A DNA stretch of 64,000 bases, from positions 6,200,001 to 6,264,000 of the forward strand of contig OX387203.1 in the NCBI GenBank assembly GCA_947561715.1, read 5' to 3'. How positions within the stretch are numbered: position 1 is the first letter of the stretch; every line of letters starts with the position of its first letter. Below, piece after piece: positions 1-64,000 of the stretch. The DNA comes from Ascidia mentula. Lineage: Eukaryota > Chordata > Ascidiacea > Phlebobranchia > Ascidiidae. The notes beneath the pieces are model-generated. The model saw only the letters and a list, made by a program, of their open reading frames with translations. It searched no databases and had not been told where the DNA came from. The position numbers and the translations under genes were made by a program.

Positions 1-694
1 ATCACAAGGAGCTGCCGAGGGAAATAAGGTTTAACCACTTCACCAGGTCAATAATAGGACAACTTATTGCACAACGTTGCGTTTTGTCATGTTTGGTTTG
101 CAATAAGAACCACTGCTAAATTGACCTTTATGAGAGTTTGCACAATTCTTGGGCTTTATCCCGGGGGTTTCTCTTTCAACTTCCGTGGTTATGGAAACTG
201 TTGCTCTGTGTAATTAGATCTTACAGGGACCATCATGAACTTGTGTCTGGGATCCGTCCCAGTGTTTGTTTCATTTCCTGGTGGTTTTCATAACGACTTT
301 CGTTTTCCATATCAGTATTTAAAAAGTTTAAGAGGAAGCCTTGTTGGGTAACAGGCGAAACGTCGGTTAATAAAGTTACGTTTTTATTGTAAGAGGAACA
401 GACTATTAAATTACAATATGCCTGGCAGCAACAGAAACATTAAGTTTATGTTATGTTAGCCTGCATTTTTGACATTCTGAATAGTTATTTTGATAAGTGA
501 TGTAGTTGCATTTTGATATTCTGAATACATATTTTGATATTCTGTATAGTTAATCCTGTTCTTGTACAGCTAGGAAAAATTTAACAAAATTGTTTTGGCC
601 GAACAATGTCTGAAACCGTTTTCAACTGTGGGTAAAATAATACAAAAAATAACGTTTATCAACGCTGGTAATGATCCTTATGTATCATCTCCAG
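1..694. other. Intronic sequence of PLCL with a repeat copy
   Basis: No exon was recognised here. The PLCL gene runs in from the left, so this is probably intron. Positions about 331-413 hold one copy of an interspersed repeat that recurs near 24541 and, diverged, near 62712. Confidence 0.5.
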
Positions 695-3600
695 TTGCTC
701 ACATACGTGTTCATTAAACGAACAACTCGCCGTCCGCATCGTTGACACCACTCCCGACCAGTTTGTTGTCCACACTAAGAAGTAAGACAATATATTATAT
801 GTTTTTCTATATTTGTTTCATTTTCGTATCTCTTTTCCGACCTGTCAGGTGAACGTGGATGTGATCCAACTAATGGCTAAAACTGTGTTTATTTGTTTCG
901 TAATTTGTCATAATTCTAACGGTTCCTTGTGTCAAAAAAAGCCTCAAGGCCCATCTAGAATTTTGTGAACGATTACAGACTGTGGGATTTTTAATAAACG
1001 TGGGGAAGCACCTGTAAATAATCATTTTAAGTTTTAAATATAAAATCATTTTAAAATATAAAAAAAAAATAGCTGAATTTCCGACACGAAAATCTTCTAT
1101 CTGACAAAAATACTCAATTATTCGAGGATTTTATCATTAATTTTGATTGAATTTCTCATGTTTTTCAGGTACTTAACGCGTGTGTTTCCGAGCGGACTGA
1201 GGTACGATTCCAGTAACTTCAACCCACAAGATTACTGGAACTGCGGGGTGCAGATTGCCTCTCTCAATTACCAAACACCAGGTAAAGTTGCTACACGGCC
1301 TTTAATTAAGTGACTTAATGACTTACATACAAATAATAAGTAAAGATCCTGTGACGCTTTTCTATAATCGGGGTCACCAAATGTGGTGTTTTTTTCAGGT
1401 ATCCAATATTATAGCTACTGTGTTGCAAAATCTTTATTTTTTTTAGAGGAAGGGCAATGTGAAATGGTTTTAAATTACTCAAAACCCCATGCAGCAACAT
1501 CTTTACTGACGGCAACGTCAAAGGCGTATTACAAAACTTTAGTAAATGTCATTGACAAGACTAAATACTTCACTGTCAAAAATAATCTCACGACCATGTT
1601 CGGATGTGAAAATGACTTAGATTGTCATCTCCTGTAAAATCCAAAGGGGTAATTTTCATGTGCCTTATCTTTTAGATTAAGTAGATTCTGTTTGAATAAG
1701 CGACTAATGATGCCCACAAGGATAAGCGACATATACATATATGTTGAAAACCTTGTGTGGGAGAACCATATTAGGGTTTATGAAAGACGTTGTTGAAGAT
1801 ATCTGTAGGTCATGAAACTATCAGGAGATTTTAATAATATAAATTCTCGTCGAGTGAAAGTAAAGATTTTATTATTATATCATGCGTTTCAGGTTTGATG
1901 ATGGACATCAACGACGGAAGATTCTCCATGAACGGTAGCTGTGGTTACGTACTGAAACCAAGTGTGATGCGTGAGCCTGTAAGTTATTTATTTTCGTAAT
2001 ATTTCATCATTATAACCTATTTTTTTACATCCGCTAGATGGCGTACTACAGCACGCAGCATACCGATACCATCCCTGGAGTTCCAACCAAAACACTGAAC
2101 CTTCGCATCATCAGTGGCCAAAACTTCCCCAAGCCCAGAGGAGGCGGTGAGTTCCCGCTACAGATAGGTCTTAACCCCTGTGCTTACTTTGTCGTGTGAT
2201 GCTGGTGTTGTCTTGCAATGCATCCAGACCTAAAGGCACAATGATTAACCAATATTTATAAGAACCCTGAACCATAACTGTAAGGTTCACTGGCATAGCA
2301 GCCGAACTGGATCAAAGTCAGATTTGATCGATATATGATGGTTGAGATTACCAAGCCATAGGGCCTTCACAGTTGGGCGATCCCTTTTATGTTATTGTTT
2401 TTGCGCACCCCGACCAGGATTAAATTGTTGTGTTGTCGTTACTCTACGCAAAGTGAATTGAAAATAATTTGGTAAGGTTTGCGATCGTGTTTATACATTG
2501 AAATGTAGCGGTAGTCACTGGTCAATACGTTTTGCATGTGTTTAATACTCCTAGCAACAACCATCACACGTTGTTTGACCGTTTACGTGGGTTTTCGCAG
2601 GCGCTAAGGGCAATGTTATCGACCCCTACGTTCTGATTGAACTTTTCGGCGTTCCGGCCGACTGCGCTGAGCAACGAACCAGAACCGCGCCCAACAACAG
2701 CGGGGAATCACCGGTGTTCGACGAATCCTTCGAATTCCGCCTTACTCTGCCCTCTCTCGCCCTCGTGCGGTTTGTTGTGCTCGACGACGAGTTTATCGGC
2801 GACGAATTCATCGGTTTGTTGCTATTGTACTTACTGTAAACAGCAGATATAGGGAGAAAACAAACAAAGTATTTTAAAGTAGCTGTGTTACTTGAGTGTT
2901 TAAACGAATTATTGCAATAGATTGATATTTTCTGGGGCTCAAAACAATAAAGTGGTTTTCCCAACACAGCGAAGTTAGTGGCAGATCTAAACTGCAAAAA
3001 AGCAATGGTTTTACTAAAAATGTGTCTTGTGTTTATAATTTTTCAATTGTAACTAACATATTGTTTCATTGTGCCTACATTTGAGTCTTTCCTGTACTAT
3101 AAGAAACAACCTTTCGCACACAGGTCAGTACACAATTCCGTTCGAATGCATGAGACCCGGTTACCGCCACCTTCGCCTCCGTTCCATATTCGATGAACCG
3201 CTTGAAGATGCCACTCTGTTCATTCACGTTTCGATCGTAGATTCGGAGGCGGTAGCAGTTGGGTCTGGTGGCGTCGCTGCCGCCGTTTCCCAGTCGAACA
3301 CGTCTGGCGGAACGCTGAAGAAGCGCGGAAGTTCGAGCAAACGATTGAAGAAAACCCGGTCGCGGAAGGATATCGATTATCTTGCGATACGCGAATGCTC
3401 TTTGCCAGTTTTGGACGATCTGTTTCGTAAAGCCGACGCGCCATTGCGTCATGCTACGTCACTGCGGGAGTCGCAGCGCTGGTCTTTGTCGTACTTGCGC
3501 GAGGCTTGTGGTGCGGGTCCACTGGCATCAGTCAAGCAGTGTGTTCGGTGCTTAGCTCAAAGGCTAAGGGCTGACTCTGGACAAAGCGACGGTTCTACTC

Positions 3601-4861
3601 CCCGCCAAAAACGTTCCTTTTCGGCTCAGTCGGCGGATGACGACACACAAACAGCCACTGAGAGTGACCAAGGCGACTTACGGCGAAGCACAGTTTCCGG
3701 TGACGTTCGCTTAAAACGGCAAGCGTCTCAAACTTCACAATCTTCCACCGATTCGTCGTTCACAGCATCCCCGGTGACAATTCTGCGCCAGGAAAGAAGA
3801 CTGCTGTTGGATCTACGCGCACCTTATAGTAACAACGAATACTGGAGGAAAGCGGGATTAGCGTTGGACGCTTACGTGTCGGACACGCTTGCAGTATTGG
3901 ACAATGCTCCCGGATGCTGTGCGTCCTTGGAAGGTTTCTGTCAATCAATGGAAACCTATTATGAAGTGAGTGCGTGCAGTTTTATGATAAGGAAACCTTA
4001 GGAATTGCTCCGATCACCAGAGGTTGTTAACGAAAGCTTTTTTGTGTTCACTATAGGTAGCGCCTACTGAACAGGATTTAACCAAAAGGAACCAAACTAA
4101 CCTACTTAAAACTTTTGGCGCCTTAATTTTGCAAAAATATATCTCTCTTTTGGGCATTATCTTTCTACCAGCGACAGCAATTTATCAGGATAGGAAGTTA
4201 ATAATAACCTGCTTAACGTTTTCTGATGGAAAAAATTAACAATGAAACATATGTAAGTTTTTACCTAAAGTGTTTGTTTCTTCAGGAAATTCCTCAATTG
4301 ATAAGTGGCAACATTCCATCAAATCAAGGAGAAGGTGATTCTCTGAGTAGTGGTGTGATAAACGGGGGTAATGGAACCCCGGTATCGAAGAAATCAGCCA
4401 AGGCAGCAGCTAAGAAGAAATCCTCGAACAGCCTGGATGGCGACCGCAAGAGGCGCCAAACGCTCGAAGAAAATCTACGCTGGAATCACAGCATTGTGAA
4501 AGGGCAGGTGGAGCTTTTGCGCGCTTGCTCAGATGAGGCATCGCGCTCTCTAGCGGACATATGGGAGGCGGCGACGCGTTGCTGCATCGCAGCTGAAAAA
4601 CCGAAACAAACCGATACGACCAACAACACGAACGGCCTGGAGAAAAGTGACGGTTCGGGGAATAACCAAAATGGAAACAACAGCGCAACGGGCGCTTTGG
4701 CGCCGCAAACGGCAAAGTACAACGGCACGAAAGGACTTTTCGGTGTGGCCAAACACACCTTACCGCCGTTCGCTCGTTCTCGATCAACCTCGTCGCCTAA
4801 ATTCCCAAAACAGGACCGCGCTACGGCTGATGACGCGCCATACCCGATCACACCATTGTGA
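695..4861 (+). CDS. PLCL: Phospholipase C-like protein (PLCL/PRIP), 3' part
   Basis: Partial gene, 5' end outside the window. Exons seen: 695-781, 1169-1281, 1893-1978, 2038-2146, 2601-2813, 3124-3965, 4286-4861 (TGA); all phases join. The translation covers the end of the PLC Y-box ([33 protein letters not shown]), a C2 domain ([56 protein letters not shown]) and a long C-terminal helical region ([39 protein letters not shown]). The ADCAEQRT and [15 protein letters not shown] strings and the C-terminal region match vertebrate PLCL1/PLCL2 rather than active PLC-beta or -delta. In vertebrates these proteins are catalytically dead and bind Ins(1,4,5)P3, phosphatases and GABA-A receptor trafficking partners. 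The catalytic X-box lies outside the window, so inactivity cannot be verified here. An insertion rich in Ser, Gln and Asp (about 3560-3780) separates the conserved blocks. Confidence 0.88.
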
Positions 4862-6542
4862 CGTGGCTTATCGACGCGCGCGTTCGCCTAATTGCGTGAG
4901 GTACATCGGTCAGTGTTGTTCAAGTGCAATCAATCTTTGCCGGCACTTGTGGCTTTTATTGAGATTTTGCTCGTGTGGGAGAACTAGATTTGCTTGCAGC
5001 CCTTCCGCATATCGGCCTCAAAAGCTACCAACGCCTTCTCATCAGTCCCGTTGCTTGTAAAGGCTAATTTCTTCGGTAATCACGACAACCAGTTGCGTTG
5101 GGATCCTATTGTTTTTTAATTATTCCGTTTTCTTCTGTACATCTCATCTTGTAGAAAATAATGTTTATCAACATAAAATTTTCACCATTTTTTGCTTTTT
5201 AATTTTTTTTTTAAAGCCGACGCAACCTGTTCTAAAACTATACTTTGAACAAAGTGGGCCAATGTTATTCCCCAGCTGTTTATGGACTTTTGTTTGTCAT
5301 GCCATTTCTTTATACATGACACACCGGTTTCTAGGTTAATTAACAAAAGAAAGTCATGACACATGTTGACAAGCAAACGTAATATATTTAAAATCGGCAC
5401 ACGCGAACTGGTTTCAATGTGCTTGCTGAAAAAGCCAATAACATTTTGCCGAATGCATGCACTTCCCTGTGAGCTGAAGTCACTGCGCAAACCAAGTCAT
5501 TTGAAACTGCCCAAAGCTGGAAAATGAGGCCACACTGAGAAACTATTGTAATATACAAATGCTGACGTGGTTACTCTTCCGCTAGACAACTTTCTCATTC
5601 CTTTATACTGCCTGGTGGTTGTTTGGTTAGTTCATGCCCACTAAAAAGTGCGCATGCGCTTTGCAGTATAGCATTTCAGTAGCTCTCGTTTCTGCACTTG
5701 TCGTAGTTGAGCGTGACTGCTCTGTCCCTATGCTTCGCCGCTAAGTGGCGCTCCACATAAAACTCTCGCTTTTTTCGCTCCCTCCAAGACCAAATTTACA
5801 AAGCCGATCAACTTTAAACAAACGTTTATTTTCTGGTATTTTTCGCCAACTTTTCCTCACAAGTGTCGCGATTATGAAATTTCGAGCGCGATGTTTTCGC
5901 CTCTGACGGTTTCTGATGCATTTGTTTCCCCTCCTCCACTTTTCGCCGATGTTTTGTTGTTGTTTTCTTATTTTGATCGATTCTCTATTTTTCCCGCAGT
6001 TCCTAATTAATCCAAGGTAAATATGAAAAAAGAGTCTATATCGGCTTTCGTATTCTATTCAGCACATCACGAAAGACCTTCAAGAAGAATGTTAGGGGAC
6101 GTAATTTAATTTAGGAAAAGAATTAGTTAAATACACGAAAAGGGAAAGCCAAAGTTAAAGTTCATAGCACTGATGATGAGCGTTTGCTTAGTAATGATCA
6201 GCATACTAGGTTTGGGTTTCCTACTTTCACAAAAATATCGTACATGTTCTTAAATAAACTGGCAGTTCTTGCCTAAAACTCGGTAGCAGGAACCCTTTAA
6301 TGTTTTGCTTTGAGAATTGCTGCACTAAACAATAAAAATTCATAGTGTCTAGTGTAAAAAATGTATAACAATAATAACAAAAAAACATCGCTAAAGATAA
6401 AAAAAATATTATTGATAATCTTGGTTGCGCTTTAGGGAATATTTCTGAAAATACCCGCCGAGCGACCCTTGCTTTAAGATTACCTTTGCTCAGTTTAATT
6501 TCGATTTATTGAATCGCTAGCGTGTTAATTTGAACCTTTTTC
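4862..6542. other. Intergenic: PLCL 3' UTR, then operon promoter region
   Basis: No coding exon recognised. The first part should be PLCL 3' UTR. A GC-richer block at about 5620-5950 carries an NRF-1-type palindrome at 5649-5659 and looks like a promoter. AATAAA hexamers occur near 6251 and 6330. The short ORFs here have no recognisable content. Confidence 0.45.
5649..5659. promoter_or_regulatory. NRF-1-type binding site
   Basis: TGCGCATGCGC is a perfect match to the NRF-1 palindrome. It lies about 0.9 kb upstream of LYRM7, a mitochondrial respiratory-chain assembly gene, which fits the known role of NRF-1. Function is inferred; a match this short could be chance. Confidence 0.4.
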
Positions 6543-6935
6543 ATGTCGGGAAGAGAAAATCTGAGGCGACTTGTGCTAGCTGCGTTTAAGGATTTGCACC
6601 AAGCTAGACTACAAACTTTTCGCGGAGACGAAAAAGCTTTAAAAGCCGGGCGAGACGAAATCAACCAACACTTTCGGAATAACAAGGACGTTACAGACCC
6701 CAAGGTCATCGAAGAGCTGATCACGGTGGCTAAGGATTCTGCTTCGATCCTACGTAAACACGTTGTGCAGATTGAACAAGTTGGCGATAAGGAATACCGG
6801 GCTAATATAACGAAAGATACGTACAAGTTTGACAACGTAGAGTACAGAGACGTTGCCGAATCGGAATTACTCGGCAACAAACGCAAGAAAACGAAAAGGT
6901 GCGCGGACGCAGGAGAAGACAAGAAAACTGACTGA
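6543..6935 (+). CDS. LYRM7: LYR motif protein 7, complex III assembly factor
   Basis: Single-exon 130-residue protein. The N-terminal region (LVLAAFKDLHQARLQTFRGD, then KALKAGRDEINQHFRNNKDV) follows the LYRM7/MZM1L pattern: a short helix with the degenerate LYR-type motif, then a basic and acidic helix pair, and further on SASILRKHVVQ. The family works in the mitochondrial matrix, binding the Rieske iron-sulfur protein (UQCRFS1) before it enters complex III. The C-terminus is Lys-rich and longer than in human LYRM7 (104 residues). The next gene, CINP, starts only 29 bases after the stop, in another frame, so the two probably share a transcript. The start is the first ATG, with a pyrimidine-rich leader directly before it. 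Confidence 0.85.
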   Translation: MSGRENLRRLVLAAFKDLHQARLQTFRGDEKALKAGRDEINQHFRNNKDVTDPKVIEELITVAKDSASILRKHVVQIEQVGDKEYRANITKDTYKFDNVEYRDVAESELLGNKRKKTKRCADAGEDKKTD

Positions 6936-6964
6936 TTTTTTATGTTGTTTTTTACCGTTTTGCC

Positions 6965-7591
6965 ATGAAACAGAAAAGAAAGTCGCTTGGTAACTCCCAG
7001 CAAGGTCAATTGACAGGATTGCCAAGACAGCTCAAAGACAATGCTGCAGATGTCCATAACTTGGTCACCAAATGGGACAAATTGAATTCCACAGGATTCA
7101 CAGCAGTGACAAATGTTTGTGACATAAAGTTGACTCTCATTGCAAAGGCTGATAGCAATGAAAATGAGCCTCAATACTCTGTTGAACTTGAGAGTGCTTG
7201 TAATCAACTGTCTGAAGTCCTCAAACAATTGACATCTGTATATGATAAGCTAATTAATGTTGCCTCCAAGTTTGAAAAACTAGCAAAGCTACAAGGAATT
7301 TCACCAGAAGCCAATAAACCCTTTGTTTCATGGCAACCAAATGACTTTGCATTACATGGAAGGGAAATTGTGAATATGATCGGCAGAGAACTTTTGGTGA
7401 AAAGGTGCATAGTTGAAAATGTGGCTCATATCGACCACTGGGTGGCTGCCAATGACCTTGAGCAGCATAACAAACAATGCCGAGACATTCTGATGTTTTA
7501 TTCATCCTGTTGGCTGCACCAACCCTATATCAATGAGAACAAGCAACATGTTCTTATTCAAGAAATGCTTATGGAGAGTGGGCACACATAA
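6965..7591 (+). CDS. CINP: Cyclin-dependent kinase 2-interacting protein (CINP)
   Basis: Single-exon 208-residue protein, close to human CINP in length (about 212). Diagnostic blocks are KDNAADVHNLVTKWDKLN near residue 24, GRELLVKRCIVENVAH near residue 138 and SCWLHQPYINENKQH near the end, finishing in MLMESGHT (human ends with a similar ML.TGH). CINP links CDK2 and CDC7 at replication origins and binds ATRIP in checkpoint signalling; later work also ties it to ribosome assembly. The gene sits 29 bases behind LYRM7 with no AATAAA between, and 180 bases ahead of a third same-strand gene. The 29-base gap contains no AG, so a trans-splice acceptor for CINP would have to lie inside the LYRM7 coding sequence, or the pair is translated from one dicistronic mRNA. 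Confidence 0.88.
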   Translation: MKQKRKSLGNSQQGQLTGLPRQLKDNAADVHNLVTKWDKLNSTGFTAVTNVCDIKLTLIAKADSNENEPQYSVELESACNQLSEVLKQLTSVYDKLINVASKFEKLAKLQGISPEANKPFVSWQPNDFALHGREIVNMIGRELLVKRCIVENVAHIDHWVAANDLEQHNKQCRDILMFYSSCWLHQPYINENKQHVLIQEMLMESGHT

Positions 7592-7771
7592 AAAATACAT
7601 AGAACAAGGGTAAACTTTTTCTGTTACGTTATCTTGGTAAATGCTGTAAAAAAGCTTTTTAACATGTTTTCCTTGTGCTGGTTGAGACATTTAAACTGTG
7701 TTGGAAAGTTGATCATCCTTTCACCAAAATTGTTTATTTAATTGTTTCAACTATTTTAAGGTACATGTAAA

Positions 7772-10311
7772 ATGTTGTTAAGCCTAGATGTGCAGACTGT
7801 TTGGTGTGCACACTCATCTGTTCCGTTCAATGTCATTGCATATGGAAAGTTGTTTAAGGAAAGTGTTGATTCTGTAGTTACAGCAGGTGAGGATGGAATT
7901 GTAAGAATATTTGCCGCACCTGAGAAATCGTCAAACCAGAAAACCACAACTCTACAGGTATGTGCTTTGATACAAAAGCGTTATGTTTTGTTTAAATGTC
8001 GATGAGAGGCAACTCACCAAAATTGAACAGCTTTTTGATGTTTGCAAAATGAAATACAAATATACTATCTTGGATCACATCTTTACATGCAATATACAGT
8101 AAAATCTGGAAGCAAAGTTGCTCAGTGCCCATGCCGATTCACTTCATTTATTGGTTGTCCACGTACACTGTAGTACTGTCAGACTAATTATAATGTTTTG
8201 ATTAGATTTCATTTTCTTGCCAAGCTTAAATGCTTAAAAAGTGGTTCAAATTTCCTACTGAAACAGTTAACCCATTTTTAGTTAAAGAGATCACTTGAAG
8301 CCAAATGTGGTCCTGCCCTTCACATATTGCTCAAGGACATAACAAGGTTATCACCATGTGATATGCTGGTTGCCGACACACGAGGGTCTGTCGTCTTGTT
8401 CTGCGACGGCCAAATTCTCAACCGCAAAGGCTCTGTGAGTGGTAAATCTGCTCAAATCACTGCAATTGAAATACAGGAAACAGCAAGTGAGTATTCAATC
8501 TGAGTGTTTACAGGATTCTTGTAAAGCTACATGTCAAAAAATATCCATATTATACTGTATCATTAAACTTAAATCACATATTATGTTGTTAAATATTCAA
8601 AATGTAAATTTGAAAAGTCGTTCTTTTGTTTTTATTGAAGGATCTTGCTTTAAATGTTGCTTTATGTTTAGTGGGCCATGTTAATGTGATAATTGGTCGA
8701 GATGATGGAGAGGTTCTCTGCTTCAACACTTTCTCACAACTGTGGAGAATTCGCTTGAGTGATTGTGTGAGAGAGGTGATAACAGTGTTTAATGTCTGTT
8801 CAAGTATATGTAGTGATTGACGAACACATATGCAGTAGACCAGTGATTCCCAACCTTTTTTTGGTTGCGTACCACTTGGAGGTAAAACAATTTTGACGCG
8901 TACCACTTGGTTAAGTGGTACAAAGTAACCTTGGGGATAAAGTAATGAATATTTTAAGATGTACGCGTATCACCAGATGGGAAACAATGCAGTGGACCAT
9001 TTTATGCTTCTCATAAGGGGTTGTTTAATTTGTGTGTTCTAAATGATATTTGATACAGGACTTAAATGTGTTTTCAAGAATTCACCATTTTTGCACTTGC
9101 AAATTGTGTCATAAACGTTTGTTATTAGAAGTCGCAAAGTTGTCCTTCAGTCACCTGTATCCTTGCAACTTCAATTGTCACCCAGTCATCACGTGGAATT
9201 ACAGCAGATTACATTCTTGTTGCTGACACTCAGGGCTATGTTTATGTAATTGTAGGTGAGAAAGTAATGGATGTCATCAATGTTCCGTCTGCAGTTAAGA
9301 CTGTAAGTTCATATTCTAACAGGAAAATTAGTTTTAAAGTTCCCAAAGGTGTTAATTTATAAATGCAATTTGCAAACACAATACGCAAGTGTACCAAACC
9401 TTGTCACATATGTTAAACTTCTTCACAGATGACTGCTGGGCAATTTCTTCAAATGGAAGACTCAAATCCAAGCAACCAAAGGTAACAACACAAAGGTGAC
9501 CTACATTTATAGACAGAAAATCTGCAGCTATAAATCCAGGACTATATCTGTTGCCAACATAATTTTTTTCCGAACTGCAACAAACTACTGGAAGTTTTAA
9601 CACTTTGCGACACAGCAGCAACTCCACCAAATATTGCTACAAGCTATCAAATTATTTTCTTGTCATTTTGTGTTCAGGTTAACGCAAATAGCCCTTGGCT
9701 GTGAAAACGGCACAATTTGGCTGTGTGTCGACTTCACCATTGACAAAACTTCGCCTTATGCTGAAATTGGATATCCAATCAGTGAATTGAGGCCTGTGCC
9801 GGCCAAGGGCAACTTTGTTCAAGGCATCAATAGTGTTGATGGCATTGTAGATCTCCTCATATGCGCTGGACACTTTCCTTCGCTACTTGTGTTGCAACAT
9901 GGCAAGGTAACACGTTAGGGATTAGTTTTTGTGAAGACAAAACTATTACGAACAAACAGACTGGCCCGAATTGCAGTAAACCCAGACAAAGACGTTTTTG
10001 CAACTCATGCCATCAACAGTTCAATAAATTGATCGACATCTTTAATACATAAAACATGTCGACGTTTTCTGTAATATGATGGGCCAGCCTGTTTGTTTTC
10101 ATAGTTGTGAGCAAATCCTTGAATTAAGTTCCTGTTGAACTCATAAACCTCCCTTTAGGTTCTTCATACACTAGATCTCCCAAGTTGGCCTGTTACAATA
10201 TGTAGTCTGACTGACTACATGCCCAGAAAAGAAGCAGAGAAAAGTGATTCACGTTCGAACTTACTTATTGGCTGTCGTGATTCCACCATTCATCTGGTCT
10301 CCATCACATAA
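7772..10311 (+). CDS. Unrecognised beta-propeller protein
   Basis: Seven exons: 7772-7957, 8282-8486, 8672-8775, 9129-9302, 9429-9481, 9678-9906, 10159-10311, giving 367 residues in one frame. The protein repeats blade-like units in which a hydrophobic strand is followed by Asp/Gly-rich turns: VVTAGEDGIVRIFA, MLVADTRGSVVLFCDG, VIIGRDDGEVLCFN, ILVADTQGYVYVIVGEK, IALGCENGTIWLCVD, LLIGCRDSTIHLVS. This fits a seven-bladed WD40 or FG-GAP-like propeller, probably a scaffold. No orthologue was recognised. The ATG is preceded by a good acceptor (pyrimidine tract and AG at 7759-7760) with no donor upstream in the gap after CINP, as expected for SL trans-splicing of a downstream operon gene. An AATAAA lies at about 10561. 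Confidence 0.72.
8841..8989. mobile_element. Short hAT-like nonautonomous element
   Basis: Begins CAGTGATTCCCAACCTTTTT, the usual hAT/Charlie-type terminus, and ends in a degenerate inverted copy (GATGGGAAACAATG). It is flanked by CAGTAGAC (8833-8840) and CAGTGGAC (8990-8997), a one-mismatch 8-bp duplication, the size expected for hAT insertion. It lies in an intron of the propeller gene and has no coding content. Confidence 0.6.
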
Positions 10312-12061
10312 TGTGATTAGTCACATGGTGCAATGCTGAATGAAATTCCAAACCGTTGGATGTACAGTGACACATTTTATTGTTTGAAAACTCGAAACGA
10401 ATTTCGTGTCAAACTCACGAATGGCGTTGCTAACCAAATGACAACAGTGCAACACAAATGTTGAAAGATAAAGTGCTCCTCCGAGTGGAAAATAAGACTA
10501 CATGTACCACTAAAATTATTATGTAATAAATGTAGAGTTTGTAATGAACAGTGGTTATCCAATAAAAGAGGTTACAGATCGAGTTTGTGTAGGTAGTGCT
10601 ATTAGTTGCCTAAAGCTTATATTATTCAATGTAAACTAGAATGTAAAATCCTGATAACACATTTTTTAATGGCGCACATTCAGTAACAATTTTTTTTGAA
10701 AAATATTTTTATGTACCACAAAGTGATACACAACACATAAACAGCGAAACTTTCATGTCAGTTTCTATGTACCATATTGGTTAAAAATAACAATGTAATT
10801 AACAAAATTATCCAACTATCTAAAAAAGAGTCGTGTATTACTAAGCAGGCAATGAGGTATTTTGAGCCAAAACTTTTAAATACAAGTTTTGACAGTTCCT
10901 AAAGGCTAATACAAACGAAATGGAACCTGGTAGAGAAATGTGGCCATGCCACTGAATTACTTCATCTTCGGCCACAGTTTTATGCACTTGAACAGAGATG
11001 GCAATTTTTACATTTAGAAGCTACCCCACTATGTGAAAAACTATGCATTGGAATGACCAAAAAATTTGATAAGGCAAAATAAAAACATTCACAAAATGAG
11101 TGTTACAACAAGAAACAACAAGTCGAGACACGATAGATAAATGTGGGCGAGATATGGTATGTATGGCACTTTGAAACACACTTTAATAAACTCAACATCA
11201 CTGTACTGCACATGTAACAATTCTTAAAAAAAATCGAGTCTGTTGAAGTTGAAAAAGTTACAACTAAATTTTCATGTAAGTAACTTCATGCAGAAAGGAA
11301 AGGGTTTTTCTTGGATGAGAAAGCAAGGCAAAATAATAACATTCCCTGGAGGAGTACTGGCATGAAAAGTAAATTATTACCTGAGAAGTCACCAATAGTA
11401 GCTACAGAATGTGCCTTTGCTTTCCCAAAATCCAGCATACAACCACTTTGGAATTTAACATTAAAGTTATTGTCATATAAGGAGCTAAAATTGCAGGTCC
11501 ACTTTTCCGGCAGATTAGATTTTAAAGTTTGCCTGAAGAGTTATTGCAGGGAAACATATGATTTTAATAATGTTCACATCAAGGCTATACCGGCTCTATA
11601 AAGCACCATGGATTCAGCACACTGAGCAAAAAGTTGACATCAATGGCAAGGTACAACAGCAAAAAGTTTTGAGGCATGGTTCACAACACAGAGAAAAAAC
11701 GTAGGAACATTGAGGAAATGTACACGATTATATGACAGAGTAATCAGAACCTTCATATTAAACTGTGCAAGATGGCAAACATTCAAGTGTTAAAGCTGTT
11801 GCACCTTGTTAGAATATTTGTAACGCAGGAACTTTTTCGCCTCCAGTGACATAATGAAAACAGTATGTGGAGTAGATATGAAACTTTTTTGAAAACATAA
11901 GATTGTGAAATTTTAAAAGAGTTGACTACGAACAATGAAGACTCGAGAGAACATTGTTGGAACTTTTGTGATGCTTTACTGTCGTTAAATGAAGTGAAAT
12001 GACTCTAGTTGTAGCACAATTGTGCTGCAGACAAGAAGAAACAAACATGTTTTGATGCTCA
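10312..12061. other. Convergent 3' UTR region
   Basis: AT-rich sequence between the stop of the plus-strand propeller gene and the stop of minus-strand SMUG1. Plus-strand AATAAA occurs near 10561; a minus-strand AATAAA (TTTATT) occurs near 10376, so the two 3' ends could overlap. No exon is supported; the short ORF at 11311-11601 has no recognisable content. Confidence 0.4.
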
Positions 12062-14257
12062 TCACCCAGTTCCCATGATGAACTGTAAAACCCCACTTTC
12101 TCGAAGTTGCCTGGTAACCACTTCCTCCCATCCACTGTTGGCCTGGTTGGTGGAAAAAATTCAACTAGTAATATCATTTGCGTACAATATCTCCTGTTGT
12201 TGGAAACTCTTGTTATGTGCCCTGTTTATAATCATGGCAAGGCCACATTGCATACTGAAGAGAATAATAAAGCTTTTTATGCATGTAATTTCAAATATTA
12301 AGAGTAACAATTTTACTGTCATTTCCCAATTGAATTCGTGGCAAAACCTTTGTTTCACTTTTCTTTTCAATGCAGGTCATACAAAGAATATATCACTTTG
12401 GCAATGAATTTACTTTCGTTTCGTAATTAGTTCACTACTGAATAATCACACATTTATTAAAATAAAATAGAGGACAAAATAGTCTGCATTACCTGCGGTG
12501 AAGCTGGTGATGGATGAAGAATTCTCTCGACACGAATGCTTGCTGATGATTCATCACCCGTTGAACGGAGCACATGAGTTGCCCTGATGTCAATGTAAAT
12601 CAATAATATGTCAGTTCTTTTTACAGCAGAGCCTTTAACGATAATTTTTGATAAAAATGGATTTTTTTCACTGATATGCAACTGGAACTTTGCCAAATTA
12701 TCTAATGCTCATGCAGGTGGTTTAGTACTGTTGTTTTTTTTGGATTTTGCTTAACTTTAAACCAAAAAAATCTTGGTTTTCAATACAAACCTGTCGGATG
12801 CATATTTTCCAACAGCAACAATAACTTGAACGCGCAGAACACGAATGCATTCTAACAAAGCATTGTCACAAACTTCCTCTAAAGTTCTTCTGTCAGAGGC
12901 TGGAAGAGCTGCAGGTATCACATTTTTGCCTGCAAGAAATCCATTACTTATTCATCACTGATTGTATCTGCTGCAGAACATTCGACACTAACCGGTCTTG
13001 GTAATGAATACCAAGGGGCAGTAATTGTGAACAAAACAATTCTGGAAAAACTGCTCCGGCGATCCACATATTTTAGCAATAAATCCCCAAAATCTTGCAC
13101 CACTTACTTCACTCCTAAACAACATGGAGTAAAGGTGATATGGTTCTAAGCCCAACAAGTTGGTAACTGTACCTACGAAGCTTGACACAAAACAAATTGA
13201 AAGTTCAAGATTAATATTGCAAAGAAATGCAGTAATAGTTCTAGTTTTACAGGTGGTAACATTCAGTGGCTTGTGACAAATTTTGTGTAACATAGTCCCT
13301 CATTTACTGTAATAAAATTTTAAAGTGCAATAGAAATATTGTAAAGACTGAATTACTGTACATGTATTTTTTGCTTCCTGATTGGTCAAGAAACAAAATT
13401 GAGTTGTTGTTTACTCACCTAGTGCACTCCAGACCGTATATTGGACGTTTTGGATGTTCTGGCTCTGGTGAGTTTACTTGCCCACTCACTTTTAACCATT
13501 CGCGCACATATCGTGTGTCACCAAAAGGCACCTGTTTTTCAGCATGGATTTTTACTAACACAACCTTTCATTGACATAAAAGTGTTACCTACCCCATTTT
13601 GTGCCATTCCGAAAGGTCCAGGATTCATTCCAAGGAACAGAACAGTTTTGGTCCCACAATATTTGCTGATATAGTGAGCGTGTGGATCTGATGCATACTC
13701 AAGAGGGTTGTATACATAAGACACTCGTTCGCAGAATGTCATCATCTGCAAAGGATGTATTTATAAACAAGACACACAGGTCACGACTACTAATACACAG
13801 CAAGCCAAACTTTTAACATTGGACAAAACAGGCATGGTATGAACAAAGGTTTCAGATGGTTAAGCACTTTTTTAGAAAAATAAACTTGGCTTCTGTTTGT
13901 CGTCTACATTTTCTGGCAAAAATTGGTCAACTTGTTCAATATTGGCCACATTTATGCTGTTAAGAGTAGAAAATTTAAGTGCATGCTTGGTAAACGTAAT
14001 TTAGTTAAGAGTAACTTAATGATTTGACAGAAAAATCTGATGAATACCTTTAATTTTGCACACAACTTGGCTTCTATCCATAAAAATGCTAAAACAAGTT
14101 GTGAATTAAAGTTTGCTTCACTGTACTCTGCTGATATGACTTGTTCTTGGTTTGCATCCAACTCCTGGTGTTGGCTGATAATCGCCGTTTCCTGGCTTGA
14201 ATAAGATGACACACTGTCGTTGCTCGGAATCATCTGATCGATGGGGTCAGGTTTTAT
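12062..14257 (-). CDS. SMUG1: SMUG1 uracil-DNA glycosylase
   Basis: Exons in gene order: 14257-14048, 13745-13593, 13531-13419, 13114-12993, 12929-12791, 12583-12493, 12142-12062. The first exon is open from an acceptor at 14258; the first ATG is at 14233, giving 294 residues. Both active-site motifs are intact: [18 protein letters not shown] (catalytic Asn and uracil pocket) and [13 protein letters not shown] (catalytic His and intercalating loop). [17 protein letters not shown] and [12 protein letters not shown] are also typical. The enzyme removes uracil and 5-hydroxymethyluracil in nuclear base excision repair. The N-terminal 60 or so residues are Ser/Gln/Glu-rich and not conserved. If reading starts before 14233, the sequence IKPDPIDQ gives a SUMO-consensus IKPD. 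The last exon was assigned by homology: reading through the donor at 12491-12492 would lose the SGW end. Confidence 0.9.
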
Positions 14258-14695
14258 CTAAGAAATGGAAAAGTTTAAATAGAAAAGCCAAAGGGAATTA
14301 CTAAATGTCTTCTTTAACAGAATTTTTTTTACCTGTTTTTTTACCATTTTTTTTTGATTTGTTTTATGAACATTAGTAACTTATCACTTTATTGTGATGT
14401 GGGCAAAATTGAGTAAAAGAAAAATAAATGTCACCAAACAGAGTCCATCCAAAAAGGTACATATATGTGGTTGCTGATTTTACACATTCATATTTAAGCA
14501 ATAACATGTACTTCACTTTAAAAATTAAAATATTAAATTCAGTATTAATGCATTTTTAAAGTTGCTGACAGTAGCTTATGCATCAAATGTGAAACAAACC
14601 TCCAAATATGGAAAGCTTTTAGGCACATGAAAACGGTTAAAAAATCAATGAATGGACGGCTTGGACACCAGATGTGGACAAACCTAATTAAACAT

Positions 14696-15620
14696 TCATG
14701 AATATTCTAATGCCGCGGGGAAACGTACTGCCATAGTGTCTTGGGCCAGCATGGAGATTCCATGTTCGTTGTTGGTCATATATGATCGTACATTGTTTTG
14801 CGCTGCAGCCAACATGTCAAAGTTGGCGGCTGTCGCAGCTATTTGTTGATGCCCAACTGCCATGTTTTGATTTGACATGTTGCTGTTGTTGTACAGTATG
14901 TGGTTGGAGGGATCGGGCATGACAACACATTGTGCCTAAATACAATATATACTTATTTATGAGACAATCCACCGTACAGTTTCACAAAAGTACAATTTTT
15001 GTACCGGTTGAACCAGACTAAACATACAAATGCAACAAAAAACAAGTTTAAGTCTTTTTATACAAATATTTTTAACTATGTTGCCAATTCACTTGATATT
15101 TTTTTCATAATTTAACAAGAAAACAATATATATATTATAATCAGGTTTTATATCTCAAATCAGGAAACAGTGACCCTGTCTCCAGTTTACATCCATTTTA
15201 CAGCTGGGCTATAATGTTTATTCTATGTATATATTCATATCAAATATTACACTGAAGAATCAAGCACACTGCACAGCTTTCATTCTTCCACATTAGATTT
15301 TAGCTAAAAGGTAAATAAATATACACCTGTCTTTCCTTCCACCGATGTTCATCGAAGTATTCTTGTGCAGCAAGAACAGCTTGTTTGCCAACTGCAGCAG
15401 CAGTAGCGGGGTTAACTCCGCTAGCGGCAGCTGCCTGGGCAAGATGAGAAAATGATGTAAAGTCAAAACCTCCTGTGCCAGCAACTGGAGAAATGCCGCA
15501 ATCAACTTGTTGCTGTTGTTGTCTTTGCTTGAGCAGCGCTTCATGGAAGTATGCATCCATTCTGGCAAAAGTTGATTCCAGGTTTTGGCTCAAGGCAGTT
15601 GCCACAGATGGGTGCAGTAG
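14696..15620 (-). CDS. Gln/Ala-rich protein, 3' exons (unrecognised)
   Basis: Two exons: 15620-15327 and 14935-14696 (TGA), phase 0 throughout. The piece starts LLHPSVATALSQNLESTFAR, continues with HEALLKQRQQQQQ, an Ala-rich helix (AQAAAASGVNPATAAAVGK) and EYFDEHRWKERQ. The second exon is Asn/Met/Ala-rich and ends AVRFPAALEYS. The upstream end is an acceptor-like AG, and stop codons lie before it, so at least one earlier exon is missing from this model. The composition suggests a nuclear cofactor, but I recognise no family. It precedes SMUG1 on the same strand by about 440 bases, with a minus-strand AATAAA at 14388-14393 between them. Confidence 0.5.
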
Positions 15621-17951
15621 CTGCTTTTAATTCTAATGCATGCTAAAATGAAAATTAACAACAATGAAATTTTTTTTTTCAGACAATAAACACATCCTCG
15701 TTTGCAAACTACAACAAAACGGCTGCAAGATTGGAAAAAAATGTTGTGCTTACTGATGTGAAGTTTTTTTGGTAATTCACACAAAACAAATTAACAACCA
15801 ATCCATGCAATAATGTGTGAAAAACAATTGTCGGTGCCACAAAAAACTCCAATCATGTAGGCCTACTGAAAAATCAGAAATGCTGCTAAACAATTGAGTG
15901 AATTTTGCAATATTGTAAGGCCACAGCAATGTGTTAGACAATTAAAATTTCAAAAAAAATTATTAATTTTAAACAAACAATCATTTAAATAACTATCATC
16001 CAGTCTGCAGAATATGGCAGTTCTCGACAAGATCTCAGGCGTGCAATACTAAATTTTTTTATGTGCGCGCGTTCACGACCCCTAAGCCCGTGTGCAACGA
16101 AAACGACTTTCTGTTAATTGTTTTATGTGTAGACATTCGCGTGCAGTCGAAAAATTTGGCGTGCAAAAAAAAGTTCAAAAAAACTTGTGCATGCAGCTGC
16201 CATACTCTGCAGACTGGACTATCATGTTATAATTATTGTTGTAATAGCTTAGTTCAAGCATCATTAAGTATTCAGTCAATGCTAATATTACTGTAGTTCT
16301 CATTGAAGACACAATATACTATATTAGTTTATTGATGTTAAATATGTTATATTGCACCAGACACAGAACTGGCCCTAAAAATGGGTGTAAAATGTAGAAA
16401 ACTATTTGCAAATTAAAACACAAGAGGCCTACATTGCTACATACTTTATACCGACCGGCCAAGAGGCCATGGCCTTATTCAAAATTGCAATTGAGTTTAA
16501 GATTTACTATGGGTATTTAAGTTCTTTGAGAGGTCAGTTATCACGGCTAAACATGCACAAAGCGATAAACCCCCTTTGCAGACAGCAAACAATGCTAAAC
16601 CACTCTAACGTTGGCAAGTACACAATGCGGCATTGTCTCAAAACTTCGACATATCCGTTTAAGGGACATGTAAAACTGGTGCGGGAGAATGGTCGAGTTG
16701 TGTATAATATCATATCATACTGATATACTATGGTGTAGTCCACATATTTAACTGGTTGCTTTTACACGAACAACATTCGTTACAAAAGATTATGGAATTA
16801 ATAGTTACATCAATGTGTAGTTAAAAAACGGGTTTTCCTGAATAAAATCAAATGATGGTCAATTTTCGCAAAAGACTACAACACAAATGCACTGCTAAAA
16901 TTGAAATGGCGTGGACATCGATAAAACCTTGGAGGTTATCGAGTAAGATGCCCATGTGACGCTCTGCCGAAGCAATAAGCAACCGATGGCACTTCAAGCG
17001 TAATCGGTGCAATCAAAAGCAATCAGCGTATCGAGAAGAATGTAACGCTAGGCTAGGCTATATAGTCACTGCAAATGTATTACAAATGCCGATTTAAACT
17101 TATATTAATATTTGGTTGGCATATATGTGGAAAGGCTACCGTTTGGTCAAAGCAAATGACTCTGTTTTGACCAAGCCTTGGCTGATCGCAACCAGAATTC
17201 TTTCTGTTGATTTTAGCTTCAGCATCTTACCGACAACAAAGTTATTCTATTCTGGTCGTCACACCCAGGGTGAACGTTCGTCCAAGGTAATCAGACTGAA
17301 GCTATTAAGGTATTGAGGTGAATTTACGACCAATGAAACTACCTGTGCAGATCAAACCTTTCAAGGTTTGTATCTGTTGGACAGATCAAGAATCAAAGCA
17401 TTAAAACATGGCTGTTGGACAAAACTACTTGTTTTGTTTGGCGGTAATGTTTTTTTTTGTAATCAAAGATGGAAGTACTATTTTCTACATGAACCCAAAA
17501 TACATTGCCCTAAGTTTTAGCCGTGAACAGACTGAAAAAATTATCAAAAGCAAAACAAAAAAAAACACAAGTTGGCGAGAGAGAGCAAGTTCCCATCGCT
17601 ATCAACAGCAATTGCAAATTTTTGCGCAATACGCTTGACAAACATTATTTATTGAAAATTAAAATAGAAGCATATGTAATGTTTATCAAGGTCCTAATTA
17701 AATACCTGATAAGGCAACGATGTTCGTCATTATTTCACTGCATGTTAGGACGAGGGTATATCACTTATGTATGGTTCATATGGAATTAATTGAAATTTTT
17801 TAATGTTTGTAGGCTAGGCCAATATAAAAAATTAAAGACCTTTGAGTCGTATGACTATATTTTAAAGTGATTTATTTCAAAATACTTGTTTAGAAGTTCT
17901 ACAAACTAGTCTGTTTTGTGTTTGTGACGCATTTGTTCCCATGTTTGGGTA
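15621..17951. other. Divergent upstream region of the Gln/Ala-rich gene and NFX1
   Basis: No exon recognised. The region should hold the missing 5' exon or exons of the minus-strand gene and the NFX1 promoter. Sequence is AT-rich with no clear CpG-rich core. The ORFs at 16063-16296, 16406-16723 and 17408-17789 resemble no family I know. Confidence 0.35.
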
Positions 17952-20900
17952 ATGAGTCTCCGCACACCTTTCTATGGAGGATTCCCAGGTCCACCCGATC
18001 AAGCAAGTTCATCTTCAAGTGAAAATAGAGTAGGTGTTTGTTTAAACTGGTGAATTAATGTGATTTTTTTTCTGTTGATAGTACACATATTTTGCAAATT
18101 GATTGGTTATTTGTATAGTTAAATTATTTAAGCCCGATCCAAACAAAATCGTTTTATTTGTCAAATTCTGGCAAAGCATACTTCGTACAGTTGTGTAAAA
18201 ATATTTTATACTTTAACAGCAATTTTTTAAAACAACTCTTTCTATTTTAGCCCCAAAGCAGTTCTGCAAGGCAAAGACCTCACAATTTTCATCAAAGTCC
18301 GAATGCACCATATGCTGGGAATGGCTTGAACCCAATGTTTCCTGGACATAATGCTCCAGGCTATCTTCCCCAGTCAATGAATTTTCCATATAGTGGAAAT
18401 CAGTTTGTGCCCAATCTGTATTTCAACACTGGCACAGAATTTTATCCAAACCAATCGGAATATTTTCCACAGCAAGGTTAACTTTATTTTATTTTAGATT
18501 TATGTTGTTGTTTGTACATAGGCGTTGATTTAGGGGTGACTTGGGTGACATGTCATCCCTCACAAACAAACAGGGGTGACAATGTGTGTGTTGTCACCCC
18601 TGGATTCCATCAAAATTATGTTTAGAAAACCTGCATACTTTCTGCTATGCCTGTATTATCACTGTAACAATCTTGACAAACACATGTGTCTTGTTGATTG
18701 TTACCATTGTTGCATAATCGATTTGTTTGTTACTTCATAATTACTAAATCTGCAATAGACCGAGTAAAACAAAAATGTGCCGTGGGGGGTCCGTAAATAA
18801 AGTGTTTAAAACTTAGTGCTACAAAAACATGATTCGGTGTAAAAACAAAACACGGAACGGAATTTGCGTCGTTTGCCTACGTTTAGGGTGATGCGACTGA
18901 TGAAATGTTTTTTTTGTGTATTTCTAACACTCGGAAAAGTCACCCTTAGTATTTTACAAGACGTTAAAAAATCGATGCCTATGTGTTTGTATATAGATGT
19001 ATGTCGTAGCTATATATTGTTCTTGGAGTAATGCAAAAAGAAACCTGTTAAAGCACAAATAGCTCAAATGTATTGCCAGTTTTTTTAATTAGGTGATGTG
19101 TTTTTGAAATAGTTTCTCTATTAAAGTTAAATCACAACAGAAAAGTGAAACAAAGAAGTTAAAAAGACTCATTGTCTTGCAGGATATTCCGATCAATATC
19201 ATGTAGTCCAGCCTCCCCATCATTTTTCTCCCACTTCAAATATTCCCCCATATCCTGATTCTTTTTTGCAAATGCCCAATGAGGATTCTAAAAGTAACGA
19301 AGGAATGGGGTAAGTTTTGTTATGATTTCCGTTTGGCACTTCCACTCAATTGTAGGGATGCGCCAACACAGAAAAGATTCTTCCAGCCCAAAATCGGTTA
19401 AATCAGAATATTTAAAGACGTCATAAATTTACATTTTGATCGAAAAAAAATGACAGTTGCCATTTATGTTTTCACTGTAGTGACATAATTCTGTTCTAAT
19501 GTCTAAATTAGACAATATTTGTTATGTACAGTTCAAGTTTCAGGTAGAAATGCTTATGGCAAAGTGTAATTCTAATTGCCATTGTTAAAATTGTAGTTAA
19601 ACACATTGAATAGGATTTTCTTGCAAGAAACAGTTTGCATATCATACCACAATGCCTCAACTGCCTAACCTTTTTCAAAGGAAATCACGTCGCTTCAGTC
19701 GGCAAAGGACTGCCAAGGACACAAACACACCGGGCTCAAGTGGGGAAATGGTGAGTCAATCACAAGAGCGATCTGACGCCAAATCATTTTCAGCCAAACA
19801 ACAGGTATGGTCTCATCTGACGCTTCTGGACGTGTGTGAAGTAATTTTATCTTAACAACACTCAGTTATTTAAACCGGATAACAGTTGGTATGGTGAAAT
19901 AGGTATATATGCATTGTGTAAGGTATTTAAAATTAGAAATCATCACAGCTCTATTCCTAGTCTGAACTATTTTTCTGTGTTTCTGCAGCCAAAAGGCCCC
20001 ATTAGATTCAGTCACCAAAAAGAAAACGGTCTCTCCAATACTAAAAAAGGTCGGCATAATTGTGAAGAAAAAGTTGCATATATATATAAAAAGTAGTGTC
20101 ATGATATGTGATTTAATATGACCGTAATTTGAATTTAGAAACCAAATCCAAGTACAAATTACAAAGTAGGTCTCCCGATGGTGAACATTGTGAGGTATGT
20201 ACTTTGGTGTTGCATTGTTATATGCTTTGCTAAAGACATATTACATATTATAGAGTTCAAAAGAAGCTTTCAAAGCATCACAGTCCAAGCTATCCCAATC
20301 CAAAGGTAACACTGTTATGGGCATAGTTTGTAAATAGTGCCTATAGTGATGTAATAATTAATAATATTTAAAATATCAAAATTTTATAAATTTGTTTCTT
20401 GCTTCTTTAGATAAAACTGAAAAGATGTTGCGACCAAAGAGTAGGAAGATTTCTATGGTTAATGCAGATCAAGCTAGTAAGTCTTCCTTTTTAACTTTTT
20501 GTAGATTAGTTAGGAAAATGCACCACCTGGATTGTATATTATTATTTAATAAGTGGAGTGGTGCTTATTTACAAAAGACCCAACCAGTTTAATTAGGGTT
20601 TACATTTTACAGTAAAGTGTTAATCTTTAACTTGCTGATAATCAACCAAATATTGACAGCAGTTAATTTGCTTTACATTGCCAGGTTTGCTCCATGATCA
20701 ATTGTCAGCTGGTACATATGAGTGCATGGTTTGTTGCGACCGAATCAAACAGTTCCATGCAGTGTGGAATTGTCCAAAGTGCTTCAACCTTTTTCACATG
20801 GTGTGCATTAAAAAGTGGGCAAGATCGCCTGTAGCCAAAGTCAATGGTGAGTCAGCTTCAATAACCAATCTCCTTTGTCTTGGTAAAACAGTAAAAATAG

Positions 20901-23900
20901 TCTTAAATAGTCCCTGTTTGAGCTGATAAGGATTTTCCTATGGTCCATTTTAGATGGAAACCATATTGGCATATACAATTATACATATAAACAAATGACA
21001 TCACCGAATTTAACTCTACACTATGCAAACCCACACAAAGGTACATCGTTGCTATAATGAAAAACTGTCATCCTTTGCATACAAGGGCTTATAAAGTACA
21101 CATGTTTCATCCTACTATTATTGCCTATTTTTGGTCATTATTACCTATGTAAGCATATTGCATCTGAATAGGGTATTTCAATACTAAATTGTTCATTTTT
21201 CTGGTGAAAAAAACAACAGAAGCTACCAGATGGTCAAAACCCATTTTGAGTTTTCAAAAATACTTATGTTGTCTTGTTTTTTTAGAAAACGATGTTGGTT
21301 GGAGGTGCCCGGGGTGTCAGAACGTTACAAAGCAAGTACCCAACACCTACTATTGTTTCTGTGGAAAAGTTCGCGACCCAGAATGGAAAAAAGGAGAAAT
21401 GCCACACTCTTGTGGTGAAAATTGCAGCAAGCAAAGAAAGGATACTCCTGGTTGTACTCACCCCTGTAACATGTAGGATTTCTATTGAACTTTGTTGTTA
21501 ACCTGATACTTATACATGTTATGTTGCTTAATTAAAAAACTTAATGCTGGTTAAATTTTTGCTGCAGTTGAAGATAAAATCCTAAAGACATTACAGTTTT
21601 GCAATCATCAATGAAATCCATTCAGCTTTAATAATCCAGAATACTTTTTACTTTGAATAGACTTTGCCATCCCGGCCCTTGTCCACAATGCCCAGCGATG
21701 GTGAACAGACAATGCCAGTGTGGTAAACTTACTTCCCGTATTCGATGCAGTCAGCAAAGCTTGCTTAAGTGTGACAAAGAGTGCAGCAAATTTAGGAACT
21801 GTGGAATACACAAGTGCTCAGAAGTTTGCCATTCTGGCAAGTGCAGTGATTGTGAAGAAACCATAACCCAAGGTGATTTCTTGTTTGTACTTGAATCTGT
21901 CTCTTCGAGCAAAGGTTCATGCCCAAAATCTGTCACAGGCATTCAATTACTGGTTAGAAGTATATGATTAGATATCCTGGCAATTGTATTTCGACATTTA
22001 ACATGTAACTTTATGGAATAGCAATTTGCAAGCTATATTTAGTGTTTATATTTCATACTTAATTGTTAGTGGACGTGGGCAAATCAAAGCACATTTTTTG
22101 CTCTGTTTTCATAATGTCACAATACCAACTTCTGTTGATGACCCAAATGCAATCAGTGTATATGACACATTATCACCTGGTGATACATTAAACAAATCTC
22201 TTGTAATCTTTTCAAAGAGATGTTTCATTTTGAGAATTGTATGTTTTTGTAGAATGTTTCTGTGGTAAGCACAGTCGTAAGGTGGTGTGCGGTTCGTATG
22301 AACATAAAGCTTCGAAAGAATTGGAAGGGAACGGTTTCTACTCCTGTGAAGAAATATGCAACAGGTGAAACAGTGCAAAAATATAACATAGAAAAGCCAA
22401 AGCTAATATGATGTTAATCATGTTAACGTTTCGAACACTAACTGCGTTCATCATTTTCTATTTCAAGTAATCAACTCTGCACCCAAGTGCAAAAATAGTA
22501 TTACTGTTTTTCGGTTAGTAAAATGTTTACGAAAAGCAAAACTTTTTGTCAACACACTGTGTTTTGGTTGTACCAACAAACACTGTACTTTTGAACAGAG
22601 TTCTTGAATGTGACAACCATCATTGTGAAGCTCTGTGTCATGAGGGAAAATGCAAAGAGTGCCCCATGCTCCCCCGTCTGGTGAAACTATGCCCATGCAC
22701 TCAAACTAGGTTGGAAAATTTAAAGAATGAAGATGGCTTACCAGTCAGTCGTAAAAGTTGTTTGGAACCTGTCCCAACTTGTGAAAAGGTAAATATTTCT
22801 GTGTTGATTGTTACCTAGTTTGGTACCCAACATATCGACGATTGACCGAATGGTACCACAAAGTGGAAATCTGTGTGCCTGCTAGTCCCAGCTAGCACAG
22901 TGCCACATCAACAGCTGCACTGATGAGACCTTACAGGTCGAAACAGTGCGTGTATACACCCTGTCTGCAGCTCTCATTGATTATTATGGCTCTTTTTCGC
23001 ATAAATATTTCTGTTTAGATTTTAGTGGTGGTGTTAAGTCATTTATACCTTTATGCAGACTTTCGACAATATTTTCTGGAATTTTGAACTTTTAATATTT
23101 AATGAAATTAATTATATATGCTCTTTGAGTTTTTTGCTTAGGTTTGTTTGTGTAGTAATGTGGTAAAATATGCTTCTGTATGCTTCATATTCAATGAAGA
23201 CTGTTTCAAAAGCTTATTTTCACAAGTCGTGAATAAATTTCCATGTTTTATGCAGATATGTGGCAAACCCCTGGAATGTGGTGGGGATGAAATCCATATT
23301 TGCACTTTGACTTGCCATGTTGGGAGTTGTCCACCATGTACAGACCAACATAGTAACATCAAATGCAGGTAAGAGACCAAAAGATGCATACCAGATGCTG
23401 CAGAAGCTCTTCTGTAAAAGTGCATGGTAACTGCACCCCCTTGGTTATATAACCACAATATGAAAATCTGTGCTTTGCACACGCTGTAAAAACTACATTA
23501 CATTCCATTGATCTTTTCCTCAGGTGTGGAAAATCAGAGAAGGATGTGGCGTGTGGCGAATACGTAACCATGGAAACGTACGTGTGCGACCGTCGGTGCA
23601 ACAAGAAGAGGAAGTGTGGACGTCATAAGTGTGGTCAGACATGCTGCACTGTAAGTAATAATAACAAGACTTGCGCGTGGTCAATTTTGCGTCAGTAGAT
23701 TTTAAACCAAAATACTTGGCCTTAATGATTTCTATGTTGAAAATGTGTAAGATTTCTATTTTTCCGCAGGAGTCGGAACATGTGTGCATGCAGATCTGTG
23801 GTCGTAAGCTGTCATGTGGTATTCACCGATGCGATGAGCCATGTCACCGTGGCACGTGTCACGCATGCTTCAACGTTAGCTTTGACGAGTTGCGTTGTTA

Positions 23901-26900
23901 CTGCGGCGACAAGGTCACCTACCCGCCCATACCATGTGGCACAAAGGCGCCTGAATGTAGCAACGAGTGTACCAGAATGCATCCGTGCACGCACCCGAGT
24001 AAGTCGCGCGAAAAGTAGGCGTGTTGGTTACCAGAAAAGTGTTTCCAAAAAAAATATATAACTTATAAATAAAAAGTATGTAAAAATAAGGATTCCAGTA
24101 CTTCTCAAAAATTCTCGTTTTCCGTTTTCATAATATGTTACTTCAGGTTTTTTCATATTTTGCAATTAAATTTTATGACCAGCTAAACATTTTTGCAACG
24201 AAAACAGAAACCCCATGTTGTCACCACAAACAATGGTCCACGGTTCTAAACTCTTTCCGATGTTGGAACTAAAACAATGATCTAAACTACCTTAAAGCTC
24301 GTATGTGGACATTTCAGTTATAATGCCAACCTATTGTAATGTTAGTGATAGGTGCATTGTTTTAGACAGACTGTCTTAAAAAAATTTTTTTGCACGAGCT
24401 TTCGTGAGCTTAATCTCGCATTATCAGGTACTGCCCGAGACTGACACAGCACATTGAAGCGATTGTAATGTGTTTGTGACTTTCAGTTGTAAAGTTCTTT
24501 AAGGCTTAAATTAGTTATGTGTTGTACCAGTATCATTATCCTGAGGAAGCCTTGCTGGATAACAGGCGAAACGTCGGTCAATAAAGTTACGTTTTTATTG
24601 TGCCAGAAGATCAGACTAATAAATTAAATTAGTTATGTTACTATTATTAACAACGTATGCTTTTACAGTTCGTCACACTTGTCACACCGAGGAATTCTGC
24701 CCACCGTGCGTAGAGTTGGTGAAGAAACCGTGTAATTGTGGCCGAGTAATTCGTGGCAACATCATGTGTCATGTTGACAACGTTTCATGTGGCAAACCAT
24801 GCGAGAAAGTTTTGTCTTGCGGGCATAAATGCTCCAAACCGTGTCATAAGTAAGAAAGCAATTGTTTGTTTTTTTGACTGGTGTTCTAATGCTACGATTG
24901 CGTAAACATTGCGAAGTTTAATGTATGATTAATGTTTTTGTTCCAGAATACTTTCGCTTGTTACTTATACAGTCGTACTAATCAGTTTACGTAAAACACA
25001 TATTTTTGCTCACAAAAAAGGCATTCAAAAGTGATTTTATGCAACAGGAAGTCGAAAACCTTATAATTTTGTTGCCAATGCTTGTGATGACGCATAACTT
25101 TTACGTCACGCCTTGTGTGTTTTGGTGACGTCAATGACGAACCGCGACGACAAACACGCGGAAATCCTACCCGGAGAATGCCGTATTTGGCTGTAAGCGT
25201 TTGAGCCAAGTTAAATCATACAAGAGTGGGATGCGTTTGTAAACCTTCGGGTGATTTATTTGTTGTTTCAAAATACTGGGGCATAAAAAAAACAATTTGT
25301 TACTTTTTGTAGGATTTTTGAATTTTTATCTGTCTGTCCAAAGCACATCATTGTTTTGTACTGTTTGAAATTTACTACAAATTAGGCACGTACTAGCTAC
25401 ATGTGCTCAATGCAAATCTCGATTCCATTAAATCTTACTTGGTTCTTGCATAAACCTTTAGTTAGTTTCCCACCTAATCAACCCGATTGTGTAAATCTTG
25501 CAGGGGTTCTTGTGGTGATGAAGGCGCAGAATGCAAACAGCCATGCAGTATTATGAGAAGTGAGTGTATCCACCCATGCGCAAACCCCTGTCATTACGGA
25601 TCGCCTTGTCCTAATGCACCGTGTTTAGCGATGGTAAGAAATTATTGGTTGACAAGTCGCAGTCGTGGGTTATGGTTAACAGTTAATGACGCCCACTTGT
25701 ATAACAATAGTTTTTAAGCAAATAATTCGGTGATATTTGGTGATATTGCCAGTGTCATAGGAAATTACCAAAAATGCCTTGAAACGTTGAGAAACCCTGT
25801 ATTAGTTCAAGTTATGATGAGAAAAAAATCTTGATCTTAAAGTACTCTTGTGTTCGTTTTTATCCTAACCTTGTCGTAAATCATGCTCGTTGCTAGGTGA
25901 CGGTGAAGTGTCCATGCGGAAGAAGAGAGGAGCAGATGGAATGCTCCTCCGGTCGTGAAAGTTACTATGGTGTAAGGAGTGCGGTAATCGCTGGAACAAG
26001 AAAGGGAGAGGGAATAGATATAGGGAATCTCCTCTTGCGTTCAGGGTCTTGGTCTACGAGGTTTGTATACGTGATAATGGACTTTTGGCACTGGACAAAC
26101 TTATGGCCTTATGCTGATACCTTTAATACATAATCCCAAGTCGTTTGCTTTACAATATTGTTTAATATGTAGCCTATATATTTCGCCTACTCACAGACAT
26201 CGTCGGTATTGCTAAAAACATTGAACATAGCAGTTTAATACCAACATATACTGACATATAATTGCTCACGTTTTATTATGCTGTGTAGCAAAAACTGAGT
26301 GCACACCAGTGGGTATAGTTTCTAAATTTAAACTCGGAATGCCAAGACAAGTCGACTCACACAATTTTTGTACAGAGCTCTTCCTTGCAATGAGGAATGC
26401 AGCGTCTACGAGAGAAACCGGAGATTGGCTGCTGCACTGAATGTGAAAGACCCGGACTTCAGTTCGGATACCAAACAACAATATTCTGACTTTCTTAAGT
26501 CCATGGCAAAGTATGTTCACTTATTAGTATTTGTAATGTAGATCTTGTCATTGTTGATTTAATCACCCGGGGCTGTTTTGGGATTATTTTGCGCGAGAAG
26601 CAAATGTATTTATTGAGGAAAAGAGCAAATGCAAATTTAAACATAATAATACGAGAAGCTGTATTACGTCAAAATTGCAGTGTATAAATTGCTACTTTTA
26701 AAAACACTTTAACGACACATTGCGTTAAGAACGGTGGAAGTAGCACGGCCAAAACGTTTGTTACAATAAATTCTGCTACAATAGTATGAATTATTTTGTT
26801 TCTGTGGCGTACCGTCTGTTTTTGTGACATATAAAATGCATGACATGGCATTTGTAACAGGAACGACGGGGCGTTTGTCCAAACATTGGAGAAAGATCTG

Positions 26901-28118
26901 ACGAATCTTATTGATCACGTTGATTGGATGGGCTCCCCTAAGAAATCGCATTCCTTTCCCAGCATGAGAAGAGATAAACGACAGGTTTGTTTTTGAAGTG
27001 TTTGGTTTCAGTGTTGCATGTGTTCTGTAATAACACGTTATTGGCCTAACTTGATTGCTCACGAAAGCTTGTATATCACGGTCTTTCTTCAATAGTGCCG
27101 ATATACACGAAAAGAGCAATTTATCCGCGTTGTATATGCCTACTTGTAACGCCCCATACACTTTATGACCGTGTTTATTATTCCTCTGCTAAGTAACTGT
27201 AAAAAAATTAATTCCTAAAATTAAACGCCACGGACAATTAAAGCTTGAAACCAAAGAAACACACGTTCGACTCTATATACACCAGGCTGTACACGAGATG
27301 GCAGAGGCTTTCGGCTGCAAATCGGAAAGCAGAGATGAAGAACCCAATCGTAACGTTGTTGTCACAGCAACTAAAGGCGTGAGTAAGTGTCCCAACCCGT
27401 TGTTGAGCAAGCTTGTTCTTGAGAAAGTCGTCGAAGCTGCGAAACCTTTCCCTTCCACCAAGCCTACCCCTTCCAAAGGGTGAGATTCATTGGTATTGCC
27501 GTGTAACGTTCTGCACCTGATGTGCACTTTTTACATATAGTGGCGCAAAATTTCACCGACTAAACGCCGCTTTTGAATACAGACTTACACTGTGTTAAGG
27601 TTTCTTGAATTCAATTGACTTGCTGTCATGGAGCCATTTTGCAACGGAAAATTTTGCATGAACCACGGTGATGGTTCAAAGGCATTTTTGCTGAAAAACT
27701 GTTACTTTTGGTCGCAACAGCAAACCCAATCTAATGCTTGTTTATCAACAGTCGACTCTTGAGCTCCATGAAACTCGTCTCATTTAAATCCGAGGAATCA
27801 TCACGTGACCAAGTGCCGAGACGCGCTCCTCCGCCAACTCGAAAAATCCAGGAAAAAAACATCGGATTTTCCTACAAACCCCCTTCCGTGCGCTCATCTC
27901 CAAATCCTTTACCACTTTCAACTCGTTTCGATGTCCTGTCTGTATCATCTTCCCATCACCCTCAACCGGTTTCAACCAGTTCAAACCTGTCACCGTCCGC
28001 CAAGGCGTTTGTCCGTAGTAACCAAAGAGATCCGGTTTCAACCACTCCAAGTCAGCCCCAAACTTCTGGTAGTAACAAACAAGAATCGGTAATTGACTAT
28101 TTTGACATGACCGAATGA
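17952..28118 (+). CDS. NFX1: Transcriptional repressor NF-X1
   Basis: Complete 23-exon model, 1138 residues: 17952-18029, 18251-18476, 19183-19309, 19681-19804, 19989-20049, 20139-20194, 20254-20305, 20411-20476, 20685-20846, 21286-21472, 21661-21872, 22253-22364, 22599-22788, 23256-23368, 23524-23650, 23770-23998, 24669-24849, 25504-25633, 25897-26060, 26376-26510, 26861-26984, 27286-27479, 27752-28118. Order of parts: a low-complexity N-terminus; a RING finger split over two exons ([42 protein letters not shown]); a long series of Cys/His NF-X1 fingers ([49 protein letters not shown]); an R3H domain ([23 protein letters not shown]); and the vertebrate-like terminus VIDYFDMTE. In vertebrates NFX1 binds X-box DNA, acts as an E3 ligase and regulates hTERT and MHC class II. 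The start is the first ATG with a conserved-length short exon 1. Confidence 0.93.
18517..18983. mobile_element. hAT-like nonautonomous element, 467 bp
   Basis: The left end CATAGGCGTTGATTT and the inverted right end (CATAGGCATCGATTT on the opposite strand) are near-identical terminal inverted repeats. The element is flanked by perfect 8-bp direct repeats TGTTTGTA at 18509-18516 and 18984-18991. Inside it, GGGGTGAC-type motifs repeat in both orientations near the left end. It sits in NFX1 intron 2 and has no ORF. Confidence 0.7.
22390..22456. repeat. Truncated copy of the 44.3-kb inverted-repeat element
   Basis: Matches the left end of the element at 44261: GAAAAGCCAAAGCTAA followed by AACGTTTCGAACACTAACTG and CGTTCATCAT. 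Lies in an NFX1 intron. Confidence 0.55.
24541..24629 (+). repeat. Interspersed repeat with CGAAACGTCGG motif
   Basis: Shares GAGGAAGCCTTG, AACAGGCGAAACGTCGGT and AATAAAGTTACGTTTTTATT with positions 331-413, and more distantly with 62712-62800. The same strand and end structure suggest the 3' tail of a retroposon family. Lies in an NFX1 intron. Confidence 0.55.
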
Positions 28119-29903
28119 GGCTGTACTGTACAAAAACACATAAAATTGCAAACAGGATTAGTTGCTTGTAAAAACCTGCTTGTTCTGAACTGCAACACCA
28201 TTCCCACTTTATTGCCTTGTGTGTTTCAACTGTGTGGAAGTGATTCTTAATACATAGAGTAATTGTACCTGGATATCTAAATTGTCGTGTGAGATTTTGG
28301 GAAATAAAGGAATGTAATCACAATGTTTGTGTTGTTACGATGGCAGAATCTGTGGATTTTGAAAGTGCAACTTGCCAAGGACCTCTGCAGGAATTTTTTG
28401 GTGGTGTAAACCATTTTAATAAGTCCATGCATTAAACACTGTGTGTGTATTTTCTAATGTTGGATAAGTAACGATTTGTATTGTAGGATGTCGAGGATTA
28501 TCACATTTTCCATGCCTATGTTGCAAAGACCAAATAGTAGTAGCCTACTGTAATTCCAATTTCCACTTTTGGGTAAAATGTGTAGATTTGGCCTAACCAA
28601 TGCAAAGCCGTTTGGTAAAACAATGTGCCTTGAGGCATACATAGGAACGTCAGCCAGTCGACGCGTTTGACGCGCGCCTGTTTGGAGAAAATACCTCTGG
28701 TATGTCGACTGCACTGGATGCCATCTCTTGATTGTCGTCACTTCAATACGTAAGTAATTCCGCCCCAACTCAAGTTTGCTAAATTAACGTGGTTTTCGGC
28801 ATTTTAATGCCTAGGTTTTACGCATAAACGGTGGAATTTTTACAAATACAATTGAATGTTGTATTATCTAACACAAAGAGGAATGAAAAATAAGCATTTG
28901 TGTTTTTCGTTTAAAGCTCACGAAATCCAATTAAAAATGAATACACAGCATGATGAGCCATGTAATTAGTATAATTGTAGTTCTGGTATTGATTTTCACT
29001 GTAAATATATTTTAAACAAACGTTAAATCAATGGATTGACCCTGTTACAAAGAGTGGTTACCAGGTATCCTTACATCACTGTCTTGTTCATTTACGTCAG
29101 CCATATTGCGTAATATGGGCGCGTCTGCTTCGAGACTACAGTTTGATGGCGTATGAATATCTTTGTAACACTCCGCAGAGAGTAATAATCAAGTTTATTC
29201 GGGTAGATTTGTTTTCCAGACTATTGTTGTATCTAAGTTTGTGAAAAGAATCACTAATTAATAGTTTAATTTCATGGAATACAACGTTTTTGTGGATATT
29301 GAGCCGTACTAGCGAACGTTTACTTACCGTGAAGACCCTTAGCATCTTTCTTGTTTTTGTCCGTGGTGACGCGTTTTGTGTCATTTGACGTGTTGACTAC
29401 GTAGCAGGAGAGTGTCCAGTCGCGAAGCTGCATTTTGATCACGACAAAACTACGTAAGTACAATAACAAAACACAAACCACGTTGCCTAGTTCTCGTGTG
29501 TTACGACTACTTAGCGTTTGTTAGGTGGCGGTTAATGACTTATCTTTGATAGTAACTTGTTGTAGTGGTAATAATCTGTTGGTTGAGGCGTTAATTTCGT
29601 TAAATTTCGTTCGCTGTGTGAATTAATAGCGACTTGGGGAATGTTTTTGCTACACAAGTGTAAAGTCTGTTTTCGGAAGCCTTGATGCTCCAACAACTTA
29701 CTATAATGGATTTTGGTATGAAATATTAGTAGATAAAGTAGATTTTTTCATTTTGTTTACACTTTTGTCAACAATTATTACAAATCTTGCTAATTTAATC
29801 AAACCAGGCCAAAGTTGTCAATATCTAAAGAAACTTATATACAACTCCTCCGTTTTTTTTTCATGAAAACTTAGTTTGTACAAATGTTGTTTTACTATTA
29901 CAG
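28119..29903. other. NFX1 3' end and CREB upstream region
   Basis: AATAAA at 28303-28308 should end NFX1. Two strong donor-like sites, GTAAGT after 28750 and GTAAGTA after 29453, suggest alternative noncoding first exons of CREB spliced to the acceptor at 29901-29903. CRE-like sites lie at 29092-29099 and 29386-29393. Confidence 0.45.
29092..29118. promoter_or_regulatory. CRE-like site and bZIP-type palindrome upstream of CREB
   Basis: TTACGTCA (29092-29099) is a CRE variant. It is followed at once by CCATATTGCGTAATATGG (29101-29118), a 7-bp inverted repeat around GCGT whose core ATTGCGTAAT mixes C/EBP and PAR half-sites. Position upstream of a likely noncoding first exon suggests bZIP autoregulation (inference). 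Confidence 0.4.
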
Positions 29904-29916
29904 GTTTAATGATATT

Positions 29917-32900
29917 ATGGATGGAATGGAGAACTCCAATTCCAATGAAGACGGATCCAATACCGCTGGAACAGCACAAATTCAGATACAAGTGGTATGC
30001 AGCCTGTACTTTATTCTATAAACACTAAAATGTTTTTGTTATTCCTTACACATATTTGTGTGGGTAATTTAAAGTTTTTAATTGCCTGTTTTTTTTTTAA
30101 CTAGTCTAGTTCTGTTTGTTGAAAGCCCTGTAGGATAATTGTTTTATGTTTGTCAAATTGATTTTGTATGGTGGGTCTTCAAATCCACTATCATTTTTTT
30201 TGTAACTTTAACAAGATGTGTTTCCTCAAGTATATGTAATTTTTGTTAATTGCTATTTGATATTTACACACCTGTCGCTCAGATTGGGGATGCCTTCTGC
30301 ACACTCGATGCATCATTACCAATTTGTTTGTTTCGATACAACTAATAATAGTTGTTATTTAGGCATGATGTTTAAATTGTTGCAACAAAGCTTGGGTGCC
30401 ACTTTGGTCAAGGTAGAAATTCACAAACAATTTGGCTCTATTTGTGATGATAACTTTTGCAAGTTGTGTGAAAGATTGTTGGGAGAATGTGTGGAATACA
30501 CAGGATGACGAAAAATCCATAATTGTGCAATGTTTTAGGGAACGTTCCATAATTGTGACAAAAATTTGTTTTGTTATGCAAGTTATATTTGATTATTTTG
30601 TTCTTGAAGGTGGTGTAATTGTTTCTTTACCTGTATTTTATTCCGTATTGTTGACTTTTTTGCAAGCAGTATTATATTTTGCTTGCAGAAAATTTTACAT
30701 GAAATTTTCTCCAAAACAAAAAATTAATTTGCAGACAGTTTGTTGAATATAATTTTATATATTGGTAAAGCACGCCGTTTGGGGTATATATATATATAAT
30801 CAAAGAAATTTGTTTAAATGGAATTTGTGTTTATATGAAGCGATCTACTTTGATAAATGTGACATGCAATTTAGACAGCGATTAATAGTCTTTTTCAAAA
30901 AATTAAAAATATAAAAAAATGCAGATAAAAAATGAAAGTTTTTTTTCATTGTTTCTATTTGAAACCATAACAAATTTGTATACACTCACACTAACAATAC
31001 AAACAATTTTGTTGTTCATTGTTTGTCCCCGACACTTTCTATACGAAGCTAGCAACTTTAATTTGTTTCCAACCCCTGTATTGTTTACACTAAATCATGA
31101 ACAATTGCCTGTTCTAGCTCCCAGCATCCGGTCGTAGCCGTTAACCACCGCTGGCACATTCAAATAGTGCCACACTGTGCATAGCGCGTGTTAGCTACAC
31201 AGGGGAAATACTTCCTTCCTTAATCTCACCATGTATCACTGGCTACTATGACACCTGCACAGACGGTACTGGCCGGTGTCACAATGTTTTAATTTGGCGT
31301 GGCGCATGCTGCTTGACTTGAGTGGGCGACAGTTGTATCAATAAAGGCCTTGTGTTGATAGACAAGTTGTAGTCACAATCAGGTAGACCAGTTGAACGAA
31401 TGAAATCCAGTTGTAATTTCCTGTTAGTGCTCTACTGTAACCGCTGGTCAGGAGTCTTTCATTTCGGATTATGCCCTACTTGTGATTGTGGATTTACTGT
31501 TAATGGATTTAAACTCATTTATGTTGAATGCAGTTTTTGTCGTTTTGGGGTCAGGGCGTTATGGATTGTATGTAGTGAGTTTAACGCTTTCTCTGGGAAG
31601 TGGTTTAACTTTAAGCCGCACAAATGATGAGCATGCTCCCCCATATTGAAGAATGGGTATGTTGTAGTAAATAGGAACAAAAGCTGCACAAGTCAAGTTC
31701 GATTAAGTTTAAAATAAGGTTTTACCTATCAAGCAATTGGGGAATAAATTGTTGTTACTCTCCTTGATGCTAACTATGACATTTCAAGCACTTAACATGG
31801 TGCTCCTGCAGACTGTATTCACAAGGAATTAAGTTTTCTTATAGGTACTGCACCAGTTATAGTTAAATTAAATTGTTTTTTTTATTTCAGTCAGGATCAG
31901 GGGGTGAAACACAGATGGTGACATTGCCCCTGTCTATGGCCAGTGCCATTAGTTCACAGGGTCAGAGCGTCATCACAGCCAACCAACAATCTGTCATACA
32001 ACCACCATTATTCCAGGTATACAGGAGCATAAATACAGCTTTTTAAAGTTCTTTGGGCCTCCGAAACAATTTTTTGATTGTTCTTTTAAAGATATTGTTT
32101 CATGGGCATAATTTACATCACCTTTTTCATTTTAACAATAAATTCTGCATTACTATTCTGCAAACATTTACTTATTGGTTTTATGACAAAAACTCTAGTT
32201 TATATTAATATTACATTATTTTTGTGAAGGATTCTGCGAAGAGGAGGGAATTGTTGTCACGGAGACCTTCATACAGGTAAAAAAATTATGATCTAGGCTG
32301 ATACATTTACATCACTGAGTAGGTTAATTTATGTCAGATTGTGTGTTTTGGGGATTATGTGTTTTTTAGCCAACTGATGTCACATCCTGTGGCACTGTCT
32401 CGAAAGATGGCCTTTTTTGTTTTGTCAGTTATTATCTGTTTTGTCAGTCATAAGCTTGTTTTGTTGTTTTGAAATGGAGAACACAAGATAGCATTCGATG
32501 ATGTATGCTCACCCTGATTATTACACAGGCTATGACCAAAATTTGTCATACGACTGGTTAGTATACAATATAATTATAGTTGTTTGTCCCTGAGGCAAGT
32601 TCAGGGATGTTTTAGTTGCAGTGAAGAGTCAAGTGCAAGTAGACATAAAACATTAGTTCTATTTTTTAAGGAAAATATTAAACGAGCTCTCGGGACAGCC
32701 AGACGAAAACCAGAGAATAAAAGATGAACCTGGCGGTGGGAGTAAATCATCTGAAAGCTCAGAATCTGATTCTGGGAGCCAAGTCATTACCTCCATGCAA
32801 GCACCAACCATTGCTTACCAGACGGGCAGTGGCACAGGTAGATATGATGTCTTGTAAAATTTTTTGGGAAAAACTCACTATATTTTTGCTTGCTCTTTAA

Positions 32901-35900
32901 AAGAATAAGCAAAATTTTAACATCCTAAGAATGAATATTTGGGTATGTTAAACATGTAATTTGCATCGAGTCTTAAAATTGTACATTTTGTATAAACTAA
33001 GTTTATACAAAATAAACTAATTGAACCGTAACCAGTTAAATAACCAGTTAAATTTAAAAATTCACTTATTTGCTGTACACACAAGAAGGTACAAGCATTA
33101 TTTTAGTGATTCGTGTTTGTACATATGTTAACGATCTATAAAATAGACTAAACTTACATGGCCTGATAAGTGTTGTGTAGTTGTTTCATTAGCTTATATT
33201 GGGGTCACATACTTTATAAGGTTAGGTCTGTTTTTATAGTAGGCGCTGAGTGGTTGTATGCCCTGTGTGTTTTTGTTTGCGTATAAACCCACCACTGCTC
33301 TGCCGGAAACTGCTAGCAGGCTCCAGCCTATCAGCTTCCTGTCGATAGTCGCAAATGAAAACATGTCTCTTGTTGCATAAATCATCACAAATGCCTGATA
33401 CTGTTGTCGTGTGTACATAATGTCATGTGATGTAAGTTTATGAACAAATGCGTATACTTGTTATTGTATTAATATTTCTAATTCTAAATTTGTGCTTATT
33501 ATTTGTGTGAACCAAACTGGACATTTTAATGTAGGATGTATATGTAGCAAATTGAAACCATTTTCCATGCACAAAACCTTTCTTATTATTGGCATGGAAA
33601 TTCCGATTCCAAGTACTTTTGTTTAAAATAGCCATTTGTCTGTTCGATATAGAAAAGTAACTAATCTCGAAAACAAATATGCAAAAAAACAAATAATTTT
33701 TTTTGGGCAAAGTCTGATTCCTTTCTAGCAATCACACCACAGTGTGTCCATATATAAGTAAATTAAGTGTGAAAAAAAGCAAAAACTTTTTTTCAGTCAC
33801 TGTCCAGCAATCCCCTCAGACCATTCACGTTGCTGCTGCAGGTTTAAACCACGCTGACCAAAACTCTGCCACCTCTGTAGCGGGCCTGCAGACTTTCTCC
33901 ATGGCCAACGCGCTTGCCCAGGGTCACACCATCGTCCAAGGTGACACTACAGCCGGTGGAAACATGTGGTTGCCAGGCAACCATGTTGTGGTCCAAGGTA
34001 GGCTTGCTTTGAATTGTTATCAAGAAATATATATTGAATATAATAAAAACGCTATGCTTGCACTAGCTTCTATGGTCTTGATTTAGAAATACCCATAACA
34101 TTTAAGGAAACACATTTTTAAAAAAAAACATTACAGAAGTATTGTTTTGGCCACTTTTAAAAGCTTGCTGAAGCCATTGTGCAACAAGCATTTACATATT
34201 GGTGTACACTTGAACATAACATCTGTGTCAATTTCACATTGAATTGACTGGTCCATGTAAATATATCTAAATATAGTGGCAGTTGCCACCATGTAACAGT
34301 GATATTTGATGTTGTGTTTAAACTTTTGCCTTTGTTTAGGAGACACGCAAATGTACCAAATTCGAACGCCCACGTCAACCACATCACTTCCAAGTGTTGT
34401 GATGAGTGGAACGACCATGCAGTCGCCACAACAAATGGCTGAGGAAGCATCTCGAAAGCGAGAACTCCGCCTCATGAAAAATAGGTCAGTATCCATGATT
34501 CATTCCAAGCTAATTCATGGCAATGTTAACAGTGTTGCTGATGATTATTGTTGCATAGTGTATGTGAACAACAAGTGCACGAGTTATGTTTAAAACTTGC
34601 ATTTGCTTTTATCTTTCCAAAAAGGCTGCTTCTGTCCCTATTTTTTTGGCCTAGAGCTGTGGCCCACATCACAGTAACAGAAAAAAAAATGCATTCATGT
34701 TTAAATGACAAGGTCATAATACTAGTTTATGGCCTTATGATAAAAAAATACAAGAGCTAAGATCACCAAATATAAAGGACCTGTGCAGTGGGGGCAATCC
34801 TGCCTTGCTATGCGAAAGCATGGTAATACATCCGCACATTTAAACAGTGATAATTTCTTGCAATAAGGCAAAAAACGATTATGGCTGCAGCGATAACGCC
34901 ACAATGGCATTGGTACCACCTTAAGTGAGTGTGTGTGTGAGATTTGGAATGTGCAATGACAATGAACTGAGCAGAACCAGAGAATGTATGTGCACACCTT
35001 AACTGACATCCACATGCCTGTCTGCATGGTGCATGAAGTTTGTTTTTTTTTGTAAAAAACAAGACCTTATTTTTGCAAGTGTTCGCTAATTATTGTTTCC
35101 TCTTTTTTTCTGGTTCTGCTCTGCTCATCAACCCATGCACACATCTCGTTAATTGCTCGGACATTTGGATATGATGGCCACGGTGAAATCGTCTTCGCTT
35201 CCGACAACTCAAATGTGGACCTCCAAATTTTTTGTTTGGTGATCGTATCATCATTTACAATTTTATGTTTTTGTGTTTTGTCACAACTCTGGGCATGTTG
35301 TTTTCATTTTCACATGGGGTTTCTAAACTAACAGGGAGGCCGCAAGGGATTGTAGGCGCAAAAAGAAAGAGTATATTAAGTGCTTGGAGCACAGAGTCCA
35401 TGTGTTGGAAAGCCAAAATAAAGCGCTGATTGATGAACTTAAACAACTAAAGGAAATGTATTGTAGAGACGAGATGCACTAACGGTTAGAAACAAGTCTG
35501 CTGTTCATAATTATATATCAGTATACTATTAATACAAATACGTTGAACGAAAATAGTGTGGAACAGTAATTACGACAATCAATTAAGATGAACGAGCGAT
35601 TATTTTGGATATGTGAGTCATAATGCTTCATGTTTAAAATGTTTTCTTCAAAATATTTCCTATCAAAATCCTTCTGTGTTTTACCAAGCCAATGTTGTAT
35701 TGGTAAACATAGGGTAATCACTGTTTAATTGCCTACTTTGCAACACTTTAAACCTTTCAAACTATACTTTAATTACACAATTCAGAAACATATCAAATCT
35801 AAACTTACAATATTTTTTGCTTATTTCCAGGGAGGCGGCTAAAGAATGTCGGCGACGGAAAAAGGAATATGTGAAGTGCCTGGAGACCCGCGTGGCCGTG

Positions 35901-35978
35901 CTTGAAAATCAAAACAAGCAGCTCATTGACGAGCTAAAAACCCTAAAGGAACTATACGTGCACAAGCAAGTGGACTGA
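29917..35978 (+). CDS. CREB: CREB/CREM/ATF1 transcription factor with two alternative bZIP exons
   Basis: Exons 29917-29994, 31891-32016, 32230-32276, 32671-32837, 33797-33997, 34340-34484, then either 35335-35482 (TAA) or 35831-35978 (TGA). Each version gives 303 residues. The kinase-inducible domain is complete, with the PKA site in KRRELLSRRPSYRKILNEL, the serine falling at an exon border. A Gln-rich activation region follows, then RKRELRLMKNR, the shared start of the basic region. Both terminal exons are 148 bases, enter in the same phase after the same AG-GGAG border, and encode full basic plus leucine-zipper ends: EAARDCRRKKKEYIKCLE and EAAKECRRRKKEYVKCLE. By my count 32 of 48 residues agree. 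Vertebrate CREM has the same arrangement (DBD I and II). CREB homologues bind CRE DNA as dimers and recruit CBP when phosphorylated. The only clear AATAAA is at 36328-36333, after the second exon. Confidence 0.9.
32986..33012. repeat. 27-bp perfect palindrome in CREB intron
   Basis: Arms of 13 bases (TTTTGTATAAACT and its complement) around a single A. AT-rich; could be a chance hairpin or transposon scar. Confidence 0.5.
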
Positions 35979-38496
35979 AGCCATCGGCTGTGATCTGCCA
36001 GTATGTACACTGAGTACGACACGGTCTTTCGACTCGTATTCGAGTCCGTGGCGTTGTGTCGTTACTTCCATGGCACTATTTTCTATCGAATGGTGGCGCA
36101 ATCCCTAAGCGTTGCCTTATATATTACAAAATATATATATTTATTTTAAAAGACGCGACACCGTTACCCTGATATATTATCGCACCGGTAACAGCTCCGG
36201 AATTCCATCATTCATTCTGGAAAAGCTGTAAAATAGAAGTCTTGAAAGCATGTTTTTGCGGACACAATGAACGGTACTAATGCGCCTTTACAAAAATTCC
36301 ATAAAATAACCATTGCATTAGTCTTAAAATAAAGTTATTAGTTTTCCTAAAACTCCCATAGTAACGAGAGACATTTTTTGCTACTCACGTGGTATACATA
36401 CATACTTTGTATTACATATGTCAGCGTTATGGACAATCATCGTCGCCCTCGGGTTTTCTGCTTTTTTAGGACTTTTATTTTTTTAAAAAACCCGAAACCA
36501 CGCCTTGAAGAACGTTTTAGTTCACACGTGGTTCCGTGGGAGCTGATGCGTGTCGTTTTTTCGCAAAACCATTCCCCGCAAAATCGGCCTCTAAATACTG
36601 GAACGAAACCGTTATGATTTGGGCTTAGTCCTATCGTTACCCTTTCTCAGGGCCTGACACCACATGTGGCAGCAAAACGCAGTCAAGTAAACCAGTTTTA
36701 GCTGAAAAATAACATTGTTATTTGTGGGACTTTTCAACAAATGCAGTTTGTGACGTAGGTAACCGTACCGTATTTAAGGTTGTTAAATTTTTGCACAGAG
36801 CTTTATATTTTTGGCCGAAAGCCCACAGGCACCCTTAGGCTGTCGTACGTGACTCAGTTTAAAAGCACGACCAGACTTCCCGTATGCCGTTTCTGCATCC
36901 ACAAACCAGCGCCCGAACCAAGCTTGTCCATTACTTACAGCCCTCCGTCAACTATTCGTAAAACCACAAACGACAACAGTTTTTTCGCCCATCAATGTTC
37001 CATGCAAACTTCATCTTGTGGTCTCTTCGGCCACAATTACGCCACCGCGGCTCCAAATGACTTGCACTGTCGTACAACGACTGCAGCGGCTTGTATATAC
37101 GGTTACTGTTAGTTCATATTTTACCCTGTTTACTGCCTTCGTCACGTGATAGATTTGACGTCATGCTTTTGTTTGTTTGAACAAAGTTATTCTCGTCGGT
37201 ATTTCGTTTAAAAACAGCTGCGTGGTTATCCGATGTTCTTGTTTGTTGGAGAGACGCATCGGCGTAAATATCCCTTTTTTGCATTACGTTCGTTGGTTTA
37301 AATGTTTTTTTCTCAACTTTTCCTCGTTTATTGCTTTACGAACGTTGAAATTCTACACAGAAATTTGAAAAAAAACACAAATTTGCAGCGATCGTTTTTT
37401 TTTCCGGGGCAACGCTGCCGAAACCAGCATATCAGTTTCGTGTAGCCGTCTGCTGTGAAAGTCCTGGAGCCAGGCGGAGTTGAGCAAGAGAAAAAACTGC
37501 ATCCGGTCACGACTTCTGCGCTCGGCTTGGTTAGAATTGTCGCTCCAAAGAAAATCAGAGCAGTTGCTCCAATACGAAAAACACCCTAGCATTCGGAACA
37601 GTGAAAAATCACACGACGCCCAGCAGTTTAGGTTAAATGGGTTTCGACTTGTGCTGCATTACAATGAAAACAAAATTCTGCAGAAGGTCTGGGACAGATT
37701 AAAAATATTTTGCAAGCGAGCAGATGCAGCAGCTGGAAAATACCGCTTGCCATTCGAGCGTTAATAAATCACGAACTAACTTCCGGCCTTTGTAAAAACC
37801 AACCAGCTGGTGGCGACTTTGTGCGTTCTATGTTGACTATTATTATTTGCCCGTCTATGACTGAAATACGTGAAAAATGGAGAGTACTTGTCGCACTGGT
37901 CCCAGTGCACGCGAAGGCATATTCAATTCTACAATTTCCTGCATATTTTGTTCTTCACCAATGTTGTACGTCTTAGGCAAAGTGTTACTCCGTTTATTGC
38001 AAGGATTTATTGCTTCGTCTAGGCAAGAATAATCAACAGTTAGGGACAAGAGGGATGCACGAGGAAACACAGCGTTGTTATCAGAAGGTAGATTTTACCC
38101 TTTTCGACGATTCGAAACTTTGAACTCTTAAGTGCATCAAAGACATTAAAATTGGAAGTAAAAAGCGCAAAACACACCGGCAATCTCTTCTACCATGGTT
38201 GGATTGAAAATTAAACACACCACAAAATTTGTACGGCGGCGCAAAGCCTCAAATCACAGTAATTAGCAATAGACAATAAAATAACGGCAAGAGCAGTACA
38301 ACATAAATAGGTAATTATGCAAGTTCATTTTCCGAGAGATGGTAAAAAGTAGTTACGTGATTGGCAACAACGACGATTGTAAAGCAATAAAGGTAAATCT
38401 AATCTCTGCCACAATCTAAACTACGTACTACAAAATTAAGCGTATTCAATCAGGGAATAACCCGATTGTCGTCAAATTTCCACACGTGGGTTGCAC
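35979..38496. other. Convergent intergenic region between CREB and CARF
   Basis: CREB 3' UTR with AATAAA at 36328-36333. A minus-strand AATAAA (TTTATT near 37993) may end CARF. The open frames at 36378-36617, 36780-37112 and 37480-37764 have no recognisable domain and no convincing splice context. Confidence 0.4.
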
Positions 38497-40359
38497 TTAA
38501 AATCTCAAATACTTTTTGATGACGTCTTCTTCATTCTCATCCTTTTCACTGCACGGAACAGGGGTTTCCTCACAGGCGAGAACTTGTTTTTTGGTGTCAG
38601 GACCCCAATTGTAGTAAGTAATTGCTATTTGCGTCCCTGTGGTTTTTGCACAGTACGCAAACACATTGTCTTTTATTGTATTCACTGTGCTCAATCTATC
38701 TGGCAAGAGCATTACACCATCCTTGTCGTATTTAATTAATCCTAATCTTGAACAAGCCCCAATGAAGTGTTGGCAAATAGTTTTTTTAGTTGGCCAAAAC
38801 CTTTTGTGTTTCGTGCAGGGTTGGGAGGTTTGTTTAAACATCTCACCCACAGTGAATGACAGAGTGTTTTTGATTTCCTTAAAGGTTATGATGCCCAGTG
38901 TGGCCAATTCCTCAATTTTGTCAACAAGTCTACTGTCCAACTGGTCACTTTTAGGCAGTACCTGTATCAGTATGCAAAAAAATTACAAAAAATAAATTAA
39001 GTGGCGTCGTGGTCACTATTTACAATTTAATAGTCACTATTTTGGCAGAAATTATGACAATTTATTGGCAGGTTTTTGACAACACAAAATCAGATTATTC
39101 TACTTTCAGTTTAAAATTGTGTTGACAATTCACTATTTATATGTGGTTGTTCAATCCATTGTTCGTTGCATAATAAGGTAGTATGATGTCATAATTGAAC
39201 AGATTTTACCTACCTCACCAAAGCCATGCCCAATATGGGTTTCAGCAGAAGGAAAGGTCACTCTATAAAGATCCTCTTTGCGAATATCTTTGATTCCCAA
39301 TGCCAGGTCATACCTTAAAGTCTGACTCATTAATTTCCTTTTATGAAGTTTGGTATTGGGGGGAATCTACAGCAAATATAATAGACATTTTTTCTGTTGG
39401 ATTGATTTGGTAGTTTTAGAAGCATTTTGCCCCACAGTGTGGCAAAATATTGCAAAACATGGGAGAAAATGAAACACACACAAAGCACTTGCTTAAACAG
39501 GATCATCCTGGTATAATGATAAATTGTGCAATTATACCAGGATGATCCTATTTAACCAAGTGCTTTAGGATGTGCTTTTACTTAAGTCATCATCTACAGT
39601 TGTGGTTTTGAACCACGTACTCAAAAGTATAAGTCATCACTAGCAAAAGTTATCTATATAGCAACTCACACTATAGTCTGGAAATGTTATTGCATGAAGA
39701 ATCTCTACAAAGGCGGGACAATTTGTTTTCTTTGAAGGGTTGGCAGTAATGTAAGGTTTATGTTTTCGTTTTGTCTTTTCCACCTGATGCATAAGTGATA
39801 AAAAGCTTGGAAATATTATTGGTACATGGTAGAAATTTCTAAACAATTACCTGTGATCTCCGTTTTATGTTATATGTTTTGTTGCGATCCTTTGCATGTT
39901 GACACTCAAGTGTAATAACTCTTGAAATTTTGAAGGGAAAGTTGTATACAGAATCCCAACGGATTAGCCCTTTGGCTGTATCTATAAAGCATAAAATTGT
40001 CAGAAAATAGAATGAAAGTTTAATAAACCAGATTTTGCTTACTAAAGGATCTGTTATTGCGTTGATTGTACTTTGTTAGAGTGTCTTTTTCAAACCTTTT
40101 TACTTCTTCATTTGCTTGATCATTTGATGAAACCCACTTTTAAACAGAGAAAATTGGTTTTTATATGCATGTTACACAGCTATTAAAGTATGTTAGTTGG
40201 CAGAATCATTATATTCATACTTGAAGCAGAACCATATGTGCACATTAGCAAAAAGTTTAACTTTCTGATTTACAATCAAACCTATTGCACCTTTTGTGTT
40301 TTTTCCTTATCTTGCAAGGACACAACCACCGTCAGTGGTTTATCACTTTTCGTGTCCAT
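38497..40359 (-). CDS. CARF: CARF/ALS2CR8-domain transcription factor-like protein
   Basis: Six exons in gene order: 40359-40291, 40136-40043, 39981-39851, 39783-39670, 39366-39214, 38961-38497 (TAA), 341 residues with all phases joining. After a short start (MDTKSDKPLTVVVSLQD) the protein shows the CARF pattern: a WD-type strand (IRWDSVYNFPFKISRVI), LECQHAKDR, a Lys/Arg-rich stretch, KKTNCPAFVEI, ITFPDYSIP, RVTFPSAETHIGHGFGE, KIEELATLGI and RFWPTKKTICQHF near the C-terminus. In mammals CARF is a calcium-regulated DNA-binding activator of neuronal genes such as BDNF; CARF-domain families in other animals are mostly uncharacterised and may be partly transposon-derived. Function here is inferred from the domain only. 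The start is the first ATG; the donor after 40291 and the acceptor at 40137 are both clean. Confidence 0.72.
39482..39566 (-). ncRNA. Candidate miRNA-like hairpin in CARF intron
   Basis: Two 36-base arms (39482-39517 and 39531-39566) are inverted copies with only two differences, around a 13-base loop. Read on the minus strand, the CARF sense strand, one difference becomes a G-U pair and the other a G-G mismatch, so pairing is better in the transcribed orientation. Length (85 nt) and stem are in the pre-miRNA range. It could instead be a small inverted-repeat transposon. Confidence 0.4.
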
Positions 40360-42855
40360 TTTGTGGTTTTCAATCTACATTTTCTTCCACCAACTACAGA
40401 AAAATATTGTTTTTAAAGAAATGATTTTGTTGTGAGGGGAATCTGTCGATTTTGGGGAATTAAACATACGATTTCAGATGTAACAACCCCGTAAGTGATA
40501 AAACTTTAATGTGCATTCCATGATTTTGTTCAAAACACAATAAGAAATATATTCAGCGGCACTTCAACAAAAAATTTGGATCATACTGCGTTATATCATA
40601 AAATTTTAGTGACGCATTTACCTTAATACATAGGATTTATGGCTTATTAAACCATTAATTGGTGACGTCCAGTCGCCATCTTGTCCTGTCCTTGCCACTG
40701 GCCTAAAAAGCACCACTCGGTAAACCCCCACATTAGTACACAAAGAGACTATTTACGGAGCTTAAACACAAGCTTTTAACAATCAGAAGAAGTGTAAATC
40801 GCTCAAACAAGCAGTGTGCAATCATTGGCTCTGCGCAAAGCCGGGCCTTTATTTGCTGGCCTTAGTATCTGATTTAAGGAGAACGTTAAAGCATATATTT
40901 GTAGATTGATTTTGATGACTCTGGTAATTTTTTATAGGGACTGATTGCGCGAAGAAACCAACGCATTTGTTTGTTGCATTACGAAAGACTTTTGTGGGAT
41001 AAAATTTATGGTTTAGAGAAAAGTAGTTACGCCATCCGACTTGAGAATTGATTCTGGGAATCATTTCCCATTCTGTTGCAATTTGGCCCTGAAGATTTCC
41101 ACCTTATTATATATATATAACAACTGTCTAGGAAACTTTCGTTTCAGGTTAAAATCTTTCAGTCTTCTTTAATTAGACATATATAATTCGCTTCGTTAAA
41201 AGCATCATCAGTGTCTATAAAAGCAAATTAAGAATTAGGTTCAAATAAAATAAAGTAAAGGCTCTCCACTACCTAACAACACGCCCTTTACACAACTAAA
41301 AACCTGCCACATGCAACGGGTAGACGCGTTGAGAAACCACGGATAAGATAAGGACGCAGGAAAAAAGTAAAATACGCCATCCGACAGTAGAAACTTTTTT
41401 GAAAGAAACTCTACATTACTGAAACACCCCCATGCAAGCAAAATTATTGCAGCACTTCGCATGGCTGGTAAATTCACTCACGTGGGTAGCAACACGTGAC
41501 ACTAGGTATATAAACAAACGCCCCAGACTTAAAAGACATTTTGTCTTGTATGCGAACGACTTGCGTATGTTTGTAAACTAGCCTATATGCAAAGCAAATG
41601 TTCCAAAAGCAAGCTAAAAGTCTATAATTTGTGTATTTTGAGGAAAGGAAAAGAATTATTTCAGAAAGTGAGTACGTTATTGAAATACCTTACAAATAGC
41701 GCACAGCAGTTAGGCTACATTGAAACATGCATATGGAGATATCATAAATTAGTTCTATTTCTTGTTCAGTTGGTTTGTTAGTTTAGAAAAAATCGTAAAC
41801 GAAAACAGAAATACTGCATAGGCCTACACTTTTATGCGAATATTGCTTATAAACGACACCACCAAATTTAGTTACATGTAAGTATTCTATGTACAGCCAT
41901 TGGAAAACGGCCACCGAACAACATCAGGGCAGACTACTACATGCATTCCAACATCAAGCTGATTACAAGCGAACTCAACGCAAGCACCAATCCAGCACTT
42001 AATAGATAATAGATAGACGTAAGGGACATACCGATGGTATGGAAACGCCAGGTCTCACCCGAGGCAATTCCGTCGCGCGCCGCGCAAATGCTAATTGTCA
42101 GCACACTTGGCAAGAATGAGGAGTTTTTCAATTGGAATGCACAGGCAAGTCGTTAAGATATCTTTTCAGTATATTTTCAGATTAGTGATGCCGAATTGTT
42201 GAAACCACAACGATTAACGAGTATGAACGACAAATATGACAGGTCATTCCGTTTTTACGCAAATGTTAATGTTTACGAACACACTTGGTGGATGCTTCGG
42301 ATTCCCCTTTATATGAAAACGTAACTGTTAAAACGAAGGACATTGAACAGTGACAAGTTTCTTTTTCCGAGCTTATATTATTCAACAAATTGTTTGGTGA
42401 TGAGAAACTGCACAACGATGTTTACCATTCTCAGGTAAAGTACATAAAATATATATTGAAATTTTGACAAACATATTTATCTAGACTAAATCTTGTAGGA
42501 AGTTACAACTATAAGTTATACACTATAGTGTGTTATAATAGATTCTCGTTCAATTTCATCCTATTGCCAAATGTAGATGATATTAATTGGAAAAGTGTTT
42601 GATACAGCACGAGGAGTGATCCTTGACTTTCCATCAACAATTTATAGTGTCAATTATATGTACAGTAGACCCAGGTCTGTATTCACGGGCTTGTGTGTTT
42701 ACCATGTTTCCATAAGGTTACAAATGTGACAGGAGAACACAAAATCTTACAAAAACAAACGTAAGATTGAATAAATTACATTTGTTAGTAGTAAACCGCA
42801 TTAACACACATGGTATTGCGTTGAACGAGTCCAGCTTAAATTTTCTTCATCTCAA
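40360..42855. other. Intergenic between CARF and receptor A
   Basis: CARF promoter region, then the 3' flank of receptor A. ORFs at 41241-41477 and 41937-42131 (minus; the latter with a hydrophobic stretch) have no recognisable family. The segment at 41110-41220, with GAAACTTTCG and AGCATCATCAG, resembles retroposon tails seen elsewhere but was not resolved. Confidence 0.35.
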
Positions 42856-45800
42856 TTAATCTCCCAGGTATTCGTTTTCCACATTCGTGTCTTTGATTTG
42901 AATGCTTTCGTAAACATGCTGTAACACAAGTTGGGTCAACGTAAAGATACAGAAGATATGTAGCTGTAAACAGCTAAAAAACGAAATTATGAATGGAGGA
43001 GGGCTTTGTCGTAGAAAAATGCTTTAACCTTTGATATTTTTGTTTTCTATAGGAGAACTTGTTTGACCAAACCTGACCGAGAGTGTTTGTATTTACTGAG
43101 CTTCGCAAAAGCAAACTCACTTCTTTGTTTTTCTCTTGAACTGGTGCAAAGATAAGGTAACCGTTGGCATCTGAAAACACGCAGAAAAGTAATTTGACAA
43201 ACATTCTTGAATAATTTCTGCTACCTACCAGTTTTAATATCCACGACTTCCGTTGGTTTTTCTACTCGTTGTGGTAGGTCGATTGCCTTAATATACAAAA
43301 CACGCAAGAGGTTTTAATTACTGTCTCTATAACGCAGAATTTCAAGGTTTGATTGAAGTCTATGGGATTCAACATCAATGATTTTGTGTACTAGATGCAC
43401 AGAACACTGGATTGCTATCAGCGTTTCCGGTTAGTAGATAGAACCCAAAGACTGTTGCTTTTTCTTAATATGAAGCTTGGTAATATGTTCACGAATGCAA
43501 CAAGTACAGCGAGACTGCGCTAAGCTTCGAGATTTACGTGTAAAAAACAAAGGTATTTATTACTTGGTCCTGGTTTCTGGTTCGTCGGATTGCGGGAGAA
43601 GAAACTTGGAAAGGAAAAGGACGTTCAGCTTTCTCTGAGGTAAATATTGTTAAAGCTGGTTTGGTTTTCCAAGTTTTGGTCAGTTATGAAGACAATAACA
43701 CAACATATAGCTATAATCGGAACGTCGTCGAAACAACATACTTTTTTACACCAATAGAACAAGTTAAACCTACCACGTGAACGCTTTTTTTTGAACCGAT
43801 AGTAGAACAAGGCGGCGCCAATGAGCACCAAATTTGCAGCAACAGAGACCGCAACAGCAACTGGTATAGCGAATGATTCGTTTGCAGCAACAGTGGCAGG
43901 TTTCGCATCAAAGGTGCTGGGTTGCGGGACAACTGTAGTTGGATTTGTAGCAACAGTAGTGACGGGGTACATAGTAACGGTGGTTTGGTTTGTAGCAACG
44001 GTAGTGATGGGGTTTGTAACAACTGTTGTAGTCATTGCTATGGTAACGTGAAGTTGGAAAGAAGTTTCGTAGATGGCTGATGACACATTGATTATGTAGA
44101 TGCCGTTGTCCACGAAATTTGTCTTGAATTTGGCAAGAAAAAAAAGGTGTTAATTGTTTTTATCGGCTGAATGAAAAGTTGATGTAAAATGGGTTAAACA
44201 TTTAACACCAGTAAAAATTGCCAAACAGAATTATTAATTATGAGATGTTTTAGTTTAATTTTGAAAATGAAAGCCCAAGCTAAAATGCTGTTATTCATTA
44301 GTAAACGTTTCGAACACTAACTGCGTTCATCATCAGTACTACAATGATTGCATGCAAGAAAAGCTACGGGGTAATAAAGGACTGAGCAGGCAGAAGGGAA
44401 ACAGCAGCAGCAACAACGCGCAACAAGCCAGAGGCATGTCACGTGACAACAACATGGTGGCACAGCAGCGACGTCATCCTTAGCAATGTGTCAGCATTTT
44501 AGCTTTGGCTTTCATTTTCAAAGGTATAAACTCCAAATATTTTAGTTTAATGATTTTCAGTTTAAATTTATTTTGTCCACAAAGGAAGATTTATCTTAAT
44601 CAAGTAGTTTGCACCAACCTTTGTTAAAACGAGGGTGTGTATTTCTCCGCGAGGCAACGCGCTTGTCGTGACGTCCTTTGATGAGCTTTTTCCTACACAG
44701 TGGCAGCAGATGACAAACGTTGCGCTCAGTAGTCTACGTTCTGTTTTTTCTTACCTGGTTGGAAAAGAACAACTTTGATGGGAGCTGGGTTTGCGTAAAA
44801 TTCGATAGAACAATTCTTGACACGACTTGATGCGAAGTCGCAGGAGTTTGCACTTGCATTTGTGTAAGGAGCATCTGCATGCAACATCATTTTTACATTA
44901 CATTCATTGTCCGCGAAGACAAATATTTGTCAGAAATAGGCGATTTTATTCTTAAATCCTTCTAAATTTGCTAACTTTCTTGCTACAATTTTACCAATGG
45001 GTTTCAGAATAATTTGCTTTGCTTTTATGTTTTTACCTTCTCCTTTGAAAAGTCAGTTTTTTTAGAAGTAGTAAACTGAAACTGAAATCACACGTATATA
45101 TTTGCTAATTTTGACCTTGATCAGATTGTTTTTGCGAAAGGAATATTACTGTTCCTTTTTCCAGGTTATTTTGTTTGTTTTTCCTGCTTTTTGAAAAGCT
45201 TGAAAACAGTTGGGATGTAAGAAATGGACTCTCAGTCTTCCTTAATTTCAATTACAATGTTTTGTAACAATAGCACCCAACTTACAGGAGACGTTCAGCA
45301 ATATGGAGTGGGATCTTCCAGCATTTGGGTGGAGTAGAGTATAGTTGGATATCGCTTGACATGTCACAGTCTTACCATTTAGTTCCCTGGCCATCCTAAT
45401 AGAAATGTTTGTTTCTTTACTCTGAAACGCGAAAGACACAATTATAGGGACATTGTTTGTGTGTAATTGTTATGCAGGGGGAGCGTACGAAGACCGTATA
45501 TATTAAATGCATTTAGGTTTTGTCAGTATAGATATACCTTAAATTCTAGGTTGATGAAAATAAACGTAAAATTTACACTTAGAAAACTCAAATAATATTG
45601 CAATCAATATAACTGCCAACACCTCTCAAAATGCCCAACGCTCCAAGCTTAATGAGAAGTAAACGGGGAGAATTAAACTCCACGCTTAACGATATAGATT
45701 CGTTCACTCATCCACCTACCTCTAGAGCATTGTTGTTCACCATAAACCGCACTGACGTCACCGGGGGAAATACGTCATTGGCGTACTTGCAGAAAAATGA

Positions 45801-48618
45801 CGCGCTTTTATTGCTCATGTGATACTTTGAACCGATCAAACTGACCGACGGTGCTACGTTACAAAAAGAAAAATTTGCGTGGAAACTTTGCCAAAACTGC
45901 CGTGCAAAAATTTGACAACGAGCACAGAGCGGAAACGCGTTGTTATTCAAAACAGTTTAAAATATCATACAAACGTTTACGATACACACTACGCCAAATT
46001 ATCCTAGTCATGCCGGAAAAATCGGTCCAGTCGGGATTGTCACGAAATTTTATATATACCCAACACATGAACTGCAAAACGTTTGTAATTATCTTTTTAA
46101 AACTGATCAACGCGACAACAATACTAACGAGTTACCCTTCCAACATGTCATATAATCCTGTCCTTCCCATTCAGCAGAGTTCATGCAGGTCGTTCTGTTT
46201 GACGTCACAAGCTGCTGTACGTCAGATCTATGAAGAACGCCGCCTTCTCTGCACTGATATTGGCCCAGTGATCCGTATATGTTGGATGCAGCGACCACAG
46301 ACAAATCTGTGTTGATCGTTGAAGGGCAATCTTACAACACAAAAGAAAAGCAAATATAATGTGCAGATTATTATATTTAAGAAGGTATGAAACGTTATGT
46401 TTAAGGGAATATGAGTGGATCTCCCACTGATCAAAGTTCAAATGAACTGACCCCACTAATCAAAAAAAGACGACTTAATGTTAATAAGTTTTAATAGGCA
46501 CTCTGCTCTAAAATAGGGACTGTGTGTTTAACACCATGTGTGTTCCTATGCCACAATGCAGTGATTATTATAGGTGGTAATAAAGGCTTCCATATGAGGT
46601 ACCATATAGTGTAACGCAAAAATTACTGAGTTTGTGCGTCTGGCCTTGTGAGAACACGTAGGAGAACGAAAATAAAAGGAAAACAAACAATGTTACTGAC
46701 GTTTTTGGATTTTTAGTCAACTGACGAAACACAAAAATTTTTGGGAAACACTGCGATATTGGGAAACCCTTTGAAAACTAACTTTGAACGTTAAGTCTTA
46801 GTTGAAAATATTCTTTCGTGGTTCCATATATTCTGACGAGAGTTCCATTTTCACTTTCAGGAATTTTAATTGCCCTCATCGTAAAATTAGTAACGGAGGA
46901 TCCAAAACTCCTAGACGTGGCTATGTTCCTAAAAATAAAAAAAATTATATATTACAGAATGATGTGGTTTGGTTTCTGATGGTGAAACAGTTTATGTCAC
47001 ATACGTCTTTTCGCAACGAGTCCTAGGAGTAAATCTTACCAGGAGAATTGGACTGAACTTCCAGAAGGAGCAAACCCACGAGAGAATTGCACGTCACCAT
47101 TGCTAGTAATTTGCAATTGTACACTAAATATTCCGCCTTTGCTCCATCTTATGATGTCGTTAAAACCGTTGCCGTTCTCGATTCTCGTGGTAAATGTGAA
47201 GTTCCCGCCAATAACTTGTTTAGGCCATGGGCTTGTTTCCACCACAGTGAGGTTTAAGTAAGGATCACCAAAGAATTCTGGAAAGTTAGGAGGAATAGTT
47301 TTTGGGGCCTGACTCAAACCATAGCTAAACCTTTATTTAGGAATTTTAAATGCAAAATTTCCATAATCTGTTGTAGTAATTGTTATGAAGAAAATTTAGA
47401 GAACACAAACGTAACAAAGTTGTTTGAGACATTTGTGTTACTCAATATATATATTCACATTTGTCAAAACACAACAACACATTCTCGCTTATGGTTAGAA
47501 ACTCAACCGTACACGTACTTTCAAGGTTCAACCTAAATTGAAAATATTGTTTCGTGCTTCCAAATATTTCCACAAGTGTTCCGTTTTCAGTTTGCCTGAT
47601 TCCGACCAATTTCATTGAGAAATAAGTAACTGAAGATGCAGTAGATGCATTTGACGTTATGTTCCTAGAAAATTGTTGGGTGGATTAAAGAAAATGGTTT
47701 CTGAACAAAATTCGGCGGACTCGATTTGCATCACAGTTACTTATGTTGTGAGTAACCCGCAACTGTATGTGTCATCATTCTTTGCTTGCAACATAATCTG
47801 GTGACTAAGATAATGTGTTACATGTTATTGGCTAGAATTCCTAAAACAACAGAAAAATGAATCCAGACAAAACATATGTAGCCAAAAATTAAATTCCAAC
47901 GTTTGTAATCACGTGTTTACAATATACTGTTTATAATCAACAATTCCATCGCGATTCGATCTTACCATGACACCTGAACTGAGCTTCCAGTCGGAGAATC
48001 GCCACGAGCGTAATGCACGGCACCAATGCTGGAAATCTCTAGTCGGCTAACATTTACTCCTCCCTTACTCCAAGTTATGACGTCACTGAAACCGTTGCCA
48101 TTTTCGATTTTCGCGATGACCGTAAAATTTCCTCCGATCATTTGCTTCGGCCATGGGCGAGTTTCCACTATAGTGACGTTTAAGTAAGGATTGCCGACGG
48201 TGTATTCTAAAAGAAAGTACAATTTCGTTGTTGCAAATTGCCAGACTCAGACCGTGGAGAAAATTAGGGCCATCAATGATCGGTTCACCTGAAGGATAGT
48301 ATAGATTGGGTTGTTTGTTTTATGTAGTCAAAAAATACAAAAAAAACACCTTATATCCCGTTGTTACGCTTCAAATCGTTTGGAAAACACAACGTGTATT
48401 TAATTCTAAACATATTGTAATCATGAGATTGACTTTCATATGCACATTAACCCTTTCCTTTACTTTCAGTCATTTGCAGTCACAGTATTACTCTTATCGT
48501 AGCTGTACAGCTAAAGCAACTGAATTTGTAAGTAGACATTTACACAAAACTACACACAACGGTATTTATTACCTGCAAGAAGCAGTAGATATACTGGAAA
48601 CAATATCATAACATTCAT
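42856..48618 (-). CDS. Ig/sushi type I membrane receptor A
   Basis: Fifteen exons, 678 residues, all phases joining: 48618-48573, 48206-47966, 47664-47519, 47277-47040, 46928-46783, 46330-46136, 45853-45720, 45421-45286, 44874-44755, 44692-44619, 44122-43774, 43604-43564, 43286-43229, 43170-43121, 42918-42856. Order: signal peptide MNVMILFPVYLLLLAG; two tandem Ig-like units each of two exons (PYLNVTIVETRPWPKQ and PYLNLTVVETSPWPKQ) with a Trp in the C strand but no cysteines; a sushi/CCP domain with four cysteines (NCPSTIN, YQC, TTC, MTCWK); a C2 Ig domain (SASFFCKYANDVFPP, TVTCQAIS); a two-cysteine unit (NSCDFASS, KNCSIEFY); a Thr-rich stalk; one transmembrane helix (IPVAVAVSVAANLVLIGAAL) and a basic stop-transfer. 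The tail ends HVYESIQIKDTNVENEYLGD. A recognition or adhesion receptor is inferred; no orthologue recognised. Confidence 0.8.
43890..44040 (-). repeat. Thr-rich tandem repeat in receptor A stalk
   Basis: About two and a half copies of a roughly 16-residue unit with TTVATN[Q/P]TTV. Absent from receptor B, whose TM exon is 123 bases shorter. Likely mucin-like and O-glycosylated. Confidence 0.6.
44261..44521. mobile_element. Inverted-repeat element (MITE-like), 261 bp
   Basis: Terminal inverted repeats of 30 bases at 44261-44290 and 44492-44521 differ at one position. TTTTAGTTTAAT occurs on both sides a little further out (about 44249 and 44541). The element holds the CGTTTCGAACACTAACTGCG motif found again at 22390-22456. 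It lies in an intron of receptor A. Confidence 0.65.
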
Positions 48619-50254
48619 TAAAATATTCTTTAATTTTCCAATAAGCTTCTCAAATAAACTAGTTTCTCGTCAATAAACGCTACAACGCAGTATATGACAT
48701 TCCAACATAGGTCTGATTTGCCAATATAACCCACACTACTGTGAAAAACACATGACTAACCCAGCAACCGCCTACAGGTGAATATGCGGGCAATAGCAAC
48801 TTGATGAGGTCATAAGATTTATGAAATCACAATCAAACCTTTACCTTGGTAACTAATAAATTCACTGATCATGATTTCTAACGATGTCAAATTCGTTATC
48901 AATAAGTAATAAGAAATACTGTTTGTAAAAAATCAAATACTTTTAATTAATACCAGCAATGTTTGAATCAAAACTTTTTGGCATAATATGTTTTTTCTTT
49001 AGTTGTGTGCTGTCAGACCGCTTGATGAAACCTGATTGCTATATTTCGGGCAGTATTTTCTTCACAACCATGGGATAACTTTAGTAAACATGCTTGTTTG
49101 ACGGGAGCACTTCAAACGCACCATGCATTGTATTTGTTTTGTGAGGTGTGCAAGTCCCAATTAAGCCTGTGGGCGACCGGGCAAGTTCCGGTGCGTGGCA
49201 GTGCAGTATACGAAACGCTGGGCGCGTTGATGTGGTTGGTAAAACTGTTTTTAACTTAGCTGTTGATTTTATCATAGGTTGTGGGGACCTAATTCCAAAT
49301 ATTACGCTTATTTTTAGCAAGATAAACGCCAGCTTCATTTCAGCACCTAATATACAGTCTAAACAAGGACGGTGCCATTGGTTTTGATCTTAAATTTCAA
49401 CTTTTCCGTTGGGCTCGCAATAGTAATCCTACAATTGCAGAAACGTGGATGTCAAACCATTTTTGTAAAGTAATTAATATCTCCTAAGTATATTTGAATG
49501 TGGAAAATGTCGATGTTAGACCAAAAACGGCAGACGAGCAATAAGCTGCATAACTGATGATCACGGAAGGTTGAGTCTCTGTTTAAACACATATGCCGGT
49601 ACTGTTAATGTTTGTCAAGAAAACAACCAGGTGGGTGCACCGGAATTTTCTGGTGAGTGGGTGCTTACTTTGTGTGGTTTTGTTGCTGAAGAAACACACG
49701 TAAGCAGAAGTTAGAAGCTATGTCGCAAGTGCGTTTTGGTTTGCGACTAATGTGGTACTGCACCCACGAAACAACAAAACGACATGAGATCGAATGGATG
49801 CTTTTCTGTATATACTACTAATTTTATTATGTAGGACGGTTGTACTTCAACAGGATGATTTAGGGAAAAACACCTGTCTTTAGTGTAGGACATGTTTTTA
49901 ACTTGCTGATTGATTTCATGTTAGACAAACTTATCCATAATAACCTTGTGTAGTTTGAAATAAGACGGCTGTGCCAACCGTGTCAAATATACGGCGTTTT
50001 GCTATTTGCAGAATTTTTGGTGCCACTGAACGTGTGGAATAGTGGTGTAAAAACAAAACGTCTATAGCTGTATGTTTTGTAGCTACAAGATTGTCAGCGA
50101 AGTGCGGTTTGCATGTTTTTTTAATCTTGCCTTTGCCAATCATCACAAATTGAAGCGAAAAAAAAATTATGTTGCACAAAATAAAACAAACCCAAAAAGT
50201 ATGTACATAAACTTTGCGGTTAAATAAACAAAGCTCAATACTTTCCACACAAGT
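48619..50254. other. Spacer between receptors A and B
   Basis: Receptor A promoter and receptor B 3' flank. A minus-strand open frame at 49081-49338 starts with a hydrophobic stretch (MKLAFILLKISVIFGI) and could be a small secreted protein, but there is no supporting family. Confidence 0.35.
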
Positions 50255-53200
50255 TTAACTATTCTCATACAGGTTTTCCGCAGCAGCCTTGGCGTTTCCT
50301 TCATTACGAATGCTTTCGTAAACATTCTACAACAAAAATTGGACAACATAAACATAAAGCACAGCGGATGGTCACACAAACAAACAACAAGTAAAGAATA
50401 TTGAAAGATCTAATTCCGACTTGAATAGATCCTGTACATAGGCCTACCTACGTATATTTTTGCTGACACGAGTCCGACTAGCGTGCAAGTTGGATACACG
50501 GTATTACTGTTGTATCGGGAAGTTCTTTACCGAGTATACATATTTATATATGCTTCGAAAAAGCATTAACTTACCCTTCTGTTTTTCTCTTCAACTGGTG
50601 CAAAGGTGAGGTAACCGTTGACATCTGAAACACAAAAATTTGATAAAAATTGAAAACTATGTTTGTTTAACGTTAGTCTTTTGCTATTTACCGGTGTTAA
50701 GATCCACGAGATCTTCTGATTTTTCTACCTTGCTTGGTTGAATGTTTGTCTAAATACCAAAAAAATGCAAGAAATTTTTATTACTTTGAGGATGTAAAAC
50801 ATTTTTGGTATTACATGTGCAGAATACTGGATATACTTATTAAAGTAAGAACAACAAAAACTTTCATAAAAATGTATACTGCTTCATTAAATTAAAAAAA
50901 GAGAAGGAAATGCTTCAAGCTTCGAGATTCAGGTCAAGACGTTCTTACCTCGTCCATGGTTTTTGTTGGTTGAAATGAAGGAGAAAAATCTTGTTCAGTT
51001 TCATCTAAAGTTAAGCAGACACACTGTTAGCGCTCGGGTTTAATTGCGTGAAAGCATAGTTTGATTCCATGCCATGTTTGAAAGTAACGCGTTCAAATTA
51101 ATCGGATAATTATAAATACAACGGCGCTATTTTGCAATTTACATCACAAATTAGAGCTTCAAAATTGACGAAAATCGTATGCGGGTGCAAAGTAAATATT
51201 TGTGGTGCGACAAGCTGCAGGGAAACGTCACATTCCGCAGATTTTTTGCTCAAGGCAAATATGTTTCGCTGAAATAGGTATCGTCGTGTATGAATTGTGA
51301 TTTAAATTGTAAAATAGAACCGTTGTCTTCATAATTAACCAAACTGGTTACTTTTAAACGTGTTATTTTTAAACAGGGCACCCATTCAAAATCTGCTAAA
51401 ATTATGCCTAATAGAGTCTGCAGTTACAGTTTATGATGTGCTGAACCCACCGCGTGGTCGCTTCACTTTGAACCAATAAAACAGGAAGGCGGCGCCAGAG
51501 AGCAGAAGAATTAAAGCAACTGCGACACCAACAGCAGCCGGTATAACGGTTGACTTGTTTGGAACAACAGAAACAACTGTAGTGGTCGTTGCTATGGTAA
51601 CGTGAAACTGTATGGAAGTGTCGTAGATGGCTGATGATATATTGATTATGTAGATGCCGTTGTCCATGAAATTTGTCTTCAATTCAAGAAAAAAGAAATG
51701 TAATCTTCAAGCTGTGTGTGCTATGAATATATTTTTGTAACTGATTTAGATTTTTTGTTTCAAATAAAAACTGTTATTTGCCATCATTATTGAGCTGTAA
51801 TAATTCGGGTAGTTATGCACAAAGGAAACTTCCACCAACCTTGGGTAAAACGAGGGTGTTTCTTTCACCTTGTGATGTCACTTTTGTTGTCACGTCCTTC
51901 GAAGTATTTTTTCCTACACAGTGGCAACAGAGTGACAACAAAAACTATATTTTCGGAACGTAACTCACGGTTTTATAAAGACAAACAATACAGCACATAT
52001 ACCTGCTATGAAATTCATTTTACAGACGTTTCATATTAAGAATGATTGCAGTTTCAGTCGATACGTGTGTAAAATTAATTTTGTAGCAGTTGTATGGACT
52101 ATATTGTTCGTCTTCAAGATCTATAAAACCGTGAAAAACTTCAACATTTGTACTTACCTGGTTGGAAAAGAACAACTTTGATTGGAGATGGGTTTGCATA
52201 AAACTCGATAGAACAATTCTCAACATTCCCCGTTGCAAAGTCGCAGGCATTTTGACTTGCATTGGTATACGGAGGGTCTGCACATGAAACAGCATTTCAA
52301 TTAAAGTTGCTTTCAAGAAAAAAAAAACACGAATCTGCACGTATTGGCTTATTTGAGTAAAAAATCTTATGCATTTCTTGCTGACTTTACCAACATACAC
52401 CTTTGCAAACTAAACTTTTGTTGCCAACAATATTGCAAAATATAGATGGCATAAAAGCTGATATGGTTTAATTTTTATCAGAATAAAAACTTTTTACTGC
52501 TTTTAAAGTCAATCGTTTGACAGAAAAAATACTGCAATCGACTGTTTTTATGTCACGTAATTTCAATTACAATGTTTCGTAACAATAGCACCCAACTTAC
52601 AGGAGACGTTCAGCAGTATGGAGTTGGATCTTCCAGCATCTGGGTGGAGTAGAGTATAGTTGGATATCGCTTGACAGGTCACGGTCTTACCATTTAATTC
52701 CCTGGTCATCTCAGTAGAAATATTTCTTTCTTTACTCTGAAACAAGAATGCGAAAGAAACAGTTTGGGGCAATAAATATGCGCGAAAATGATTGGATAGT
52801 ATTAGAACTTAGAATATGAAATAAATGCCTGATGCAAAAGCATGAAAGGCAAAAGTGGCAGCGCCGTGATGATGAAACACGATACAATAATTGTGGAAGT
52901 CATTTCTCCAATTGTAGCGACCCACGTTTTCCGAATTTATACGTAAACCCAACTAACATGCTGAACAGTCAAACTGTCTTTATAGTTCGTCATAACTCCC
53001 CACGCTCTAAGTCAGATGCGGAAGCAATCTCTGAGAGTTGGTTCGTCATATGCAAAGACTGAAATTTAAACACCACGCATGGACGAAACCGACTTGTTTG
53101 CTCTTCCACCAACCTCTATTGCCTTGTTGTGTATCACAAAACGAACCGACGTCACCGGGGGAAACACGTCATTAGCGTACTCGCAGGAGAATGATGCGAT

Positions 53201-56133
53201 TTCGTTTGCCTTGTGACTGCGTGAACCAATCAGAAAGACGGAAGGTGCTACATTATAAAAAGTATACAACTTCTTAAATTTATGCCTTACGCATAATGAT
53301 GAATTTGCGTGTCCACCTTAAGTTGATGCCCTTGTTTGCTATGAATGGTTAGTCCAGCCTTGGCTGATATATAATATGTTTACAACAAGTAACTTTGTCT
53401 GTTTACTCAGGATAATCATGCAATTTTTGCTTGTATTTTTTTTACCAGTCGAATTTATCAGGCAATTTTGTTTCTGACGCCTGGACCTTAAAAGTTATTA
53501 TGCTTTCGTTTTATATGCATATAGGCAACCTTATTTTGTGTATTTTTGTCTCCTGCTAAGTATCGAGTAACACTTTTTGAAAAAATATATAAGCTTCGAT
53601 TTAAATCGTTAAATTAGCAAAACTAATGTCTAAACGAGTTACCCTTCCAACATGTCATATACTCCTGTCCTTCCCATTCAGCAGAGTTCGTGCAGGTCGT
53701 TGTGTTTGACGTCACAAGCTGCTGTACGTCAGATCTATGAAGGGTACCATTATTATTGCACTGATATTGGCCCTGAGATCCGTAGCTGTTTGACGCGGCG
53801 ATCACAGACAAATCTTCGTTGATTTTTGAAGGGCAATCTTCCATAAAAAAGGAAAGGAATTATGCTTTTAAATACGATTGAATTAACATTTAGTTTAAGG
53901 AACTCTAACAGTAAAAATCCCACTTCTCAATACAAAGATGTTGTTTAGATCACATCACAAAGTTTTCAAAAGAATTATTTAGAATTCTGGCAGGAAACTC
54001 TTTGAACACCGACTTTGAATGTTCAGTCGTAGTTGAACATATTGTTGCGTGTATCGGAATATTCCAACCAAAGTTCTGTTTTCATTTTCACGAATTCCAA
54101 CAATCTTCATCGTTAAATAGGTAACAGACGAGCCAAAATTTCTGGTTGTGTGCCTGGAATATGATATTACTATTGGTATGGGTAGAATTCGTATTATAAT
54201 GCCATAAGTAAATTGCGTGGAATTATTATTTTTTCTATACAACTTCTTTTGCAATAAAGTCTACAAATTGACATTGCTTTGCTGGAAATTCCAAACGGAA
54301 CGACAGGATCATTCGAAAGACAAATCCATTGAAATGCTTTTTCGTTCTGCTGTTACTCCGATATATTAACATTATGTCGATGTGCCATCAGTTTGAAATT
54401 ACAAACCCAATAAATCATCAGTAAAATAACTGAAGTGTGTAATTTTGAAACATATCCATTCAAGTATAAAATATTTCTTACCAGTAGAATTGTACTGGAC
54501 TTCCAGTTGGTGGAATTCCTTGAACGTATTGTACTGATCCATTGGTTAAAATTTCCAGTCGTCCGACGTTCTTATCACCTTTACTCCAAGTTATGACGTC
54601 GTTAAAACCGTTGCCGTTTTCGATTCTCGCGGTAATGGTGAAGTTCCCGCCAATAACTTGTTTAGGCCATGGGCTTGTTTCCACCACAGTGAGGTTTAAG
54701 TAAGGATCGCCTAAGTATTCTGAAATAAGTGGAATTTTTCCATGGTCATATTTGGACGTTTGTTATTTAGGAAGTTTTAATGCAAAAGTAGTATAATCCG
54801 CAACAACTAATGAAAAGCAGTTTTGTAGGATATAACACAAGTTGTATTGTTATGTTGCAAAACAAGTCCTTTTTTCATAATGAGACACAAACACACTTTG
54901 AACGTTCAGTCTAAGTTGAACATATTGTTCCCTTTTTCGAAATATTTGCACCGCTGTTCCATTTTCACTTTCTCGAATTCCAACCACTGTCATCGTAAAA
55001 TATGTAACTGATGATCCAGCTTTTGCGTTTGTGGTAAAGTTCCTGTAGACAAAAACATTGTGCAACTCCAAAGCAAGTTGTTTATTTTAAACGAAACTTG
55101 ATGTATTCATAATACCGGACTGTTGCTGTGAAAGAAACCACAGGATGGAGTTTTTACATAAACACATCGGCCTAAGCTGATTGCCACACGGTATAGGTAT
55201 TGTGCGGCCCGGACTTGTGCTATTCGATAGTATGTGTGACAGCGCAATTATTTGCTTGTTACTTTAAACTGTTTTTATTTCAACGTTTTTGCTTTACAAT
55301 TTTCAAGTAATGCCATACTACTATACGTTTTGCTGGACATATTTATCATCTGCAGATTTCTAAAGTTTAGAATAACTGGAATTGTCGTTTTTGCAGCATG
55401 TGACTGTGCCACAAGTTCAGGAGAAATTAAATTATAAACGTAATTATCAACACACCAAATTCATATTGGTAGATTAGACCATTTCAGTAAAATTTTCTTA
55501 CCGGGCGAAATGAACTGGACTTCCAGTTGGTGGAATTCCTTGAACGTATTGTACTGATCCATTGGTTAAAATTTCCAGTCGTCCGATATTCTTACCACCT
55601 TTGCTCCAAGTTATGATGTCGTTGAATCCGTTGCCGTTTTCGATTTTCGTGGTAATCGTGAAGTTCCCTCCAATCATTTGCTTCGGCCATGGACGAGTTT
55701 CCAGAACAGTGAAGTTTAAGTAAGGGTTGGCGGCAGTGTATTCTGATACAAAGTAGAACCAATGCCAATGCCATAAGGCTATAGCCGATTTGTTTTTTAA
55801 ATTTGTCATTGGTTTGGTTTTATAATCGACGACTACAAAATATAGCTGCTACGTTTCTAACGTCATTTTCCCTATTATATGCTAGGCCTTACGTGCATTC
55901 AATATTCAACAGTTTACTGTTTCTAATCATCATACTGCCTTACATAACCCAGGCCTTATTATTAAAATTTTTATCATAAATGGTTATTATTCAGTCCGTT
56001 ACAGCTTTTTTAACACACCCAAAAGACATTCACACACATTTAGACACAAAATATCCTTTTCATAATATTTGAAAGATTTTACCGCACCTGCCTGAAGTAG
56101 CAGAAATACTTGAAACAATATCACTGTATTCAT
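50255..56133 (-). CDS. Ig/sushi type I membrane receptor B
   Basis: Fifteen exons, 643 residues, same exon plan as A: 56133-56088, 55742-55502, 55042-54897, 54719-54482, 54153-54014, 53837-53643, 53247-53114, 52736-52601, 52277-52158, 51913-51840, 51676-51451, 51004-50949, 50749-50692, 50624-50575, 50326-50255. Signal peptide MNTVILFQVFLLLQAG; two cysteine-less Ig-like units; sushi domain (NCPSKINEDL to MTCWKG); C2 Ig (IASFSCEYANDVFPP, TVTCQAIS); a unit with ACDFATGNVENC; a short stalk; TM helix (AAVGVAVALILLLSGAAFLF). The tail keeps GYLTFAPVEEKN and VYESI and ends AAENLYENS, whose YEN fits a Grb2 SH2 site. Two exons carry long blocks identical to other units (see findings). The donor after the C2a exon is GTTGGT, weak but shared in placement with A. 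Tandem duplicate of A, role inferred as self/non-self or pathogen recognition. Confidence 0.8.
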
Positions 56134-56880
56134 TTGTATTCTTCCTTCCTTTTTGTGAAGACTTTCTCAAACAGACGACAAGCGACCAGGTATCGGGTGA
56201 CTTTACCAAATGGTCTGTGTTTTCATAGCACCTTTGGAACCTCGCAGCAAACTGTAATTATATTCAACAATTACGCATGCACGCAGTGATTGCACATAAC
56301 GGACGTGTGGGTGGTTGAGATCATAAAAAATAAGCAAGCACCTAAAATAAGTCATTCCAGTGCGATGGTGGATGATTAATTGTTATTTTAAAACGTTTGT
56401 TTTTATTAGAAAGTGCGTATTTGTACCTTCAACGTTTTCGTCTTATAGTTGAAAAGATCTTTTGGGCGTAAAGAGCAAATTAAGAGAGATTGTTGAGTGT
56501 TGGATACCTAATTGGCCAATTGCGTGATATAAAAAAACGTGTTTCTTGCACTTGATCTGTATTTCTTTTAGCTGTGTCATTGTCAGACTTTATCAAGGAT
56601 TTGGTGATCCAAAAAGTTTTCTTTGTGTAGAAATAAATAACCATCATTCGGAAGGATCAATGTTCTACTGACGCATACAAAACATTCTTTTCGTTCAAGG
56701 CTTTATCTTAAAAAACACAGTATGATATTTCGAATATTTTAAACCAAATTATGCCGTTTTATACAAAAGCTACACTTAGTTAAGCCCCCAAAAAGATACA
56801 AGAATACGCCAGAGTAGAGCAGTCTAGCGACATGAGACTGATACAACTTATTGTATCATCCAAAAAAGATCAACGCTGTA
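56134..56880. other. Upstream region of receptor B
   Basis: Probable promoter of the minus-strand receptor B. No exon or clear element recognised. Confidence 0.35.
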
Positions 56881-56882
56881 AT

Positions 56883-57235
56883 ACAACTGTCTCCACACTT
56901 GCAACAACAGATGCCGGCCCAGAATCTGTGATGATGGCGTCATTTATGTTCAATTCAGAGGTGTATGAATCAAGTGTTACGCATTTTTACACCTAAGACA
57001 CATTTTGTTTATGTATTTAGCTTTTGGTCTACTTTAGTTAAATAAGATGTACGTCTTCTCCTTTAAAAGAGAGGGTGTAGTAACAGATGATCAGCAGTGT
57101 GGACATAGCGGTTGAAGAGTCCCATATAACTAAATTCGGGTCGGGATTCCGAGGAGTTCCGGAAATCGTGGCTTGACAATATCGTCACACAATTCTGCAA
57201 CGATCCATGCGACCACGTGCTCCACGATAATGAAT
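56883..57235 (+). pseudogene. Decayed vWA-domain gene fragment
   Basis: Two pieces resemble exons of the intact gene downstream. About 56883-56998 reads TTVSTLATTD, then VMMASFMFNSEVYESSVTHF, parallel to ETVSTFFSV and VLSASYTYGESVIPSSVTKF. From 57047, MYVFSFKREGVVTDDQ parallels LYVYAFRREGVVLNEDQ, then the frame breaks; at about 57193 FCNDPCDHVLHDN parallels YCSNPCDHVLHDH. Frameshifts and stops lie between, so this is a relic. Confidence 0.6.
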
Positions 57236-58171
57236 ACACGTGTTGTCATGTTTCAGGACAAAAAATAGCGAAAACCGTTGATGGCCAAATTATTTATTTA
57301 ACATAAGACTGAATATATTTTACTCAAATATAACGGTTGCTGTTATAATGCACTGCAGTGACAATAACTTTTTGTTTAACGATTACCGTAATAAAATCTT
57401 TACATTACGGTGGGGCATGCGTTGTCGGGTAAACAAAAAGGGCAAAGACGGAAATATGTGGGATAAAAATACCAGTTATCAGTTATGCCACACCATTCAT
57501 TCATTCATTGGTTTATTTTTGCCAAAAGTATTTCAGCAATAAAAAGATGGGGAATGCGAGAGTATGGGCAGGGGGACGCTGGATTAACCTTCAGGTTTTC
57601 GCTGCCAAGCGCCACCCTTGGCCTATTTAGAATTTTTTTTTGTGATAAAAGTTTAAAATATCGACGGGTAAAATTTGATCCGAATAATTCCTTATCAATA
57701 CTCCGTTTAACGTTCAGAATTAACCATTTTTGTACAAATGAAATTTACCAAGAATAAATCACTTTAGAAGAAGGAATCTTGCAAGCGTATTCTAGAAAAA
57801 CATTGCTGAAAAGTCTTATTATGCATTCAAACAAGTTGTGCGTCACATTTGTCGCATGTAATATGTTCTTTAGCTGTAGCAATAATATAGTGGTTTGAAG
57901 AAATGCTGCCGGCGCATGATCTACGGTATTCTGAAGGTCGTTTGCCAAACTTCGGCGACAAATTTTTTCTGCCAGAAGTCTTTGTGATTGAGTTTACTCT
58001 ACAAGGACTGTTCCATGTCACTGCAAATCACATTTGTGCCTGAGGGCTAACGGAAAAGATTATGTCGTGTTGTGCCCACGACCTATCGACTGGACATTTA
58101 GTTTTATCGGTAAAACCTGTTTCACCTACAATTAGATTGTCTTTGAGGGTTGGGGGCTTGAGTGTTCCAAT
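57236..58171. other. Upstream region of the LU-sushi-vWA gene
   Basis: No exon recognised. Short ORFs at 57348-57757 and 57745-58021 have no domain content. Presumed promoter. Confidence 0.35.
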
Positions 58172-61100
58172 ATGAAGATTTTTTATGTAGTCCTGCTTTT
58201 GTCCACAAGTGTGTCTGTTTTACAAGGTACGTTTAACATCTGTTGACGACGAATATTAACATACAAGCATTAGAAGCAATATGAAAATCGAACTGTAGAC
58301 AGAGGTAGTGTTTCGACCTTATTGGTATCATCAGTAGAGTACTTGGCTGGACAAAGTGTATTTCTCGTAGTGGTCACTTTGCAATCAATATAAATTGAAT
58401 TGATGCCAAGCTAGGTATCCTACTAGCGCCTTGAGACAAACTGTGGTATGTTGACGAGTAAAAATGTCTTTAACATATTAACTACGAGAGCCAATCGCTG
58501 TGTAGTCACAAGCTGCACTGATAAGACTAGAAAGCTCTAAGCATTATAATATCTAAAGCTTTTAGCTTTTACTGATGTATGAAGAACAACTGAAACAAAA
58601 GTTGGTGACAACGTGTAACTTGCCGTAATGTGTGGCTTAAACCAAAATGGTATTTCCAAAAAAATAATTTGATATAGACTCGTAAGACATTTGAATATAA
58701 TATTATAATTGCAGCTTTGGAGTGCATGGCTTGCCGTGGAATTAATGCTCATGACTGCGACACGAACGGAAAAATAACCGCATGTCAAGTCGACCAAGTA
58801 CGATATTTCATACTTTTGTTGATAAAATATTACACTACATCTGTGGTTCTTATTCGGAAAGACTCGCGGCGTTTCCGACACATAAATTATTAAACGACGC
58901 GCTGATTGAGAACTATTGGACTATACATCATTAAAATGCAACATTTTCACAGAGCTCATGTGAAACAGTTGTACGAAGACAGGGAAGTCAAGAATTTGTT
59001 AATAAGGGATGTCGCGAAACCATGTCGTGCAACAACAACCAAAGACAGGTTTGCTGCCGTTTCTTATGTTTTCAGTAGGTCAAATGATAAACTGTATGTA
59101 TTGTCTGTAGAATGCAGGACTTTCAGGCCAATCAACGCAATGCAATTCCGACCAATACAATTCGTTCTGTACTTGTTGTTGTGCCGGAAATTTGTGCAAC
59201 GTCGGATCTCAAACTTGTTCACCCACAAGCTCTGGACCCCAAGGACCTGGTATATTGCTGCTATGTTACAATACGTTAACATCAACATATATTTAACGTA
59301 ATATAACTGTTCCTGTGCCTAAATTAACGTAGACTGAATTCAACCAATACGGCGTGTTCAGAGGTCAAATGACATAGAACATGACCTGCCTTAGGGCAAT
59401 GGTTTCCAATGGACTTTCCTACTTTTCAATGAAAATAACCCGTGGGACATTGGTGTTGTGTCATTACTTTTACGTAAAATGACACTAGACCCAGTACAAG
59501 ACTTACAAAAGTAATTGTCCCGAAGAGCATCGTCAAAACGTTTCTAAAAAGAAGTATCTTATGCGTCTTCGTCTGCTCAAATCAAAATAATGCAAGAGAT
59601 CTGTTTTATGCTCACAGCGAACGACTGTCCAGACCAACCTTCACGATTGCCTCATGGAAACATCAACTGCTCCGAGAGCGTTTGCAGTTACACATGCACA
59701 GACCCCAACTACGATGTCTATCCATCCGATCACGTGACCAACATCTGCCAATCCGGAGCGACGTGGCTGTTCGACACGCCTTGTTGCGCACGTACGTTGG
59801 ATGAAAAACATTCGCGCGAAAAAAGGATCATTTTTAGGCGAGACATTCACAGTGAAATTGGTCGATGATGTAAACGACGCGTCCGAATACCAAAATATAT
59901 TTTTTCTATCTTTTAAAACCACGTTTTTGAACTTATTTGTTAACAAACTTACCAGGTCCTTGCCCTCCGTATCTACTATACGACTCTGTTTCAACATACC
60001 ACATTCGACCGGAGACAGTGTCCACGTTCTTCAGCGTCCTTGGTGCCATGGAAGGGTAAATAATACATGTATAGTCAGGCGGATGACAGTAACTAGAACG
60101 AACTCTGACACAAACAAAAGTACACGGTTCATGTTCACTTTGAAATAAGTTAAGGATTGCTTGACTCCAATGTGTTATAAGCTTAAATACAAAAGATTTT
60201 TTCATGTCCAGTAACACTGCGTTTTTACATATATACCGACCATGGCTGGAGTCACTAGAACTTGACGGTAGTTTAGCCGCTTGTCAGATCATCTACGACC
60301 ACATTAATTTTTTTTCTGTTAGATTGGTGGCAGAAGGAGATGATGCTGTGTTATCGGCATCTTACACGTACGGTGAAAGTGTAATCCCTTCATCAGTAAC
60401 AAAGTTCGGCGAATTTACTCTTGAGAGGTTCCTCGCCACCATTAAACCCACTCCTGAAGGTTCAATCAGTTTCGTTTCAGCTTGTTAATTTCATGGCGAA
60501 TTTTTGACTGTAGTTTTAACAGCCAAGCCAATATATTGATCAGATGATGGCATGAGTAGTTGCCGTTTAAACAAACAAAACGTGTATATGTACGCAACAA
60601 GTATTTACATATCCAAATACGGGCAAATTTCAGGATGGACCATCGCACTCGTTGTCACTTACCTGCAAAATTTAAAAAATAATACCTGCAAAAGATATAT
60701 ACATGTCTTGCACAATGAAAAAGTTTCGCTTTAATCTTAGAAAATAAACCTGTTTCAAACATTGTGGTTTGACGTGGCATTGAAACGAACTGTATACGAT
60801 ATACAGGACCTTCCAACACCGGAGCAGCAATTCAGTTTGCTTTAGATCAAATTCTCCAACCACAGTTCGGCATGAGAGACGAGAGAGTGCCGAAGTCAAT
60901 CTCCATCTTTACCGATTCAAATTCTGACGATGACGTAGTAGAACCTGCAGAGCGAGCACGAAGCCTTGGATATCTGGTATAACAACTATATATAGCGTGT
61001 TACAATGTACGTACACGTCTGCTAAGTAAAACTAATCGTCAAAGTGTTGAAGCGGTGACGCTGCTGCAGGCTGCAGCTCGTTTATTATTAGCTGTATTGT

Positions 61101-61319
61101 TTTCCCTAACGGTTCCACGTTTTTCAGTTGTACGTGTACGCATTTAGAAGGGAGGGTGTCGTACTGAATGAAGACCAGTTACTTCAGATAACAGGAGACA
61201 AGGAACACATTTTTTACTTTGACCAAAACTTCAAAGATTTTCCTCCAAATTGGCTTGAAGACCTCAAAAAACATTACTGCAGTAACCCATGTGACCATGT
61301 CCTGCATGACCATCAGTAA
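58172..61319 (+). CDS. Secreted LU (Ly6/uPAR) - sushi - vWA protein
   Basis: Nine exons, 381 residues, phases all join: 58172-58226, 58715-58797, 58953-59048, 59111-59249, 59618-59791, 59956-60055, 60323-60459, 60807-60976, 61128-61319 (TAA). Signal peptide MKIFYVVLLLSTSVSVLQG. Residues about 19-110 form an LU domain (LECMACRG start, SSCETVV, GCRETMSC, and the signature end CCCAGNLCN). Next is a sushi/CCP domain with extra cysteines (NDCPDQPSRLPHGNINCSES to WLFDTPCCA). The rest is a vWA domain: LLYDSVSTYHIR, VLSASYTYGE, GPSNTGAAIQFAL, SISIFTDSNSDDDVVEPAER, LYVYAFRREGVVL, ending CSNPCDHVLHDHQ. No transmembrane or GPI-type tail is seen, so it should be secreted. Sushi plus vWA recalls complement factor B/C2 without the protease, but the LU domain at the front is not found there. 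Role unknown; ligand binding in coelomic fluid, egg coat or allorecognition are possibilities. Confidence 0.8.
58296..58535. repeat. Retroposon-like repeat fragments
   Basis: AGTGTTTCGACCTTATTGG near 58310 and AGCTGCACTGATAAGAC near 58508 match, in opposite and same orientation, a segment at about 22912-22955 (AGCTGCACTGATGAGACC, AGGTCGAAACAGTG). Lies in intron 1 of the LU-sushi-vWA gene. Confidence 0.4.
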
Positions 61320-62393
61320 TTGCCTTTCCCCTGCAACTAATCTCTTTCTCAAAGTACTAAACACAGGATCACCATACACATATATGCGTGCAGGGTGTGG
61401 TTAAATGTTGTGACCTTAAAAAGGAAAATACACGTCATGACAGGTTATACATGTAGGCGATATAGTTATGATCGAATTAGCTTCGATAGCTTGAGCGCGA
61501 GTTGAGCCTCTTCGATTGTTAAACCTGCTTCTGCCTCGTTTTCACCAGCAAACCGTTGAATCCAAATAAACAGTTTATTATCAGGCTGTGGGAATAGTAA
61601 TATACAGCAGTGTCTTGTCACCGAATAGAACAGGCTGGACTAGACTAAATTTACGGGTCAAAACTTGGCTCGTTTACGCTCTCCATTATGAGAGCTGATT
61701 GGTCAATAATGTCACGTGATATCACAAAACGGTCGAAGTAATATAATACAAGAGCATAAAATACACATCAGGATTATCTGTAAACCGGATATAGGTGATT
61801 CACGTGTGCTGTGGAGTCACCGTTTCACATGTTTTGGGGAATTACTGACAGAAGGCGATCGGTCATCTGTTATCTGGGACGCATTCAAATGATTAGTATA
61901 ATACAAGGGAAAAAATGTGGTGTGACATAAACATAGGAGAATATTTTATGTGTGAAACAGGATGTGAAATGAATCACTTTATTCGAGAACAATCGATAGA
62001 TGAATCATTTGGGTCACATTATGGGGTTATGTTTACACTTGGGTCGGGAGTTGCGAAATATCCATTGCATATGGTTCCGGGGCTTGCAAATGTTTGTGCA
62101 AGGCTGCAAACGAAATGAGTTATGCAATGCTGCAAACAAAACATTATGCAATACAAGTGCTGGTTTCTGTGACGTATGTTACAATAGTAAGTGATTGAAG
62201 TGCATCATTGAATTGAAAATCGCTGTGCGTGACAGTCAAATTCTAGTGACACAAATTTGTACATGTTTAATCTGAATATAACAAGTTTCTGCATTATGCT
62301 TAATTTTAGAAGCGGACGCCGGTTGGCATTTGAAAATGAAAGAAAGGTCTGTGAGTGGATATACTTTGCAATAATGTTCTCAAAACTGTGTGT
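61320..62393. other. Downstream flank with a Cys-rich LU-like fragment
   Basis: At about 62080-62190 (+) the frame GCKRNELCNAANKTLCN, then SAGFCDVCYN, before a donor-like GTAAGTG, recalls the C-terminal half of an LU domain. No further exon of such a gene was found, so it may be a fragment. The rest holds nothing recognisable. Confidence 0.3.
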
Positions 62394-62573
62394 CTATAAT
62401 CCATTAGCAGTAAACTTGGCCATGAGCAGTCCGTTATAAGTATCACGTTTAGGTCTTGATGCTGCCGGGCGATTTTTGTCAGAACATTGGTTGCAGGCTC
62501 CGTTTTCACATAAATCTCCAGTGCAGTGGAGATAAACCTGAACATGTTGTTGCGTAAAGTTTTGAAAGCCTCT
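62394..62573 (-). CDS. Possible last exon of a ZP-domain protein
   Basis: The minus-strand exon opens after an AAG acceptor at 62574-62576 and reads RGFQNFTQQHVQVYLHCTG, DLCENGACNQCSDKN, then the furin-like RPKR and a short end with stop. The order hydrophobic strand, LHC, LC, C..C, basic cleavage site is the usual end of a zona pellucida domain. Upstream exons were not found in the window, so this is partial or a remnant. Confidence 0.42.
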   Translation of the reverse strand, partial: RGFQNFTQQHVQVYLHCTGDLCENGACNQCSDKNRPAASRPKRDTYNGLLMAKFTANGL

Positions 62574-62597
62574 CTTGATATATTGTAGAATGTTCAT

Positions 62598-64000
62598 TCA
62601 ACACGCACAGTAAAACACAACTCCGTCATTAATTTTAATGGTTAGATAAGCAGTTAAAATGTCTTTTTAACAAGAATTGTTTTTCCGGCACACTTTTGTT
62701 GCTATATAACCCTGAGGAAGCCTCGCCGGATGGTAGACGAACCGTTGGTTACAGTAAAAAAAAAATTGTAACTTATGTGCCGGAAGAACAATTCTTATTA
62801 ATTTACGATTTGGGAATGAGGGGAAAAGCCTTATATCCTACCTGTGATCCAGAACTCTTAAACTTGAAGGGTAGAAAACTTATTAGAGATTTGAACTCGC
62901 TGATTTGTTGCCCGGAATTTTGTAAATGTATTTCTCCAGAATTAAGGATATTGGTTTCAAAACGGAAAGTTTCTTCCTTGATGCATCTGCGAGAATTGAA
63001 ATTTTATTGAGTCTTTACGATGTCCTTTTACCCACCATATTGATCTAACTGATCATTGCCAATGCAAGGATATAAGTGCTTTTATAATCATGTCCGAAAC
63101 GTCTGCCAGAAAATGTTCAGCATGCTAGCTAAGCATTTTCTATTTAAACGTTTGTAACATTTGTAACAAAACACGCGAATTATTTTATATGTTCTACACT
63201 TCACATTGATACTACTATGGTAAACTGTTTGTAGTTCTGAATTCAGCCATAAAACAACACGATAATCGTTACTTTAGTCCCAACAAACATCATTGCATTC
63301 TTTTACTAGTAGACCAAAAATACCCATTCTTGAGCAGCTGATAACTTTTCGAGGGGTCAGTTGCAAAGGTTGGAGTAGCGAAGCAATTTCTAAGCCTGAG
63401 TTTCATATTTTGTAAGTCTACGTTTGAGTTGTAACTTTGGTCAATGTGCGCCTAAAGCAGAAATGAAATTATGTTTGTCTTTCAAAAAATTTTTTTTTAA
63501 TTTTTTTGAATAGGGTTGTCAATTTTTTAACGAAAGAGAGTGGTGTTTGTTGATTATATTGTTTGGACAGGACAGAAAGAGTTTAAACCTTTCGATAAGA
63601 TCGATAGTGTTCTGACTAATTTCATGCATCGAGCCGTTATTTATAAACATTTTTTTAAATTGAATTGAAAATTAAAAAAATTCACCATGATGTCAAATTT
63701 AACAAGAAGGAATGCAATTAGTAACCCACCAAAGCGTACAGACGATTTCCGATGAAGAATGACGAAACGGACTGAAGTTCAGTTTCGTTTACAAGGCTAC
63801 AAAAAAGGAATGGTGATATCAATTGTCCTCGTCAACAAGAGATACAAAAAAATACGTATTCAATAAAGAACAGACGATTTAGTTTTGTTGATATAAAATT
63901 TTGTTTATTCAAAAGGAATACCATTTGCATTCACATCTTACATGACAGCACATTTTTCCACAAAATAAGCTACTAACTTGAAGTAGGAGATACTTAAACG
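62598..64000. other. Right-hand flank, no gene recognised
   Basis: A diverged copy of the GAGGAAGCC repeat lies at about 62712-62800. The open frame 62696-63010 starts inside that repeat and has no domain. A minus-strand AATAAA (TTTATT near 63904) may belong to a minus-strand gene beyond the window. Confidence 0.35.

Follow-up and report, generated by a model that had tools for sequence, protein, structure and literature searches.

An ascidian CREB gene carries two complete, constrained and mutually substitutable terminal bZIP exons, A and B, as confirmed here from reading frames, domain matches and a codon-level comparison of the pair. The gene lies on the + strand of the window (the whole 64-kb stretch of DNA that was analysed) and looks complete, with six predicted upstream coding exons followed by A and B. 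We propose that this gene, the sole CREB-type gene found, duplicated its terminal exon and that its shared part is probably spliced to either A or B through competing acceptors, the first of which abuts an unusually long zone free of AG dinucleotides.

Gene layout and the paired terminal exons

The features of the locus are given below in window coordinates.

29917 to 29994, + strand: predicted first coding exon (frame and splice donor; presumed start codon)
31891 to 32016, + strand: second coding exon, glutamine-containing activation region (frame and splice sites)
32230 to 32276, + strand: first KID exon, with the PKA site RRPSYR (pKID Pfam match of the translated KID exons, 62 bits; frame)
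32671 to 32837, + strand: second KID exon, with KILNELS (pKID Pfam match; frame)
33797 to 33997, + strand: exon of a presumed Q2-like activation region (frame; named from its position)
34340 to 34484, + strand: common exon, ending in LRLMKN and the AG of an arginine codon (shared donor GTCAGT at 34485)
35080 to 35332, + strand: AG-exclusion zone of 253 nt, abutting the exon A acceptor (AG scan; matches only itself in the genome)
35086 to 35090, + strand: CTAAT, the strongest candidate for a distant branch point (adenosine at 35089, lying 245 nt before the acceptor; 25 of the next 30 bases pyrimidines; putative use)
35335 to 35482, + strand: alternative terminal exon A, encoding REAARDCRRKKKEYIKCLEHRVHVLESQNKALIDELKQLKEMYCRDEMH and a stop (frame, Pfam bZIP_1, codon comparison)
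35831 to 35978, + strand: alternative terminal exon B, encoding REAAKECRRRKKEYVKCLETRVAVLENQNKQLIDELKTLKELYVHKQVD and a stop (frame, Pfam bZIP_1, codon comparison; pyrimidine-rich acceptor, 14/17)
36328 to 36333, + strand: AATAAA, which probably serves B, and perhaps both forms, as poly(A) signal (hexamer scan; putative use)

Exons A and B are each 148 nt long, are each preceded by AG, and share the donor and phase of the common exon, whose arginine codon (AG, then G) is continued by both. Each has its own stop (TAA at 35480–35482 in A, TGA at 35976–35978 in B), and joining the six predicted upstream exons to either one gives a 912-nt frame with one terminal stop, encoding 303 amino acids either way. 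The pKID match (PF02173) exceeds its Pfam cut-off of 25 bits, bZIP_1 (PF00170) is matched at 71.2 bits by exon A and 73.6 bits by exon B, both over the cut-off, and among solved structures (PDB) the best match of exon A is CREB1 (E 5.9e-18), alignable over 44 residues. Frames and Pfam matches thereby bear out the first-pass annotation, which had described paired 148-base terminal exons, each a complete bZIP end with its own stop.

Across the genome searched (195.8 Mb, 79 contigs), exons A and B were the two best of 15 PF00170 matches. Of six matches to a CREB-tail query, three fall in this gene and the best of the others reaches 36% identity (E 5.5e-5); because these searches score the best candidates only, we call it the sole CREB-type gene found, not the sole one present. 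Among relatives sought outside this genome, on other genome contigs, none of 116 candidate stretches was confirmed. On viral contigs, a CREB1-like query gave 34 candidates and no match, and a lone match over 15 residues among 19 candidates was judged to be chance.

The assignment of the gene to a tunicate, also made in the first-pass annotation, is supported by the mitochondrial genetic code. The COX1 match on contig C79 has AGA or AGG at 16 codons and TGA, in frame, at five; under the ascidian code (AGR as glycine, TGA as tryptophan), AGR codons supply glycine in the motifs IGGFG (its first glycine), FGNW and GTGW, at positions that we take to be conserved, and this use of AGR for glycine marks the genome as ascidian. 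Glycosyl hydrolase family 6 has two matches in the genome, a presence that presumably fits a tunicate; two frames of L016 have no Pfam match, neither overlaps the family 6 match (L016, 1501–1785), and they are thus uninformative on this family. The mitochondrial contig, at 19,461 bases, may include an assembly overlap; most tunicate mitochondrial genomes are shorter, at 14–15 kb.

Coding constraint on both exons

Exons A and B are identical at 93 of 148 nt, and their differences at codon positions 1, 2 and 3 number 17, 10 and 28. In the coding frame synonymous sites are saturated (pS 0.90) at a pN of 0.24, an excess that is absent from the other two frames (pS/pN of 0.34/0.40 and 0.21/0.42). 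Since synonymous sites are saturated, the duplication is old; the saturation says nothing further on its origin. Outside the two exons, homology is confined to short local matches of 30 and 14 columns.

Simulation separated constraint from drift. When A was left to drift neutrally along branches of 0.5, 1.0 or 1.5 substitutions per site, none of 1000 pairs at any of these lengths combined an open A with a pN this low. Shorter branches of 0.3 let 100 of 1000 pairs through, but with a mean pS of only 0.46 versus the observed 0.90. With both exons constrained (omega 0.1, 1.5 per site), mean pS was 0.88 and mean pN 0.24, near the observed values. At matching divergence the data are incompatible with neutral drift of A. 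The constraint is measured exon against exon within one genome, and a single comparison of this kind cannot date it, so that a recent loss of A's use is compatible with these values.

A dead or artefactual exon A, whether an assembly error or a decayed duplicate, is highly improbable on this evidence: identity at only 93 of 148 nt rules out a recent assembly duplicate, the protein is conserved while synonymous sites are saturated, and the AG-free zone described below abuts the acceptor of this very exon.

Splice signals before exon A

In the 850-nt intron before exon A there are 33 AGs, counting that of the acceptor; the one that precedes it lies at 35078–35079. The 253-nt AG-free stretch that follows is the longest in the window: the + strand has 3251 runs, the second longest of 131 nt, and the - strand 3108, none above 179 nt. 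Dinucleotide shuffles of the intron gave a terminal zone this long in 0 of 5000 cases and such a zone anywhere in 1 of 5000. The composition of the zone predicts 8.9 AGs where none is observed, and does not explain their absence, because only 2 of 200000 shuffles of the zone were AG-free. As a control, 200 kb of this genome (20 stretches) was scanned on both strands: of 19759 runs, 2 were at least 253 nt long, one of them a tandem repeat and the other not visibly so; AG-free runs of such length are thus rare, about 1 in 10,000 per AG, yet not unique. The zone before A matched only itself in a genome search that skips very common words, and it does not look like a repeat. A control stretch (L031, 5342–5693) holds 352 bases without AG, made up by eye of tandem units of about 22 bases resembling CCACGATACTACATGTTAAATG.

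The CTAAT candidate and its pyrimidine-rich continuation (25/30) stand at the far end of the zone, 245 nt before the acceptor of A. Nearer the acceptor are seven other loose branch-point motifs, each with a 30-base continuation that holds 9 to 20 pyrimidines; they include motifs 22, 28, 69, 77, 182 and 207 nt before A; those at -22 and -28 have 12/30 and 15/30 pyrimidines, counts that extend into the exon. A conventional branch point for A may therefore also be compatible with the nearer motifs. The acceptor of A has the fewest pyrimidines (8/17) of the gene's seven predicted acceptors, that of B the most (14/17), and the others 9–13, and the AG-free zones before the six acceptors other than that of A measure 12–43 nt.

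Exon A hence has an AG-exclusion zone of at least 150 nt (253 nt here), at whose distal end a branch-point consensus precedes a pyrimidine tract, whereas the candidates near the acceptor are poor. This distant-branch-point anatomy, a point that the first-pass annotation did not raise, would be a strong signature of splice regulation. According to the available portion of Gooding et al. (PMC1431707), 165 of 67,334 human exons have AG-exclusion zones of at least 150 nt, alternative splicing is more frequent among those with at least 100 nt, and all experimental distant-branch-point exons known to those authors are alternatively spliced; by the same account, a distant branch point is estimated for no more than one-half to one-fifth of the human exons whose zones reach 100 nt. 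CREM is not named in the main text of that paper. Alpha-tropomyosin exon 3, PTB exon 11 and OGDH exons 4a/4b share a long AG-exclusion zone whose distal end bears a branch-point consensus and a pyrimidine tract, and in OGDH, where 4a and 4b are a mutually exclusive pair with distant branch points, as in tropomyosin, paired exons compete in the way proposed for A and B (PMC1431707, PMC7969005, as far as their available portions go). Those systems are vertebrate genes with internal mutually exclusive exons, whereas A and B are terminal exons of a tunicate gene with their own stops, which makes the choice one of acceptor or last exon, and the branch point here is a sequence candidate.

A proposed splice switch

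From this anatomy we infer a switch between the two ends. The shared activation and KID part would be joined to A or B, yielding two full-length CREB proteins. The acceptor of A, presumably served by an adenosine near 35089 and an AG-free scan of 253 nt to 35334, would compete with the conventional and pyrimidine-richer acceptor of B. Where B wins, A would be removed with the intron; where A wins, its stop would be read first, and the B region would either remain silent in the 3′ UTR or be lost through an earlier poly(A) site, for which AATACA at 35531 is a candidate. The A/B ratio could then be set by regulators bound inside the AG-free zone.

A scan for nine hexamers (35335–37200) found AATACA at 35531 and AATAAA at 36328, the latter being the sole AATAAA from the stop of A to 37200, with none between that stop and B; a further AATAAA, at 35417, lies inside the coding part of exon A. 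Because no AATAAA separates the stop of A from B, the A-form mRNA may carry B as silent 3′ UTR. A comparable arrangement is described in the available portion of PMC3125264, where the ICER I mRNA of CREM holds both DNA-binding domains (DBDs), with the stop after DBD I.

The same signals could be read differently, with A as a minor or regulatory (poison-like) ending that was constrained once, is now rarely used and mainly lowers B-type CREB. In keeping with this, the acceptor of A is the poorest in pyrimidines, no AATAAA follows its stop before B, and its identity to CREB1 is 40/52 compared with 44/52 for B (the ends of the CREB1 row being provisional). Against it, the frame, leucines and basic-region signature of A are intact, its pN/pS pattern is that of a coding exon, and neutral drift is incompatible at matching divergence. 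Moreover, a terminal stop without a downstream junction does not trigger junction-dependent decay, and A would escape it. We consider such a role for A unlikely and retain the competing-acceptor switch.

Differences between the two protein ends

The two ends differ at 16 of 49 residues. In our own assignment of the heptad register, 2 of 18 zipper a/d/e/g positions differ (I/V and M/L, both conservative) against 6 of 13 b/c/f positions, a modest contrast over 31 positions (Fisher p 0.043). Three conservative swaps distinguish the basic regions, the base-contacting residues, placed by the bZIP signature, are the same in A and B, and the C-terminal tails diverge. The cysteine near the end of CREB1 is kept in A (its third cysteine) and is a valine in B.

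The first-pass annotation had expected different partner or DNA choice from the two ends. We reject this as a prediction: base-contacting residues are identical and interface positions nearly unchanged, so the same dimer and CRE preference is predicted for both. The isoforms would be alike in CRE binding and dimer code and different on their outer zipper faces and C-terminal tails, and their functional differences more likely concern cofactor docking, stability or redox than the DNA target.

Relation to CREM and origin of the pair

To our knowledge, CREB-type activity in mammals is spread over three genes, of which only CREM chooses between two bZIP ends, and CREB1, ATF1 and invertebrate CREB have a single bZIP end where the ascidian gene has two. 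With the latter proteins the ascidian gene (303 aa) has in common pKID, bZIP and the RRPSYR site. CREM is one of three CREB-type genes, whereas a single one was found here. The intron position inside the basic region is presumably the same in CREM. As judged from genomic anatomy, the design is like that of CREM DBD I and DBD II, as the first-pass annotation held: two alternative C-terminal bZIP domains in tandem on one shared N-terminal part, with a stop ending the first (available portions of PMC3125264 and PMC3941242).

The parallel that the same annotation drew between the basic regions is weaker than it was stated to be. The types do split, with CREB/DBD II-like residues in the proximal exon (A) and DBD I-like ones in the distal exon (B), on presumed CREM residues; the split amounts to two K/R swaps, and the type residues K5/R10 are presumably common to B and CREM DBD I. 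The string AAKECRRRKKE, assigned to CREM DBD I by that annotation, is one that we likewise take to belong there, and neither basic-region string occurs in the literature text searched. We take DBD I to be the proximal exon of CREM, so the order of types appears reversed in the ascidian gene. The same CREM order would follow from the ICER I mRNA noted above (available portion of PMC3125264).

One reading is that the pair predates the tunicate–vertebrate split, was kept in CREM and here, and lost one exon in CREB1 and ATF1. A maximum-likelihood tree of seven sequences and 52 sites (four rows provisional, including CREM, ATF1 and fly) places B with CREM DBD I, the best of three topologies (logL -327.21, versus -328.20 for A with B), and both the type residues K5/R10 and an old duplication, as synonymous saturation implies, are in keeping with common descent. 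Yet the AU test on the same 52 sites and provisional rows keeps A with B (p 0.47, versus 0.63 for B with CREM DBD I); the third topology, which joins A to CREM DBD I, fails the AU test (0.029) but passes KH and SH. The phylogeny that had been proposed as the deciding test thus sets B nearest CREM DBD I and separates neither origin. The apparently reversed order of types further argues against common descent, as does an Asp common to A and B (LI-D-EL), at a position occupied by Glu in CREB1. We regard shared ancestry as possible, with the balance tilted against it.

We lean instead to the view that the pair arose by an old duplication within the tunicate lineage, separately from CREM: the types appear in reverse order, K/R swaps cost little, and a last intron at the same place, as we presume for CREM, eases repeated duplication of a terminal exon; the placement of B with CREM DBD I runs against this, not significantly. 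More speculative than shared ancestry as such is a version in which the choice of bZIP end was ancestral to the tunicate–vertebrate group or older and worked by a distant-branch-point switch, the genome duplications of vertebrates were followed by its loss from CREB1 and ATF1, and the ascidian gene is a living pre-duplication form; we hold this doubtful.

Should the proposed switch be real, a chordate with a single CREB-type gene and the same choice would offer a way to probe what that choice does where paralogues are absent, and to ask whether the CREM design predates vertebrates or arose twice; the AG-free zone supplies a concrete mechanism to test. No ascidian CREB exon pair appeared among the literature matches listed, no paper with CREB, Ciona, CREM and ATF1 together was found in the literature searched, and the main text of a Styela transcription-factor paper contains no word starting with CREB.

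CRE sites and the upstream neighbour

CREM has an internal cAMP-inducible promoter (ICER). The span of the ascidian gene (29917–35978) holds no full CRE, the nearest lying at 25126 and 37156. The window as a whole contains six perfect CREs (TGACGTCA), at 25126, 37156, 45753, 46200, 48078 and 53707, compared with 0.89 expected, and none of 100 shuffles reached six. Just upstream of the CREB gene, at about 23671–28118, are cysteine-rich exons that by eye resemble what we take to be an NFX1-type zinc-finger gene. Between that gene and the first CREB coding exon stand six half-CREs (TGACG/CGTCA; 28600–29460) of the 106 in the 64-kb window, and their position ahead of the gene suggests possible CREB feedback on its own promoter. 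At the perfect CREs at 45753, 46200 and 53707, a half-site starts exactly 20 bases on, and some of these sites may belong to a repeat.
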